From: Lentisphaerota bacterium
GTDB lineage: Bacteria > Verrucomicrobiota > Lentisphaeria > Victivallales > Victivallaceae
Assembly (NCBI GenBank): GCA_015061775.1
Contig: SUVY01000008.1
Span: forward strand, 1-61,910
Reading direction: 5' to 3'
DNA length: 61,910 nucleotides
Shown piece by piece: positions 1-61,910 of the stretch. The first letter of the stretch is position 1. Each line of letters begins with the position of its first letter. The notes beneath the pieces are model-generated. The model searched no databases, was not told where the DNA came from, and saw only the letters and a program-made list of their open reading frames with translations. Both the position numbers and the translations under genes were made by a program.

Positions 1-84
1 GGCAGCGTCATCCTCTTCGGCTACCCCAATATCCAATACCACCGCCAAACCCTCCCCGAAAAGTTTGAAACTTCTATTTTGTAA
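1..84 (+). CDS. 3' end of a truncated protein gene
   Basis: Frame 1 is open from the first base and ends in TAA at 82-84, giving 27 residues that begin GSVILFGYPNIQYHRQ. Codon choice (GGC, ATC, CTC, TAC, CCC) matches the highly biased real genes of the window. The pattern VILFG followed by a short basic/aromatic stretch is like the last strand of secreted hydrolases or glutamine-amidotransferase-like domains in large extracellular proteins, but 27 residues cannot fix a family. It is the only coding signal before the repeats that follow. Confidence 0.5.
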   Translation, partial: GSVILFGYPNIQYHRQTLPEKFETSIL

Positions 85-99
85 TTGAGGTTATGGGAA

Positions 100-195
100 T
101 TGGGGAGAGAGCGAAAACTTTTTTTCACGAGAAAAAAAGTTTTCGCTCTCTCCCCAAACCCCTCTCTCACTTTCAAAAAAAGCGGCTGTACTTTT
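100..195 (+). repeat. Palindromic repeat family 1, copy 1
   Basis: Two 26-bp arms (100-125 and 132-157) are perfect reverse complements around a CACGAG loop. A C-rich stretch follows, then a tail with TTCAAAAAAAGCGG and TACTTT up to about 195. The same architecture recurs at 18435, 23249 (opposite strand) and 61554. Arm sequence differs between copies, but pairing within each copy is perfect. Confidence 0.85.
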
Positions 196-475
196 GCGCC
201 TCCCGTTGGTCGGCGCGGTGTTTGCGACTCGCTGTTCGTTTCGGTGGTTCTTTGCGGAGTGGGTGCGCCTCCCTCTGGTCGGCGCGGTGTTTGCGGCTCG
301 CTGTTCGTTGCGGCGGTTCTTTGCGGAGTGGGTGCGCCCCCCTTTGGTCGGCGCGGAGGGTGGTTGGCTTGCTGTTCGTTGCGGCGATTCTTTGCGGAGT
401 GGGTGCGCCTCCCGTTGGTTGGCGCAATGTTTGCGGTTTGCCCCTGCGATGTTTTGCGGCATGGGGATACTCTGC
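195..475. repeat. Tandem array, 69-71 bp unit, four copies
   Basis: Units start with TGCGCC at 195, 264, 333 and 404, so the period is 69, 69 and 71 bp. Each unit holds TTGGTCGGCGC near its start and TTCTTTGCGGAGTGGG at its end; the fourth copy is diverged. The array is rich in short inverted CGC/GCG motifs. Open frames cross it on both strands only because the unit length is a multiple of three, so they are not taken as genes. Confidence 0.8.
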
Positions 476-546
476 ACACGATATCCACAATCGTTAAGCC
501 GCGCCGCAAACTTTTCGCGTGCTGCATACTCCTCCCCGGCAAAACA

Positions 547-587
547 TAGTATTCTTAGTATTCTTAGTATTCATAGTATTCTTAGTA
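547..587. repeat. 9-bp minisatellite (TAGTATTCT)
   Basis: Four full units of TAGTATTCT (one with a T-to-A change) and a partial fifth run head to tail. This is a simple-sequence tract in a non-coding stretch. Confidence 0.8.
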
Positions 588-746
588 AAGGCGGGTTGTT
601 CTTCTCACGCCGTTACAGAACGTGCTTGGCGGGCACAGCACAGCAAACCAACGGATGTTCAAAGGTCTCTAAAAACGCCCGTTACCCTCGTACTGCTCCA
701 CCGTCTGTCATCTTTCTTCTATACGTAATGCCCCAAAAAAAGCACA
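588..746. other. Intergenic, nothing recognised
   Basis: No gene, RNA motif or convincing promoter is visible between the minisatellite and the purC terminator. Short open frames here lack ribosome binding sites and show unbiased codon use. Confidence 0.5.
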
Positions 747-781
747 AAAAAAAGCAGGAGGTTTAACCCTCCTGCTTTTTA
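747..781 (-). terminator. Intrinsic terminator of the purC transcript
   Basis: A 13-bp stem (749-761 pairs with 768-780, containing AGCAGGAGG) encloses a six-base loop. On the minus strand it ends in a run of U, 14 bp after the purC stop. Confidence 0.85.
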
Positions 782-794
782 TGACACACTCAGC

Positions 795-1697
795 TCAGAG
801 CTCGAGTTTCTTGCCGGCGAGCATCTCGTATGCTTCGAGATATTTCGCGGCGGTCTTGTCGATGACTTCCTGAGGAAGCTCGGGACCGGGAGCCGTTTTA
901 TCCCAATCCAGCGTCTCAAGGTAGTCGCGGACAAACTGCTTGTCGAGACTTGCGGGACTTGTTCCCTCGCAGTAGGTGTCTGCGGGCCAGAAACGGCTTG
1001 AGTCCGGAGTGAGCACTTCGTCAACCAGAGTGACTTTGCCGTCGATGACTCCGAATTCAAACTTGGTGTCAGCCACGATGATACCGTGTTCTGCGGCGTA
1101 GTCGCGGGCTGCGGTATAGATCTTGAGCGCGAGGTCGCGGAGCTGTTTTCCGTAATCCTCACCAACGATCTCACAGACCTGCTCGTAACTGATCGCTTCG
1201 TCATGCTCGCCGATCTCGGCCTTGGTCGAAGGAGTGAAGAGGGGCTCATCCAGCTTGGATGCCTGCTTGTATCCATCGCGGAGTTTGATTCCGGAGACCA
1301 TTCCGGTCTTCTGATAATCTTTCCAGCCGCTGCCGACCAGATATCCGCGGACGATGCACTCGACGGGGAGCACTTTGGCTTTCTTGACGATGATCGAACG
1401 TCCCTGAAGATCCTTGACGTAAGGAGCAAGCTCGGGACGTGACGCCACATCGGTAGTGATCACATGGTTCGGAACGTCTTTGAGCAGATCGAACCAGAAG
1501 CATGAGATTCCGGTCAGAACTTTGCCTTTGTTGGGGATTCCGTTGGGAAGCACCACATCAAAAGCACTCAGACGATCCGTTGCGACGAACAGAAGCGCGT
1601 CGCCGAGATCATAGATATCTCTGACTTTGCCGCGATTTATCATCGGTACGCCGCTGATCGCGGTTTCGAGCAGCGCACCTGCCTTGTCGTAACGCAT
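795..1697 (-). CDS. purC: SAICAR synthetase (phosphoribosylaminoimidazole-succinocarboxamide synthase)
   Basis: The 300-residue protein catalyses ATP-dependent joining of CAIR and aspartate in purine synthesis, in the cytoplasm. Family motifs are plain: GKVRDIYDLG at 23-32, DRLSAFDVVL at 41-50 and GIPNKGKVLTG from 53, with DEVLTPDSSRFW toward the C terminus. The length fits the longer, yeast Ade1-like branch (about 300 residues) rather than the roughly 240-residue E. coli type. The ATG lies three bases after the rplU stop, so the two are co-transcribed. No strong ribosome binding site is visible, which suggests translational coupling. An intrinsic terminator follows directly. Confidence 0.97.
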   Translation of the reverse strand: MRYDKAGALLETAISGVPMINRGKVRDIYDLGDALLFVATDRLSAFDVVLPNGIPNKGKVLTGISCFWFDLLKDVPNHVITTDVASRPELAPYVKDLQGRSIIVKKAKVLPVECIVRGYLVGSGWKDYQKTGMVSGIKLRDGYKQASKLDEPLFTPSTKAEIGEHDEAISYEQVCEIVGEDYGKQLRDLALKIYTAARDYAAEHGIIVADTKFEFGVIDGKVTLVDEVLTPDSSRFWPADTYCEGTSPASLDKQFVRDYLETLDWDKTAPGPELPQEVIDKTAAKYLEAYEMLAGKKLEL

Positions 1698-1700
1698 TGC

Positions 1701-2015
1701 TTACGCGTTGATCGCGGTGATCTCGACGCGGGTGAGGTTCTGACGGTGTCCGACGGTATGACGATAGCCCTTGCGGCGTTTCATCTTGAAGGCGATGACC
1801 TTCTTGGCGCGGAACTGGTCGAGGACTTTGGCCTCAACTGCTGCATTCTCGATGCGCGGAGTTCCGACATTGAGTTTGCCGCCCTCTTCGCCAACGGCGA
1901 GGACGTAATCAAATTTGACTGCGCTGCCGATTTCGGCATCAAGTTTCTCGACTTCGACGATGTCTCCGGCTTTGACTTTGAGCTGTTTTCCGCCGGTCTG
2001 GATGATCGCGTACAT
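1701..2015 (-). CDS. rplU: Large-subunit ribosomal protein bL21
   Basis: The 104-residue protein has the bL21 start MYAIIQTGGKQ and the C-terminal KRRKGYRHTVGHRQ signature that contacts 23S rRNA. An AGGAG ribosome binding site sits nine bases before the ATG. In most bacteria rplU is followed by rpmA (bL27); here it is followed by purC with a three-base gap, so rpmA must be elsewhere. The upstream gap of 90 bases may hold a promoter (a TATATG-like -10 near 2072), but this is weak. Confidence 0.97.
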   Translation of the reverse strand: MYAIIQTGGKQLKVKAGDIVEVEKLDAEIGSAVKFDYVLAVGEEGGKLNVGTPRIENAAVEAKVLDQFRAKKVIAFKMKRRKGYRHTVGHRQNLTRVEITAINA

Positions 2016-2105
2016 AGTTTATTCTCCTGATATTTTTTAACGTTTCAGTTTTTAACACAACAATTCAAGACATATAAAATAGCACCGGGTCATACAAATT
2101 TCAAG

Positions 2106-3155
2106 TTATTTGTTATTGACAATGGTATATTTTATGACACTTTCTGCCGTGAGGGAGCCGACTCGGGTGAATTTTGCCTCTTTTGCTGTCAAATCAATTT
2201 TCACTTTTCTTCTGTAACGGCGGTTTCCGCCGCGCGCCTTATGCGGAAGGATTGCCTCTATTGTCTCCGGAACACTTCCATCCGCAGGAAGAGCTACTCC
2301 GAAGGTTGCCTTATCATACATTCCTGTCGGTCTTCCGTAGTTGTCGAGGATCGGCAGAGAGACCTGGAATGTTCCGTAATTTCCCTTCAGCATCTTTTTC
2401 TGCGCCGGAGCTGCCGCGTTGACTGCCCTTCTCTGATTGGCTGCCGCGGCGTTGACCGCCTTCGATGCAAAACGGTGCGGAGCTGTCTGCGGAACAGCAG
2501 CAGTTGACACTTCCGGTGCCGGTGCTGCCGGCTTTTTGGGCGCAGGAGCAGCGGGCGCAGGAGAAGGTGTCTTCGGCGCAGGCTTTGACGGTTCCTCAGG
2601 AGCGTTTATCTTTTTATAATCCTCACGGTGTTTGGCGAGATACTTGCGCTGAGCAGAGTTCCAGTTTCTCAATGAAAACATATTGACTTTGGCTGAGAAG
2701 GTAAGCACAGAGCGGTCTCCGCGCTCAGCGAGCTGCTCTTTATCCAGCAGCGGAATATCCACCGGCAGAAAAGAGAGCGCAAAAAATAGTATGGACGCCA
2801 CAGCATAACCAGTCGCAGCTCCGTAACATGCTCCTGCCGCCTTTGCGGTCATGGGGTGTTCGGCAAAAGACGGAGCGCTGTCCAAACGCGGATAAAGATC
2901 GAGCAGTTTGTTGACCAACAGCTTCAAGACTCCAAAAAGCACAGCCGCCGACAACACAGGGGTAATACTGTAAACGTAGGGAAGATGTTCCTTGGGAATA
3001 GTTGCAGTCAAAGGCATATAAAGCGGAGCGAGCCACAGCGAGAGAAATACCGCAACTCCGACAGAAAAGAAGTCGTACCCCGCGTCCGGAGCCTCTTTTT
3101 TGGCACCGCAGATCACAAAAACAACGATTATAATGTAGAATAAAACAGCAGTCAT
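2106..3155 (-). CDS. CvpA-like membrane protein with Pro/Ala-rich linker
   Basis: The 349-residue protein has four predicted membrane segments (about 2-17, 29-49, 60-85 and 105-131), the arrangement of the CvpA/colicin V production family. A charged segment follows, then a Pro/Ala-rich linker (about 187-260), then a basic C-terminal domain of roughly 90 residues with no recognised motif. The four-base gap to the GspE-like gene upstream implies co-transcription. CvpA assignment rests on topology, not motifs. The C-terminal domain could act in the periplasm or at the envelope; its function is unknown. Confidence 0.5.
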   Translation of the reverse strand: MTAVLFYIIIVVFVICGAKKEAPDAGYDFFSVGVAVFLSLWLAPLYMPLTATIPKEHLPYVYSITPVLSAAVLFGVLKLLVNKLLDLYPRLDSAPSFAEHPMTAKAAGACYGAATGYAVASILFFALSFLPVDIPLLDKEQLAERGDRSVLTFSAKVNMFSLRNWNSAQRKYLAKHREDYKKINAPEEPSKPAPKTPSPAPAAPAPKKPAAPAPEVSTAAVPQTAPHRFASKAVNAAAANQRRAVNAAAPAQKKMLKGNYGTFQVSLPILDNYGRPTGMYDKATFGVALPADGSVPETIEAILPHKARGGNRRYRRKVKIDLTAKEAKFTRVGSLTAESVIKYTIVNNK

Positions 3156-3159
3156 GATC

Positions 3160-4629
3160 TTACTCCAAATTCATTGAAACCCTGCCGACCTCATCGAGTG
3201 AAGTCAATCCCGCCGCCGCCATCTGGTAGCCTTTGTAGGCGATGACGGAGCTTCCGTGCTCGCTTTCTATGAATGCCTGGATCGAGGCGAGCGTGGCATT
3301 TTCGCTTTCGAGCAGCTCTCTCAACTTGCTGTTGACCACCATGATATCGAAGAGGGCGCGCCGTCCTGAATAACCGGTGTTGTCGCATTGCGGACATCCG
3401 GCTGGAGCAAATACATTATCCTGCGGAAGTCCCGCCTGACGGAAATACTCCGCCTGCTCTTCATTGAGTTCTGTACGGTTTTTGCAATGCGGACAGAGCG
3501 TTCTCACGAGACGCTGCGAGACGATCACGTGCAGCGTTGCCGCGATGGTGCGCAGCGGAATACCGAGGTTCTGCAAACGGTCAACCGTTCCGAGATTGTC
3601 GTTACTGTGGACGGTTCCGATGATGAGGTGTCCGGTCTGAGCCGCCTGAACGGCGATTCCGGCAGTCTCTTCGTCGCGTATCTCACCGAGACAGATGATA
3701 TCGGGATTCTGACGCAGAGCATTGCGCAGAAGACTTCCGAAAGTGATCCCGGCCCGCGTATTGACCTCCATCTGGCTGATGGAAGGCATGATGTTTTCGA
3801 TGGGGTCTTCGATGGAAATAACGTTTTTCAAAGTAAAGTCGATGGACTTGAGCATAGCGTAGAGCGTGGAAGTCTTTCCGCTGCCGGTAGGTCCGCACAT
3901 CAAAATCATTCCGGAGGGCAGACGGATGGACTTCTCGAGGATATCGAGGTCTTCTGGACTCAATCCGAGGTCAGCCAGACTGCGCGGTCCTGCGGCTGAG
4001 CCGAGCACTCGGACGGTGATTTTTTCGCCGGCGTAAGCTCCGACGCTCGCCACGCGGAAGGAGATGAGTTCACCGTCTATACGGGCTGAAAACGCTCCAT
4101 CCTGGGGACGGCGGTGCTCAGATATATCCATACTGGCGATGACCTTGACCGCGCTCACCGCGCTCTTGGCAAGCGACGGCTCAAGCTCACATATCGGACG
4201 CAGCGTTCCATCAACGCGCATACGGACGGTACTTGCTCCTGACTGGAGGGGGTCGATAAATATATCGCTTGCTCCGCGCTCGACCGCCTGAAGTATCAGA
4301 CGTTTGACGGTCATGATCGCGCCGTCTTCATCCTCGTTCTGCCCTTCGGTCATAAACATTCCGCGGGAGTTTTCGAGCATGATTTGATTGAGACGCTCTA
4401 TTTCACGGCGTTTTTCAGCCTCACGCTTACGGTTGATGAGCATTTTCACGCTTCCGCAAAGCACGGTCACCAGCGGAACGATTGGCCCCAAAAATACCGA
4501 AACGAATATCAGGATACCGCGGAGAAACTGCGGAACTCCCCACGCTTTCAAATCGAGAAACGCGGGAGCACATGCTCCGAGGAATATCCACAAAGAGAAT
4601 AACAAAACTCCTGAAATAGAGAAAAGCAC
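3160..4629 (-). CDS. Membrane-anchored GspE/PilB-family ATPase
   Basis: This 489-residue ATPase belongs to the type II secretion/type IV pilus assembly family. It has Walker A GPTGSGKT (about 246-253), the Asp box EDPIE (about 274), Walker B and following IICLGEIRDEE (about 311-321), a His box TGHLIIGTVHSND, and a four-cysteine zinc motif (CPHC about 379-382, CPQC about 412-415). The usual N-terminal GspE domain is absent; two hydrophobic helices (about 1-28 and 37-62) take its place. I chose GTG at 4629 because GGAG lies seven bases upstream; a TTG at 4635 would be too close to it. A prepilin peptidase is encoded at 48747. Confidence 0.9.
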   Translation of the reverse strand: MLFSISGVLLFSLWIFLGACAPAFLDLKAWGVPQFLRGILIFVSVFLGPIVPLVTVLCGSVKMLINRKREAEKRREIERLNQIMLENSRGMFMTEGQNEDEDGAIMTVKRLILQAVERGASDIFIDPLQSGASTVRMRVDGTLRPICELEPSLAKSAVSAVKVIASMDISEHRRPQDGAFSARIDGELISFRVASVGAYAGEKITVRVLGSAAGPRSLADLGLSPEDLDILEKSIRLPSGMILMCGPTGSGKTSTLYAMLKSIDFTLKNVISIEDPIENIMPSISQMEVNTRAGITFGSLLRNALRQNPDIICLGEIRDEETAGIAVQAAQTGHLIIGTVHSNDNLGTVDRLQNLGIPLRTIAATLHVIVSQRLVRTLCPHCKNRTELNEEQAEYFRQAGLPQDNVFAPAGCPQCDNTGYSGRRALFDIMVVNSKLRELLESENATLASIQAFIESEHGSSVIAYKGYQMAAAGLTSLDEVGRVSMNLE

Positions 4630-4678
4630 GGTCAAACTCCTGTTTTATGGTGCACATCAACAAATATATATTGTACTA

Positions 4679-4706
4679 AAGATAGCACGATTTACGTATT
4701 TTTCAA
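4679..4706 (-). promoter_or_regulatory. Sigma70-type promoter before the GspE-like gene
   Basis: On the minus strand TTGAAA (4701-4706) and TATCTT (4679-4684) are separated by 16 bases. It would drive the GspE-like gene, the CvpA-like gene, rplU and purC independently of folC. Confidence 0.5.
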
Positions 4707-4741
4707 GGAGTTACAACGTTCTACACCCTCTTTTTTGCCCA

Positions 4742-6010
4742 TTAAACCAGATCGCAGGCGGCTTCGGGAGTTTTCAATTCAGAGAGCACGCTTCCGGCAA
4801 GATAGAGCGAACCGCAGACGAGTATGCGCTCATCGAACGCCTCGGCTTTGCGGAGAGCCGCAACGGCATCATCACACCAGCAGCACGGAGTGTCTCCGGC
4901 ATTGGACTGCAGATCTTCAAAGCTGCGCGACGCCCTGCCCCACGGAACGGGACGGGTGAATATGAAACGCACGGCAAATTTTGAGCGCAGTATATCGAGG
5001 GTCTCACCGACCTCCTTGTTTTCAAAGGCGGCGAAGATGACTGTAAATTTCTCTCCCGGACAGAACTCTTCGAGTGAACTTGCGAGCGCGGCGGCTCCGT
5101 CGGGATTGTGCCCTCCGTCAACGATGGTGCGGGAGTTGACCTTCTGGAAACGGCACGGCCAAACTACTTTGTCGAGACTTGCTATACTGCGGGCAAAATC
5201 GAAACCGTGCTTGGAACTCAGATACTTGAGCACATTGTGGACGATGCGGAAGTTTTCGCGCTGCATCCTGCCTCCGAGAGAAAGCACCACATGGTCATTG
5301 CAATAGGTGAACTCCTGCACAAAGCGGTCGTCGAGTTCACGGATGGACTCAGCCTCGGGAACCTCTGCCGCTGGCGGATAGATACTGCATCCGAGCTCCT
5401 GAGCCTTCGCGCAGATGACCTCACGGGCATCGGCATCGAGTTTGCCGTAAAAGAGAGGAACTCCTTTTTTGATTATCCCCGCTTTTTCAGCTGCTATGGC
5501 GGCAACCGTGCTGCCGAGGTGATCCTGATGGTCGAGCGCGATATTGGTGATGACCACCGCTTCAGGAGTCACGACATTAGTGGCATCAAGTCTGCCGCCC
5601 ATTCCGGTTTCCCAGATGACGAAATCGCACCCGGCAGATTTGAATATCTGCATGGCAAGAACAGTAGTAAATTCAAAATAACTGAATTTATCGTCTCCGG
5701 CAAGGAGGGAGAGTTTTTCTGTCTCCTGCTCAAAAATCTGCCGTTCAACGCTTCTGCCGTTGATCCTGAAACGCTCTCTTATGTCGATCAGGTGGGGGCT
5801 GGAGTAAAATCCTGTCGTGTATCCGGCATTACGCAGAGCGCACTCGAGCATCGCTCCTGTCGAGCCTTTGCCGTTGGTTCCGGCAAGATGGATGAATTTC
5901 AAATCGCGATCGGGGTCTCCGGCGAGCTTTTTCAGCTCACTCACCCGCTCAAGTCCGAGCCTGATACCGAACATATCAAGCTCAGAAATATATTTTTCGG
6001 CATCAAACAT
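4742..6010 (-). CDS. folC: Folylpolyglutamate synthase / dihydrofolate synthase
   Basis: The 422-residue enzyme adds glutamate to dihydropteroate or tetrahydrofolate using ATP. It shows the P-loop HLAGTNGKGST (41-51), SSPHLIDIRER (70-80), the YFEFTT segment, GMGGRLDATN (136-145) and EKAGI (about 175), all typical of FolC. An upstream in-frame ATG at 6046 would overlap the previous gene by 34 bases and has no ribosome binding site. Homologues usually begin near the YISELDMFGIRLGLERV segment, so ATG at 6010, two bases after the previous stop, is preferred. folK lies at the other end of the window. Confidence 0.95.
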   Translation of the reverse strand: MFDAEKYISELDMFGIRLGLERVSELKKLAGDPDRDLKFIHLAGTNGKGSTGAMLECALRNAGYTTGFYSSPHLIDIRERFRINGRSVERQIFEQETEKLSLLAGDDKFSYFEFTTVLAMQIFKSAGCDFVIWETGMGGRLDATNVVTPEAVVITNIALDHQDHLGSTVAAIAAEKAGIIKKGVPLFYGKLDADAREVICAKAQELGCSIYPPAAEVPEAESIRELDDRFVQEFTYCNDHVVLSLGGRMQRENFRIVHNVLKYLSSKHGFDFARSIASLDKVVWPCRFQKVNSRTIVDGGHNPDGAAALASSLEEFCPGEKFTVIFAAFENKEVGETLDILRSKFAVRFIFTRPVPWGRASRSFEDLQSNAGDTPCCWCDDAVAALRKAEAFDERILVCGSLYLAGSVLSELKTPEAACDLV

Positions 6011-6012
6011 TT

Positions 6013-7221
6013 TCAGCGGACTGCCCTTCTGCGGCAGGGAGCCCATGCCGGCATGGAAAGCGGATAACCGGTGGACAGCAGCGGACGGATCTTGCCAGTC
6101 CAGGTATCGACTACATAGATACCGGATTTACTTCCGGAAGAGCATTTTGCAACCACATGGCGGAAATCAGCCGCCCATGCGGGAGACTCCCAGCTTCCGC
6201 CTGTTTTGGTTATCTGTTTATTGCTCTGATTGGTCATATCATAGACGCCGAGGACATAGTTTCCTCCGACGCGGCTTGCGTAAACGATCTTGTTGTCTCC
6301 GGACCAGTCGGGAGTAACTGCATCGCGTCCGATGGAGGGAAGACGCATCTTTGCCGAACCGTCTGCATTGCTGACGAATATGCGGGGATTTCCTGTCTCA
6401 TCGCTGACGTAGGCGATTTTGTGACCGTCCGGGCTCCAGCAGGGAGAGGCTTCGACCGACTTGTTTCTGGTGACACGGCGGAGATTGCGTGTTCTGAGGT
6501 CGAGCATATAGAGGTCAACTCTCTTGTCAGGACTGAGGATAACAGCCATTCTGCGTCCGGCGGGATCGACTGCCGCACCGGCATTTATTCCTTTGAACGC
6601 CGAGAGCAGACGGCTGCGGCGGGCTCCGGATACCTCTGTTTCAATGACCGCGATGCCGGTCGGAGTATATTTTGAATAGATCACGCTGCTCGCGGACGGA
6701 GTCCACGACGGCTCGACACAGAGCGTGTTGAAGCGGGTTATCTGCTTGGTTCCTCTGCCGTCGATATCGCAGACATAGATATTGCGGACTCCGGGAGCGG
6801 TCTGGGCGCAGAAGGCGATCTTTGAAGAGCAGAATCCGCGCACTTTCAATTCGCGGAAACTCTTTTCGATCACCGTATCGACCGCGGCTGCGGCAAGGCG
6901 GCGCTCATCGTATCCGGAAACCGGAAGCTGCCAGGAGCCGACAGGAGCTCCGCCCAGAGTAAGGTTGAAGAAAAACACTCCGCCTGCAACTCTGCCCGAG
7001 AGCTGATAGTCCGCCTTGGGGTTTGCCGTAAGATCGAACCAGCCGCAGGCGTGGAGAAAAGAACGCACGGCGCTGTTGAGAGCCTCGTTTCCTGAGACTC
7101 CTTTGAAGTATATGGTGGGGTTATCCTTGACGCTCGCCTCAACGACGAGGGGTTTGGCAGAAAGCTGAAATGATGAGAATGCTGCAAAAAGCAATACCGA
7201 CGCGGCTATGATTTTTTTCAC
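6013..7221 (-). CDS. tolB: TolB-like beta-propeller, exported
   Basis: From a GTG start at 7221 (AAGGAC ribosome binding site eight bases upstream) the product has 402 residues. It starts with VKKIIAASVLLFAAFSS, a Sec signal peptide ending near LSA. An N-terminal alpha/beta domain (about 25-135) precedes five or six PD40-type propeller repeats with WSPDGHKIAYVSD, GNPRIFVSNADG and similar motifs. This is the architecture of TolB, the periplasmic partner of Pal in outer-membrane invagination. No tolQRA or pal genes are in the window, and soluble propellers of other function look alike, so the name is by architecture. Confidence 0.8.
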   Translation of the reverse strand: MKKIIAASVLLFAAFSSFQLSAKPLVVEASVKDNPTIYFKGVSGNEALNSAVRSFLHACGWFDLTANPKADYQLSGRVAGGVFFFNLTLGGAPVGSWQLPVSGYDERRLAAAAVDTVIEKSFRELKVRGFCSSKIAFCAQTAPGVRNIYVCDIDGRGTKQITRFNTLCVEPSWTPSASSVIYSKYTPTGIAVIETEVSGARRSRLLSAFKGINAGAAVDPAGRRMAVILSPDKRVDLYMLDLRTRNLRRVTRNKSVEASPCWSPDGHKIAYVSDETGNPRIFVSNADGSAKMRLPSIGRDAVTPDWSGDNKIVYASRVGGNYVLGVYDMTNQSNKQITKTGGSWESPAWAADFRHVVAKCSSGSKSGIYVVDTWTGKIRPLLSTGYPLSMPAWAPCRRRAVR

Positions 7222-7285
7222 GTTGCAAAGTCCTTTATATATGAGTTTGAAAAACAAAAAAAGCATATACAAAATGTAACACTTA

Positions 7286-8368
7286 TTAATAATTTTTCAA
7301 CACTTTTTCAAGAACATCGAACAATTTTTTTATATCACATGCGGTCGTTGAGGCGTTAAAACTTATCCGGACGCCTCCGAAGGCGGCTTTTTTGCTGAAA
7401 CCGAGCGCAAGCATTGCGGAAGATGGCTCAGGAGTCTCTGCCGAGCAGGCAGTTCCCGAGCCGACACAGATTCCCTCAGCTCCGAGCAGACGGACGATCA
7501 CTGCCCCTTCTGCCTGCGGAAAATTCAAATGGCAGATATACGGACTTGAGTGTTCCGGAGCTACTGTGCAGTTTATTTTGCGCTCTGCCGCCAACTCACA
7601 GCAGAGCTCCCGGATGGCTTTGGCATACGCAAGATCGGAAGCCTGCCGCTCCATCCTTTTTTGAATGACCTCAGTCATTGCGGCAAACATCGGTATATTG
7701 ATGCGGCACACCTGATAATTGCGGCGCAAATCAAGAGCGATATCTTCGATCTCTTTGGCAAACTCTTTTCTCACCAGAAGAGCCGCTGCACCCGGAACTC
7801 CGAACTTGGCTCCTGAAACAGTCATCACATCCGCCAAACGCGGAAGCGGGATCTTCGCCGCGCTCTGGATCGTGTCGCATATCTTTATCACAGAGCCGGC
7901 GGAGTTTTTGGCAAACACCTCATCGACCGGCTGGATGGTGCCGGTCTCGCTGTGGACATGGGTGATGAATACCGCCTTGCAGCCGCCTTCAGGAATGGAG
8001 AGAGCCTTGATGACTCCGTTTTTATCCAGCTCGAAACAGCGGCACTCCGCCTGAGCCTGCCTGAGACAGGCGAAAACAGCGGGATGCTCCATGCGGGTGG
8101 TGAAGACTTTTTTGTTCCGCAGCCGCTGCCAATGCGAAAGCGCAGCTATCGCGGCTGTACCTCCGGAAAAGGCTACGGCGCGGAAGTCACTTGTTCCCGT
8201 AAGGATACGGGCGAGTCTGACGCGCGCATCTTCAAATGCTTTGCGCGCCTCATACGCCAAAGGATGTACTGCCTCCTGGTTTGCCGGATAACGGGAGATA
8301 CACTCCTTTATGATATCGAGTGTCTCCGCATCCGGCAATGCGCCTGAGGCGTGGTCGAAATAGAGCAC
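7286..8368 (-). CDS. Cysteine desulfurase-like PLP enzyme (aminotransferase class V)
   Basis: The 360-residue protein aligns with NifS/IscS: YFDHASGALP at the start, SGGTAAI (68-74), H95 stacking on the cofactor, D165 and Q168, the PLP lysine K188 in SGAKFG, and a catalytic cysteine C308 in GSGTACSAETPEPS. The residue before the lysine, His in most NifS/IscS proteins, is Ala187. It probably releases sulfur from cysteine for Fe-S clusters or thiolation, but no iscU, nifU or mnmA neighbour is present. It starts 15 bases after rpoD and is likely co-transcribed with it. Confidence 0.85.
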   Translation of the reverse strand: MLYFDHASGALPDAETLDIIKECISRYPANQEAVHPLAYEARKAFEDARVRLARILTGTSDFRAVAFSGGTAAIAALSHWQRLRNKKVFTTRMEHPAVFACLRQAQAECRCFELDKNGVIKALSIPEGGCKAVFITHVHSETGTIQPVDEVFAKNSAGSVIKICDTIQSAAKIPLPRLADVMTVSGAKFGVPGAAALLVRKEFAKEIEDIALDLRRNYQVCRINIPMFAAMTEVIQKRMERQASDLAYAKAIRELCCELAAERKINCTVAPEHSSPYICHLNFPQAEGAVIVRLLGAEGICVGSGTACSAETPEPSSAMLALGFSKKAAFGGVRISFNASTTACDIKKLFDVLEKVLKNY

Positions 8369-8383
8369 CGCTCCCTCCGGATA

Positions 8384-9799
8384 TTATCCCTCGTAGGTAA
8401 ATCCGCTCTCATCGACCAGGAGCTGTTTGAGCTTGGTCAATGCCTGATTCTGGATCTGACGGACGCGCTCGCGGGTCCTGCCGATCTCCTGACTGACCTC
8501 CTCGAGGGTCAGGGGTCTGGAACCCTTCAAGCCGAAGCGCATCTCAAGGATGCGTCTTTCGCGCACATCGAGTTTATCGAGAAGATCCATCAGACGGAAG
8601 ACGGATTCAACGTCTCCGATGATCTGATCCGGAGTCTGGGCGTGGCGATCGGGAATGATATCCTGGAACTCACCCTCTTCACCCTGCTGGATGGGGTCAT
8701 TGAGACTGATGGTGCGCAGATCAGCAAGACGCAGACCGGCGACGGTGCGCTCGCTGAACTCCAGCTTCTCGGCGATCTCGGCGTCGGAGGGGTCACGTCC
8801 CAGCTCCTCGGCAAGACGCATACGCACAGTCTTGATTTTGTTGATCTTTCCTGCCGACTGCACAGGAATACGGATAGTGCGGCTCTGGTTGGCAAGCGCG
8901 CGGCGCATGGACTGCTTGATCCACCACGCGGCGTAACTGGAAAACTTCGCTCCCTTCTGAGGATCGAACTTCTCCACAGCGCGCATAAGACCGATGTTTC
9001 CCTCGCTGATGAGGTCGAGCAGAGGAAGTCCGAGACCCTTGAAGTCATGGGCGATCTTCACCACCAGACGCAAGTTTGCCTTGATAAGGGTGGTGCGGGC
9101 GTCCTCATGGCGGTAGTCATCGCTGCCGTGGATATCATTTGCAAGATCAGCCTCCTCTTTCTTGTTCACCAGAGGAATACGGGCGATCTCGGTCATATAG
9201 ACCTTCATGGTATCGTTCTTGTTTCCGGGAACGACTTTGGACTCGAGGGCGATCTTGCGCGCGGACTCTTTTTCCTGCTTGGTACGGAAGTTTCCCCCCA
9301 GAGCTTCAAGCTTGGCGGCGCGGGCACTCTCAGAGATCTCCTGGACTTTGGGAGTGAACTTCACCGGAGGCGCACAGACCTTCCTGATGACCAGTTTGTG
9401 TTTCACCGACGGATTGGGGTCGGCAGATATATCATTGGCATCAAAGTCATCATCGTCATCATCGTCATCATCCATGGACATGGCGCGCAGCTCCTCAAGC
9501 GAAGGCTCCGCGTTTTCAAGGTCGGCGATAACGTCGCTTTTGGTATCGCGCTCGATGGCGTCGAGTTCCTCTTCCATCTTGTCGATCTCGCTCTTATCGG
9601 GCTCATCAGCAACCGCTTCAGCCTTGCGGCGGCGGGGCTTGGCAGGAGCTTTCTCCGCGCTCTTCTCAGCGATTTCGGGCACAGCGGCAGTCTCAAGCTC
9701 TTCGGCCTGCTTTTTGGAGCTCTTTCTGCTCCGGGCAGGCTTTTTTTCGGTCATCTCTTCGTTTTCGGCATCCTTGTTCATTTCGGGTTGACCCCCCAT
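8384..9799 (-). CDS. rpoD: Primary sigma factor (sigma70 family)
   Basis: The 471-residue protein has region 1.2 (about 195-225), region 2 with [20 protein letters not shown] and [16 protein letters not shown] (about 250-301), region 3, and region 4 ending in a helix-turn-helix with [18 protein letters not shown]. The first 190 residues are low-complexity and charged, with nine consecutive aspartates (110-118) encoded by a GAT/GAC repeat, and replace a canonical region 1.1. A second ATG at 9781, ten bases after a G-run, could be the true start. Presence of all core regions marks it as the housekeeping sigma factor. Confidence 0.95.
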
Positions 9800-9846
9800 T
9801 TTAAAATTTTTACTTAATATTTTTTGTAAATTTTTCAGTTCCGGTA

Positions 9847-9875
9847 TTTCAAAAAACGCAAAAGTGGGTTATACT
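9847..9875 (+). promoter_or_regulatory. Possible mfd promoter
   Basis: TTTCAA (9847-9852) and TATACT (9870-9875) are 17 bases apart, about 115 bases before the mfd ATG. The -10 is good; the -35 is weak. Confidence 0.4.
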
Positions 9876-9992
9876 AAACAAGTGTCATTTCCCTGATACC
9901 GCAAAGGCGGTGTGTCTTTTGAGATATACCGTAAACATACATACTCAAATATCAGTATAAACGATTGAAGATTTTTATCAAGCAGTTTTTTG

Positions 9993-12900
9993 ATGATTTT
10001 GCAAAAAAAATTGAAAGATTTTCTGTTTTCACCTCAAAAAAAGGGTGAAAATTTTTATACCGACGTCACAAAAGAGGCGGCGGCACCGCTGTTTCTGCAC
10101 CTTTTGCACGGTTCAGGAAATCCCCGCAGCGTGCTTATCTTTCCCGACACGGCGTGGGCGGAAAACACCGCCCGGGAAATCGAAGAATTGTTTCATCTTG
10201 CCGGAATAGACGCTCCGCGCATATACCAGCTTCCGGAGGCGGGACGCGGCAGAGCGATATACTCAGGAAGCGAGACCCGCCGCGCGCGGGTGCTCAACGC
10301 CGCACTCAACGGCAACTTCGATATCATTGCCGGAAGCGTCAACGCCCTGTTCGGTCCTGCTCCGCTTCCGGATGTCACAAGAAAATCTCTGCTCATCCTG
10401 AAACCCGGAATGGTGATATCTCCGGCGGAGCTGCTGGCAAAACTCGTAGATATCGACTATGATGACGAATACGAATCGACCGTTCCGGGAGAGTTTGCCC
10501 GCCGCGGAGGCATCGTTGACGTTTACAGTCCGGCGCACGATTTCCCCTGCCGCATCGAATATTTCGGAGACGAAATAGAGAGTCTGCGCTCCTTTGATCC
10601 GGTCTCCCAGCGTTCCACGGGAAAACTCGAAGAGTACCGCATAATCGGCAGAGGAGGCGTCACCGCCGGAGGTGCTTCTGAAGGAGATATTTTCTCCTAC
10701 TTCCAGGATAATATGCCGTCTCTCTTCATCTTCCATCCGGACGCCTGCCGGGAAAAGCTGGAAAAATTTGCCGGCTCCGAACTGCTCAAACGCTTCGATG
10801 AGCTCAACTCCGGGTACCGCGACAAAGAGTTGACCAATTATTTTTATCAGATATCCACCAATCCGGACGTGGACTCTGTGAGCTCACCAGTCTCGCCGTT
10901 TTCCGCAGAGCTCATCAGCGGAGACGAAGCACAGAAACTGCATATCAGAAACGAAGTGGAGGAAAAACTTGTCCGCCAGCAGATGGAAAACATCCTCGCT
11001 TCCGGCTCCCTGCTCTGCCTGTCGCGGCACGGAGAGGATATTCCGGAAATATCCCGCTGGTGCAAGACCCATCTTTCAGGAGCTAAAAACATCGCATTTG
11101 CCTCTGCCGATATCTCCCGCGGGTTCAAAATCGACTCCTGCCAATGTGCCGTTGTCACACTGTTTGATTTGAACCGGGCGGGTTTCCGTCATGAGGAGGC
11201 TGATGAGAACGCCAGCCACATCCTCGAAGAGCTGCAAGTACCGCAGACCGACAACTCTGCGCTCCAGAAAAAGGATGAGGATATCCACCTTGCCGACCTC
11301 GAGAGCGGAGACCTCGCCGTCCATATCGACCACGGAATAGGTATATTCAGAGGCTTCAAAACCCTGGTCAGCAACGGACTCGAACGCGAAGTCATCGTCA
11401 TGGAGTACAAAGATGGTCAGCTGCTCTACGTTCCGCTGCTGTCAGCTCACAAAATCAGCCGATATCTCGGCAGTCCGGGAAAAGTTCCGCTCCACCGCCT
11501 CGGCTCGCAGCGTTGGAACAAAGATAAAGAAAACGCCCGCCGCGGAGTTCGCTGTTATGCGGCAGATATGCTCCGTATGCAGGCGGTCCGCCAGACGGTT
11601 CCGGGACTTGCCATGTCGGACAAAGTGCCGAACTGGAAAAGTTTTCTGCGTGCCTTCACCTTTGAAGACACTCCGGATCAGACCCGCGCCACAGCCGAGA
11701 TAGTCAGGGACATGACGTCCGGCACTCCGATGGACCGTCTGCTCTGCGGAGACGTGGGCTACGGAAAAACCGAAGTCGCCATGCGCGCCGCCTTCATCGC
11801 AGTCGCCAACGGATATCAAGTCGCGGTACTGGCTCCGACCACAGTGCTTGCCGAGCAGCATTACCGCAGTTTCCTCGAAAGGTTCAGGGGGTATCCTGTA
11901 ACGATAGAGGTACTCAACCGCTACCGTTCAGGCTCCGACACGGCGCGAGTGACCGAACACCTTGCTTCCGGAGGCATCGACATTGTGATCGGAACCCACC
12001 GTCTGTGCGGAAAAAACATCAAATTCAAGAACCTCGGACTCGTAGTGATCGACGAAGAGCAGCGCTTCGGAGTAAACCACAAAGAGCGTCTGCGCCGTTT
12101 CAGAACTGAAGTCGATGTGCTTGCCATGAGCGCGACTCCGATTCCGAGAACGCTCTATCTCGCCATGGCGGGAGCAAGGGATCTGAGTACGCTCACCACA
12201 GCCCCTAAACTGCGTACTCCTGTCCGAACGGTCATCGCTCCGGAAGACCTCAAGCTTGCCGCAAATGCGATCAGGACAGAACTCGCCCGCGGAGGTCAGG
12301 TCTATTATCTGCACAACCGCGTGGCATCCATCGACCGCCGCGCCGACCGCCTGAGAGAGATGCTTCCGGAGTGCCGCATAGAGGTCGCACACGCACAGAT
12401 GGCTCCGGAAGAGCTCGAAGAGGTCATGCGCGACTTCGTCCACGGAAAAATCGACTGCCTTGTATCAACTACTATTATTGAGTCCGGTCTCGATGTTCCC
12501 AACGCCAACACCATGATAATCGAGAGAGCCGACCGTTTCGGACTTGCTGAACTCTATCAGTTGCGGGGACGTGTCGGACGCTCCACGAGTCAGGCGTACT
12601 CATACATGTTTCTGCCCAAAGATCAGATCGTGACCTCCGATGCCCGCAAGCGGCTCGCGGCGTTGAAACGCTGCACCACCCAGGGAGCGGGATTTCAGCT
12701 CGCCCTGCGCGACCTTGAAATACGCGGTTCGGGCAATCTCCTCGGAGCTGAGCAGTCCGGACACCTCAACCTTATCGGCTTTGACCTCTACTGCCATTTG
12801 CTCAAAGTCGAAGTCGCCCGCCTCGCCGGAAAAGAGCTGAAGTTTGCCCACGAAGTCAATGTCGGAATCGATTTCGTCGTATTCGCCAGAGCAAAACACA

Positions 12901-13295
12901 ATAAAGGTATGCTCTGTGCGCTCTTTCCCTCTGACTATATAGAAGGAGAGCGTCTCCGCGTCGAAGCCTACCGCAGACTTGCCCATATAGAGACGCTCGC
13001 AGAGCTGGATGATTTCAAAATCGAGCTTGCCGACCGCTTCGGAAAACTTCCGGAGGAGTCGGAAAACCTCTTTGAAGTCACCCGTCTGCGCATCATGGGA
13101 CAGATGGCAAATCTGAGAAGCATAAATGTAGTTGACGGAGTTGTGATATTACAGACCCTCAACGACGAAGTGTTCCGCGATGAGCGGGGGAAGCGTCCTG
13201 TTCTCGATATGCGCGATCCCGTGAAACTGCGTCTCGTTCACCTTAAAGAGATTTTAAAGAAAGCTATAAAGAGATACTCCGATGCCACAGCCTGA
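9993..13295 (+). CDS. mfd: Transcription-repair coupling factor
   Basis: The 1100-residue Mfd displaces stalled RNA polymerase and recruits UvrA. It has the UvrB-homology module at the N terminus (SETRRARVLNAAL, YESTVPGEFARRGGIVDVY), an RNA-polymerase-interacting domain around DLAVHIDHGIGIF (about 440-452), and the RecG-like motor with Walker A GDVGYGKT (about 586-593), Walker B DEEQ (about 686-689), MSATPIPRTLYLA and QLRGRVGRS, then the C-terminal TRCF domain. ATG at 9993 is chosen over the TTG just before it; neither has a clear ribosome binding site. The 3' end overlaps the PHP gene by 14 bases. Confidence 0.97.
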   Translation: MILQKKLKDFLFSPQKKGENFYTDVTKEAAAPLFLHLLHGSGNPRSVLIFPDTAWAENTAREIEELFHLAGIDAPRIYQLPEAGRGRAIYSGSETRRARVLNAALNGNFDIIAGSVNALFGPAPLPDVTRKSLLILKPGMVISPAELLAKLVDIDYDDEYESTVPGEFARRGGIVDVYSPAHDFPCRIEYFGDEIESLRSFDPVSQRSTGKLEEYRIIGRGGVTAGGASEGDIFSYFQDNMPSLFIFHPDACREKLEKFAGSELLKRFDELNSGYRDKELTNYFYQISTNPDVDSVSSPVSPFSAELISGDEAQKLHIRNEVEEKLVRQQMENILASGSLLCLSRHGEDIPEISRWCKTHLSGAKNIAFASADISRGFKIDSCQCAVVTLFDLNRAGFRHEEADENASHILEELQVPQTDNSALQKKDEDIHLADLESGDLAVHIDHGIGIFRGFKTLVSNGLEREVIVMEYKDGQLLYVPLLSAHKISRYLGSPGKVPLHRLGSQRWNKDKENARRGVRCYAADMLRMQAVRQTVPGLAMSDKVPNWKSFLRAFTFEDTPDQTRATAEIVRDMTSGTPMDRLLCGDVGYGKTEVAMRAAFIAVANGYQVAVLAPTTVLAEQHYRSFLERFRGYPVTIEVLNRYRSGSDTARVTEHLASGGIDIVIGTHRLCGKNIKFKNLGLVVIDEEQRFGVNHKERLRRFRTEVDVLAMSATPIPRTLYLAMAGARDLSTLTTAPKLRTPVRTVIAPEDLKLAANAIRTELARGGQVYYLHNRVASIDRRADRLREMLPECRIEVAHAQMAPEELEEVMRDFVHGKIDCLVSTTIIESGLDVPNANTMIIERADRFGLAELYQLRGRVGRSTSQAYSYMFLPKDQIVTSDARKRLAALKRCTTQGAGFQLALRDLEIRGSGNLLGAEQSGHLNLIGFDLYCHLLKVEVARLAGKELKFAHEVNVGIDFVVFARAKHNKGMLCALFPSDYIEGERLRVEAYRRLAHIETLAELDDFKIELADRFGKLPEESENLFEVTRLRIMGQMANLRSINVVDGVVILQTLNDEVFRDERGKRPVLDMRDPVKLRLVHLKEILKKAIKRYSDATA

Positions 13296-14160
13296 AGAAC
13301 CTATTTACGGACACATTGATTTGCACACCCACAGTTTTTATTCGGACGGCAGCGGCTCTCCGCGTGAACTGCTCGAGGAGGCGAAACGCAAGGGGCTCTC
13401 CGCAGTCGCTCTGACTGACCACGATACGGTTGCCGGAATTCCTGATCTGCTCGATGCCGCAAAAGATTTTCCGGAGCTCGAGGCAATCCCGGGAGTTGAG
13501 CTCTCAAGCGTCTATGCCGCGCGCGAGCTGCATATCGTGGGGTTGTGGATAGACCACACCTCTGAAGAACTTATCTCCTACCTTGAAGAGCAGCGCGTAA
13601 AACGGTGCAGCCGCAACGAGACTATGCGCAAAAAACTTGCCTCGCTCGGATTTCCCTTCGACTGGGACGAACCGGAGTTTGCCCAAGTGGAGTTTTCCAA
13701 TATCGGCAGACCGCATATCGCCAATGTCATGTGCCGCAAATACGGTTTTGACACTCCGCAAACGGTGTTTGAAAAACTCATCGGCCACAACCGTCCGGCA
13801 TACGTGAGAAGAGACCTTCCCTGCCCGGCACAGGCGATAGCCGCCATCCGCAGCGCAGGGGGCGTCGCAGTCTGGGCGCACCCGACCTACCGCGAAAAGA
13901 ACGAGCGCAACTTCGTCAAAAAAATGGCGAAACGTCTCGCCGCAAGCGGTCTCGGAGGCATCGAAGCCTACTATACATTGTTCGGTCCGAATGAGACAAG
14001 AATGGTCACCGAGATCGCCGAACTCACCGGACTCGCAAAATCCGGAGGCAGCGATTGGCACGGCAAAAACTCTCCGGAAACCGAAGTCGGCACCGGAAAG
14101 GGTGGATTGCGTGTTCCGGATTCTCTCCTCGAAGAGCTGCGCCGCTTCAGAAATGTGTGA
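13282..14160 (+). CDS. PHP-domain metal-dependent phosphoesterase
   Basis: The 292-residue protein shows the full PHP metal set: H15 and H17 in HTHSFYSDG, D22, DHD at 46-48, E73, H84, H145 in GRPHIA, H200 in WAHP, and D258/H260 in SDWHG. This matches the TrpH/YciV group (RNase AM, 3',5'-nucleotide bisphosphate phosphatase) rather than a polymerase PHP domain. It probably hydrolyses pAp or short RNA 5' ends. Its start overlaps mfd, so the two are translationally coupled. Confidence 0.88.
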   Translation: MPQPEEPIYGHIDLHTHSFYSDGSGSPRELLEEAKRKGLSAVALTDHDTVAGIPDLLDAAKDFPELEAIPGVELSSVYAARELHIVGLWIDHTSEELISYLEEQRVKRCSRNETMRKKLASLGFPFDWDEPEFAQVEFSNIGRPHIANVMCRKYGFDTPQTVFEKLIGHNRPAYVRRDLPCPAQAIAAIRSAGGVAVWAHPTYREKNERNFVKKMAKRLAASGLGGIEAYYTLFGPNETRMVTEIAELTGLAKSGGSDWHGKNSPETEVGTGKGGLRVPDSLLEELRRFRNV

Positions 14161-14168
14161 CACACTCC

Positions 14169-14217
14169 TGTCGCACCAACCCAAAGTGCGACAATGTGCC
14201 CACTCAAAAGTGCGACA
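14169..14217 (+). promoter_or_regulatory. Candidate upstream activator sites for dnaK
   Basis: The 8-mer GTGCGACA occurs at 14186-14193 and 14210-14217, and in inverted form (TGTCGCAC) at 14169-14176. The two direct copies are 24 bp apart and both extend into a TGTG. They sit about 85-135 bp upstream of the predicted transcription start, the usual place for a sigma54 activator. Confidence 0.5.
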
Positions 14218-14278
14218 TTGTGACGCACTTGGCATAAAAAACGTATTATTTTCCCATTTTTTCTTCTTTTTGGCACGT

Positions 14279-14294
14279 TGGCACGGCACTTGCT
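14279..14294 (+). promoter_or_regulatory. Sigma54 (RpoN) promoter of dnaK
   Basis: TGGCACGGCACTTGCT matches the -24/-12 consensus TGGCACG-N4-TTGCW exactly, with GG at 14280-14281 and GC at 14292-14293. Transcription would start near 14305, about 63 bases before the dnaK ATG. No CIRCE element or sigma32-like promoter is seen in this gap. A second, partial TGGCACG lies at 14271. Confidence 0.75.
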
Positions 14295-14367
14295 CATTGA
14301 GACAGTGTCAACAAAGCAACTTTTAACGGAGCCGCATAAAAGCTCCAAACATCAAGGAGAAAAAATT

Positions 14368-16263
<1,896 letters not shown>

Positions 16264-16280
16264 TAAAGAGTACATAGTCT

Positions 16281-16303
16281 CCGCCGGATACTTTTTCCGG
16301 CGG
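16281..16303 (+). terminator. Hairpin between dnaK and groES
   Basis: CCGCCGGA (16281-16288) pairs with TCCGGCGG (16296-16303). A T-run follows only after about ten bases, so this is a weak terminator or an RNA-stability hairpin that may let groESL be read partly from dnaK. Confidence 0.5.
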
Positions 16304-16369
16304 GGGGAATTATTTTTTGATTACACAAAAACGATATAGTGCATCAACAACCATAAAGGAGACTACAAA

Positions 16370-16666
16370 ATGGCTAATGCAAACATCAAACCGCTCGGCG
16401 ACCGCGTCCTGCTTGAGATCTGCGAGAACACCGAGGAAATGAAGGGCGGAATCCTTATTCCCGACAGCGCAAAAGAGAAACCCCAGGAGTACAAAGTCAT
16501 CGCTCTGGGAACCGGCAAAAACGACGATGCCGGCAACAAGATCCCCTTCGATGTCAAAGAAGGCGATATCGTTCTCACCAGCCGTTACGGCGGAACCGAA
16601 GTCAAAGTCGGCGGTAAAGAGTACAAAATCGTGGCGCAGGACGATATCCTCGCTGTGATCGGATGA
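16370..16666 (+). CDS. groES: Co-chaperonin GroES (Hsp10)
   Basis: The 98-residue protein has the Hsp10 fold signature [10 protein letters not shown] near the start, the mobile loop [16 protein letters not shown], and the C-terminal [16 protein letters not shown]. An AAGGAG site precedes the ATG by eight bases. It caps GroEL and is 31 bases upstream of it. No CIRCE repeat is present upstream. A TATAGT hexamer near 16333 could serve as a -10, but its -35 is poor. Confidence 0.97.
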
Positions 16667-16697
16667 TATAATCTAATTTTACAGGAGTATTTTTATT

Positions 16698-18329
16698 ATG
16701 GCTAAACAGCTTGTTTTTTCAGATGAAGCCCGCAAGGGCGTTCTCGAAGGCGTGACCCTGCTCTCCAAAGCAGTCAAAGCCACTCTCGGTCCCCGCGGCC
16801 GCAACGTTGTCATCGACAAGAAATTCGGCGCTCCCGCCATCACCAAAGACGGTGTTTCCGTTGCTAAAGAGATCGAACTGCAGTGCCCCTTTGCCAACAT
16901 CGGTGCCCAGATGGTCAAAGCCGTCGCCAGCAAGACCAACGACATCGCCGGTGACGGAACCACCACCGCGACCGTCCTCGCTGAGGCGATCTACCGCGAA
17001 GGCCTCAAGAACGTCACCGCCGGAAGCAACCCCATGGGTCTCAAACGCGGCATCGACAAGGCTGTCGAAGCGATCACTGCTGAGATCGCCAAACTCTCCG
17101 TCGGCGTGAGCGACAAAGTTGCCCAGGTTGCAACCATCTCCGCCAACGGCGACACCACCATCGGAAACATCATCGCCGATGCCATGGCTAAAGTCGGTCA
17201 GGAAGGAACCATCACCGTCGAAGAGGCAAAGACCCTCGAGACCACCCTCGACGTCGTCGAAGGTATGCAGTTCGACAAGGGATATCTCTCCCCCTACTTC
17301 GCCACCGATGCTGAGTCCATGGAGGCCAACCTCGAGGACGCCTACATCCTCATCCACGAGAAGAAGATCAGCAATCTCAACGATATGCTTCCGCTGCTCC
17401 AGGCAGTTGCCAAAGAGGGCAAACCCATGCTCATCATCGCCGAGGATGTCGAGGGAGAGGCTCTCGCAACTCTGGTCATCAACAGCATGCGCGGAATCCT
17501 CAAAGTCTGCGCCGTCAAGGCTCCGGGCTTCGGCGACCGCCGCAAGGCCATGCTCCAGGACATCGCCGTTCTGACCGGCGGAACCTGCATCACCGAGGAT
17601 CTCGGACTCAAGCTTGAGAACGTCACCATCGCCCAGCTCGGAAGAGCAAAACGCATCACCGTTTCCAAAGAGAACACCACCATCGTCGAGGGCATGGGCA
17701 GCCAGGATGCCATCATGGGCCGCGTCGCCCAGATCCGCCGCGAGATCGAAGAGACCAGCAGCGACTATGATCGTGAGAAGCTCCAGGAGCGTCTTGCCAA
17801 GCTCGCCGGCGGAGTCGCCGTCATCAACGTCGGTGCCGCCACCGAGACTGAGATGAAAGAGAAGAAAGACCGCGTCGATGACGCTCTGCACGCCACCCGC
17901 GCTGCCGTCGAAGAGGGAATCGTTCCCGGAGGCGGTGTCGCTCTGGTCCGCGCTGCTGCTGTCCTCAAGAACCTGAAGCTCGAGGGAGACGAGGCTATCG
18001 GTGCTGCCATCATCGAGCGCGCCGTCGAAGAGCCGCTCCGTCAGCTCGCCGTCAACGGCGGCTTCGAGGGCGGAGTCGTCGTCGAAAACGTCAAAGCCGG
18101 TAAAGACAACTACGGTTTCAACGTTGCCACCGGTGAGTACGTCGATATGATCAAATGCGGTATCCTCGATCCCGCCAAAGTCACCCGTTCAGCTCTCCAG
18201 AACGCAGCCAGCATCGCCGGACTGCTCCTCACCACCGAGTGCGTCATCACCGACGCCAAAGAGGACAAAGAGCCCGCTATGCCCGCAGGCGGCATGGGTG
18301 GAATGGGCGGCATGGGCGGCATGATGTGA
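16698..18329 (+). CDS. groEL: Chaperonin GroEL (Hsp60)
   Basis: The 543-residue protein carries the ATP-binding segments [13 protein letters not shown] and [18 protein letters not shown], the apical domain, [12 protein letters not shown] and the flexible GGM-repeat C terminus. Length and motifs are typical. Codon choice is extremely biased, as expected for a very highly expressed gene. The transcript ends at the intrinsic terminator 34 bases downstream. Confidence 0.98.
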
Positions 18330-18362
18330 TCCATCAGCGTCCATCGCTCAAGTCAATACAAT

Positions 18363-18403
18363 AAAAGCTGCTGCAGAACTCAACGTTTTGCAGCAGCTTT
18401 TTT
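18363..18403 (+). terminator. Intrinsic terminator of groESL
   Basis: AAAGCTGCTGCA pairs with TGCAGCAGCTTT around a 13-base loop and is followed by a T-run. Confidence 0.9.
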
Positions 18404-18434
18404 GTATATGCTGTTAATGATATTGGGATATGAT

Positions 18435-18525
18435 GCGGGGGAAGGGCGAAACTTCTTTTCGCGGGAAAAGAAGTTTCGCCCTTCCCCCGCGCCCCCATCC
18501 CACTTCAAGAAAAGCGGGATACTTT
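18435..18525 (+). repeat. Palindromic repeat family 1, copy 2
   Basis: Perfect 25-bp arms at 18435-18459 and 18466-18490 enclose CGCGGG. The C-rich stretch and TTCAAGAAAAGCGG tail with TACTTT follow to 18525. Nothing else is recognised between it and the next terminator. Confidence 0.85.
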
Positions 18526-18578
18526 GTTAAATGCCTCGCTGTTCTTACTGACATTTCTCCATACAGGGAAAATACCTA

Positions 18579-18612
18579 TAAAAAAAGCGGCAGAGGATTT
18601 CACCCTGCCGCT
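18579..18612 (-). terminator. Intrinsic terminator for the lipoprotein gene
   Basis: On the minus strand AGCGGCAGGG pairs with CCTCTGCCGCT around TGAAAT and runs into six or more U residues, about 24 bp after the stop at 18636. Confidence 0.85.
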
Positions 18613-18635
18613 GCTGAAAAATAATCCGTTCTATA

Positions 18636-18965
18636 TCAACGTTTAATCTTCCAATCTCCATTGACTTTTTTAAGCGGAACCTCAAGTTCCATAATTGTCT
18701 CAACGGTAACCTTTGCTTCATTTCCGTCGATTTTCACTGCTATCGGTTTCATAGAACTCAATGACTTATATCCTGTTTTGTCTTCTTTGCACATATCTAT
18801 GATATCGCTTTCGCTCATATTGATCATACACTCAGAAGCAGTTTTATAATCATGTTTTTTTACTGCTTTTGAAAATTTGGTAACGACCTTTTCAGGTTTA
18901 TCTCCGCATCCAGTCAACAGCACACAAGAAAAAACAACCGCAAACAACATTACTATATTTTTCAT
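18636..18965 (-). CDS. Small lipoprotein, DUF4878/NTF2-like
   Basis: The 109-residue product has a lipoprotein signal peptide ending LLTGC (lipidated Cys20). The mature part begins GDKPEKVVTKFSKAVKKHDYKTASE and ends PLKKVNGDWKIKR. That pattern, a helix with repeated use of a small polar face and a final 'dWKI' strand, is typical of DUF4878-type NTF2-fold lipoproteins. Ligand and role are unknown. GGAG lies nine bases upstream. It is the second gene of a two-gene operon with 18989-19366 and is followed by a terminator. Confidence 0.75.
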   Translation of the reverse strand: MKNIVMLFAVVFSCVLLTGCGDKPEKVVTKFSKAVKKHDYKTASECMINMSESDIIDMCKEDKTGYKSLSSMKPIAVKIDGNEAKVTVETIMELEVPLKKVNGDWKIKR

Positions 18966-18988
18966 TTTAGATACTCCTTTATTTTTGA

Positions 18989-19366
18989 TTAAAACAATGA
19001 TGAAAAACTGAAAGCAAGCGAACCTACTGCCTCATATCCCGCAGCCACCACGCCGACAGCGCGATACAAACTTGCTGCAATAATACCTTTAGCAGAAATT
19101 GCGCCAACGGTTGCAAATCCGACACCTGCAAGGCAAATATTGATAACACCTATTGAAACAGCTCCTGTAGATACAAGACCGATAGAGACTATTCCCTTTG
19201 ACAGAAATCCCACAGAAATGATTCCAGTAGCATTATCGCCGACTGCAATAATACCTTTGGCATTTCCGATTTTCTCGCCGTTTGCCTCGTCAGGACCGAT
19301 TGCAATAGACCACAATGGTAAACCATTCAGCTCTACCGGACATTTGTTTCTGATTGAATAATTCAT
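18989..19366 (-). CDS. Glycine-periodic decapeptide repeat protein
   Basis: The 125-residue protein has an N-terminal 30 residues with NKCPVELNGLPLWSIAIGP, then about seven decapeptide units of the type G-I-I-A/S-V-G-x-x-A/S-x (for example GIISVGFLSK, GIVSIGLVST). No charged residues occur within most units. Such ten-residue Gly/small/aliphatic periodicity could form a stacked beta-solenoid or tightly packed membrane hairpins; I cannot decide which. AAGGAG precedes the ATG. It is the first gene of a two-gene operon with the NTF2-like lipoprotein. No function is assigned. Confidence 0.7.
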   Translation of the reverse strand: MNYSIRNKCPVELNGLPLWSIAIGPDEANGEKIGNAKGIIAVGDNATGIISVGFLSKGIVSIGLVSTGAVSIGVINICLAGVGFATVGAISAKGIIAASLYRAVGVVAAGYEAVGSLAFSFSSLF

Positions 19367-19518
19367 ACACTTCTCCTTTTTTTGTTATCCGGCATAACAC
19401 AAGCCGGTTTTCGCAATTACTGTTGCCGAAACAGAAAACGGAGAAAAAAAAAGCCCCCCGCCCTGCTTATCAGCAGCAGACTGGAAGCGTAATAAAAAAC
19501 CGAACGCTTCCTCATATT
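19367..19518. other. Leader or spacer between candidate RNA and repeat-protein gene
   Basis: No gene is supported. An inverted repeat (CCGGCATAACACAAGCCGG) lies at 19390 and a small CTGCT/AGCAG hairpin followed on the minus strand by a long U-run lies around 19450-19490, which may end the transcript that starts upstream. Confidence 0.4.
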
Positions 19519-19660
19519 GCGCGAGAGGTCCGACCAAGAACCTGCCATTCCCATATGCAGAAGCGCCCGGAAAAACTGTGTCAAGACACAATCCATCCGA
19601 GTACAATCCGTCCAACGGGAACAGCAAATACATTTTTGAAATTTGGTCGGTTTCTCGCGC
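19519..19660 (-). ncRNA. Candidate rod-shaped RNA, 6S-like
   Basis: Read on the minus strand, nested helices form one long rod: GCGCGAGA (19653-19660) with 19519-19526; CCGACCAA (19643-19650 complement) with 19530-19537; a 17/6-base asymmetric bubble; GCUGUUCCC (19617-19625 complement) with GGGAAUGGC; a second internal loop; and a helix of about 13 pairs capped by CUUG. Several pairs are G-U wobbles that become A-C mismatches on the plus strand, so the minus strand is the likely RNA. A TATATT lies at the right distance for a start at the closing stem. Shape and bubble recall 6S RNA, but the length (about 142 nt) is short and no sequence motif proves it. Confidence 0.4.
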
Positions 19661-19669
19661 ATTTGCCGA

Positions 19670-19675
19670 AATATA
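19670..19675 (-). promoter_or_regulatory. -10 element before the rod-shaped RNA
   Basis: TATATT on the minus strand lies about nine bases before the closing stem. No good -35 is seen 16-18 bases upstream. Confidence 0.35.
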
Positions 19676-19723
19676 GCGGATTTACAAACAACTGCAGCCG
19701 TTTATAAAAAACAACTGCTCTAT

Positions 19724-19752
19724 AATATACAACACTTTTTGAAATTTGCAAA
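19724..19752 (-). promoter_or_regulatory. Sigma70-type promoter upstream of the RNA and repeat-protein operon
   Basis: TTTGCA/TTGCAA (19746-19752) and TATATT (19724-19729) are 16-17 bases apart on the minus strand. It is the nearest strong promoter for 19366-18636 and could also read through the candidate RNA. Confidence 0.5.
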
Positions 19753-19812
19753 CAGCTTAAATATTTTCTTTTTTTTCGGTGAGTACTGCATTTATATATG
19801 CATATAAAGAGA

Positions 19813-19846
19813 TAAAAAAATCCAGATGATTTTTTTATCACCTGGA
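19813..19846 (-). terminator. Intrinsic terminator, minus strand
   Basis: A ten-pair stem (TCCAGGTGAT with ATCATCTGGA, one G-U pair) is followed on the minus strand by seven U. It would end a transcript from the lipoprotein gene at 20357-20767 after the composite repeat. Confidence 0.7.
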
Positions 19847-19919
19847 GCTATTATCTGTATTTGGCTGAAACGGAATATGTATATTCTTTATTCCAGCAGG
19901 ATTTTCAGATTTTATTTTT

Positions 19920-20356
19920 TGGGGGCTCGCTTTACTGTGTAATGCTTGCTTTTTTTGGGTCGCCTCGCGGGAGTTTTTCTTGATATCACTCACGCTTCGC
20001 GCTTGTGGTATGACAGATTTGATTATGCGTGGTGTTGTTGGAATATTTTTTGATATCACTCGCGCTTCGCGCTTGTGGTATGGCAGATTCGATTATGCGT
20101 GGTGTTGTTGGAATATTTTTTGATATCACTCGCGCTTCGCGCTTGTGATATGGCAGCCTCGCTTGCGCTTCGCGCGGCGCTCGCATCGTGCTGCGGTGGG
20201 CGGTTTTGCTTTGCAAAACTGCGCCGGAACGTATTTGCGCTTCGCGCTCGTTCTTTGGTTCAGCCTCGCTTGCGTTGCAAGCTCGGTTTTGGTGGGAAAC
20301 CTTTGTTGTAACAAAGGTTCTCCCCCCAAGCCCCCTTTCCAAAGAACTTTATGTAC
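19920..20356 (+). repeat. Composite repeat element, copy A
   Basis: Left to right: three starts of a 70-bp tandem unit with TGATATCACT at 19981, 20051 and 20121, each holding a nested hairpin (ATATCAC..GCGC..GCGC..GTGATAT-like); then GCCTCGCTTGCGCTTCGCGC and a TTTTGC/GCAAAA hairpin; then GCTTGC/GCAAGC; then the hairpin AACCTTTGTT-gt-AACAAAGGTT (20298-20319); a C-rich tract; and CAAAGAACTTTATGTACTTA, which ends at the stop codon of the lipoprotein gene on the minus strand. Copies B and C repeat this order. Confidence 0.8.
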
Positions 20357-20767
20357 TTATTTGGTGGATTTTTTCGGTGTTGCCGTTTTCTTTTTAGCCG
20401 CCGCCTTCTTCTTCGCCTCCGCCTGCGCCACCTTCAGCTCCGCAGCATTACGGCGAACTCCAACCGTACTGTGACGGGTATAGAAATTGTTTCCCCAGCC
20501 AATGAGTTTGCCGTTCTCAAACACCAGCGGCATACACTCATCTCTCGTCGTAAGTCCATCCATCCACACTGACTCAACGAAATAAAACCATACATCCGGT
20601 TTGCAATATGCCTCATCTTCCACCGGACGTCCCATCACCTCAAGCACCTGCGCCTTTGTCATCCCAACCCGCAGATTCTTGGAATTCTCGATATTCTTCG
20701 CCGCCGTACATCCGGCAAACAGCAGCATGACCGCGATCGCCGCAAACAATGAATAGCTCTTTTTCAT
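20357..20767 (-). CDS. Lipoprotein with BamE/SmpA-like domain
   Basis: From ATG 20767 (GGGGGA six bases upstream) the product has 136 residues. The signal peptide ends LLFAGC (lipidated Cys20). The domain NLRVGMTKAQVLEVMGRPVEDE is the hallmark of BamE/SmpA-OmlA and DUF3192 lipoproteins. The C-terminal third is Lys/Ala-rich. It is probably anchored in the outer membrane or facing the periplasm. BamE itself acts in outer-membrane protein assembly, but many paralogues do not, so I give no symbol. A 48-base upstream extension lacks support. Its stop codon is the boundary of composite repeat A. Confidence 0.75.
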   Translation of the reverse strand: MKKSYSLFAAIAVMLLFAGCTAAKNIENSKNLRVGMTKAQVLEVMGRPVEDEAYCKPDVWFYFVESVWMDGLTTRDECMPLVFENGKLIGWGNNFYTRHSTVGVRRNAAELKVAQAEAKKKAAAKKKTATPKKSTK

Positions 20768-20861
20768 AACGTCCCCCATTAAGGATTGTTTTAAATGCAA
20801 AAACGTACCGCACACCTTTTGACCTCAAGATGCACGGTACGGATTTGATGCGTTGTAACGA

Positions 20862-21020
20862 TTACTCCGCAGGAGCAAAATCGTCTTTGCCAACTCCGCA
20901 ATCCGGGCAGCACCAATCATCCGGAAGCTTCTCAAACGGAGTTCCCGGCTCGATTCCATTGGCGGGATCGCCCTTCTCAGGATCATAGACATAACCGCAG
21001 ATGTTGCAAACGTACTTCAT
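20862..21020 (-). CDS. Rubredoxin
   Basis: This 52-residue protein begins [14 protein letters not shown] and ends with [11 protein letters not shown]. Cysteines 5, 8, 38 and 41 form the Fe(Cys)4 site; Cys37 is an extra, adjacent cysteine. It carries electrons to flavodiiron proteins and superoxide reductase in the cytoplasm. AAGGAG lies eleven bases upstream. It is 41 bases downstream of the flavodiiron gene and closes the perR-dfx-fprA operon. Confidence 0.95.
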
Positions 21021-21061
21021 TTTTTCTTCTCCTTAGTTTATTGTAGGGGTTGTTTAGGGTT

Positions 21062-22273
21062 TTATTTGCACTTTTCAAGCAGATTTTCCGCCAGACGCTT
21101 TCCGGCATCGCGGATCGCCTTCAGCTCTTCGGCATTGGGCATATATTTGACCTGTATGAATTTTTCAGGCTGCTCAACTCCCATTGCTTCGAGTTCGGCT
21201 GATATCTGTTTGGCTCCCTCTCCGCTCCATCCGCAGGAGCCGAATGCAAAGCCTATCTTGTTCTTGGGACGCAGTCCTTTGATATAGCAGAGCGCATCTG
21301 CCATCGCTGGATACATCTGGTTGTTCATCGTCGGAGCTCCGAACGCGATCAAACCGCTGTAAGCCACATGGGTCATGATACTGCTGCGGTCATTTTCCGC
21401 AAGGTCAGCAAGATGCACCTCTACTCCAGCGCTGCGGACCCCCTCGGCAAATGCTGTCGCCAGCTTCTCAGTTGCGTGCCACATCGTCGAGTATGCCACC
21501 AATGCGCGCGGACGCGGTTTCTGCTCGGCAAACTCACGGTAAAGGCCGAGTATCCAGTTGATGTCTTCAGCAGTCCTCCACAGCGGACCGTGGTCAGGAA
21601 GCACCATCCGGATATCCAGGTTGAACCCCGGAAGCGCATCCAGCAGGTCGATCACCTTTCCAGCCTGCAGATTGATGATATTGGCGAAGTATTTTCTTGC
21701 CTCATATTCCAGCAGGCTCTTATCATACTCATCCGCCCACATCATGCTTCCGGCGAGGTGCATTCCGAACGCATCCTGGCTGAACAGCACTTTGTCGGCG
21801 TCATAGTAGGTCACCATACTGTCCGGCCAATGGAGCATCTTGGTATCGACAAAAGCAAGATTTCCTTTGCCTATCGAAACAGTATCTCCGGTCTTGACCG
21901 CAGTCACCCCCATATCTCCATAGTAGGCGGCGAGAGTTTTCGCTCCGGCGACTGAGGCAAAAATCTTTTCGGGTTTGACACGCGACACCACCTCGGGAAG
22001 CCCTCCTGAGTGGTCAGGCTCGGAGTGATTTGACACGATATAATCGATCTTCTCCGGATCTATCACCGATGCCACGCGGTCAAGCATCTCTTTGGCAAAC
22101 GGTCCCTTGACCGCATCGATAAGCGTGACTTTCTCATCGATGATAAGAAAGGCGTTATAACTTGATCCGCGCTCAGTAAGATATCCGTGAAAATTTCTCA
22201 CGTTCCAATCTGCGGCTCCGACCCACCAGACGTGCTCGGAAACCTGCACTGCCCCAAAAACAGTATCGCTCAT
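21062..22273 (-). CDS. Flavodiiron protein (rubredoxin:oxygen/NO oxidoreductase)
   Basis: The 403-residue protein has a metallo-beta-lactamase-like diiron domain with H83, E85, D87 and H88 in NHSEPDHSG, H148 (MLHWPDSM), D167 and H228 (LPDHGPLW), and a C-terminal flavodoxin domain from about 255 with the FMN loop YSTMWHATEKLA. It reduces oxygen to water (or NO to N2O) with electrons from the rubredoxin next door. It has no fused rubredoxin or flavin-reductase domain, so it is a class A enzyme. It starts six bases after the desulfoferrodoxin stop. Confidence 0.96.
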   Translation of the reverse strand: MSDTVFGAVQVSEHVWWVGAADWNVRNFHGYLTERGSSYNAFLIIDEKVTLIDAVKGPFAKEMLDRVASVIDPEKIDYIVSNHSEPDHSGGLPEVVSRVKPEKIFASVAGAKTLAAYYGDMGVTAVKTGDTVSIGKGNLAFVDTKMLHWPDSMVTYYDADKVLFSQDAFGMHLAGSMMWADEYDKSLLEYEARKYFANIINLQAGKVIDLLDALPGFNLDIRMVLPDHGPLWRTAEDINWILGLYREFAEQKPRPRALVAYSTMWHATEKLATAFAEGVRSAGVEVHLADLAENDRSSIMTHVAYSGLIAFGAPTMNNQMYPAMADALCYIKGLRPKNKIGFAFGSCGWSGEGAKQISAELEAMGVEQPEKFIQVKYMPNAEELKAIRDAGKRLAENLLEKCK

Positions 22274-22279
22274 TTTTAT

Positions 22280-22654
22280 TTATTTACTCCATAGACCATG
22301 TAAATTACAATACTCTCTTACTTTGAGAGTATCACTGTAAGGCACATCGAAGCAGGCTTCGGGAGCGTCTCCCGGAGCAAGTTCCTTCCGGAAAACTTTT
22401 CCTTCAGAAACGACTTCGATCCACATAATATAGTGTTCTTCTGTCATCGGATGGGCAACGCTGCCCACGGTGACCTTTATTCCGCTGCCGCACTGTTCGA
22501 CCACAGGAACGTGCTTCTCTTTTGCTCCGTCCGAGGTATTCTCTTTCATGACCGTCATCGGCTCTCCGCAGCAGACGGGAGTCGCTCCGGGATTGAGCAC
22601 TTCGACCACAAGTCCGCACTCTTTGCAGCGCAAAATCATTCTCTTTTCTGTCAT
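22280..22654 (-). CDS. dfx: Desulfoferrodoxin (2Fe superoxide reductase)
   Basis: The 124-residue protein has the N-terminal desulforedoxin FeCys4 site (C10, C13, C28, C29) and the superoxide reductase centre: E46-K47-H48 in EKHVPV, H68, H74, C116 and H119. It converts superoxide to peroxide without making oxygen, with electrons from rubredoxin. It begins three bases after the perR stop. All ligands are present. Confidence 0.96.
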   Translation of the reverse strand: MTEKRMILRCKECGLVVEVLNPGATPVCCGEPMTVMKENTSDGAKEKHVPVVEQCGSGIKVTVGSVAHPMTEEHYIMWIEVVSEGKVFRKELAPGDAPEACFDVPYSDTLKVREYCNLHGLWSK

Positions 22655-22657
22655 AGT

Positions 22658-23056
22658 TTATTTCTCCTCTTTGTTCTGGTTGGAACGGCATTTGCCGCAA
22701 ACCCCCGTAAACTCGACCTGATACCCTGAGCAGCCGTGGCGGGCGGCGGCGGCGGCAAGCTCTCCGAAAAGAGCGTCAAGGCGTTCAGCCGGAATATCTC
22801 CCACAGCTCCGCAGCTGCAGCAGCGGCGGTGAAAATGCGGAGTAAGATCTCCGTCAAAACGGCGCAATCTGTCCGACAGCTCAAGTTTGCGGATTATACC
22901 CGCGGCTGAGAGCTGTTCAAGGTTGCGGTAAACCGTTCCGATGCTGATTTTGGGCATACGCACGCGCAGGCTCTTATAGATATCTTCTGCGGTCGGGTGG
23001 CTCGTTACGCTCCGCAGCTCGCTCAATATAGCATCTCTCTGTACTGACCGGTTCAT
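22658..23056 (-). CDS. perR: Fur-family peroxide regulator, PerR-like
   Basis: The 132-residue repressor has the winged-helix segment (PTAEDIYKSL, SIGTVYRNLEQL), a regulatory site with H20, D68, H74, H76 and D87 in the pattern RFDGDLTPHFHRRC, and two structural zinc CxxC pairs. This residue set is that of PerR rather than Fur. Position as first gene of an oxygen-defence operon supports the role. I prefer ATG 23056, with GGAAG eight bases upstream, over ATG 23071, which lacks a site. It likely controls its own operon. Confidence 0.85.
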   Translation of the reverse strand: MNRSVQRDAILSELRSVTSHPTAEDIYKSLRVRMPKISIGTVYRNLEQLSAAGIIRKLELSDRLRRFDGDLTPHFHRRCCSCGAVGDIPAERLDALFGELAAAAARHGCSGYQVEFTGVCGKCRSNQNKEEK

Positions 23057-23100
23057 CTTTTGACTTCCCATTTTCTGTTTTTATTTATCCCTCACTCTTC

Positions 23101-23129
23101 AATATAATACTCCATTTGCGATTTATCAA
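23101..23129 (-). promoter_or_regulatory. Promoter of the perR-dfx-fprA-rubredoxin operon
   Basis: TTGATA (23124-23129) and TATATT (23101-23106) on the minus strand with a 17-base spacer. Confidence 0.7.
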
Positions 23130-23147
23130 GTCCCCTTGAGACAAAAA

Positions 23148-23162
23148 GAGTAATTATTATCA
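23148..23162. promoter_or_regulatory. Possible Fur/Per box
   Basis: TGATAAT-A-ATTACTC (minus strand) matches one half of the 7-1-7 Fur/Per palindrome fully and the other in four of seven bases. It lies about 20 bp upstream of the -35 hexamer, so repression from here alone would be unusual. Confidence 0.3.
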
Positions 23163-23248
23163 CTTTTTACTGTTTTTCTGCTGCCGACTAACAGGAGCGG
23201 CAGTTTGAAGAAGGCTCTGTTCCCGCCATAAGGTAGGTAAAAGTAAAT

Positions 23249-23346
23249 AAAAAAGTTTTTCCGCTTTTCTTGAAAGGGAGAGAGGGGCGCGGGGAGAGAG
23301 GGAAAACTTCTTTTCTCGCGAAAAGAAGTTTTCCCTCTCTCCCCGC
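23249..23346 (-). repeat. Palindromic repeat family 1, copy 3
   Basis: Perfect 26-bp arms at 23289-23314 and 23321-23346 enclose CTCGCG. The conserved tail (TTCAAGAAAAGCGG, C-rich tract) lies on the left, so this copy is inverted relative to the other three. It separates the divergent perR and argD promoters. Confidence 0.85.
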
Positions 23347-23403
23347 ATCATCTCCCCATATCAGGAACAAAGCGTTGAAGAAAACACAAAAAGGGCGAAA
23401 ATA

Positions 23404-23432
23404 TTTGCAATTTGAAAAAAGTGCGCTATATT
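23404..23432 (+). promoter_or_regulatory. argD promoter
   Basis: TTTGCA/TTGCAA at 23404-23410 and TATATT at 23427-23432, spacer 16-17. A CCGG..CCGG hairpin follows in the leader. Confidence 0.6.
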
Positions 23433-23500
23433 ATACATTTTCCGGTATTGTCTTGCCGGATAAAGTGTATTATTTCTGTATAAAATAAATGGAGTTTAAA

Positions 23501-24694
23501 ATGAGCGCACTTTATGACAAAACCGTCGAACGGTTCAGCAAGTATGTCGTTCCCACCTATGCACCGAAACAGCTCTTCGTCCGTGGAGAGGGTGCGCGCC
23601 TGTGGGATGACGAAGAGCGCGAATTTCTTGATTTTGCTTCCGGAATCTCGGTCTGCAACGTCGGACATTGCAACAAAAGGGTCGCAGCGGCTATTGCTGA
23701 GCAGAGCCTTAAACTGGTGCACATCTCCAATCTCTACTATAACGAGCTCATGCCGCGTCTGGCGGAAAAACTGATAACCGAATCGTTTCCGGGAAAGGTT
23801 TTTTTCAGCAACTCCGGAGCCGAAGCCAACGAGGGAATGATCAAACTTGCCCGCAAGTACGGAAACGCGACCGGCGGACGCAATACCATCATATCCATGA
23901 ATGATTCGTTCCACGGCAGAACGCTTGCCACGCTTGCGGCGACCGGACGCTCCAAATACCGCAAGGGATTTGAGCCGGATGTTCCCGGCTTCAAACAGGT
24001 TCCGTTCAACGACATCGAGGCGTTGAAAGCGGCGGTGACTCCGGACGTATGTGCGGTCATGCTTGAGATGGTGCAGGGAGAGGGAGGAATCCTTCCGGCA
24101 GATCCCGAATACCTCAAGCAGGTGAGAGCTCTCTGCGACGAGAAAGATATCCTCATGCTCTGCGATGAAGTGCAGTGCGGAATGGGCCGTATCGGAACCC
24201 GCTTTGCCTACCAGAGCTTCGGAGTGATTCCAGACGCGATATCCATGGCAAAAGCGATCGCCAACGGTTATCCGATGGGCGGATTTATAGTGCGCGACAA
24301 GTTCGCCGATGTTCTTACTGTCGGAACACATGCTTCCACTTTCGGAGGAACTCCGCTTGCCTGCGCCGCCGCGCTGGCTGTTCAGGAGTGCTTCGACCAG
24401 GATGGAGTGCTGGAAAACTGCCGCACGATCGGAGCTTATCTGATGGATAAACTTGCAGAAGTCGGCAAGAAATACAAATGTGTCCAATGCGTGCGCGGCA
24501 AGGGTCTGATGATAGGAGTCGTCCTTGACCGTCCTGCCGCCGAGCTGCACGGACTGCTTTTGAAAGAGAGACTTGTAACGCTGACTGCCGGAGAGACTGT
24601 GCTGAGACTTCTTCCTCCGCTGGTCATCACAAAAGAGGACGCGGATTTTGCGATCGAAAAGATCGACAAGTGCCTCGCTCTGATAGACAAATAA
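23501..24694 (+). CDS. argD: Acetylornithine aminotransferase
   Basis: The 397-residue class III PLP aminotransferase converts N-acetylglutamate semialdehyde to N-acetylornithine. It has FFSNSGAEANEGMIKLARK, the SFHGRTLATLAATG segment, LCDEVQCGMGR, and the PLP lysine in SMAKAIANGYPMGG. ATG 23501 has GGAG eight bases upstream; an earlier ATG at 23489 contains that site and is rejected. argF follows 15 bases later. The family also includes succinylornithine and ornithine-type aminotransferases, but pairing with argF supports arginine synthesis. Confidence 0.93.
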   Translation: MSALYDKTVERFSKYVVPTYAPKQLFVRGEGARLWDDEEREFLDFASGISVCNVGHCNKRVAAAIAEQSLKLVHISNLYYNELMPRLAEKLITESFPGKVFFSNSGAEANEGMIKLARKYGNATGGRNTIISMNDSFHGRTLATLAATGRSKYRKGFEPDVPGFKQVPFNDIEALKAAVTPDVCAVMLEMVQGEGGILPADPEYLKQVRALCDEKDILMLCDEVQCGMGRIGTRFAYQSFGVIPDAISMAKAIANGYPMGGFIVRDKFADVLTVGTHASTFGGTPLACAAALAVQECFDQDGVLENCRTIGAYLMDKLAEVGKKYKCVQCVRGKGLMIGVVLDRPAAELHGLLLKERLVTLTAGETVLRLLPPLVITKEDADFAIEKIDKCLALIDK

Positions 24695-24709
24695 TCCAAG
24701 GAGTATTTT

Positions 24710-25612
24710 ATGAATAAAGACTTGCTTACTTTGCGTGATATCACGCTTGAAGATTGGGAAAACATCTACGATCTTGCCTGTAAACTCAAGAAAGACCGTC
24801 CTGTGCTCAACAGCAACGTGCTTGCGGGAAAGAGCATCGGACTTATATTCGCCAAATCCTCCACCCGTACCAGAGTGTCATTCGAGGTGGGCGTAAGCGA
24901 ACTCGGAGGCAACAGCCTCTACCTTGACCAGAGCAAAATGCAGGTCGGCAGAGGTGAGACCATCGCCGACACAGCGAAAGTTCTGAGCCGTTACCTGCAC
25001 GGAATCGTTATCCGTACATTCAGCCATGCCGGAGTTGAAGAGCTGGCGCGTGAGGCGAAGTGTCCGGTGATCAATGCGCTGACAGATGAGTTCCATCCGT
25101 GCCAGATACTGGCTGATCTGATGACGATCAGAGAGTACTCCGGAACCGACGGAGAGAAGGTGAAGATGGTCTTTGCCGGAGACGGAAAGAGCAACATTGC
25201 GAACTCGCTTGTGCTTGCGGCTAAACTTACCGGAATGCAGTTGGTCATCACCTCTCCTGAGAGTGTGGGAATGACCGAAGAGCTGGCTGCCGGAGCTCCC
25301 AACGTGACGTGGGATCCGGATCCGGTGCGTGCATCGAAGGACGCCGACTACTTCTACACCGACGTGTGGGTGAGCATGGGATTTGAGGAAGAGCGTGCTG
25401 AGCGCATGAAGATATTCCAGCCCTACCAGGTGAACAGAAGACTCTTTGATGTGGCGAAGAAGGATGCGAAATTCCTGCACTGCCTGCCGGCGCACCGCGG
25501 GGAAGAGGTTTCAGCGGAGATCATGGATTCGGATGCCTCTATCGTGTTCGACGAGGCAGAAAACCGTCTGCATGTGCAGAAGGCGGTCATGAGTATGCTG
25601 TTCACAAAATAA
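24710..25612 (+). CDS. argF: Ornithine carbamoyltransferase
   Basis: The 300-residue enzyme makes citrulline from ornithine and carbamoyl phosphate. It has the carbamoyl-phosphate motif SSTRTR, the HPCQILADLMT segment and the ornithine-loop HCLPAHRGEE. AAGGAG is seven bases before the ATG. It ends in an intrinsic terminator that lies against the start of mntP. Confidence 0.96.
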   Translation: MNKDLLTLRDITLEDWENIYDLACKLKKDRPVLNSNVLAGKSIGLIFAKSSTRTRVSFEVGVSELGGNSLYLDQSKMQVGRGETIADTAKVLSRYLHGIVIRTFSHAGVEELAREAKCPVINALTDEFHPCQILADLMTIREYSGTDGEKVKMVFAGDGKSNIANSLVLAAKLTGMQLVITSPESVGMTEELAAGAPNVTWDPDPVRASKDADYFYTDVWVSMGFEEERAERMKIFQPYQVNRRLFDVAKKDAKFLHCLPAHRGEEVSAEIMDSDASIVFDEAENRLHVQKAVMSMLFTK

Positions 25613-25624
25613 AAACCAACAAAC

Positions 25625-25665
25625 AAAGGGCGGCGACATTGAAACAAGTGTGAGCCGCCCTTTTT
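25625..25665 (+). terminator. Intrinsic terminator of argDF
   Basis: AAAGGGCGGC pairs with GCCGCCCTTT, followed by a T-run. mntP begins only 15 bases further on, so mntP is either read through this site or started from within it. Confidence 0.85.
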
Positions 25666-25679
25666 CTATACCGGAAGCT

Positions 25680-26252
25680 ATGTCAATAATCGAGATATTG
25701 GGAATATCCTTTGCTGTGGCGATAGATGCGCTGGCGGTATCTATTGCTGGAACGCTGTGTGCAGACAGCAAACGTAAAGTGCGAAATGCCTGTAATGCGG
25801 CGTTGTTTTTCGGAGGTTTTCAAATACTGATGCCGGTATGCGGCTACTACTGTTCATCGTGGGTGGTCAAATATGCCGGGAGCTTCACTAACTGGATCGG
25901 CTTTGGACTGCTGGCGTTTGTGGGAACAAAAATGATAATCGACGGGATCAAGAACGGGGACGATGCAGAGGTATGTAAACTTGGGATGACGGATTTTTTT
26001 GCTCCTGGCAATCTGATACTGCCGGCGGTGGCGACGAGTATAGATGCGCTGGCGGTGGGGGCTGGGTTTGCGTTTGGAAAGATTGAGTTGTGGGCACCGG
26101 CGATATCAATGGGAGTAGTGACAGCGGTGGTATCCGGGGCTGGAGTGGTGCTGGGGAGTAAACTTAAAAGGCTTGCGGGGGAGCGGGTGATGCTGATGAT
26201 AGGCGGAGCGGTGCTCATCGCAATAGGCCTCAAACTGCTCCTGAGTACCTAA
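25680..26252 (+). CDS. mntP: Putative manganese efflux pump MntP
   Basis: The 190-residue protein has six hydrophobic segments in two homologous halves, each with the family Asp motif: AIDALAVS near the N terminus and SIDALAVG in the second half. It exports Mn(II) across the inner membrane. ATG 25680 follows the argF terminator; a GTG at 25650 would lie inside that hairpin and is rejected. No yybP-ykoY riboswitch is seen. The last two residues and the stop codon fall inside composite repeat B. Confidence 0.9.
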   Translation: MSIIEILGISFAVAIDALAVSIAGTLCADSKRKVRNACNAALFFGGFQILMPVCGYYCSSWVVKYAGSFTNWIGFGLLAFVGTKMIIDGIKNGDDAEVCKLGMTDFFAPGNLILPAVATSIDALAVGAGFAFGKIELWAPAISMGVVTAVVSGAGVVLGSKLKRLAGERVMLMIGGAVLIAIGLKLLLST

Positions 26253-26515
26253 AGTTCTTTGGAAGGGGGGCATGGGGGGAGAACCTTTGTTACAACAAAG
26301 GTTTCCCACCAGAACCGAGCTTGCAACGCAAGCGAGGCTAAAAAAAGAACGAGCGCGAAGCGCAAGTACGTCCGGCGCAGTTTTGCCGCAGGCAAAACCG
26401 CCCACCGCAGCACGCTACGAGCGACGCGCAAAGCGCAAGCGAGGCTATCAAAAAGCGAGCTTTGCCCCGCAAAGCGAGCCCTTATATACAGCAAACTTTA
26501 CGCAGTAAAGTGAGC
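26242..26515 (-). repeat. Composite repeat element, copy B (inverted)
   Basis: It starts within the 3' end of mntP (TGAGTACCTAAAGTTCTTTGG) and then carries a G-rich tract, the hairpin AACCTTTGTT-ac-AACAAAGGTT (26282-26303), and a series of small hairpins each framed by GAGC..GCGAG: GCTTGC/GCAAGC, GCGC/GCGC, TTTTGCC/GGCAAAA, GCTTTGC/GCAAAGC and ACTTTAC/GTAAAGT. It lacks the 60-70-bp tandem units of copies A and C. Confidence 0.8.
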
Positions 26516-26519
26516 ATTT

Positions 26520-26552
26520 TAAAATATAAAATATAAAATATAAAATATATTC
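26520..26552. repeat. AAAATAT simple repeat
   Basis: Four 8-9-base A/T units in tandem (AAAATATA type) between the two inverted composite repeats. Confidence 0.7.
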
Positions 26553-26594
26553 TCTGTGTTCAACTGGATTTCCTCCGGCGAAGCCGTAGTGTAA

Positions 26595-26640
26595 AAAATA
26601 ACCCCTGCGCTTGACCTGACGGTCTTCGCAGGGGTGTTTT
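26595..26640. terminator. Bidirectional intrinsic terminator
   Basis: ACCCCTGCG (26601-26609) pairs with CGCAGGGGT (26627-26635). An A-run lies on the left and a T-run on the right, so it can end transcripts from both mntP (+) and the cus-Dabb operon (-). Confidence 0.8.
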
Positions 26641-26667
26641 ATTATTTATTCTGATTTTGTTTTCTTT

Positions 26668-27005
26668 TTTGATATCACTCGCGCTTTCGCGCTTGTGATA
26701 TGGACGTATTATGTGTGATGGGTGTTTTTTTGATATCACTCGCGCTTTCGCGCTTGTGATATGGACGTATTATGTGTGATGGGTGTTTTTTTGATATCAC
26801 TCGCGCTTTCGCGCTTGTGATATGGCAGCCTCGCTTGCGCTTCGCGCGGCGCTCGCAGCGTGCTGCGGGGGGCGGTTTTGCCTGCGGCAAAACTGCGCCT
26901 TGGGGAATAGCCTCGCTTTACTGCGTAAAGCTCGGTATTGAGGGGAAAACTTTTTTGTAAAAAAGTTTCTCCCCTCAAACTCCCCTTACAAAAAACTTTA
27001 TGTAC
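26668..27005 (+). repeat. Composite repeat element, copy C
   Basis: A 61-bp unit starts with TGATATCAC at 26670, 26731 and 26792, each with the nested hairpin ATATCAC..GCGC..GCGC..GTGATAT. Then come GCCTCGCTTGCGCTTCGCGC, TTTTGCC/GGCAAAA, CTTTAC/GTAAAG, the hairpin AAACTTTTTT-gt-AAAAAAGTTT (26947-26968), a C-rich tract and AAAAAACTTTATGTACTTA, ending at the stop codon of the Dabb gene on the minus strand. Confidence 0.8.
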
Positions 27006-27311
27006 TTAGAGCTCGTAGTCGAGGCAGAGGCGCACTTCCGTGTACGGACGCACGTACCCATCCGCCGCCGCCACGTGCGCCGGATGAACAGCATACCCCT
27101 TCAGCGCCTCAGCACTCTCCAACGTCGAATCCAGCATCAAATCCGCATTGGAACTCGACAGCACTTTCTCGCAATTCACCTTTATTTCCACCAAACCCGG
27201 AACTACCCCCTTCAGCGCCTCAAGGTTCTCTTTGATTCCCTTCAGCACCTGGGCTTTCTTCTCTCCAGTGATCTCAGCTTTAAGTTTCCACAGTATTACA
27301 TGTTTGACCAT
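27006..27311 (-). CDS. Stress-responsive A/B barrel (Dabb) protein
   Basis: The 101-residue protein starts MVKHVILWKLK and has the Dabb pattern of a ferredoxin-like dimeric barrel: a long helix of about 20 residues after the first strand, then DLMLDSTLES and HPAHVAAADGYVRPY. Family members are small cytoplasmic proteins with mostly unknown substrates. It begins three bases after the cusA stop with an AAGGAGAG site, so it is the last gene of the metal-efflux operon. Its stop codon is the boundary of composite repeat C. Confidence 0.88.
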   Translation of the reverse strand: MVKHVILWKLKAEITGEKKAQVLKGIKENLEALKGVVPGLVEIKVNCEKVLSSSNADLMLDSTLESAEALKGYAVHPAHVAAADGYVRPYTEVRLCLDYEL

Positions 27312-27314
27312 TTT

Positions 27315-30300
27315 TTATCTCTCCTTTGCTTTTTTGTCAAAGTGTTTTTCTATTGTGTAGTACAATGTCGGCAGGAAAAACAACGTCAGCATTGTCGATG
27401 TTCCCAATCCGTAAACCACGATCGCCGCCAATGGCTTCTGCACCTCCGCTCCTATTCCGTTAGACAGCAGCAGCGGAAGCAATCCCAACAGCGTTGTCAG
27501 CGTTGTCAGTATCACCGCTTTGAACCTTACTCTACTGCCCTCGATGATCGCTGTATATAAGTCAGCTCCAGACGCCCGCAAGTCTCGGAAGTCCGTCACC
27601 ATCACCACCGCATCCTGCATTGCTATTCCGAACAGAGCGATAAATCCCACCGCCGCCGGAACTGACAATAGCTGCCCGGTCATCCAGAGCCCAACGACTC
27701 CTCCGATCAGCGCAAGCGGAACGTTGATCATCACGATCATACTGCTCCGGAAGCTTTTGAACGTTATACAGAGCAGCAGCAGTATCACCCCGATAACCAG
27801 CGGCACGATCACATAAAGTTTCCTCATCGCACGCTCCTGATTCTCGAATTGTCCTCCGAACTCCACAAAGTATCCCGCCGGAAGATCAACCTTTTCGGAA
27901 ATAACTTTCCTCATATCTTCCACGATCTCACTCGGAGCCCTGCCCGATACATTGCCTTGTATCGTCCATCTGCGCTGTATCTTTTCACGGTTGATCTGCA
28001 CCGGCCCCTCGGTTATAATAATGTCTGCCACGCTATCCAAACGCACATAACGTCCGTTGCGCGCCTTGACTTTGAGCTTTCCGAGCTCCTCCGGAGTCAT
28101 TCTGAACTTCTCCTTGAGCCGGACGTTGATATTATAACGCCGGATATCTTTGTAGATCATTCCCGCATTGACACCTCCGACGGCGTGTTCCACAAGCTCC
28201 ATCACGTCCTCTCCCGTGACTCCGAGATGCGCCATGACATGGTGTTTGAGTTTGACTTGCAGCTGCGGCTGGCCGTAGCTTTGCTCGACCGACAGATCGA
28301 CCACTCCCGGGATACCCTCCACCGCGTGTCTTATCTCTTCGGCTTTGGTTCTCAGGACATCGAGATTTTCTCCGTAGAGTTTCAGCGCAAAGTAAGCCCG
28401 GGTTCCCGACAGCAGCTCCTCAAAGGAGTTCTGTATCGGTTGCGAAAAGTTTACATTGACTCCCGGATAATCTGACAGTTTATGTCGCAAATCATCGACG
28501 ATACGCTTGCGCATCGCGGCTCCGATACTTCCCTTTTCAGGCTGTTTGAGCTCCACGTGTATCTCTGCGAAATTCACCGGATGCGGATGGCTTCCTGCCT
28601 CAGGCCTTCCGATACGCGTTACCGTTCCGGACACCTCAGGATGCTCCATGACCAGCTTTTCGAGTGTTCTTACCACCTGTTCGCTCTTTCCGAGACCTAT
28701 CGACGGAGCCATATTGACCGTGATCATGATCGAACCCTCTTCGAGTGTCGGCATGAACTCTCTTCCGATCTTGCTGAGGGTGAACAAACTTACTGCCAGC
28801 GCAGCAAGCACCACGGCAAACACCGTTTTTCTCCATTTGAGAGCTGCGCCCAGCAACGGAATATAGCACTTGTCGGCAACAACTCCGTCATTCTTCGTTC
28901 CAGATGTTTTTTTCAGCAGCACAAACGACAGCACCGGAGCAATTACTGATGCCGCAATAATAGATGCTCCGAGAGAAAACACGATGGTAAACGCAAGCGG
29001 TTTGAACATCTTGCCCTCGACCCCCTCAAACATGAATATCGGAGCAAACACCGCCATAATAATCATCAGCGCAAAAGATATCGGACGCGCTACTTCAAGC
29101 GTCGCCTCTCTGACGATATCCAGACGGGATTTTCCGGACTCCTGCCTGAGTTTCAAATGTCTCAGGATATTTTCCACAACGACGATGGAGCCGTCAACGA
29201 GCATACCAAGCGCAATGGCTATTCCTCCGAGACTCATCAAATTGGCGGACATTCCGAGCTTCTGCATGACTATCATGGTAACTGCCGCGCAAAACGGCAT
29301 TGAAAGTGAGACGATCAGGCTTGCTCTGAAGTTCCAGAGTGAAAGCGCGAGCACCAGCACTACGAGGAGCATTCCCTGAAACAGCGCGCTCTCAACGGTG
29401 GAAGATGCATTGTCCACCAGATTTGCCTGGTCATAGTAAGGAACGATCTTTACTCCGGAGGGAAGTCCACGCTGGACATCCTCGAGCTTTTTGTGCAGCG
29501 CAGATATGACTTTGCTGGTATTTTCTCCGTAGAGTTTCAGCACAAGTCCCGACACGACTTCACGCTCTCCATTGAGAGTGACAACTCCGCGGCGGATATC
29601 GTTGCCGTATTTCACTTCGGCGATATCGCTGAGTTTCAGCGGAACTCCCTTATGCTCTTTTATGGTTATGCCGGCGATATCCTGAAGGGTATTGAGTCTG
29701 CCGATACCGCGCAGAAGATACTCTTCGGAACCGATTTCAAGATACTGACCTCCGACATTGCGGTTGTTCACCTGGATTTTTTCCACCACATCGCTGAACG
29801 CCACATCGTAACGGCGCATGGCATCGGCGTCAAGCCTCACCTGATACTGGAGAACGTGTCCTCCCATCGAGAGGATGGTAGTGACTCCGGGAACCGTCTG
29901 AAGCTGCCGTTTGACCACGAAATCGTTGAGCTCCCTCAGCCACGCATCCAGAGCTTTTCCCTGGGTATCGACTTTCGCAGGATCGGCGTCAAGATAGTAG
30001 ATAAACACCTGTCCGAGACCTGTGGATATCGGTCCGAGCTCAGGCTTCTCAACTTGCGGAGGAAGCTGGGACGTGATCGAATCAAGTCTCTCTGATACGA
30101 TCTGGCGGGCAAAGTAGATATCTATATCATCCCTGAAATAGACATACACCACACTCAAGCCGAAGCCTGACGTGGATTTGACCAGCGTAACTCCGGGAAG
30201 TCCGCTCATGGCGGTCTCGACCGGCTGAGAGATCATCTCCTCGACCTCCTCTGCCGCAAGTCCGTCGGCTTCGCAGAACACCGGAACCATCACCGGCGAG

Positions 30301-30425
30301 ATGTCCGGAAACGCATCGCGCGGAATATCTTTGTACGCATGATATCCCCAGCACAATACACCGATAAAGGCGATAACGATGAGAACGCGCGCTTTCAGGA
30401 CGGCTTCAAGAAATTTTGCCATCAT
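27315..30425 (-). CDS. cusA: Heavy-metal RND efflux pump, CusA/CzcA family
   Basis: The 1036-residue inner-membrane pump has twelve predicted membrane helices in two repeats with large periplasmic loops after helices 1 and 7. Family motifs include DISPVMVPVFCEADGL, GPISTGLGQVFIYYL and, in helix 4, VDGSIVVVEN (410-419) with D411 and E418 for proton relay. The helix-4 motif is between the Cu/Ag and Zn/Co/Ni subgroups, so the metal cannot be fixed. GGAGAG precedes tandem ATG codons at 30425 and 30422. cusB is 12 bases upstream. No outer-membrane channel gene is in the operon. Confidence 0.92.
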   Translation of the reverse strand: MMAKFLEAVLKARVLIVIAFIGVLCWGYHAYKDIPRDAFPDISPVMVPVFCEADGLAAEEVEEMISQPVETAMSGLPGVTLVKSTSGFGLSVVYVYFRDDIDIYFARQIVSERLDSITSQLPPQVEKPELGPISTGLGQVFIYYLDADPAKVDTQGKALDAWLRELNDFVVKRQLQTVPGVTTILSMGGHVLQYQVRLDADAMRRYDVAFSDVVEKIQVNNRNVGGQYLEIGSEEYLLRGIGRLNTLQDIAGITIKEHKGVPLKLSDIAEVKYGNDIRRGVVTLNGEREVVSGLVLKLYGENTSKVISALHKKLEDVQRGLPSGVKIVPYYDQANLVDNASSTVESALFQGMLLVVLVLALSLWNFRASLIVSLSMPFCAAVTMIVMQKLGMSANLMSLGGIAIALGMLVDGSIVVVENILRHLKLRQESGKSRLDIVREATLEVARPISFALMIIMAVFAPIFMFEGVEGKMFKPLAFTIVFSLGASIIAASVIAPVLSFVLLKKTSGTKNDGVVADKCYIPLLGAALKWRKTVFAVVLAALAVSLFTLSKIGREFMPTLEEGSIMITVNMAPSIGLGKSEQVVRTLEKLVMEHPEVSGTVTRIGRPEAGSHPHPVNFAEIHVELKQPEKGSIGAAMRKRIVDDLRHKLSDYPGVNVNFSQPIQNSFEELLSGTRAYFALKLYGENLDVLRTKAEEIRHAVEGIPGVVDLSVEQSYGQPQLQVKLKHHVMAHLGVTGEDVMELVEHAVGGVNAGMIYKDIRRYNINVRLKEKFRMTPEELGKLKVKARNGRYVRLDSVADIIITEGPVQINREKIQRRWTIQGNVSGRAPSEIVEDMRKVISEKVDLPAGYFVEFGGQFENQERAMRKLYVIVPLVIGVILLLLCITFKSFRSSMIVMINVPLALIGGVVGLWMTGQLLSVPAAVGFIALFGIAMQDAVVMVTDFRDLRASGADLYTAIIEGSRVRFKAVILTTLTTLLGLLPLLLSNGIGAEVQKPLAAIVVYGLGTSTMLTLFFLPTLYYTIEKHFDKKAKER

Positions 30426-30437
30426 TAACTCTCCTCA

Positions 30438-31676
30438 TCAATGACCGTGTCCGGCATGCGGGTCCATTCCGGCGGTAAGCAGGATCGCTTTGAGCTCAAA
30501 TGCTCCGACGGAAACATACTCTTCCCCTTTGGTCAAGCCGGAAATGATCTCGATGTATTTTCCGTCCGCCCTTCCGGTCCTGACAACACGGGTGATATAG
30601 TTTCCCTTTGCCGGAACAAATACCACCGTCTCTCCTGACACGAGCTGCACCGCCTCGCGGGGAATGATGATGCACTCTGAACTGCTCTCAAGTTTGATGC
30701 TGCCCATGGCAAACTCTCCGCTGCGGAGCTGATTTGCTTTGCTGTCAAGTTCGACGCGGACAACTCCTTTGCGGCTCACTTCGTCGATCACCGAGGACAC
30801 GTAGGTAACGACTCCGGCAAACTTTTCGTTTTTGCTGCCGAGCGGAGTGATTTCGACAGAGGCTCCGGGCTTTATACTGCGGAGCTCCTGATAGTCGGCG
30901 CGCAGTTCGACCCAGAGGCGGTCAAGGTCGCTTACGAGAAAGAGTACCTGGGTGTTGTCGTCAGCGTATTTTTCTCCGAGCGAGATATCGCGGGTCACGA
31001 CAGTACCGGATATCGGAGAAACGATATCATATTCCGTGCAGATGACATCCTTGCCGTCTTTGCCGTGTTTATGACCGCTATGCTTCAGATCAAGCTCGAG
31101 CGAGCGCAGTATGATCTCTGCCTTGCGGCGGTTTATTCCGGCGTCGATATACTCTTTTTTGTAACGCAGATACTCCTTTTCGGACATGGCTTTGTTGGCG
31201 AAGAGTTTTTCTGCCATGCGGAACTCCGAAGCGGCGACACTCTCGATGGCTTTGCCGGAGTAATAGGCGGAATAGTGCTCTCCGAGTTTCTCGCTGTTGA
31301 GGCGGGCGAGAACGTCTCCCTTTTTCACCCGGTCTCCCTGTTTGGCATAGACCGCGGTGACGAATCCGGGAACTCTCTGCATGATGCGTGAAGTGCGGTC
31401 GGCGTTGAGTTTGACTTCTCCATGAAGTTCGAGCCGCCGATTCATCATGCCGCTCTGCACGCGGGAGTGAACGATCTTCACATGCTTCCTCTGCTCAGAA
31501 GTGAGGTGTATCCCCTCCCCGGCTCCGTGATCATGTCCCGCATGGGGATCGGCAGAGTGGTTGTGTTCAGCTTCCGCGTGATGGGATTGCTTGGAAAAGG
31601 TAAAGACTCCGCCCATATATCCAGCTATCATAAGAACCGCGTAAACGGCGGCAAAAATCGCTATATATCTCTTCAT
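30438..31676 (-). CDS. cusB: Metal-efflux membrane fusion protein, CusB/CzcB type
   Basis: The 412-residue adaptor joins the RND pump to an outer-membrane channel. An N-terminal helix (about 4-27) anchors it. A His-rich segment (HHAEAEHNHSADPHAGHDHG, about 32-51) follows, then barrel-sandwich halves around VYAKQGDRVKKGDVLARL, an alpha-hairpin, SPISGTVVTRDISLGEKY, and a C-terminal barrel ending in a second His motif DPHAGHGH. The histidines are likely metal-binding. It starts nine bases after the His-rich gene upstream. Confidence 0.92.
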   Translation of the reverse strand: MKRYIAIFAAVYAVLMIAGYMGGVFTFSKQSHHAEAEHNHSADPHAGHDHGAGEGIHLTSEQRKHVKIVHSRVQSGMMNRRLELHGEVKLNADRTSRIMQRVPGFVTAVYAKQGDRVKKGDVLARLNSEKLGEHYSAYYSGKAIESVAASEFRMAEKLFANKAMSEKEYLRYKKEYIDAGINRRKAEIILRSLELDLKHSGHKHGKDGKDVICTEYDIVSPISGTVVTRDISLGEKYADDNTQVLFLVSDLDRLWVELRADYQELRSIKPGASVEITPLGSKNEKFAGVVTYVSSVIDEVSRKGVVRVELDSKANQLRSGEFAMGSIKLESSSECIIIPREAVQLVSGETVVFVPAKGNYITRVVRTGRADGKYIEIISGLTKGEEYVSVGAFELKAILLTAGMDPHAGHGH

Positions 31677-31685
31677 GATCGTATA

Positions 31686-32036
31686 TCAATGTTTGTGATT
31701 GTGGTCATGGTCATGGTCATCATGAGATTTTTGGACTTCATGACCGCAGCTCGCGGAGTGCTCATGCTTGTGCTCTTTGGCTTCTGCCGCATGGCCGCAG
31801 CTCGCGGAGTGCTCATGCTTGTGCTCTTTGGCTTCTGCCGCATGACCGCAGTTTGCAGAGTGCTTATGTTCTACGTGCTCTTCTCCGGCATGGAAATGGG
31901 CGGTATTATTTTTCACATCGGACTTTTTACCCAGAGTGATGACCTGTGCTTTATCCAATACGATCAAAGTCAATGCCGCGGCGATGACTGCTATAAAAAT
32001 TGTGACGATTACCTTGAATATATCCTGTTTGTTCAT
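31686..32036 (-). CDS. His/Cys-rich exported repeat protein
   Basis: The 116-residue product has one N-terminal hydrophobic helix (about 8-28) and a tail made of tandem 17-residue units containing KEHKHEHSASCGH, ending in HDDHDHDHNHKH. About a quarter of the tail is His, with one CGH per unit. It probably sits in the periplasm on a membrane anchor and buffers or hands over metal to CusB. The units are encoded by near-identical 51-bp DNA repeats (CCGCAG at 31744, 31795 and 31846), so copy number may vary. No family recognised. Confidence 0.75.
   Translation of the reverse strand: MNKQDIFKVIVTIFIAVIAAALTLIVLDKAQVITLGKKSDVKNNTAHFHAGEEHVEHKHSANCGHAAEAKEHKHEHSASCGHAAEAKEHKHEHSASCGHEVQKSHDDHDHDHNHKH
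31744..31851. repeat. In-frame 51-bp tandem repeat
   Basis: Two near-perfect 51-bp units and the start of a third encode the 17-residue metal-binding unit. The period keeps frame, so slippage would add or remove whole units. Confidence 0.8.
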
Positions 32037-32095
32037 TTTTTTATTTCCTTTTATTTGATCATGTTTCAGCAGTTGCTAAAAAAACAGCAGAGCTG

Positions 32096-32482
32096 TCAGC
32101 ATCGCAAATTGTACTGTGCAACATTGATCGGAATATCATAAAACCTTGCGATAAATAAACGCGGTTCTGCAACCCTGGTATAAAAATCCCAAGACCTGTT
32201 TTGCATGACGGCATCTTTTACTGCCATGCGTTCCATTTCGTCGCGGTTATCCTCTGCTCCTGACATGGTATGGTCATGCTGAAAACAACACTTTTCTGCG
32301 TCTCCGTGCTCCTGACACAAATGGGGAACAGACGCTGTTTCAAAATGGGAAATCGGGTGATCGTGCTCAAAATGGTGTGAATGCAAAACAGAGCAGAAAA
32401 TCAGACAAAGACACATCTGCTGTGCAATAAAAAGCACAGAAAGTATAAAAGAAATATTGCAGATGGTCTTTTGCCGCTTCAT
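32096..32482 (-). CDS. Small His/Cys-rich exported protein of the metal operon
   Basis: The 128-residue product has a hydrophobic N-terminal helix (about 10-32) with CLCLIFC, then HSHHFEHDHPISH, CQEHGDAEKCCFQHDH and a less biased C-terminal half with two charged helices. The His/Cys clusters fit metal capture outside the cytoplasm. AAGGAG is nine bases upstream. It is 13 bases after yihY and 59 before the repeat protein, so it heads the metal-specific part of the operon. By position it could replace a CusF-type chaperone, but it has no CusF motif. Function unproven. Confidence 0.6.
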   Translation of the reverse strand: MKRQKTICNISFILSVLFIAQQMCLCLIFCSVLHSHHFEHDHPISHFETASVPHLCQEHGDAEKCCFQHDHTMSGAEDNRDEMERMAVKDAVMQNRSWDFYTRVAEPRLFIARFYDIPINVAQYNLRC

Positions 32483-32495
32483 TTACATCGCTCCT

Positions 32496-33773
32496 TCAAA
32501 GAACATCGCGGAGAAGACGGTCGGCGGAAAACGTTTTGCGTTCGATCTCAAACGCTTTGAGGATCTCTTCCGCTCCGCTGTGGGAAACCGTATTGGATAA
32601 CCCGCTGTGTTCGACCATATCGAGGCAGTCTGAAACGGTAAAATCAGCTGTATTTCGCGCTGGAGTATAGGACAGCGCAGAAGACTCTTCATCTTCAGTA
32701 CGCAGAATAACTCCGGATGAAACCAGACAATCGAGCTCGATTTCAGCTTCAGCCGCAGTAAGGGAAAATCTTTCAGTGAGCTGTTCGCGCGATGTGGGAC
32801 CCTTGTTGTCGCTGAAACGGCGGTAGATATATCCAGCCAACTCCAGACGGCGGGCGTTGCGGTCAAAGACGCTGACACTTCCGATGGGGTCGATATCAAA
32901 TTTACCGCTGTCGATATTCTGATCGACAAAGCCTACTTCTGCTCCGAAAAGAGTGAGCTGCCATGATATCTTGAGCCAGGTGAGAAAGAGCGGAAGAGCG
33001 GCGAAACTTCCGTAAATGCGGTTGTAGGTGAAAATACTCTTCTGCAAATAGATGAAACCATCCTGCAGGAGCTGGAAAAGCACACCGGCTATCACTCCGG
33101 CGATCAGGGCGGACCTCAACTTCACTTTTGCGCTGGGAGCCCAGAAATACATCGCCGAAAAGAGCAGTATGGTGATCGCAAGCGGAGTCAAAGCGATTAT
33201 CGCTGACACCGTCCAGGTCACCGTTCCTCCGAGATTTGGAAGCTTCATAGCAAAGTCTTCGAGCACATTCCTCGCAAGCACTCCTGCGCTGCTCATTGCG
33301 ACAAGAAGCACCGGAGTAATAAGCATCACAAAAATATAATCGCTCACCTTCCGGACGATATTGCGGCGTTTGGGACGCTCCCACACGGCATTGAAAGAGC
33401 TCTCTATGCTCGCGGCGAGCCAGGTGACAGTCCAGATCAGAGCGATCACACCGATACCGGCGACCAGACCTCCGGAGGCCTGTGCGAGAGTGGTATCGAC
33501 AAACTGGTAAAGCCTTTTCAGCAGCTCCTCGTGCTGGTAGAGACGCTCACTCAAAACCTGACGCAAACGCGCCTCAAGATCGAAGCCCTTGGCGACTCCG
33601 AAAAGCAGAGCCCCGATGGGAACAACGGAAAACAGCGTATAGTAAGTCAACGTCACAGCGCGGTCAGAGTGACCGTCTCTGCCGTAACGCAGGATACTCA
33701 CCCAGATCACCCGGCAGAAACGGGAGAGCTGATCCGTAAAGCCGGACATTGCACGTTCAAGTCTGGTATTCAT
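32496..33773 (-). CDS. YihY/BrkB-family membrane protein with C-terminal winged-helix-like domain
   Basis: The 425-residue protein has the six-helix YihY core (about 35-285) with ALTYYTLFSVVPIGALLF, TWLAASIESSFNAVW and IYGSFAALPLFLTWLKISWQ. A cytoplasmic tail from about 320 (RRLELAGYIYRRF, SREQLTERFSLTAAEAEIELDCLVSSGVI) looks like a winged helix, as in longer members of the family. The family was once called RNase BN in error; its true role is unclear. It starts six bases after the orphan gene upstream. Confidence 0.88.
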   Translation of the reverse strand: MNTRLERAMSGFTDQLSRFCRVIWVSILRYGRDGHSDRAVTLTYYTLFSVVPIGALLFGVAKGFDLEARLRQVLSERLYQHEELLKRLYQFVDTTLAQASGGLVAGIGVIALIWTVTWLAASIESSFNAVWERPKRRNIVRKVSDYIFVMLITPVLLVAMSSAGVLARNVLEDFAMKLPNLGGTVTWTVSAIIALTPLAITILLFSAMYFWAPSAKVKLRSALIAGVIAGVLFQLLQDGFIYLQKSIFTYNRIYGSFAALPLFLTWLKISWQLTLFGAEVGFVDQNIDSGKFDIDPIGSVSVFDRNARRLELAGYIYRRFSDNKGPTSREQLTERFSLTAAEAEIELDCLVSSGVILRTEDEESSALSYTPARNTADFTVSDCLDMVEHSGLSNTVSHSGAEEILKAFEIERKTFSADRLLRDVL

Positions 33774-33779
33774 AGGTCT

Positions 33780-35183
33780 TCATCTCCTGTCCACGATGAC
33801 AAAACTTCCGGAAGCAGTTTGCAGCGCATATCCCGGATGTACTCCAGAAGCAGATTTGAACCTGCCCTTTATCAACTGGTATTGGCTTCCGTCGATGTGG
33901 CAGACCGGAATACTCATCATGCGCGGGCTTGCCGCGTCTTCAAGCTTTGCAGGAAGTTGTTTGAGTGTACGGCGGTAGAACTCCACCTCGCAAGCGAAGT
34001 GCGCTCCTTCAAGTTTACGCTGGACAGCTCCGACCATGACAAAACGCGCGCGGTTGTCCGGAATCAGCGCAAGGCAGATGAAGTGTTTTTTCTTTTGGAA
34101 ACCATCAAAGAGCTTATTCAAACTTTCGATACGCGTCTTTACAGTCATTGTTCCCGAGACCGATGCGACACGCAATACGTTGAGCGCGGAAACGCATTGG
34201 ACATAATCAGCAATGATCCTGCCGCGGCGGGCGGTGGGGAAAAGATTTCCTGAAAACAAATCGAAATCGCTCCAGAGCGGCATACCTTTTCCATCGGTCA
34301 CAGATCCGATGGCTGAGCCTTTTTTAAGCAGACGGTCGAAGCGGGAGAGGATGGAGAAGGTGTAAAACACCACGTCGCGGTGGTGCGAGTAGCTGTATGT
34401 CTCGCGCAAAGTGTTGAGTTTTTCCAGAAATTTTTCAAAATCGCTGTCCGCGGGGAAAGTGGTCGTAACACTCTCCTGAAGCACCTGCACATAATCGTTT
34501 CCGAGTTTCAATGCTGCTCCGGAAGGATCTTTGAGCACGGAAGCGGCATTGGCGATTATCTTGGCTGAAAGTGCAGAAGCCTCAACAAAAGCTTTGCTGT
34601 CTCTTTTGGCGGCGGCATCGCGCATAAGCTGTATCGAGTGATTTCCGAGTTTGATATAGACATTTCCGCCATCGCCAAAGGAGCTTGCCAGGTCTCCGGT
34701 GTATATGCTTTTGAATTTGGGAACTCCCTCGCTTTTGATGATATCGGCGGCTTTTCCGGAAGCAAATGGTTCGGAAGCCGGGTCTTTGCCTGAGAGAAGT
34801 GCGGCGCAGAGTTTTGTCTCATCGAGCTCTCCGTAAAAGAACTCCCCCAGCCTCTTGCGCTTGACATCGGCGGTATTGAGAATATATCCGTTGTAAAGCT
34901 CAACACAAACTATAACGATGACCGCCGCTGCGGAAGGAATAAGCGACCAGTATTTGAAACGGTCGCGTACCGGACGTTTGGAATTCTCTCTCAGAAACAG
35001 AACTGCCAGAATAAGAAGCAGTACGGCAACGACGACAAAAGAGGTGACGCAGAAGACCGCGCCATCGACGGCGTTGTACCACATTCCGGTCAAAACGGCA
35101 GCGCAAATGCTGTAAAAGAGCAGAATAAATCCGATAGTGATGATTGCGGCGTTAAGGGGCTGTTTTGTCTTCTTCCATATCAT
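33780..35183 (-). CDS. Orphan membrane protein, three N-terminal helices
   Basis: The 467-residue protein has hydrophobic segments at about 12-33, 41-64 and 80-98, then a large soluble part of about 370 residues, probably periplasmic. Its last 60 residues (QLPAKLEDAASPRMMSIPVCHIDG, GYALQTASGSFVIVDR) recall the tail motif of many envelope proteins in PVC bacteria, in which 'LP..L..L...P..P.DP..G' leads into 'Y...G'. I recognise no catalytic motif. It lies between rpoN and yihY with short gaps, so it is co-transcribed with both. Confidence 0.7.
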   Translation of the reverse strand: MIWKKTKQPLNAAIITIGFILLFYSICAAVLTGMWYNAVDGAVFCVTSFVVVAVLLLILAVLFLRENSKRPVRDRFKYWSLIPSAAAVIVIVCVELYNGYILNTADVKRKRLGEFFYGELDETKLCAALLSGKDPASEPFASGKAADIIKSEGVPKFKSIYTGDLASSFGDGGNVYIKLGNHSIQLMRDAAAKRDSKAFVEASALSAKIIANAASVLKDPSGAALKLGNDYVQVLQESVTTTFPADSDFEKFLEKLNTLRETYSYSHHRDVVFYTFSILSRFDRLLKKGSAIGSVTDGKGMPLWSDFDLFSGNLFPTARRGRIIADYVQCVSALNVLRVASVSGTMTVKTRIESLNKLFDGFQKKKHFICLALIPDNRARFVMVGAVQRKLEGAHFACEVEFYRRTLKQLPAKLEDAASPRMMSIPVCHIDGSQYQLIKGRFKSASGVHPGYALQTASGSFVIVDRR

Positions 35184-35209
35184 AAACTTACTCCTTGCAG
35201 TTGGTTTTA

Positions 35210-36598
35210 TCAGTATTTTTTCCGCTTTCCGGCGGATGGTATATTCATAGCTTCGCGGTATTTCGCCACCGTTCTGCGGGCGACGGAAACGCCCTCAGCC
35301 GAGAGCAGTTCTGAGAGTTTTTCATCCGACAGCGGAGAGTGCGGATCCTCGCGGCGGATAAGTTCACGGAGCCGCTCTTTGACCGCATTGGCGGATATAT
35401 CGGAGCCGCCTCCGGCAGTTGAAGAGTAAGCTCCTGAAAAAAAGTATTTCAACTTGAATACTCCGTGCGGAGTCGCCACATACTTGCCGTCCACGGCGCG
35501 GCTGACCGTAGTCTCATGGACTCCGATAGCATCTGCCGCCTGTTTCATGGTAAATCCGTGGAGAAATTCCGGCCCGCGGTCAAGAAAGTCTTTCTGGTGC
35601 ACAGCAATGACCTCCCCGAGACGCAGAAGAGTGCTTTTGCGCTTTTCCAGCCCTTTGATGAGCTCCCGCGCCGCGGCAAGTTTCTCTTCGAGATAGGCGC
35701 GGTCTTCGGCACTCAGAGCCGGATCGCGGAGCAAATCTGCGTAACGTGAGGACACTCCGAGCCGCATGGGCTGCTCTCTGGTGAGACGGACGAGATACTC
35801 TCCGTCGATCTGGCGGACGATCTCAAGCTCGACTACGGCAGCCGATGAGCTGCCTCCTGAGCGAACTCCGGGAGTCGGATCGAGCTTTCTCAGCTCTGCG
35901 AGAGCCGCGAGCAATTCATCCATCGCAACTCCAAGCCGCCGGGCAAGCTGCGGAAGGCGGTTGTTTTCGATATCTTCAAGCCCTCCTGAGATGATCTCTT
36001 CAAGAAGTGGAGTCAGTTTCCCTTTGCGCTCAAGCTGCAGCCTGAGGCACTCTGCCAGATCCCGGGCTCCGATCCCCGGAGGGTCGAAACTCTGTATAAG
36101 CTTCAAAGCCTCCTCAAGCTCCTGCATATCGGCATTGCAGGTCATCGCAAGATCGGCAAGCGGAGTTTTAAGATAGCCGGTGTCATCGAGCAGAGCCGCG
36201 ATTTCCATAGCGAGCTCCGCAGTACGCGCGGAGCAGCCGCTTGTAATGATCTCGGTATCGAGCTGTTCGGCGAGCGTGGGTCCGGGAGCAGGACGATTGA
36301 GCAGATAGTCCGGCTGCTCCTCAGAGCGGCGCAGACGCTCAGGATCTGGAATATCAACTTCATCTCCCCATTCATCGAGCTCTACGGTGCTTTGGGACTC
36401 ATCCTGACCATCTTCGGTGTTTTGAGGTTCGCTCAGCGGTTCGAGCTCCTCGAGCATCGGATTTACTTTCAGCTCATTGGCGAGGAATTGTTCGAGTTCC
36501 AGCACGGGGCAATGCAGCAGCTCCAGAGACTGCCGCTGATGCTGTGACAGTTTCTGTACCTGTTTCTGTTCAAGATTGGCTGACTGCTCAAAATTCAT
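35210..36598 (-). CDS. rpoN: Sigma54 factor
   Basis: The 462-residue factor has the Gln-rich activator-interacting region I at the start (EQKQVQKLSQHQRQSLELL), an acidic region II, the core-binding domain, and the C-terminal DNA-binding domain with the RpoN box ARRTVAKYRE about 20 residues from the end. ATG 36598 has GGGGAG ten bases upstream; GTG 36610 overlaps the ybeY stop and leaves no room for a site. It reads -24/-12 promoters and needs an AAA+ activator, none of which is in this window. A matching promoter lies before dnaK. Confidence 0.96.
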   Translation of the reverse strand: MNFEQSANLEQKQVQKLSQHQRQSLELLHCPVLELEQFLANELKVNPMLEELEPLSEPQNTEDGQDESQSTVELDEWGDEVDIPDPERLRRSEEQPDYLLNRPAPGPTLAEQLDTEIITSGCSARTAELAMEIAALLDDTGYLKTPLADLAMTCNADMQELEEALKLIQSFDPPGIGARDLAECLRLQLERKGKLTPLLEEIISGGLEDIENNRLPQLARRLGVAMDELLAALAELRKLDPTPGVRSGGSSSAAVVELEIVRQIDGEYLVRLTREQPMRLGVSSRYADLLRDPALSAEDRAYLEEKLAAARELIKGLEKRKSTLLRLGEVIAVHQKDFLDRGPEFLHGFTMKQAADAIGVHETTVSRAVDGKYVATPHGVFKLKYFFSGAYSSTAGGGSDISANAVKERLRELIRREDPHSPLSDEKLSELLSAEGVSVARRTVAKYREAMNIPSAGKRKKY

Positions 36599-36606
36599 AT
36601 ATTGGA

Positions 36607-37098
36607 TCACTCCCCGGGAAATATCTCCTGCCAGACAAACCCCTCTTTTTCCAGAGCCGCCAGCACTTCGCGCTCGCGGCGGCGCATACGCTTGCGGGAT
36701 ACGGGATCAAGATCGTCCTCTCCTGCGCTGTGCAGCAGTCCGTGAACGACATACAGAGCAGTTTCCCTTGCGTAGCTTGAGTTTTTGCGTTTCGCACCTT
36801 CTCTCTCGGCGGCATCGGGATTGACGATAAGTTCGATCGCAGTCTCTCCTTCGAGCATCTCAGGAAACTCATCATCAAAATAACAAAACGTGATAACATC
36901 CGTCGTCCCCTCGTGTCCGAGGAGATCCCAGTTGCGTTTTGCCATTATATTGTCGTTGACAAACTCGACAGAGAGCACCCAGCCGAACTCCTCAGGAAGC
37001 CGTGCGTAATGGGCTGCGCGGACTGCAAAGTTCTGCAGTTTACTTCTATGGGGTTTGGGATGACTCTGATTTTTCCACTTGTACTGGATCTTCTGCAT
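36607..37098 (-). CDS. ybeY: Endoribonuclease YbeY (rRNA maturation factor)
   Basis: The 163-residue protein has the YbeY fold: VEFVNDNIMAKRNWDLLGHEGTTDVITF, a basic segment and the metal motif HGLLHSAGEDD. The usual motif is HGxLHxxGYDH; here the third His is Asp, which could still bind zinc. ATG 37098 has GGAAGA eight bases upstream and overlaps the previous gene by 53 bases; an ATG at 37131 would overlap more and has no site. It helps mature 16S rRNA. phoH, 7TM-HD and ybeY in this order is a common conserved cluster. Confidence 0.93.
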   Translation of the reverse strand: MQKIQYKWKNQSHPKPHRSKLQNFAVRAAHYARLPEEFGWVLSVEFVNDNIMAKRNWDLLGHEGTTDVITFCYFDDEFPEMLEGETAIELIVNPDAAEREGAKRKNSSYARETALYVVHGLLHSAGEDDLDPVSRKRMRRREREVLAALEKEGFVWQEIFPGE

Positions 37099-39409
37099 TT
37101 GAATCTTCCGTTGTATAGGCAATGCGCCCATGATAAATACTCAGCAGCGACTTGATAAAGCTGCGCTTTACGATATCCATTTCAACAAGAGAGAGCTCTG
37201 CGTTGCGGAGCTGGCCTCCCTGATAACGCATCAAAAAGATATTCTCTATCAGAGCCTCTATCTTTGCAGGAGTCGGTTTGGTGAGACTTCTCGTAGCAGC
37301 CTCGCAGGCATCCGCAAGACTGATGATCACCAGCTCCTTGGCGCGCGGAGGCTTGCCGGTATAACGGAACTGGCTCTCGATCACAGGAGACGCATCCGAA
37401 GACTGCTGACGCTGTTTCTGGGCAGCATTATAGAAATAACGCACCAGATCATCTCCGTGATGAGTGCTTATCGCGCCGCGTATCCAGCGGTAGAGGTGGT
37501 AATCGCGGGCGAGAGCGAGCCCCTCCTTGACGTGGTCGCGGATGATAAGACTTGACATTTGCGGATTGAGCTTCAAGTGCTCATTGGAACTGTCTCTGTT
37601 GTTCTCAATAAAGTACTGCGGCATACTCAGCTTGCCTATATCATGGAACAAAGCTCCGACCTTCGCCCGCAGCGGATTGGCATGGATAGCCTTGGCGGCA
37701 TCCTCAGCAATAGTCGCCACGGTTATGCTGTGGAACATCGTTCCCGGAGCCTCGCGCTTGAGCCGTTCAAGCAGTGGATGACTGAAGTCGCTCAGCACCA
37801 TAAGTGCCATGTCGGTATCGATATTGAATACAACTTCAAGAATAAACACGAGTACGAGAGCCGCAACTGCGCTGCAGAAGCCGTTGAGACTTGCGATTCC
37901 GAACATTGCAAGCAGGTTGCTTGCGGCAACTTTTCCGGTTCCGGTGCTCAGCATCATGCTTCCGGCAGAGAGTGCCATAACGAGCGGAACTGTGGAGACG
38001 AATATCCTTATAAAGTATGCGCGGTAATTCTTCACTTTGCAGACAGCAAGACCTGCGACTGCACAGGTTGCCATCCAGCGCATGGCGAGCTCAAAAGAGC
38101 GGTCCGGCATTATCATCATTGCGGTTATTGACACCACAAGGAAGCCGCAGCATAATGCAATGCGGTACCCGGCAAGAACGGTGAGCACAACTGCCGGAAG
38201 CACTACCGGAACAGCATCAATAATAAAATCCTGACTGGATATCTTTCCTTCGCGCACCAGATAATAGAAGAAACGCAGCGCCCAGTAGTTAGTAAGCAAA
38301 GAGGCTGCGATCACCACAGTTGATATAGTTATTCGGCGGGCATCGCGGATTATTTTCGGAAACAGCCTGGTCACCAGAAAAACAACGAAGATAAGCAGCA
38401 CAAAACTCCACGCGATATGCTGAATGATCCCGCGCGTTCCCGGAGAAGTCGGCATGGACTCTTTGTGAGCGATAAGAATATTTTTATACTGCTCCGTGTA
38501 CCTGTCTCCTTTGCGGATGAGCAGATCACCTTTAGCTCTGGAGACCCTTACGGGGGCAACCTGCTTTTCAAGCTCCTGGGCAGCTTTTGAAGAGAGCTCG
38601 GGGTCAAACTGCAAATTTCCATCACTGCCGATGATCCCGGCTATGATTTGGGCAAACTCATTCATCAAAGTGCGGTTTTCGGACACATTGGAAAACATTG
38701 CTTCAGCGATCCATACTCCGGCGAGAGACGCGTCTGGCATGTCTCCGACGATGCGCTCTCCTGAGCTCATACGTGCTTGTGAATCAATGGTCTTGATCTT
38801 TTTGCCGGATATACGGCTGCGCTTATCCTGAACACCGATGATTCCGCTTGAACTCAGCCTTACAAGCCGTTCACGGGCACTGGAATATCCATGCCCTGAA
38901 AGGTGTTCGGCTGCCAGAAAAGAGACCAGTTCAGCAGAACATGACTTTACAGCATTTGCGACAGCCGGATCACGCGGAGCAAAAGCTGCTCCTTTATTTT
39001 CCGCTTTGCTGCGCTCTTTTATCTCCCTCCAGAATGAGTTGAAACGGTGGTAAATCCCTTCGCTGCGGCGGGTATCTATCTTAAAGAAATCCGGAGCGTT
39101 GCGCCGCTCAGCCTTACGTTTTTTCAGAGTCGCCTCTTTGTCCTCGTAGCTGAAGTTGCATTGGGATATGACGCTGTACGGAACCCGCTGTCCGACGATC
39201 CAGTCAGAGACATCATGCTGTTTCTGATGGGACAACGTCAGAAGCACAGTACAGGTCATCCACAGTACGGCGAGCATCACAACTCCCGGAACAGGGGAGT
39301 TGCGCAGTATTTCCAATCCCTCTTCGGCATCGAACCACACATGGGGATTGATCTGCCCTTTGCGGCGTGCCTTGATATAGTTTTGCAGACGCTGAAAAGC
39401 TTTAAGCAT
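37046..39409 (-). CDS. 7TM-HD phosphohydrolase (PgpH-like)
   Basis: The 787-residue protein has one N-terminal membrane helix (about 40-60), an extracytoplasmic 7TMR-HDED domain (about 70-310), seven membrane helices, and a cytoplasmic HD domain with FHDIGKLSMPQYFIENN (His-Asp about 588-589), HVKEGLALA and STHHGDDLVRYFY. PgpH of this class hydrolyses cyclic di-AMP. GGAGG precedes ATG 39409, which overlaps phoH by eight bases. No di-AMP cyclase is in the window, so substrate is inferred from the family. Confidence 0.9.
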   Translation of the reverse strand: MLKAFQRLQNYIKARRKGQINPHVWFDAEEGLEILRNSPVPGVVMLAVLWMTCTVLLTLSHQKQHDVSDWIVGQRVPYSVISQCNFSYEDKEATLKKRKAERRNAPDFFKIDTRRSEGIYHRFNSFWREIKERSKAENKGAAFAPRDPAVANAVKSCSAELVSFLAAEHLSGHGYSSARERLVRLSSSGIIGVQDKRSRISGKKIKTIDSQARMSSGERIVGDMPDASLAGVWIAEAMFSNVSENRTLMNEFAQIIAGIIGSDGNLQFDPELSSKAAQELEKQVAPVRVSRAKGDLLIRKGDRYTEQYKNILIAHKESMPTSPGTRGIIQHIAWSFVLLIFVVFLVTRLFPKIIRDARRITISTVVIAASLLTNYWALRFFYYLVREGKISSQDFIIDAVPVVLPAVVLTVLAGYRIALCCGFLVVSITAMMIMPDRSFELAMRWMATCAVAGLAVCKVKNYRAYFIRIFVSTVPLVMALSAGSMMLSTGTGKVAASNLLAMFGIASLNGFCSAVAALVLVFILEVVFNIDTDMALMVLSDFSHPLLERLKREAPGTMFHSITVATIAEDAAKAIHANPLRAKVGALFHDIGKLSMPQYFIENNRDSSNEHLKLNPQMSSLIIRDHVKEGLALARDYHLYRWIRGAISTHHGDDLVRYFYNAAQKQRQQSSDASPVIESQFRYTGKPPRAKELVIISLADACEAATRSLTKPTPAKIEALIENIFLMRYQGGQLRNAELSLVEMDIVKRSFIKSLLSIYHGRIAYTTEDSNAEDPVQVEKSESSQTP

Positions 39410-40385
39410 TTTTACTTCCCTCCGGGGAGCTGTTGTAGGCAATTATGATTTTTTCCAAAAGCGGATGGCGCACCACGTCTCCGGTTCCGAAAAAGGTGAA
39501 ACCGAGCTCCGGAATATTTTTCAGCCGGTCGATGGCGTGACGCAGTCCGGAACGCTCGTTGGGAGCAAGATCAGACTGAGACGGATCGCCGGTTATAACG
39601 CATTTTGAACCGAACCCCATACGGGTCAGAAACATAAGCATCTGATCCACCGTGGTATTCTGGGCTTCGTCGAGGATGATGAAGGCGTCGTTGAGAGTGC
39701 GTCCGCGCATAAAAGCGAGGGGAGCGATCTCTATAACTCCGCGCGCTATCAAGTCCGCCGCCTCATCAGGAGAAAGCATCTCGTGCAGAGCATCGTACAG
39801 CGGACGCAGGTATGGAGAAACTTTGTCTTCGAGAGTTCCCGGAAGAAATCCGAGACGCTCTCCCGACTCCCTTGCGGGACGGGTCAGGATTATCCGCGAC
39901 ACCTCCTGCCGCAGAAAAGCCGACACAGCACACGCCATAGCGAGATAGGTTTTTCCGGTTCCGGCGGGACCGATTCCGAAAGTGACATCGTGTTTTCTTA
40001 TCTTGCTGATGTATTCAAGCTGGCGTTTTGAACGCGCGATAACTTCGCGTTTGCGCGGACTGACAGAAATCTTACCCTGCCAGAGCGTCTCGATATCGGT
40101 GTTTTTTCCCGGAGCGCTGTTGCGGGCAAGCAGCTCGATGTCGCGCAGATCGAGCTGGGATTTGCGGAGTTTGTAAAATTTTCCGAGTTCAGCAAGAAAC
40201 ACCAGGGCATTTTCTGTATCCCGGGCGTTTCCCTCGATTTCCAACCAGTTGTCGCGCGAAGTCACCTTGACCTTGAACGTGCTGCCGATCAATGCCGGAA
40301 TACGCATCTCGTGCCCGGGAGCAAGGGTATGCAAAGTCACTCCGGGGTCAAAATAATGGCGTTTTATCACAGATTCTTCCGGCAT
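39402..40385 (-). CDS. phoH: PhoH-family ATPase
   Basis: The 327-residue protein has an N-terminal KH-like region and a P-loop ATPase domain: Walker A GPAGTGKTYLA (about 139), LTRPARESGERLGFLPG, Walker B IILDEAQN (about 235) and CVITGDPSQSDL. The family is linked to RNA metabolism, and its neighbours ybeY and 7TM-HD agree with that. ATG 40385 is chosen; a TTG at 40457 would run through the upstream terminator. Confidence 0.93.
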   Translation of the reverse strand: MPEESVIKRHYFDPGVTLHTLAPGHEMRIPALIGSTFKVKVTSRDNWLEIEGNARDTENALVFLAELGKFYKLRKSQLDLRDIELLARNSAPGKNTDIETLWQGKISVSPRKREVIARSKRQLEYISKIRKHDVTFGIGPAGTGKTYLAMACAVSAFLRQEVSRIILTRPARESGERLGFLPGTLEDKVSPYLRPLYDALHEMLSPDEAADLIARGVIEIAPLAFMRGRTLNDAFIILDEAQNTTVDQMLMFLTRMGFGSKCVITGDPSQSDLAPNERSGLRHAIDRLKNIPELGFTFFGTGDVVRHPLLEKIIIAYNSSPEGSKNA

Positions 40386-40399
40386 AGTATATTCTTCTG

Positions 40400-40451
40400 T
40401 TAAAAAAACAGCCTCTTTCCGTCCGGAAGAAGGTTTTCCTGCGACGGAAAG
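40400..40451 (-). terminator. Terminator after the LysM lipoprotein gene
   Basis: On the minus strand CTTTCCGTC pairs with GACGGAAAG (40443-40451 with 40415-40423), then AGGCTG and seven U. It lies just before phoH, so it may only attenuate read-through. Confidence 0.6.
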
Positions 40452-40485
40452 CGGCAAAATTCAAACTATGATCTGATACTCAGCA

Positions 40486-41121
40486 TCAGAGTGTGGGAAT
40501 GACCAACTTAGTCCCGATCCTGAGACGTTTGGGGTCCTTGACGTGGGGATTGGCTTTGAGGATGACATCGGCATACTTGGCGTTGCCGAGGAACTCCTTG
40601 GCGAGACCTCCGATGGTGTCACCGGCTTTGACCGAGACCACCACAGGCTCACCTTTAGCTGCCTTGGCATCTTTGGCTTTGGCGTCTTTGGCATCCTTCG
40701 CAGGAGATTCTGCCTTGACCTCTTCAGCGGGAGCAGCAGCCTTTTCCTCAGCTTTCACATCTTCCTTTGCAGGAGCGGGAACAGGCATAGCCGGCTCTTT
40801 GATCTCCGAGGAGGGATCAGCGGCAGCAGCCTTGTCAACTGCGGAAACCGGATCCTCGACGGGAACCGGATCAGTTGAAGCCGCAGTCATACTGTTGTCA
40901 GCAGCCGCCTGAGAAGCCGGAACTCTGTAATCAACGACTCCATCGCGCTGGGCGGGAGCGGTGGTTTTCGGAGTACGGTATCCGGGATAGCTGCTGCGGA
41001 TAACTCTTTCCCAATCCTTTTCCATCGGGCTGAGCTGATTGTCAGCGGTCTGCACGCAACCGGTAAGCACCGCTGCACCGCAGGCGGCGGCACCCCAGAT
41101 CAACAAACGAAAATTTTTCAT
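40486..41121 (-). CDS. LysM lipoprotein
   Basis: The 211-residue product has a lipoprotein signal ending VLTGC (lipidated Cys22), a low-complexity Ala/Lys/Glu/Pro linker (about 75-160), and one C-terminal LysM domain (about 161-208: VKAGDTIGGLAKEFLGNAKYADVILKAN.. in two parts, ending IGTKLVIPTL). It would tether the envelope to peptidoglycan. AAGGA lies ten bases upstream. It follows fabF by 51 bases and is likely co-transcribed with it. Confidence 0.88.
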   Translation of the reverse strand: MKNFRLLIWGAAACGAAVLTGCVQTADNQLSPMEKDWERVIRSSYPGYRTPKTTAPAQRDGVVDYRVPASQAAADNSMTAASTDPVPVEDPVSAVDKAAAADPSSEIKEPAMPVPAPAKEDVKAEEKAAAPAEEVKAESPAKDAKDAKAKDAKAAKGEPVVVSVKAGDTIGGLAKEFLGNAKYADVILKANPHVKDPKRLRIGTKLVIPTL

Positions 41122-41172
41122 TCTGTATTTTTCCTTTACATTCTGCCGCCATCTGCCGCGGCGGTTTAGTTA

Positions 41173-42435
41173 TCAGTTCTCGTATTTGCGGAAAATCACC
41201 GCAGCGTTATGGCCGCCGAATCCAAGATTCATATTGAGAGCGGTCTTGATATCACGCTTGACTGCCTTGTTCGGAGTGTAGTTGAGATCGCACTCGGGAT
41301 CAGGAGTCTCATAGTTGATGGTCGGCGGAATGATTCCGGTCTCGATCGCCTTGATACAGGCAATACACTCGAAACCGCCAGCCGCTCCGAGACCGTGTCC
41401 GGTCGAACCCTTGGTGCTGCTGATGGCAACTTTGTAAGCATACTCACCGAAGCAATCCTTGATGGCAAGGGTCTCAAACTTGTCGTTGAGATGGGTGCTG
41501 GTACCGTGAGCGTTGATGTAATCGAGATCCTCAGGTCTCATTCCGGCATGACGCAGAGCCATACGCATCGCGCGGGCTCCGCCGTTGCCGTCGGGAGCGG
41601 GACTGGTGATGTGATAAGCGTCTCCGGTAGCACCGTATCCGACCATCTCGGCGAGGATGACAGCTCCTCTGCGCTTGGCGTGTTCGAGCTCCTCGAGGAT
41701 CAGCACACCTGCTCCCTCAGACATCACGAAACCATCGCGGTTGAGGTCGAAGGGACGGCTGGCGTGGAGCGGATCATCATTGCGCTGGCTCATCGCCTTC
41801 ATCGCGCTGAAACCTCCGACGGCGATCGGCAGGATCGGAGCCTCAGCTCCGCCGCAGATCATCATATCGGCATCATCGCGTTTGATCGCCCACATGGCTT
41901 CGCCGATGCCGTGGCATCCGGAAGCACAGGCGGTGGTGATACACATATTGGGGCCGGAGGCTCCGGTAAGAATAGAAATATTGCCGCTGGCGATATCGCC
42001 GATCATATTGGGGATAAGCAGCGGAGAGACTCTGTCAGCACCGCGCGACAGCAGCACAGAGTGCTGTTCGCACAACGTGTAAAGTCCGCCGACTCCGCTT
42101 GAAACAATGACTCCGACGCGCTCGGGATCGACGCTGGTGTTCTCTCTGAGATCCACCGGAAGTCCGGCGCTCTTGAGAGCTTCAACGCTCGCCGCGATAG
42201 CGAGCTGGCAAAAACGGTCATGACGTTTTGCGTCTTTGACAGTCATATTGTAATTGGTAGGATCAAAATCATGAACCTCTCCGGCGATCTGCGTGCGGCA
42301 CATAGACGCATCGAATCTGGTTATAGGTCCGAGACCGCAACGGCCTTCGACCAGAGAGTTCCAGAATTCGGAAACCGTCTTGCCCACGCAGGAAATGACG
42401 CCGTATCCGGTCACCACAACTCTGCGTTCTTTCAT
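41173..42435 (-). CDS. fabF: 3-oxoacyl-ACP synthase II
   Basis: The 420-residue condensing enzyme extends acyl-ACP with malonyl-ACP. The Cys-His-His triad is C170 (CITTACASGC), H310 (NAHGTSTH) and H347, with K342 in STKGSTGHGLGA. C-terminal LGFGGHNAAVIFRK is typical. Unlike fabD, fabG and acp, it has its own strong promoter with an overlapping palindrome, and a structured spacer separates it from acp. Confidence 0.96.
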   Translation of the reverse strand: MKERRVVVTGYGVISCVGKTVSEFWNSLVEGRCGLGPITRFDASMCRTQIAGEVHDFDPTNYNMTVKDAKRHDRFCQLAIAASVEALKSAGLPVDLRENTSVDPERVGVIVSSGVGGLYTLCEQHSVLLSRGADRVSPLLIPNMIGDIASGNISILTGASGPNMCITTACASGCHGIGEAMWAIKRDDADMMICGGAEAPILPIAVGGFSAMKAMSQRNDDPLHASRPFDLNRDGFVMSEGAGVLILEELEHAKRRGAVILAEMVGYGATGDAYHITSPAPDGNGGARAMRMALRHAGMRPEDLDYINAHGTSTHLNDKFETLAIKDCFGEYAYKVAISSTKGSTGHGLGAAGGFECIACIKAIETGIIPPTINYETPDPECDLNYTPNKAVKRDIKTALNMNLGFGGHNAAVIFRKYEN

Positions 42436-42513
42436 TATATCAACTCCAAATTATTGGTATTGTCCCGATTTTTGTGAAAAATTTTTTTAAATTGATGACA
42501 AACGTTATTTGAT

Positions 42514-42534
42514 ATGTGCTTAAATATAGCACAT
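42514..42534. promoter_or_regulatory. Candidate operator on the fabF promoter
   Basis: Seven-base perfect arms ATGTGCT and AGCACAT flank TAAATAT and cover the -10 hexamer. A dimeric repressor here would block RNA polymerase. No other copy was noticed in the window. Confidence 0.5.
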
Positions 42535-42551
42535 CCGTTATATTTTGTCAA
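42523..42551 (-). promoter_or_regulatory. fabF promoter, consensus sigma70
   Basis: TTGACA (42546-42551) and TATATT (42523-42528) with a 17-base spacer on the minus strand. Confidence 0.85.
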
Positions 42552-42629
42552 CATACGCCATACGCTTGTTTGCCTCGGTGGATCGCCGGTCATTTTTCTT
42601 CACAACATTTGAGACATTAACAATTTATT

Positions 42630-42670
42630 AAAATCAAAACGGACCACTATGCAAAACAACACAATGGTCC
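42630..42670 (-). terminator. Terminator of the fabD-fabG-acp transcript
   Basis: GGACCA and TGGTCC (42641-42646 with 42665-42670) form a stem with an 18-base loop, followed on the minus strand by GUUUUGAUUUU. Confidence 0.6.
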
Positions 42671-42826
42671 ATTCCAAAGATCCGGCGCGCATCAGCACGC
42701 CGAACCGCAGTACACTGAAAATCTGAAGGCAAGTGGACCACAAGGTCTGCGCCTCACAGATCCGTCTGCACATGGAACAAAGTGTTTAAAACACCCCCCA
42801 TCCCGCGCAGACCTCGAGAGAGGAAA
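42671..42826 (-). ncRNA. Structured 3' region or small RNA after acp
   Basis: On the minus strand a nine-pair stem GGTCTGCGC/GCGCAGACC (42805-42813 with 42744-42752) encloses two small hairpins (GTGTTT/AAACAC and CAGA-CGGA-TCTG), a three-way-junction shape. A further hairpin (UUCGGCG/CGCCGGA) and the terminator follow. No open frame is supported. It may be the acp 3' UTR, a processed RNA or an unknown regulator; no Rfam family is recognised. Confidence 0.35.
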
Positions 42827-43066
42827 TTACTCCTGGCTCTTCTTCTCAATGTAGTCGATCGCATCGCCGACGGTGGTCAGCTTCTCAGCGGCATCGTCCG
42901 GAATATCAGAACCGAACTCTTCCTCAAGAGCCATGACCAGCTCGACCTGATCGAGTGAATCGGCTCCGAGATCCTCGATGAATTTGGCATCGGGGGTAAC
43001 CTGGTCCTCGGAAACTCCGAGCTGCTCGACAACGATCTTCTTAACTTTCTCTGCGATTTCAGACAT
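42827..43066 (-). CDS. acpP: Acyl carrier protein
   Basis: The 79-residue acidic protein has the phosphopantetheine serine S37 in GADSLDQVE and the four-helix ACP pattern. ATG 43066 has AGAGG eight bases upstream; the TTG six bases earlier is rejected. It sits between fabG and fabF as usual, but with its own promoter and a long 3' spacer. Confidence 0.97.
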
Positions 43067-43165
43067 TTTCAACCTCTTTGTTTTCAGGTTTTGAAACAGA
43101 TCACTTGTTGATCCATCTACATCATTTTTATAACTGTACGCGGATAAAATCCACGTCTACAATAT

Positions 43166-43194
43166 AATATTGCATCTATTCGGGCAAAAGTCAA
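43166..43194 (-). promoter_or_regulatory. acp promoter
   Basis: TTGACT (43189-43194) followed after 17-19 bases by AATATT/TATTAT on the minus strand, about 100 bases before the ATG. Confidence 0.6.
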
Positions 43195-43220
43195 GTAAAC
43201 CTTCGCACTTTCCCCGAAAA

Positions 43221-43973
43221 TTACATCAACATTCCGCCGTCAACGTTGATCACCTGACCGGTGACATAGTCGGCATCGGGACTGACGAGGAAGTAAACCA
43301 CATTGGCAACATCCTGCGGAGTTCCTCCGCGTTTGGCGGGAATGATGGTCATAAAGGCCTCGCGGGCGGCTTCAGGAACCTGGGCAGTCATGTCGGTCAC
43401 GATATAACCGGGAGCAACTGCGTTGGCCTGGATGTTGCGGCTGGCGAATTCCTTGGCGGTGGTTTTTGCGAGAGCGATGACTCCTGCCTTACTGGCGGAG
43501 TAGTTCGCCTGTCCGACATTGCCCATGCGGCCGACGACGGAGGCGATGTTGACGATCTTGCCCGCGCGCTGCTTCATCATCGGACGGATGACCGCCTTGG
43601 TGAAGTTGTAAGTACCCTTCAGGTTGACCGCGATAACTGCATCCCACTCGGACTCGCTCATGCGGAGCATCAGGTTATCTTTGGTGATACCGGCATTGTT
43701 GACCAGGATATCGACGCTGCCGAAATCTTTGGCGACAGCTGCGACAGTGGCTTCGGCATCTTCCATCTTGGCGACGTTGGCGGCGTATGCCTTTGCCTCG
43801 AAACCTTTGGCGCAGAACTCCTCGGCGGTCTGCTGTGCGACATCGATCATAAGATCGACGATGGCGATTTTGGCACCTTCGTCGGCGAGACGCTCGCAGA
43901 TCGCTTTACCGATACCGCGTGCACCTCCGGTGACGATGGCGACTTTGCCTTCAAGACGTTTCTCTTTACCCAT
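43221..43973 (-). CDS. fabG: 3-oxoacyl-ACP reductase
   Basis: The 250-residue short-chain dehydrogenase has the NADPH motif TGGARGIG (15-22), NNAG (92-95) and the catalytic S145, Y158 and K162. The C-terminal YVTGQVINVDGGMLM is typical for FabG. AAGGAG lies ten bases upstream. fabD is 32 bases upstream on the same strand. Confidence 0.96.
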   Translation of the reverse strand: MGKEKRLEGKVAIVTGGARGIGKAICERLADEGAKIAIVDLMIDVAQQTAEEFCAKGFEAKAYAANVAKMEDAEATVAAVAKDFGSVDILVNNAGITKDNLMLRMSESEWDAVIAVNLKGTYNFTKAVIRPMMKQRAGKIVNIASVVGRMGNVGQANYSASKAGVIALAKTTAKEFASRNIQANAVAPGYIVTDMTAQVPEAAREAFMTIIPAKRGGTPQDVANVVYFLVSPDADYVTGQVINVDGGMLM

Positions 43974-44005
43974 TTGGTATAACTCCTTGTTTGTGTTGGA
44001 TCAAA

Positions 44006-44929
44006 TCAGTCAAGAACAGCGTTTGCGAGAGTCTCGGCGCTGTTGATATTGATAAGTTTAAGTTCGCTTACGGTACGGCGGGCAAGACCGGTAAGGACAT
44101 TGCCAGGACCGAACTCGATAACGGTGTCGGCTCCTGCCTCGACGGCGCGGCGCAGACACTCTTCCCATCTGACGCTTCCGGCGACCTGGGAAGCGAGCAG
44201 TTCGCGCATATTGTCAACATCGCTTGCCGCATCAGCGGTACGGTTGTGGTAAACCGGAACCGGAGGCATCACCAACTCGACATCCTTGAGCACGGCGGCG
44301 AGTTTCTCTCCTGCCGGAGCCATCAGGCGTGAGTGGAAAGCTCCTGCAACGTTGAGCGGAATGACTTTCTTCATTCCGCGCGCCTTGAGCTCTTCGACCG
44401 CTTTGCCGACACCTTCGACGGTTCCGGAAACGACGATCTGGGCGGGGCTGTTGTAGTTGGCGACATCTATTCCGCAGAGCTGTGCGACCTCTTCGATGAC
44501 CGCTTTATCTCCGCCGAGAACGCTCGCCATGGTGCCGGGGTTCTCTTTGCAGGCTTCATCCATGAATTTTCCGCGCTGTGAAAGCAGTTTGATTCCGTCA
44601 TCGAAAGAGACGGCTCCGGCGGCGTAGAGAGCGGCGTACTCTCCGAGGCTCAAACCGGCGCAGGCGACAGGAGCAGGAGCGGCATCGCCGAACTTCTCTC
44701 TGAAAGCTGCGAGCGCGGCACAGCTCATGGTATAGATCGCGCACTGGCAATGGATGCTTGAAGTAAGAGTCTCAGCAGGACCGTTGAAAATGATATCGCT
44801 GAGCTTATATCCCAGCACCTCATCCGCACGATCGAAAACCGCTTTGGCGGCGCTGCTTGATTCGTAGAGATCCCTGCCCATTCCGGGAGCCTGAGCTCCC
44901 TGGCCGGAAAACACATAAAATGCTTTCAT
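44006..44929 (-). CDS. fabD: Malonyl-CoA:ACP transacylase
   Basis: The 307-residue enzyme loads malonate on ACP. It has FSGQGAQAPGMGRDL near the start, the nucleophile S94 in GLSLGEY and H199 in GAFHSRLM. GAGGA lies eight bases before the ATG. It opens the fabD-fabG-acp group. Confidence 0.96.
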   Translation of the reverse strand: MKAFYVFSGQGAQAPGMGRDLYESSSAAKAVFDRADEVLGYKLSDIIFNGPAETLTSSIHCQCAIYTMSCAALAAFREKFGDAAPAPVACAGLSLGEYAALYAAGAVSFDDGIKLLSQRGKFMDEACKENPGTMASVLGGDKAVIEEVAQLCGIDVANYNSPAQIVVSGTVEGVGKAVEELKARGMKKVIPLNVAGAFHSRLMAPAGEKLAAVLKDVELVMPPVPVYHNRTADAASDVDNMRELLASQVAGSVRWEECLRRAVEAGADTVIEFGPGNVLTGLARRTVSELKLININSAETLANAVLD

Positions 44930-44974
44930 CGAGTATTCCTCAAAATTATTTTGTTACAACAGTTTCCATTATAT

Positions 44975-45002
44975 AATATAGCATTGAAAGATATTTTTTC
45001 AA
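44975..45002 (-). promoter_or_regulatory. fabD promoter
   Basis: TTGAAA (44997-45002) and TATATT (44975-44980), spacer 16, minus strand. The leader has no FapR-like palindrome that I can see. Confidence 0.65.
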
Positions 45003-45016
45003 GAAAAAAGCACCTT

Positions 45017-47128
45017 TTACCTGTCATTTGCATAGATTTCCAGAATTCCGCCCCGGCGGTTCCGGGATTTTTCGGATATACTCCTGAGGTAGTCTGAAGT
45101 GCGCCGCTGGCTGCGGTTTCCGGTGTACTCGGACATATCAGGACGGGTGTAGCTTCCGGATGGACGCAGCTGGCGCGCCTTGTCGGAATCCTGAAGCTGG
45201 AAATTGAGGATATCCCTGAGCATCGAACATATTTTTTCATCGCGCACCGGAAAGAGCAGCTCGATCCTGCGGTCGAGATTGCGGCTCATCCAGTCCGCGC
45301 TGCTGAGGAAATACTCCGGAGAGCCTCCGTTGTTGAAACAGAATATCCGGCTGTGCTCAAGATAACGGTCAACTATACTGATGATCCTGACGTTCTTCTC
45401 TTTCGGAAGGATGCGGTAACAGCATATTCCCCGGACGATAAGCTGCAGCTCGACTCCCGCCGCCGCTGCCTCATGGAGAATACGTATCATACCCTCGTCG
45501 GAGAGACTGTTCATCTTGGCGGTTATTTTCGCCGGAAGTCCTGCGCGGGCAAAACGTATTTCACGCTTGACCAGCTCCTCAAAACGGCTGCGGAGATTGA
45601 ATGGAGCACAGCTTACGCACTTCCACTCAGGAGCGGTGGAAAATCCGGTCAATATATTAAAGAGAGCCGCGGCATCGCTGCAGAGGTCGGGATCGGTCGA
45701 TATTATTCCGATATCGGTGTACTGCTTTGCGGTACGGGCGTTGTAATTACCTGTTGCGAGGTGGACATAACGGCGCAGGCGTCCGGCTTCGCGCCTTACG
45801 ATCAGAAGAGCTTTGGCGTGAACTTTGAGACCTGACACTCCGTAAACCACATGGGCTCCGGACTCTTCGAGGGCGCGGGCACGTCCGATATTGTTTCCTT
45901 CATCGAAGCGGGCGCGCAGTTCGATCACCGCCGTCACCTGTTTTCCGTTCTCGGCGGCGCGGCGCAGAGCATCGACCACCGGACTTGAGCTGCCAACCCG
46001 GTAAAGAGTCTGCTTGATGGCGAGCACATCCGGATCGTCTGCAGCAGCATTGAGCAGACGGGTGAGACAATCAAAGTTGTGGAACGGAAGAAACACCGCA
46101 GTATCTCCCGCCTTTTTTATGGCATCGAATATGGATGCTGAACCTTCGAGCTCAAAAACGTCAGAAGTTTTCCACTCCTCTTCGAGCAGTTCCGGCATAT
46201 TGATGACTCCCGGAAGCTGCATGAACTGTTTGAGGTAAATAAAACTGTCTATACAATAACAGAACTCTTCGGCGATATCCACGCTTTTCTTGAGCCACGC
46301 GGCAAGTTTTCCGGTATCGCGGCGGCAGAATTCGAGCCGTATGGCTTCGCGCTGCTTGCGCTGCTGGAGTTTGGTATGTATGCTCTCAAGCAGGCTCATC
46401 GAGCCCTCCGGATCGTCGCTGAAAGTCAGATCCATGTCGCGGGTGATGCGGAACATGATGCGGTCGGCTATGCGGCATCCCGGGAAGAGTTTGCCTATAT
46501 TTTCCCAGATCACCGACTCGAGCGTAACGAGCAATCTTCCGGAATCAGCCGGACGCCCTGTGACCTCAACAAACCGGTCGAGCACTCCGGGAACTTCCAC
46601 GAATGCAAAGCGCGACTCTCCGCAGGAACCTGTCGAAGAGGCTATTTCAACGGCTATAACGATAGCTCCCGATGTGAGCAGCGGAAACGGGTGTGCCGAA
46701 TCTACCGCAAACGGAGTGAGCACCGGCATTATCTGGTCGTCAAAAAAAGTGGCGAGCTGAGCTTGGATATCTTCTCCGACATCACCTGCCTCGCGCAGAC
46801 GCACTCCGTAATTTTCGAGCTCGCGGAGTATTCCGTCCAGACACTTGCGGCGGCGCAGGATAAGTTTGCATATCTTCTTGCGCGCCTCGCTCAACTGCTC
46901 AGACGGACGCAGTCCTGCCGGATCGGGAAAATCACATCCGGCGCGAACCAGACGGCGCAATCCCGCGATGCGCACCATAAAGAACTCATCGAGGTTGCTG
47001 TCGGTGATCGAGATAAACTTGAGCCGTTCAAGCAGAGGATTGGCTTCGCACAGAGCTTCATCCAGCACCCGTGCGTTGAAATCAAGCCACGCAAGCTCTC
47101 TTGATAAGAATAGTTTCCGGTCGTTCAT
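45017..47128 (-). CDS. ppk: Polyphosphate kinase 1
   Basis: The 703-residue enzyme makes polyphosphate from ATP. It has the N-terminal RELAWLDFNARVL and NLDEFFMVRIAGL segments, a middle head domain, and two phospholipase-D-like domains with KVHAKALLIVR (autophosphorylated His about 435) and YVHLATGNYN. The C terminus (from about 675) is a short basic Ser/Arg-rich tail. The lipoprotein gene upstream is 26 bases away and probably shares the transcript. No ppx neighbour. Confidence 0.96.
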   Translation of the reverse strand: MNDRKLFLSRELAWLDFNARVLDEALCEANPLLERLKFISITDSNLDEFFMVRIAGLRRLVRAGCDFPDPAGLRPSEQLSEARKKICKLILRRRKCLDGILRELENYGVRLREAGDVGEDIQAQLATFFDDQIMPVLTPFAVDSAHPFPLLTSGAIVIAVEIASSTGSCGESRFAFVEVPGVLDRFVEVTGRPADSGRLLVTLESVIWENIGKLFPGCRIADRIMFRITRDMDLTFSDDPEGSMSLLESIHTKLQQRKQREAIRLEFCRRDTGKLAAWLKKSVDIAEEFCYCIDSFIYLKQFMQLPGVINMPELLEEEWKTSDVFELEGSASIFDAIKKAGDTAVFLPFHNFDCLTRLLNAAADDPDVLAIKQTLYRVGSSSPVVDALRRAAENGKQVTAVIELRARFDEGNNIGRARALEESGAHVVYGVSGLKVHAKALLIVRREAGRLRRYVHLATGNYNARTAKQYTDIGIISTDPDLCSDAAALFNILTGFSTAPEWKCVSCAPFNLRSRFEELVKREIRFARAGLPAKITAKMNSLSDEGMIRILHEAAAAGVELQLIVRGICCYRILPKEKNVRIISIVDRYLEHSRIFCFNNGGSPEYFLSSADWMSRNLDRRIELLFPVRDEKICSMLRDILNFQLQDSDKARQLRPSGSYTRPDMSEYTGNRSQRRTSDYLRSISEKSRNRRGGILEIYANDR

Positions 47129-47154
47129 CCCGTCTTATACCGTCCTTGAACAAA

Positions 47155-47730
47155 TTACTTTTCAAACATCCACTCGAACCACTTTCCGGCATCGGGATTG
47201 TAGTAATCGTAGTTGAGTTTGGCGTATTTTGCGAGTCCTTTTGCGGTGTAGGCATCGACTCCGACGCGCAGAGTGACCCAGTTGCTTTTGACGCTGGGGA
47301 ACTCCGGAATAAACTTGCCGACACCTCTGCCGTCAACGGCGAGGACGACTGCCTCTCCGCGGTGGCGTCCGGCGAGCATCTCCCAGATGATCCTGCCGCG
47401 CTTGTCGAATTTGAAGCGCAAGTCGCAGACATCGGGATTGCCCGGACGGGCGATGACTTTGCAATCCAGCAGATTTTTGCTGCTGAAGCTCTGATTGGTA
47501 TTGATCCATACGCTTCTGCCGTTGGGCATCTCTATTTCGCGCTCAAGTTCGGTGGCGCGCGGATACTGCACGGTACTGAACACTCCGACTACAAAGCGGG
47601 GCTGATAATCCTCGCTCATGGGATTTTCACTTACGCTGCCCGACTCCATCGCTTCGCGGAACTCTTCACATCCGCAGGCAAAAAACATCAGGCAAATCGC
47701 CGGGATCACCATAAAAAACTTCTTCAACAT
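47155..47730 (-). CDS. Lipoprotein with SecD-P1-like domain
   Basis: From ATG 47730 the product has 191 residues and a lipoprotein signal ending FFACGC. The mature part contains SFSSKNLLDCKVIARPG, LRFKFDKRGRIIWEML and GEAVVLAVDGRGVGKFIPE, closely like the P1 head of SecD (VLTGxDL..A, LTFdxxGA..F, RLAIVLDGxV..AP), but without SecD membrane helices. It may bind periplasmic substrates as that domain does. GGAG lies about 12 bases upstream. The likeness is by eye, so moderate confidence. Confidence 0.6.
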   Translation of the reverse strand: MLKKFFMVIPAICLMFFACGCEEFREAMESGSVSENPMSEDYQPRFVVGVFSTVQYPRATELEREIEMPNGRSVWINTNQSFSSKNLLDCKVIARPGNPDVCDLRFKFDKRGRIIWEMLAGRHRGEAVVLAVDGRGVGKFIPEFPSVKSNWVTLRVGVDAYTAKGLAKYAKLNYDYYNPDAGKWFEWMFEK

Positions 47731-47784
47731 ACCGGAATTTTCTCCTTTTTTATTATCCGGCACCGCAGTTGCGGCACTTTCAGT

Positions 47785-47813
47785 TTGCTAATTTTTTTAT
47801 TTCAATGTATATT
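47785..47813 (+). promoter_or_regulatory. aroE promoter
   Basis: TTGCTA (47785-47790) and TATATT (47808-47813), spacer 17. The same A/T-rich stretch probably holds the divergent promoter of the lipoprotein-ppk pair. Confidence 0.65.
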
Positions 47814-47859
47814 ATATTACACCCTTATTGCAAAATATTCCAGTCAAAACAGGGAAATT

Positions 47860-48753
47860 ATGTTAAATTATATCGCATTATCACGTGCATTGGACAAAAA
47901 CATCAGATATCTGGTCATCGGAGACCCGGTTTCGCACAGCCGTTCTCCGGGATTGCAGAACGCCGCTTTTGAAGCCGCAGGTCTGGGCAGACCGTATGCA
48001 AGAATGCAGGTCGATGCCAAAGACATGGCGGAATTCGTCGATTTTGCCCGCAAACACCTGCTCGGAGTAAATCTGACGGTTCCCCACAAGAATATCATCG
48101 TTCCCTTCTGCGACACCATATCTCCGGAGGCTCGGATGGGCGGCAGTGTCAATACCCTGAAAATCGAGGACGGCAGAATACACGGTCACTCCACCGACGG
48201 AGTGGGGTTGGAATACGCTTTGAGTCAGGAGTTCGGCTTTACCGCCGCAAACAAACGAATCCTCTTTCTCGGAGCCGGCGGAGCCTGCCGCGCAACGGCG
48301 TTTCACTTTGCTTCAAAGGGGGCTGAAAAAATCAGTATAGCCAACCGCACCCTGGAAAAAGCTTCCGAACTCGCAGACGAGATAACCAGCCACACCGGAA
48401 CTCCCGCCTGCGCATACAGCATAAATGACGATGACTCCCTGAGGAAACTCTTTCTTGAAGCCGACATGGTCATCCAGGCTACGAGCTGCGGCTTGAGAGA
48501 GTGTGATCCGTCTCCGGTCGATCCCGGGCTCATCACAAAAGATTGTCATTTCGACTGTTTTGACACCATCTACAAAGAGACTGCCCTGCTCAAAGCGGTT
48601 AAAGAGCTCGGTCTGCGCGGAGCAGGCGGCAGACAAATGCTCATCGGTCAGGGAGCGGCAAGTTTCCGCATCTGGACGGGCATTGAGCCTGATATCAAAA
48701 AAATGCAGAGCGGGTTCGATGACCCGATATCTCCGGAGGACAGCGTATGTTAA
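47860..48753 (+). CDS. aroE: Shikimate dehydrogenase
   Basis: The 297-residue enzyme reduces 3-dehydroshikimate with NADPH. It has SHSRSP (25-30), the catalytic K77 in NLTVPHK, D113 in STDG (commonly NTDG), the nucleotide loop GAGGACRA (about 138-145) and the C-terminal GQGAASFRIWTG. A much longer frame open from 47101 crosses the divergent promoter and is not the gene. A GGAA precedes ATG 47860. It overlaps the prepilin peptidase by seven bases. aroB lies at 58929. Confidence 0.94.
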   Translation: MLNYIALSRALDKNIRYLVIGDPVSHSRSPGLQNAAFEAAGLGRPYARMQVDAKDMAEFVDFARKHLLGVNLTVPHKNIIVPFCDTISPEARMGGSVNTLKIEDGRIHGHSTDGVGLEYALSQEFGFTAANKRILFLGAGGACRATAFHFASKGAEKISIANRTLEKASELADEITSHTGTPACAYSINDDDSLRKLFLEADMVIQATSCGLRECDPSPVDPGLITKDCHFDCFDTIYKETALLKAVKELGLRGAGGRQMLIGQGAASFRIWTGIEPDIKKMQSGFDDPISPEDSVC

Positions 48754-49643
48754 ATATCCACGGTTTGTATTACAGCAGTTTCGACTGGTTTTTCCGGGCA
48801 GGTCTGGAGTACCCCGTCGTCCTGATCTCGGTTCTTTTCGCCATATTTGCCTTCGGGGCGTGCTGGGGAAGCTTTCTCAATGTCTGCATCTGGAGAATGC
48901 CCAGAAGAGAGTCTGTCGTATCCGCTCCGAGCCATTGTACGGTTTGCGGAAGTGATATCAGATGGTATGATAATATCCCCGTAGTAAGTTACCTCGTCCT
49001 GCGCGGCAGATGTCGGGTGTGTAAAACTCCGTATTCCTGCCGCTATTTCGTGGTCGAAGTCGTAACGGGAACGGCGTTTATCCTGCTCTTTCTGAAATCG
49101 GCGCACGCCATGCTGGTTCCGCAAACGGTGCTCTTTTACTGGCTTGGCTTCTGGTATCTGCTGGGAGCGGCATGGATAGACGCAAAACACAGAATAATTC
49201 CTGACGCGCTGACTTTTCCTGTCGCGGTGACGACGCTGATATTTTCCGGATTTTTCCCTGAGGCGTCCGGACACTCCGTCTGGTGGAGAGCCGTTCTCAC
49301 AGAGCTGCTCACAGGAGCGGTCACCGGAACCGCGCTGCTGATATTTTCCGTCGTCGGCAAAAAAATCGCAGGCGGCAGAGAAGCTTTCGGACTCGGAGAT
49401 GTCAAAATGTGTGCGCTGCTCTCTATGCTGCTGGGGGTTTTCGGAACCATGTTTTCCCTCTTTGCCGCAAGCTGTTTCGGAATGACCTACGGAGTGGTAC
49501 TCGCCATAAAACGCCATCGCTCCATCGGTAAAACCGCCATACCGTTTGCCCCCTTCATCGCCGCCGGAGCAGTCGTGTGGATGTTTGCAGGCAACTGGAT
49601 ATTGCAGTTCTTTAACCTGATAGCCAAAGCAGGCAGGATATGA
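48747..49643 (+). CDS. Prepilin leader peptidase / N-methyltransferase
   Basis: The 298-residue aspartic peptidase (family A24) has an N-terminal methyltransferase part with zinc cysteines C64, C67, C89 and C92, and catalytic aspartates D145 (AAWIDAKHRIIPD) and D218 (FGLGDVKM) in a multi-helix membrane protein. It cleaves and methylates type IV pilins and pseudopilins. It fits the GspE/PilB-like ATPase at 3160, though no pilin gene is in the window. ATG overlaps aroE. Confidence 0.95.
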   Translation: MLNIHGLYYSSFDWFFRAGLEYPVVLISVLFAIFAFGACWGSFLNVCIWRMPRRESVVSAPSHCTVCGSDIRWYDNIPVVSYLVLRGRCRVCKTPYSCRYFVVEVVTGTAFILLFLKSAHAMLVPQTVLFYWLGFWYLLGAAWIDAKHRIIPDALTFPVAVTTLIFSGFFPEASGHSVWWRAVLTELLTGAVTGTALLIFSVVGKKIAGGREAFGLGDVKMCALLSMLLGVFGTMFSLFAASCFGMTYGVVLAIKRHRSIGKTAIPFAPFIAAGAVVWMFAGNWILQFFNLIAKAGRI

Positions 49644-51160
49644 TGACACGCGAACGCAAAAATATCCTCTGCGGAGTATTCATCGTCACAGTAGTCTATG
49701 TCGCAACCTTGTGGCAGAGACCGCTGTTTGCCCCCTGGGAATATGATTTTGCCGCTCTCTCAATGGCGGGAACAGACTCTTTTTCTGCCCTGCTCAACGG
49801 AGTTTTCGGCAAAGCCCTCTCCTTCAATACCGTATCAGTACGTCTCATGCCCGCGCTCTGCTCCATACTGTGCGCGCTCTGCGTGCGCTTCTGTGGAAAG
49901 AGCGCTGAAAACGAGAACTTCGGAAACCTTGCCGCGATCATGTATCTGGCAAACTTTCTTGTATTCTCTTTCGGAACAGCCTGCTCAAAAGAGATGATAT
50001 GCGCCCTCTTTTTCACCGCCGCCGCAACTGCCGTGCTTGCCGCACTCAAGGATGGCACTCTTTCCAAAGCGCGCTGCTTTATGTTTGGTGCGGCAAGCGG
50101 ATGCGCCTGCGGATTTTTTGCCCTTTCTGCCGGCTATATTTCTGCGGCGGCAGTACCGCTTGCCGCGATCGCGGGATTTTCGGTTGCAAAGAAAAAGTCC
50201 CTGTTTCCGGTGATATCCCTTGTCTTCGCAGCAGCGGTCTGCGGAGCATGGATGCTGAAACATCCGCTGCCGGTCATGGCGAAAACTAAAGCCTTCCAGT
50301 TTTCAGAGCTGCTCTGGGTGATTCCGGCACTCCTGCCGTGGGGGCTCTTCGTTTTTCAGGCAGCAGCTGCGGTGAGAAGCAAGAAGAAAGAGTATTTTTC
50401 AACTCCGCCGGTTCAGCTTGCGCTTTTTGTGACGGTCTGCGCCCTGCTCTCGGCGGCGTTTCTGGGAACTGCGCTCGCGCTTTTGATTGCGCTGCCCATG
50501 CTGACAACGGCGTTTGCTGCGGCTCTCAAACTCTCAGCGGGAGATAGAAAACTCCTCAAAATATCTGAACTCACGCTGAACTATGTATCGGTCGCCATCA
50601 TACTTTTCACTGCGGCGACGGTGGTGCTGTGCTGTCTTAAAAGCGTTCCGGCGCGCTGGAAACTCTACTATTCCAAAGCCGAACTCGCAGGTTTTGCTGT
50701 CGCGGTCACGGTCGCGCTGATACAGTTCAGAATAGCCGCAAGCTCAAATGTGGACAGCGGAGCAAAAAAACTGCTCCATGTCGCCACGGGAGCCGCAGTG
50801 CTTATGATACTGCTTCCGGGAGCTGTTCCGCAGAGGATGAAGAACACCTTTGCTCCGGATGAATTTTTCCGTTCGATATCCGCGCGCTACATTCCGGCGG
50901 ATGCTGAAATATACGCTGACGCCGACTCCATCGGAGCGGTCAGGTGGATACTGCGCGACAGAAAAATCACGCTTATCACCAGGAAAAGCGTCCATCCGCT
51001 GGCAAAAAGAATAGAAAACGACCTGCCGACTGCGGTATTTTCGACCAGCGGCAGATTTACCAAAGTGCTTCCCAGAACCAAAATGTTATTTTCAAGGGGG
51101 ATCTGGAGAATAGTAATCTGTCAAACCAAGGGAACAAGTGTCTATGAAAAAAATCTTTAA
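49640..51160 (+). CDS. GT-C-type membrane protein, diverged ArnT-like
   Basis: The 506-residue protein has about eleven hydrophobic helices and begins with a first periplasmic loop APWEYDFAAL, which sits where ArnT-like enzymes have PDE-Y-EI. The C-terminal soluble part (about 415-506) has an ADSIGAVRWILRDRKITLITR segment like the C-terminal domain of that family. The acidic pair is changed, so catalysis is uncertain. It overlaps the peptidase by four bases (ATGA) and the next gene by 17, so they form one operon. Confidence 0.65.
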   Translation: MMTRERKNILCGVFIVTVVYVATLWQRPLFAPWEYDFAALSMAGTDSFSALLNGVFGKALSFNTVSVRLMPALCSILCALCVRFCGKSAENENFGNLAAIMYLANFLVFSFGTACSKEMICALFFTAAATAVLAALKDGTLSKARCFMFGAASGCACGFFALSAGYISAAAVPLAAIAGFSVAKKKSLFPVISLVFAAAVCGAWMLKHPLPVMAKTKAFQFSELLWVIPALLPWGLFVFQAAAAVRSKKKEYFSTPPVQLALFVTVCALLSAAFLGTALALLIALPMLTTAFAAALKLSAGDRKLLKISELTLNYVSVAIILFTAATVVLCCLKSVPARWKLYYSKAELAGFAVAVTVALIQFRIAASSNVDSGAKKLLHVATGAAVLMILLPGAVPQRMKNTFAPDEFFRSISARYIPADAEIYADADSIGAVRWILRDRKITLITRKSVHPLAKRIENDLPTAVFSTSGRFTKVLPRTKMLFSRGIWRIVICQTKGTSVYEKNL

Positions 51161-52943
51161 ACTCGCCGCAGTTCCTCTGCTGTTCTATTTCTTTGCCTAT
51201 ATCATGCTTCTGGGAGCGCGTCCGATGGGAGCCCCGGATGAATTCAGGTACGGACAGATCCCGCGTGAGATGCTCCAGACCGGAAACTTCATTGCCCCTC
51301 AGATGTTCGGACACCCCTACTTTGAAAAGCCTGTCCTCGGATACTGGCTGATCGCGGCAAGTGAATATCTTTTCGGTTTCAATGCCTTTGCAGTACGCCT
51401 GCCCATGGCACTCTGCACCGGATTGACGGCACTCATGCTCTTTCTGGCGGTCAGAAAATACTCCGGAAACACAGAGACGGCAAAATACTCCGCGATGTTC
51501 TATCTCGCATCGGGTCTTGTGATGTCCACAGGAGTCATTGCCGTCCTCGACCCGATACTTGTTGCTTTCACAACCGCGATGTGCATAACTGTATTTTTTG
51601 CTCTCGAAGAGCAGCACAGCACCGTAAAGAAGCTCTTTTTGCTCGCTCTTTGCGGAATCGCTTCCGGTCTGGTCTTTCTCACCAAGGGGCCGATCGGCTG
51701 GATCTTCCCCGGCTTTGCCGCGCTCGGATACATCGTATGGAACAGACGCTGGAAAGAGTTGTTCATCCTTCCGCTGCCCATACTGCTGTTCTGCCTTATT
51801 ACCATTGCTCCGTGGGCGATCGCCGTCCACCGCGCCGATGCCGACTTCTGGAGATACTTTATCGAAGTCGAACATATCCAGCGTTTCACCAGCGATGCCG
51901 GAGGTCAGCACTCGCAGCCTTTCTGGTACTTTGTTCCGGTTATGATTTGCGGAATACTTCCCGGAGCGTTCGCCCTGCCCGGAGTATTCAAACTGTCCGG
52001 AAAAAGCATGAAGGAGGCTCTGAAAAACAACGGAATAAGGTTCTCTCTCTGCGGAGTGATACTGCCTTTTCTCTTCCTCTCCTGCTCGAACGGAAAACTT
52101 CTGACCTATCTTCTGCCCTCCTTCCCCATGGTCGGAGTTCTGCTGGGAACGCTCTTCATGCGCCAGCTTCAGGATGAGAAAGCCGCCGCAGTTGCAGAAA
52201 AAGTTCCGCTTTATGCTTCACACTTCTTTGCCGTTGCCGGAATCGCCGCCGCGGTATGCGCCATCGGAAACTTTCTGCCCAAAGAGTATTTCGTTTTCCT
52301 CGCATCTGCCGCGCTTGTCTTTCTTGCCGGAGTGATCATTCAGAAAAAATATCAGAAACGCCCGCTTGAGACCCGCTTCGACGTCCTCGCACTCACAGTC
52401 GCAGTCATAGCGGGAGTCATCGGCAGCGCGATTCCGTCCCAACTGAACACAGGGAAATTTCCGGGAGAGTGCATCGAAAAGGTCAGAAAACAGCTTCCTG
52501 TCACCGGAAATCCGCTGCAGCTGGTATCCAATACCGTCTATATGCACGCCATGGTCTGGCAGTTCAATAACACCGACCTCGTCATCATCGGCAGAAAGGG
52601 AGAACACGATTACGCCATCGACCGCTATGCCGCCGAGGGGAAAGAGCCGTTTTATTTCATGTATAACCGGCTGCACGATGTCATAAAACGCGCCAAATCA
52701 GTCGGAAAAGATGTGGTCGTCTTCTACGACAGCAGCCGCCAATACCGTTTCATTCCGTGGAAACTGCCTGAGTGGGAGTTTGAAGTTCCGAAATTCAATG
52801 TCGCCCGGGAGCCTGATTGGATATACGCTCCGTGGTATTTCAAACCGCGCAAATTCAGTTTTTACGAATACACTCCTGACAAGACCATCAACATCGACGG
52901 TCACACAGCAGACCTTTACATCTCCGGAAACAGTACGAAATAG
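51144..52943 (+). CDS. ArnT-like GT-C glycosyltransferase
   Basis: The 599-residue integral membrane protein has the GT83 pattern GAPDEFRYGQIPREM, then YFEKPVLGYWLIA in the first periplasmic loops, about twelve membrane helices, LTKGPIGWIFP, and a C-terminal periplasmic domain. Relatives move sugars from polyprenyl phosphate to lipid A or proteins. The acceptor is unknown. ATG 51144 is preferred to GTG 51138 because GGGAA lies eleven bases before it. Its 3' end overlaps that of the convergent gene by 28 bases. Confidence 0.85.
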   Translation: MKKIFKLAAVPLLFYFFAYIMLLGARPMGAPDEFRYGQIPREMLQTGNFIAPQMFGHPYFEKPVLGYWLIAASEYLFGFNAFAVRLPMALCTGLTALMLFLAVRKYSGNTETAKYSAMFYLASGLVMSTGVIAVLDPILVAFTTAMCITVFFALEEQHSTVKKLFLLALCGIASGLVFLTKGPIGWIFPGFAALGYIVWNRRWKELFILPLPILLFCLITIAPWAIAVHRADADFWRYFIEVEHIQRFTSDAGGQHSQPFWYFVPVMICGILPGAFALPGVFKLSGKSMKEALKNNGIRFSLCGVILPFLFLSCSNGKLLTYLLPSFPMVGVLLGTLFMRQLQDEKAAAVAEKVPLYASHFFAVAGIAAAVCAIGNFLPKEYFVFLASAALVFLAGVIIQKKYQKRPLETRFDVLALTVAVIAGVIGSAIPSQLNTGKFPGECIEKVRKQLPVTGNPLQLVSNTVYMHAMVWQFNNTDLVIIGRKGEHDYAIDRYAAEGKEPFYFMYNRLHDVIKRAKSVGKDVVVFYDSSRQYRFIPWKLPEWEFEVPKFNVAREPDWIYAPWYFKPRKFSFYEYTPDKTINIDGHTADLYISGNSTK

Positions 52944-54421
52944 GTCACTCCGTTACAAATGAGCGGCTGAACGAGCGCGTATCCGGGCAGACTCTGCCAC
53001 GTGGTGCTGATAACAACCGGTTTCTTGTCCAAACAGAAGCGGAACGCCTCACGGTCATACTCAGGATAGGCGGTTTCAGCAACCCGGCAGAAGAGCGGAT
53101 GTCTCCAGCCGCAGTCGGGAAGCATAACGCTCCAGATGCCGTCCGGAGTATGATTGAACACCCCTCTCGCGGCAACTTTGGGCGGAAGCTCTTTGCCCAG
53201 AGTATAAAATATCGTACACAATTGTTTCTCATGTCTGAAAAGATAGAGCCCGCGCACTCCCGGGATATCGGCGGTCTCCCTGCCTGAGATGCCTTTTATC
53301 CGGCGGCAGGCGAAGTAAGTTCTGAATGAGACCGGGAAGAGCAGTATTATGAACAGCACAGCGGCGAGCACCCTGCCCCTGGCTCCGCCCTTCCGGATGA
53401 GCTCTTTTACCGCATAGACAAATACTCCCATCATCGGAACAGACGCCCAGTAGAGGTGGCGCATACAGGGAACGGGATAATACTGATGCCACGCTCCGAG
53501 CGAATAGATCATAACTGCAACCAGAGGAATATTCTCTTTCCAGCTTCCCGTAAGGAACACTCTGGCGAGCAATCCGAGCGTGACCAGCGGAAAGACAGCG
53601 AAAATGGCATCGACAAATCCCCTGTCTCCGGTGACAAAGGGGAAGAAGTTTATCACGATATCTCCCCAACTGCCGTTGCCTGCTCCGCGTTTGATGGCGA
53701 ATGAAAAGGCATTGACCCAGGTCTGTATCCAGTAATCGTGCCACGCTCCCCAACAGGTGATCACAATAGCATATACAGCCAACACTGCAAACAACCCTGC
53801 GGAAAAAGCTCCGGCGAAACGCTGTGCCGCGCGGCGGTCGCGGGAGTATGCGATAATTGAAATCAATATTGCCGCGAGTATCGTGGTCAATCCGCAGGGC
53901 TGACGGAAACCGAAAACCACCGCTGCGGCAACTCCGCTTGCGGCGGCATAACGCATATCAAGTTTGGAGCTTTCAAAGAACTTCAGCGTAAGAAGAATGG
54001 TCACGAGCTGGAACAAAAGCGCGTAAACACTCGCCCACGGATGGGCAGTAACACAGCAATCCGCCGAAAGCAGAAAATAGAGCAGGATATAAAACACGCG
54101 GTATTTGGTCTCTTTGGTGGTAAAAAAACGCTTCCAGACGCAATCATACACCACAAGCGAAAGACCGTAAAACACTGCCGTCAGCAGCTTGAGGACGATC
54201 AGTTCGGCTCCGAATATCCTGACAGCCAGCCCCTGAAGCAGCGGAGGCAGTATTCCGTACTGGGAAAAACTCCCTTTGAAAACCGCAGCTCCGTTCGCCG
54301 CATCGACCGCTGCTTTGAACATTATTCCGTCGTGGTGGAAATCTATTCCGAGCAGACTGTAAAAGCCGAAAAACACAAATCCCGCGAGAAAAAGCCCCGC
54401 AGGAACAGCAAATTTCTTCAT
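52916..54421 (-). CDS. Putative GT-C membrane glycosyltransferase
   Basis: The 501-residue protein has a hydrophobic start, the loop DFHHDGIMFKAAVDAANG with an acidic residue where GT-C enzymes hold theirs, and about ten membrane helices, ending in a soluble C-terminal domain of about 120 residues. ATG 54421 overlaps the copA stop in ATGA, with AAAGGA nine bases upstream, so it is translationally coupled to copA. That link is odd for a sugar transferase. Donor and acceptor are unknown. Confidence 0.65.
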   Translation of the reverse strand: MKKFAVPAGLFLAGFVFFGFYSLLGIDFHHDGIMFKAAVDAANGAAVFKGSFSQYGILPPLLQGLAVRIFGAELIVLKLLTAVFYGLSLVVYDCVWKRFFTTKETKYRVFYILLYFLLSADCCVTAHPWASVYALLFQLVTILLTLKFFESSKLDMRYAAASGVAAAVVFGFRQPCGLTTILAAILISIIAYSRDRRAAQRFAGAFSAGLFAVLAVYAIVITCWGAWHDYWIQTWVNAFSFAIKRGAGNGSWGDIVINFFPFVTGDRGFVDAIFAVFPLVTLGLLARVFLTGSWKENIPLVAVMIYSLGAWHQYYPVPCMRHLYWASVPMMGVFVYAVKELIRKGGARGRVLAAVLFIILLFPVSFRTYFACRRIKGISGRETADIPGVRGLYLFRHEKQLCTIFYTLGKELPPKVAARGVFNHTPDGIWSVMLPDCGWRHPLFCRVAETAYPEYDREAFRFCLDKKPVVISTTWQSLPGYALVQPLICNGVTYFVLFPEM

Positions 54422-56571
54422 AATTTTATTCCTTTCAGACGAGCTGCATTGAGAACTACGGTAAATGAACTCGCCGCCATGGCTCCGGCGCACAGCGCAG
54501 GAGAAGGAACCATGCCGCCGAAGAGCGCAAAAACGGCTCCCGAGGCGAATGGAATGGCGAGCAGGTTATAGAAAAATGCCCAGAAGAGATTCTGTTTTAT
54601 TATCCGCATGGTACACAAACTCAAACGTATGCTCTTGTTGACCATCCGCAGATCATTGCCGACGATGACGATATCCGCGGCATCGTGAGCGGCGGCACTT
54701 CCTGAGCCGACGGCGATACCGATATCTGCGGCGGCGAGCGCGGGAGCATCATTCACTCCGTCGCCGACCATGGCGCAGAAGGAGTTTTTCTTCCACGCTT
54801 TTATCACCTCAGGCTTGTCCTGCGGAAGCAGTTGACTGTAAACTTTTTCAAACGGAAGCTCAACTCCTTCGACCGCCTCTTTGCGGTCTCCGCTCAACAG
54901 GATGCACCTGACAGCCATTTTTTGCGTCAGCTCCTCCACCGCTTCGCGCGAACCTGGACGCAGAGGGTTGGAAAAGAGTGCGACTCCGGCATAGACTCCG
55001 CCGCAGGCACAATATATTGTGCTGTACTTTCCGGTTCCGGGGATATCGGGGATATCCACACCGTTTTCCGCAAACAGCCGGGAGCTTCCGAACAACCAGT
55101 TTTTTCCGTCGATAACAGCAGACGTGCCTTTGCCCGGAATATGCTCTACTCCGGAAATATCCGCGTCCAATGATATATTGCGTTTTTCGGCTTCTTCCAC
55201 CGCGGCTGCGGCAAGCGGATGGCCCGTTCCGTAACAGGTGCGGACGAGCCGGGATAAAACACCGTCAGCTTCAAAACCGTCTGCCGCGATCATCTTTTCA
55301 AAATACGCCTTGCTTTCGGTAACGGTTCCGGTCTTGTCGAAAGCGATACAGTTTATGCGGCAGGCGCGCTCGAGAGACTCTGCGCTTTTGATGAGTATTC
55401 CGGCTTTGGCACCTCTGCCTATTCCGGCAACGAGCGCGACGGGAGTAGCCAGACCGAGAGCACACGGACAGGATATCACCATCGCGCAGAGGGCAAAATT
55501 GACCGCAGTATCCAATCCTGCTCCGGAAAGCATGTGGCAGGTGAAAGTGACCGCCGACACCGCAAGGACAAAACAGGCGAAGTAACCTGACACGACATCG
55601 GCGATGCGCGCGACTGGAGCCTTGGTTCCCTGCGCCTGACGCACCATGGATATGATATTGGATAAAAGGGTATCCTTGCCGAGCTTTTCAGCTTTGATGA
55701 TGATGGTTCCGGCTGTGCAGAGAGAGCCACCGGATACAGAAAGTTCCGGAAGCTTTTCCACCGGAACCGGCTCTCCGGTAAACATAGACTCATCGACCCA
55801 CCCTGAGCCGGAAACGACCACTCCGTCCGCGGGAACTCGCGCCCCCGCTGTAACTTGAAGCAGATCACCGGGACGCAGAGTTTTTACGGATACCTCTTCG
55901 ATATTCTCTCCGCAGACCTTGTATGCTGTTTCAGGAGCAAGTTTCACCAGAGTTCGCACAGCATCAATGGTATTGCGGCGCACCCTGTCTTCGAGATGTT
56001 TGCCGACACTCACCAGAGTTATTATCATCGCGGCGGAGTCAAAATACAAGTGCCCGCTCCTGCCGGTACAGATGAGAAACACTGAATAGATCACTGCGGC
56101 ACCGCTTCCGCAGGAGATCAAGGTATCCATGTCGGGAGTTCCGCGAAAGAGCGCCGGTATTCCGCGCATGAAAAATGTCCTGCCGAAAAAAATCACCACC
56201 GCCGCAAGGAGCACCTGAACGGCTATCCCGGCAGCTCCACTGAGGAAATGCCCCATCGAGACGACCAGAAGAGCTGCAGTGGCACATATTGATACAACGA
56301 GCGGAACAATGGATTTATCCGCTGCTTCTTCCGCAACAGCAGTATCTTCTTCAGGCAATATCCGCGTCGCCTGAAATCCGAGTTTCGATATGGTGGCTGC
56401 GACCAAATCATCCGGAATTTGCTTTTCATCGGCAAAAAGAGTGCACTCCGCGCTGTTGAAATCCGCCGACACAGCCTCGACTCCTTCAAGTTTTTTCAGA
56501 CGTTTTTCAACATTTGCCGAGCAGGCGGTGCAGCGCATTCCTGATATATAAAATTTTCTTTCCTGACTCAT
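54418..56571 (-). CDS. copA: Copper-exporting P1B-type ATPase
   Basis: The 717-residue pump has an N-terminal metal-binding domain with GMRCTAC (C14, C17), the membrane CPC motif in SCPCALGLATP (about 365), the phosphorylated DKTGT (about 410), TGHPLA, and GDGVNDAP (about 598). Conserved YN and MSS-type residues in the last helices (FYNLLAIP, AASSFTVVLNAARL) point to Cu(I). It moves copper to the periplasm, from where CusBA could expel it. It has its own promoter. Confidence 0.95.
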   Translation of the reverse strand: MSQERKFYISGMRCTACSANVEKRLKKLEGVEAVSADFNSAECTLFADEKQIPDDLVAATISKLGFQATRILPEEDTAVAEEAADKSIVPLVVSICATAALLVVSMGHFLSGAAGIAVQVLLAAVVIFFGRTFFMRGIPALFRGTPDMDTLISCGSGAAVIYSVFLICTGRSGHLYFDSAAMIITLVSVGKHLEDRVRRNTIDAVRTLVKLAPETAYKVCGENIEEVSVKTLRPGDLLQVTAGARVPADGVVVSGSGWVDESMFTGEPVPVEKLPELSVSGGSLCTAGTIIIKAEKLGKDTLLSNIISMVRQAQGTKAPVARIADVVSGYFACFVLAVSAVTFTCHMLSGAGLDTAVNFALCAMVISCPCALGLATPVALVAGIGRGAKAGILIKSAESLERACRINCIAFDKTGTVTESKAYFEKMIAADGFEADGVLSRLVRTCYGTGHPLAAAAVEEAEKRNISLDADISGVEHIPGKGTSAVIDGKNWLFGSSRLFAENGVDIPDIPGTGKYSTIYCACGGVYAGVALFSNPLRPGSREAVEELTQKMAVRCILLSGDRKEAVEGVELPFEKVYSQLLPQDKPEVIKAWKKNSFCAMVGDGVNDAPALAAADIGIAVGSGSAAAHDAADIVIVGNDLRMVNKSIRLSLCTMRIIKQNLFWAFFYNLLAIPFASGAVFALFGGMVPSPALCAGAMAASSFTVVLNAARLKGIKL

Positions 56572-56613
56572 AGGTAGTATTTCCTGTAAAACACCAATAC
56601 ACTTACTGTACTT

Positions 56614-56642
56614 AAATTACCCTGTTTTTCAACTTTTTTCAA
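56614..56642 (-). promoter_or_regulatory. copA promoter
   Basis: TTGAAA (56637-56642) and TAATTT (56614-56619), spacer 17, minus strand. No clear CueR-type dyad is visible between the hexamers. Confidence 0.55.
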
Positions 56643-56650
56643 GCTCAATG

Positions 56651-56679
56651 TTGACATTTTATCCAAAGACGGCTATATT
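56651..56679 (+). promoter_or_regulatory. Consensus promoter of the 174-residue orphan gene
   Basis: TTGACA (56651-56656) and TATATT (56674-56679) with a 17-base spacer. It lies back to back with the copA promoter, nine bases away. Confidence 0.85.
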
Positions 56680-56722
56680 TTCGCGTGTACAATATATGTT
56701 TTCAATCCAAGGAGTTTTTCTT

Positions 56723-57247
56723 ATGTCAAATGAACCATTCAGCCGCTCACTTGCGGCACAGAAATCCGCGCTCTGCGTGGTATCCGCCGCGACTGAACTT
56801 GAACTCATTGACGGACCGATAGCAGTTGACGCAAGACTTGCGGAATCCGAAAAAAAACTGATGCTCAAAGTCATGGCGGCGGTACGCGAACAAAAGAGCG
56901 GAGCTCAGGAGCTCACCGCTGACGAAGTAAGCTCCATGTTCACCTTCGTATATGCCAAAGCGGCTGAGGCCGTGACCAATATGGCGAACAATCAGGATGA
57001 CAATTTTGAAATGCTCGGTCTCTTTGACGGAAAAATTCCGATCTACGCCGAAGATATCCTGACCGGCTACTTCAAAAAGCTCGATTTTCCGACTGTCTGC
57101 GCCAGAAAATTCTGGGCATACTACGAGGAAGGTCTCGATCAGAGCGATCCCGCGCTCGCTCTGTTTGAAAGCCTCAAATGGTGTTTCCGCCTGAGCTGTC
57201 ACCTCGCGGTACGCTGTCTCGAAGAGCACAACTACCGCTTCATCTGA
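56723..57247 (+). CDS. Orphan helical protein
   Basis: The 174-residue protein begins MSNEPFSRSLAAQKSAL with AAGGAG nine bases before ATG 56723; an ATG at 56648 lies upstream of the promoter and is rejected. It is soluble and looks all-helical, with a charged middle and KLDFPTVCARKFWAYYEEGL and FRLSCHLAVRCLEEHNYRF toward the end. No signal peptide. I recognise no family. The consensus promoter suggests strong expression, and the GT-C gene starts one base after its stop. Confidence 0.75.
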   Translation: MSNEPFSRSLAAQKSALCVVSAATELELIDGPIAVDARLAESEKKLMLKVMAAVREQKSGAQELTADEVSSMFTFVYAKAAEAVTNMANNQDDNFEMLGLFDGKIPIYAEDILTGYFKKLDFPTVCARKFWAYYEEGLDQSDPALALFESLKWCFRLSCHLAVRCLEEHNYRFI

Positions 57248-57248
57248 T

Positions 57249-58799
57249 ATGGATAAAAGTTTGAAAAGCTGCCTGCTGACGGCAGGAACTTCAGCGCTGA
57301 TAATAAGAGTTCTGTTCGGAATACTCTTTCCGCAAACCGAACTTGCCGCCTTCAACTCGCTTCCCGGGCTGGATATGGATACCCTGCTCAGCTTTGCTGA
57401 ATGGGACACCGGAAATCCCGCCAGCGCACCGATGTTCGTTCTGCACAGATTCCTGCTGATTTTCTGCTATACGGTCTGCAAAGAACATAACTTCATGCTC
57501 ATCTATATCCTGCAGGCCCTCACCGGAGTTGCCGCAAGCGTCTGCACCGCGTGGAGCGTCTGGATGCTGGTAAAAAACAGACGCGCCGCGATGTTTGCCG
57601 GAGTGCTTTACGCCTTGTACGGTCCATTCCTTCTCTACGAGAGCGTCGCACTTCAGGAGTCGATACTGACCCACACGCTTGCCATAGGATTCTCATTTTA
57701 TCTCTGGTTCATCCAGAGCGGAAAGTTCAGCGCGGGACTGCTCGCAGGTCTGGTGTTCGGACTCAACTCTGCCGGACGCCCTGCCTCGGCGTTTGCTGTC
57801 CTGGTATTCGCGGCTTACCCGTTTATAAAGGAGAGAAAATTCAACTGGAAAAATCTCTCTGTCATATCGGGCATCTCCGCGATATGGCTCGCGGCATCCA
57901 TCTTCAACGGCTATTTCAGAGCTGATTATTCTCCGTTCTTCAACGTCATGCCCCACCTGATAGAGGTGCATAACGCTCCGAGGGCCGTTCAGGGAACGGC
58001 TCAGACGTTTGATCCGGTATCTGCGCGGCTCGCAGTGCTTTGGGGAGCAATCAAAAACGTTCCATACCTCTTCGGAATGAGAGAGGTACCGGAAAATCTC
58101 GACTACGATGTCATCAGGCAGATACTCCCTGTCATATCGCTCGGCCCGCTTCTGGTGATGCCGTTTGCCGCCGCAGGAGCAGCCGTTTTTGCCGCGATGA
58201 AACGCAAAGATCTTCTTCTGCTCTACATCGCCATTGCGGCACTTATGATTCCGCTCTCAGCGCGTATCCCCATCGGGCGTTACCGTTTGATGCTCATGCC
58301 GTTTTTCATAGCTTTTGCGGCGATACTGCTTGCTGAGATCATCGAAAACCCCGGACGCCGTCTTGCCATGATCGCAGTTGTTATCGGAGTCGTCGGAACA
58401 AATATGCTGTTCTGTTCTCCGCTCGTGCGCCCCAATCCCGCCGCTCACCACACCCTTGCGCTCGCTGCGGTAAAGCTCAACCGCGATCCCGGCAAACACT
58501 TGCAGAAAGCCTGGGATTCAAGCGGTCACACCTACTGGAAATCGGGGTTGATGCTCTTGCTGAACTCCCTGAAAAAACAGGATATCGCAGCTGCCGAAAA
58601 GATCATAAGCCAAGACAAAAGCCAAGCTCCGGAATTCATATATTATCTTGCCGTCATCAGGACAGCGCAACGCCGTTTTACCGAAGCAAAACTGCTGCTG
58701 AAACAAATTCCGCAGCCGGAAAAGCTCGGAGCACTCCACAGCAAATACCTGTTTCTTGTCAACTATGTGGAAAAAATGTCTCCTGCGGCTGCACGCTGA
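57249..58799 (+). CDS. GT-C (GT39-like) membrane protein with C-terminal helical repeat
   Basis: The 516-residue protein has an N-terminal helix, a first periplasmic loop with DMDTLLSFAEWDTGNP, about nine further membrane helices (YGPFLLYESVALQESIL is typical of GT39-like proteins), and a soluble tail of about 110 residues that looks like two TPR-like hairpins (SLKKQDIAAAEKIISQ, AQRRFTEAKLLLKQI). It probably acts in envelope glycosylation. It starts one base after the orphan gene. Confidence 0.7.
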   Translation: MDKSLKSCLLTAGTSALIIRVLFGILFPQTELAAFNSLPGLDMDTLLSFAEWDTGNPASAPMFVLHRFLLIFCYTVCKEHNFMLIYILQALTGVAASVCTAWSVWMLVKNRRAAMFAGVLYALYGPFLLYESVALQESILTHTLAIGFSFYLWFIQSGKFSAGLLAGLVFGLNSAGRPASAFAVLVFAAYPFIKERKFNWKNLSVISGISAIWLAASIFNGYFRADYSPFFNVMPHLIEVHNAPRAVQGTAQTFDPVSARLAVLWGAIKNVPYLFGMREVPENLDYDVIRQILPVISLGPLLVMPFAAAGAAVFAAMKRKDLLLLYIAIAALMIPLSARIPIGRYRLMLMPFFIAFAAILLAEIIENPGRRLAMIAVVIGVVGTNMLFCSPLVRPNPAAHHTLALAAVKLNRDPGKHLQKAWDSSGHTYWKSGLMLLLNSLKKQDIAAAEKIISQDKSQAPEFIYYLAVIRTAQRRFTEAKLLLKQIPQPEKLGALHSKYLFLVNYVEKMSPAAAR

Positions 58800-58861
58800 C
58801 ACATAACGGACTCCGATAACGCTTTTGCGATGATTATTTGCTTTTTTTGAGGAAACTCGGG

Positions 58862-58890
58862 TTGTAAAAACTCCTGTTCAATGGTATTGT
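58862..58890 (+). promoter_or_regulatory. aroB promoter
   Basis: TTGTAA (58862-58867) and TATTGT (58885-58890), spacer 17, 38 bases before the aroB ATG. Confidence 0.5.
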
Positions 58891-58928
58891 AAGTGAGTTG
58901 AACTATACAATTTTCAAAGGTAATTCAA

Positions 58929-59972
58929 ATGAATGATATCCGTGTCGAGCTCGCCGAACGCTCGTACAATATAAATTTCGGAAAAACTTTGCCGGTTCTT
59001 GCTCCCAGAAAGACCCTGCTGGTCACCGACAGCAATATATACAAACTCTACGCCGATCTTCTGAAAGAGATGGTGAAACCTGCCGATATTTTTGTTATTC
59101 CGGCAGGAGAGGAGTCCAAAAACGCCGACACCTTCCTCGCCATCTGCCGCAAGGCTGCTGAACTGCATCTCGGACGCGACTGCCGCTTCGCCGCTGCCGG
59201 CGGAGGCGTTACAGGAGACCTCACCGGATTTGCCGCTTCCTGTTATTTGCGCGGAGTCCCCTTTATCCAGATACCGACCTCGCTTCTCGCAATGGTTGAC
59301 TCCAGCGTGGGCGGAAAGACCGGAATAGATATTCCCGAAGGCAAAAACCTCATTGGAGCGTTCCACCAGCCTGAAAGCGTCACTGTAAACACCGCATTTC
59401 TCGCAACGCTTTCGGATAGAGAGCTCGCCAACGGACTTGCCGAAGTGGTCAAAACTGCCGCCATCGCCGATGAAAAATTCTTCTCTTTCCTTGAAGACAA
59501 TGCCAAACATCTCTACGACCGCGGCAAGACCGCTCTCTTCGATGAGATAGTGCGCCGCTGCTGTGAAATCAAAGCCCATGTGGTGAGCTGCGATGAAAAA
59601 GAGTCCGGACTGCGAGCCATCCTCAACTACGGTCACACCTTCGCCCACCCCGTGGAGACATTGAGCAGCTACCGGATATCCCACGGAGAAGCTGTTTCCA
59701 TAGGCATGGAGTGCGCCGGACTCCTCGCTCTCGAACTCGGAATGTGGAGCAAAGAGCAATATCTGCGCCAGGCTGCTCTGCTCGACGCGCTGCATCTTCC
59801 GCGCAGACTGCCCGAAAACACAGATATCGACAGCGTTATCGAGCTTATGAAGAGCGATAAGAAAAACCGCAACGGAAAAATCACCTTCGTTCTGCCGGTT
59901 TCCACAGGAAGCGTGAAAGTCGTATCGGATATTCCCGTTGAACTCATCAGAAAAGTCATTTCGGAGAACTGA
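58929..59972 (+). CDS. aroB: 3-dehydroquinate synthase
   Basis: The 347-residue enzyme cyclises DAHP in the shikimate pathway. It shows the NAD-binding AAGGGVTGDLTGFAAS, PTSLLAMVDSSVGGKTGID, the metal-binding Glu in GLAEVVK, and His residues in LNYGHTFAHPVE and SHGEAVSIGM. All are intact. dprA starts four bases after the stop. Confidence 0.96.
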   Translation: MNDIRVELAERSYNINFGKTLPVLAPRKTLLVTDSNIYKLYADLLKEMVKPADIFVIPAGEESKNADTFLAICRKAAELHLGRDCRFAAAGGGVTGDLTGFAASCYLRGVPFIQIPTSLLAMVDSSVGGKTGIDIPEGKNLIGAFHQPESVTVNTAFLATLSDRELANGLAEVVKTAAIADEKFFSFLEDNAKHLYDRGKTALFDEIVRRCCEIKAHVVSCDEKESGLRAILNYGHTFAHPVETLSSYRISHGEAVSIGMECAGLLALELGMWSKEQYLRQAALLDALHLPRRLPENTDIDSVIELMKSDKKNRNGKITFVLPVSTGSVKVVSDIPVELIRKVISEN

Positions 59973-59976
59973 TCCC

Positions 59977-61077
59977 ATGACCTCAAGAGAGTGCTGTATC
60001 GCCTGCAACTGCATATCCGGAATAGGATATCAGACCTTCAATAAACTTGTGCAGTACTTCGGTTCTGCGCAGGATATTCCAGGGCATCCCGCACATGAGT
60101 ACATGCAGGTAAAAGGCATCGGAGAAAAGACTGCTGAGCTGCTTGAAAACACCAATTTTGAATTGATTTTAGAGCAGGAGATCAATCGCGCCGAAAGAGC
60201 GGATGCCCATATCATATCTATATACGACAGCGATTATCCGGAGTCTTTGAAATCAATATCATCTCCTCCGCTTGTACTCTATGTCAAAGGAAGGCTTCCG
60301 CGGGATTTCAGCAGATCCATCGGTATCGTAGGCAGCAGAAGGATCACCGGATTTGCCGCTGAATTCACAAGAAAAATCGCCTTTGAAGCCGCTATGAACG
60401 GTTTTATCGTCGTATCAGGGCTCGCTTTCGGAGCCGATAAAGCCGCTCACCTCGGAACCCTTGACGCCAATGCAGTCACCATCGCCGTCATCGGCTCCGG
60501 ACTTGAAAACATCTATCCGAAAGAGCACGAAAAACTCGCCCGCGATATCATTAACGCCGGAGGTGCGGTCATCAGTGAACAGCCCATGTCTTTTCCTGTA
60601 TCATCGACCGGATTTCACCGCCGCAACCGGATAATCGCCGGTCTCTCGCGGGGAGTCCTCGTCACCGAAGCCGGCGTTTCAAGCGGCTCGATGATAACCG
60701 CTGAACACGCAGTAAAATTCGGCAGACCCGTTTTTGCCGTCCCGGGAAGACTCGACAACGCCAATGTTTCCGGATGCCACAAACTTATCAAAGAAGGGGC
60801 ATTTCTGACTGAATCGTTCCGCGATATCGCCGAAAAACTGGGTACTTCCGTCCAGGCGGCATCTGCCGTGGAAGCCGATGCTCCAGCGCCACTCCCCGAA
60901 CTTACTGAGCAGGAATCCGCCATCTGCAACGCCATAAAAAACGGATGCAGCAGCGTTGACGCTCTGGTTGACGCCTTGGGCATTCCGGTCGGAGACCTCA
61001 ACTCTGCACTCCTTCTGCTTGAGATGCGCGATATCGTCGTACTCGACCGCAACCTGACCTATCGGGTGCTGATATGA
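59977..61077 (+). CDS. dprA: DNA processing protein DprA (RecA loader)
   Basis: The 366-residue protein has an N-terminal helix-hairpin-helix region (CISGIGYQTFNKL, KGIGEKTAELL), the Rossmann-like DNA-binding core with GSRRITGF, VSGLAFGADKAAHLG, AVIGSGLENIYPKEH and SGSMITAEHAVKFGRPVFAVPG, and a C-terminal winged helix (about 310-366). It protects incoming single strands in transformation. ATG 59977 with GGAG ten bases upstream is preferred; an ATG at 59938 would lie in aroB. Confidence 0.95.
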   Translation: MTSRECCIACNCISGIGYQTFNKLVQYFGSAQDIPGHPAHEYMQVKGIGEKTAELLENTNFELILEQEINRAERADAHIISIYDSDYPESLKSISSPPLVLYVKGRLPRDFSRSIGIVGSRRITGFAAEFTRKIAFEAAMNGFIVVSGLAFGADKAAHLGTLDANAVTIAVIGSGLENIYPKEHEKLARDIINAGGAVISEQPMSFPVSSTGFHRRNRIIAGLSRGVLVTEAGVSSGSMITAEHAVKFGRPVFAVPGRLDNANVSGCHKLIKEGAFLTESFRDIAEKLGTSVQAASAVEADAPAPLPELTEQESAICNAIKNGCSSVDALVDALGIPVGDLNSALLLLEMRDIVVLDRNLTYRVLI

Positions 61078-61535
61078 CAACGGCACACATAATGTTCGGA
61101 GGAAATATCGGTGACGTGGATAAAACTTTCCGCGACGCCGAAGAGTTCCTCTCCCGCAACGGAGTCGTTTTTGAAAAGCGTAGCCGCATCGGTTCGTCAG
61201 CTCCGGTCGATTGCGTTCCCGGAACTCCGGACTTCAAAGATCAGGCGTTCGTCATATCATGGAACCGCTCCGCAGAAGAGCTGCTCGAACTGCTTCAGCA
61301 TACAGAAAAACTCTTCGGACGCCCGGAAAACCACCGCAGCGATATGTCACGCACCCTCGACTGCGATATCATCTTTTTCGGAAACGAAGTGATAAACACT
61401 CCGCGCCTCACCATCCCACACCCGCGTATGCACCAGAGGATGTTTGTCCTTGAACTTATGGTGGAAACCGCTCCTGACTTCATCCACCCGGTACTGAATA
61501 AAAGCGTAAAAGAGCTGTTTGACGCGCTTTATTGA
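61074..61535 (+). CDS. folK: Hydroxymethyldihydropterin pyrophosphokinase
   Basis: The 153-residue enzyme starts with FGGNIGD (family GSNxGD; Ser is Gly here), has RTLDCDIIFFG with the metal aspartates and the closing TIPHPRMHQRMFVLEL. It makes the pterin diphosphate for dihydropteroate synthase. It overlaps dprA by four bases. folP and folB are not adjacent. Confidence 0.95.
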   Translation: MTTAHIMFGGNIGDVDKTFRDAEEFLSRNGVVFEKRSRIGSSAPVDCVPGTPDFKDQAFVISWNRSAEELLELLQHTEKLFGRPENHRSDMSRTLDCDIIFFGNEVINTPRLTIPHPRMHQRMFVLELMVETAPDFIHPVLNKSVKELFDALY

Positions 61536-61553
61536 TGAGGAATGGGAGTGTTC

Positions 61554-61642
61554 TTGGGGAAGGGGGAAACTTCTTTTCACGAGAAAAGAAGTTTCCCCCT
61601 TCCCCAAACCCCAACCCTCTTCAAGAAAAGCGGTGTACTTTG
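61554..61642 (+). repeat. Palindromic repeat family 1, copy 4
   Basis: Perfect 24-bp arms at 61554-61577 and 61584-61607 enclose CACGAG. The C-rich stretch and TTCAAGAAAAGCGG tail with TACTTT follow. It starts 19 bases after folK and could also end that transcript, though no U-run follows. Confidence 0.85.
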
Positions 61643-61735
61643 GTTGATTTTTTTGTTTGATGTTTTTTGTTTGCCCGCTTTTTTCTCACTCTTTGTGTTG
61701 CTTCCCCGAAGAGCGTTCAATATACAAAAGTAGGA

Positions 61736-61910
61736 GTGAGCCGATATAAAAATCGGCTCACGACGGGTGCATCCGTCTTCGTTACACTACGCCGTGACAA
61801 GGGGAGGAAGCCAGCCCAACGAGGCTGGCTGGGTATCCCGCAGCCCGTCGTACGGGCCGCATCGCACGGAGAGAGTGCCTGAGCAGCCAGAAAAGGCTGC
61901 TCAGGGGCGG
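61736..61910 (+). ncRNA. Multi-hairpin RNA at window edge, resembles IscB omega RNA (HEARO)
   Basis: Six hairpins fill 175 bases: a perfect ten-pair stem GTGAGCCGAT/ATCGGCTCAC (61736-61761); GACGG/CCGTC; an eight-pair AGCCAGCC/GGCTGGCT; then GCTGGGTATCCCGCAGCCC; GCCCGT/ACGGGC; GCAC/GTGC; and a perfect ten-pair CTGAGCAGCC/GGCTGCTCAG. A strong first hairpin followed by a 'CTGGGnnnCCCnCAGnCCC' motif resembles the IscB omega RNA layout as I remember it. The nuclease gene would lie beyond 61910, so identity is not proven. Confidence 0.4.

Follow-up and report, generated by a model that had tools for sequence, protein, structure and literature searches.

Control of stress genes by NtrC-family activators or sigma54 has been described for HsfA and lonD in Myxococcus and for ibpB, rpoH and psp in Escherichia coli. 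These cases involve other target genes, and we know of no relation between them and the operator found here in the Victivallales. In Chlamydia trachomatis, CtcB/CtcC (AtoS/AtoC), an NtrC-type response regulator with its sensor kinase, drive sigma54, and the hrcA-grpE-dnaK operon has tandem promoters for sigma66 (under HrcA) and sigma54 (PMC7482065, PMC8762339). CtcC is devoid of a DNA-binding domain (PMC7482065), and the chlamydial sigma54 regulon consists mainly of late and secretion genes (PMC7482065, PMC8762339). For Planctomycetota and Bacteroidota, PMC12316311 describes -24/-12 elements that are, by computation, enriched at dnaK, dnaJ, grpE, groES, groEL and ibpA. Sigma54 at dnaK has precedents, then, in Planctomycetota, Bacteroidota and Chlamydia; for the Victivallales, no account of the operator, the activator, the kinase or a regulon of chaperones alone turned up in the literature searched.

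The window analysed here is the whole stretch of 61,910 nucleotides of contig SUVY01000008.1 (assembly GCA_015061775.1), from a Lentisphaerota bacterium of the order Victivallales; its features are collected in the table. The initial annotation had proposed an exact sigma54 promoter for dnaK, and the element is indeed the sole exact match in the window, where 0.07 were expected. A stretch of 73 bp separates its end from the dnaK start codon; the predicted transcription start, at about 14305, is 12 bp past the C of the -12. RpoN is encoded at the position reported earlier and has all three of its Pfam domains. The exact sequence TGGCACN5TTGC occurs five times in the 2.7 Mb genome, the dnaK site included, and only two of the five clearly lie in front of a gene, namely those of dnaK and of an rtc-type operon beside RtcR. 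The other three were rejected: those on C23 and C60 are intragenic (one within an ftsH-like, one within an AraC-type coding sequence), and that on C91 has no clear downstream gene.

Features of the window around dnaK, and rpoN, with the basis of each assignment
Feature	Position	Strand	Basis
Outer half-sites GTGTGACA-N6-TGTCGCAC, non-standard spacing	14155..14176		Sequence inspection
Second, degenerate dyad GTGCGACA-ATG-TGCCCACT (putative)	14186..14204		Matrix score -1.1
Full putative activator dyad GTGCGACA-TTG-TGACGCAC	14210..14228		Top matrix score of the window
8-bp tandem duplication TGGCACGT/TGGCACGG	14271..14286	+	Sequence inspection
dnaK -24/-12 sigma54 element TGGCACGGCACTTGCT	14279..14294	+	12/12 to TGGCAYR-N4-TTGCW
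Ribosome-binding site CAAGGAG (dnaK)	14353..14359	+	Sequence inspection
dnaK, 631 aa	14368..16263	+	Pfam HSP70, E 9.7e-267
rpoN (sigma54; AID, core-binding and DNA-binding domains)	35210..36610	-	Pfam PF00309, PF04963, PF04552

The promoter is conserved throughout the order. dnaK was located in 49 of 60 relatives, among them members of the genus as well as of other families, and the best -24/-12 element within 130 bp of its start codon scored 12 of 12 in 31 regions, 11 in 14 and 10 in three; shuffled sequences reached 11 or more in 0.3% of cases. Loss of the element from close relatives is thus not seen, 48 of the 49 regions scoring 10-12, and the single exception, G047, has a 12/12 site at -195. 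An alignment of the upstream regions anchored on the element shows no variation in TGGCA and TGC, and the flanks mostly carry 0-0.9 bits; the picture is somewhat flattering in that the alignment position was picked by score. One assembly, G046, with 6% contamination, has two full dnaK matches, each with a 12/12 sigma54 element and upstream dyads.

Upstream of the promoter, three copies of the octamer GTGCGACA, one of them inverted, had been pointed out as sites for a sigma54 activator. The copies are exactly where they were reported (14169-14176 on the minus strand, 14186-14193 and 14210-14217 on the plus strand), but the octamer is not what is conserved. The conserved unit is a 19-bp dyad with 3-bp spacing, GTGNGNCA-N3-TGNCNCAC (consensus over the relatives GTGTGNCA-N3-TGNCACAC), of which the octamers are half-sites, and the octamer was abandoned as the unit of the site. 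There is one further octamer copy elsewhere in the window and 2.07 are expected in all, so it is the clustering that is unusual, the octamer itself not being rare. A matrix built from genus sites near -50 only gives the full dyad a score of 19.4, with no other place in the window above 9.0. The centre of this dyad precedes the -24 T by 60 bp, at about -86 from the predicted start, and the degenerate dyad lies 24 bp further upstream; a second upstream dyad is also present in several relatives.

Inner TGNCA pairs at spacing 3 occur in 20 of the 49 dnaK upstream regions, against 0.3 expected; at each of the other spacings they occur in 0-6. The position of the dyad is kept across the genus, with centres at -50/-51, -60/-61 and -72, and centres in other families range from -97 to -144. 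The latter are about 11 bp apart (p 0.0015, or 0.045 on unique positions); a pooled test of helical phase that included secondary sites was not significant (p 0.09). The tandem duplication listed in the table may account for the roughly 8 bp by which the dyad in the window exceeds the usual distance of the genus, -50/-51. Applied outside the genus, the matrix found sites in 17 of 23 regions; by this matrix the dyad is absent from the other six, including that of G042, a genome with a single activator.

The initial annotation had suggested a genome-wide search for paired sites upstream of -24/-12 elements. Searched for the dyad alone, the genome has exactly two, at dnaK and clpB, and each precedes a -24/-12 element by about 60 bp; the clpB element CGGCACGGAATTTGCT (11/12) starts 71 bp after the start of the dyad core, which is near the dnaK spacing. 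A simple estimate puts the chance expectation for a genome this large at about 2.6 dyads, so it is the placement of the two that matters and not their number. In five other members of the genus, where loci were obtained for part of the dyads, those examined away from dnaK and clpB had no downstream element above 10/12.

When all 60 genomes were searched for a dyad followed 20-80 bp downstream by a -24/-12 element, with no gene class preselected, 29 matches were found in 27 genomes, and a reversed control pattern gave none. All 29 are in front of dnaK (assigned by coordinates), clpB (in G050, G038, G057, G052 and G002) or a zinc-ribbon/htpG operon. This strongly supports a dyad-plus-promoter regulon that is purely one of protein quality control. 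The zinc-ribbon gene of G045 (G045:C3:118426) is small, FmdB-like and directly before htpG, with a dyad and a sigma54 promoter upstream; we take it to resemble the Ruc redox chaperone of Mycobacterium. In the window, groES-groEL comes after dnaK, past a terminator-like hairpin at 16278-16306. No recognisable sigma54 site for groES-groEL was found in the interval 16264-16369, so that groESL seems not to belong to the dnaK/clpB regulon in this genome, in contrast to that of a Porphyromonas.

Two clear sigma54 activators are encoded in the genome: RtcR and, on contig C33, a response regulator of the NtrC type. RtcR was rejected as the dnaK activator: it adjoins a sigma54 promoter of its own, and many relatives have the NtrC-type activator only. 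At the RtcR-type locus (C55:5166-8889) an exact sigma54 promoter is in front of a divergent gene, and the linked operon probably serves RNA repair. The C33 activator (C33:31038-32537) has a receiver (PF00072), an AAA+ domain (PF00158) with GAFTGA, and a Fis-type HTH (HTH_8, PF02954). In this assembly a shift of one base after MSDRFKILIADDE, within the first receiver motif (C33 about 31030-31060), puts the initial part of the receiver out of frame; the G002 copy begins intact, and the break may be an assembly error.

Nearly all relatives have an ortholog of the C33 activator, with an identity of 50-73% that sets it apart from paralogs (44% or less), and the recognition helix in the HTH is well conserved in the family. 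Six genomes that are at least 90% complete (G016, G020, G029, G031, G035 and G042) have this as their single activator, others being sought at E below 1e-25, and keep the dnaK promoter. An ortholog of a soluble PAS histidine kinase was found in 57 of the 60 genomes, one each in nearly all, and is intact in this genome at C84:19791-20945. Within this genus, the present genome included, the activator and kinase genes are not linked; in G050 and most other families the kinase gene is just upstream of the activator gene.

The sequences thus give the promoter, the dyad with its conservation and spacing, the targets, the absence of HrcA, and an activator and kinase that are near-universal and linked elsewhere; from these we infer that the C33 activator binds the dyad and is phosphorylated by the C84 kinase. 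The targets, and they alone, suggest protein stress as the input signal. Very likely, in our judgment, this is a two-component sigma54 regulon for proteotoxic stress that drives dnaK and clpB. Sigma54-RNA polymerase would transcribe dnaK from the element in the window, and clpB elsewhere in the genome. A dimer of the NtrC-type response regulator would bind the dyad, 50-60 bp or more upstream, and its phosphorylation by the soluble PAS kinase would lead to opening of the closed complex. In the whole order this pair would probably replace the usual sigma32 or HrcA heat-shock control, acting as a proteotoxic-stress system in place of HrcA/CIRCE. An AAA+ activator that senses protein stress and fires dnaK had been suggested at the outset. 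The sigma54 part of this suggestion is strongly supported, with an enhancer-type site whose conservation reaches well past the close relatives; the AAA+ protein turns out to be a response regulator with a probable PAS kinase partner, which makes the kinase, and not the activator, the probable sensor.

Chaperone genes could instead be under repression, the half-sites forming a CIRCE-like operator with N9 spacing and the likeness to -24/-12 being secondary. The inverted repeat TGTCGCAC-N9-GTGCGACA in the window does have this spacing. However, the exact repeat is private to this genome and present in none of the relatives, the conserved spacing is 3 and tied to -24/-12, and the CIRCE-like reading of the repeat is largely refuted. 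The initial annotation had seen no HrcA/CIRCE signal. HrcA is absent from this genome and from all 60 relatives (it was detected in 7 of 14 control genomes), and CIRCE, searched as TTAGCACTC-N9-GAGTGCTAA, has no match in the window at up to 3 mismatches. A repressor operator is accordingly most improbable. As for sigma32, loose matches in the window number 13 against 16 expected, and one weak match with 3 mismatches lies upstream of dnaK at 14233-14259.

A different division of labor would leave basal dnaK transcription to an upstream sigma70 promoter, the sigma54 promoter adding induction only. DnaK is usually required at all times, and there is a weak sigma70-like match, GTGACG-18-TATTAT, at 14220-14249. 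This match is nevertheless at chance level (9/12, with 0.7 expected), and the -24/-12 element is nearly invariant across the order. We regard such basal transcription as doubtful, and in any case it is compatible with sigma54 control under proteotoxic stress and does not exclude it. Somewhat less probable still, and in our view unlikely, is that promoter and dyad are real but that the system reports another signal, such as nitrogen, energy, redox or growth phase, with the chaperones as one output. Metabolic sensing is common among soluble PAS kinases of the NtrB type. Chlamydial sigma54 serves late development (PMC7482065). Against this, the dyad-plus-promoter matches over the 60 relatives are at protein quality-control genes throughout, with none at metabolic genes.

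Beyond the order, TGGCAYN5TTGCW was sought throughout GTDB in the interval 31-91 bp upstream of dnaK starts, and at least 118 matches were obtained. Among the 80 matches listed, 77 have a group name and all of these are PVC or FCB: about 50 Bacteroidota, 12 Planctomycetota and 10 Verrucomicrobiota in the broad sense, with a few Fibrobacterota, Chlorobi/Ignavibacteria and Marinimicrobia. The inner N3 dyad is present in 34 of the 80 listed, against 0.5 expected, with 10.5-bp phasing (p 0.0015). In 30 genomes taken from the matches listed, dyad plus promoter occurs in 10, in seven of them at dnaK, for which the genomes were preselected. Beyond dnaK, the pattern is found in these 30 genomes at groESL (Porphyromonas), at clpB (Phycisphaerae) and at the gene for a 126-aa protein (Prevotella, G066:C64), which might be a new stress protein or a chance match.

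Activators from several Verrucomicrobiota classes cluster with those of the Victivallales, apart from a Bacteroidota family (moderate support). The Bacteroidota protein is receiver-less, with the AAA+ domain first, a long linker and a Fis HTH in about 420 aa, and is conserved; in Alloprevotella rava it is the only activator detected. It is a candidate for the chaperone activator of Bacteroidota. The chances seem to us about even that a single ancient sigma54 heat-shock regulon, with the dyad TGNCA-N3-TGNCA upstream of dnaK (and also of groESL and clpB), runs through PVC and FCB, its sensory part having been swapped between phyla (a response regulator in Verrucomicrobiota, the receiver-less activator in Bacteroidota). 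The same dyad may also have been reached by convergence in the two groups.

In a lineage that lacks HrcA, heat-shock control can now be tied to specific candidates for activator, sensor kinase, operator and regulon, and how the PVC and FCB groups exert this control becomes directly testable. The results suggest that many gut and environmental bacteria of these groups run their core chaperone genes by an ATP-driven sigma54 switch, which would fill the place of a repressor or heat-shock sigma factor. For the promoters of Planctomycetota and Bacteroidota, the accessible text of PMC12316311 names no operator, activator or kinase and has no mention of Lentisphaeria. The system resembles CtcB/CtcC of Chlamydia, a PVC relative, in having a two-component-driven sigma54 and a sigma54 promoter before an operon containing dnaK. 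Unlike Chlamydia, the Victivallales have no HrcA, their activator has an HTH (HTH_8) with a conserved dyad, and the targets found are chaperones only. With HrcA/CIRCE and sigma32 heat-shock control the system shares its target genes; by contrast, control here would be positive and ATP-driven, in place of repression or a heat-shock sigma factor.
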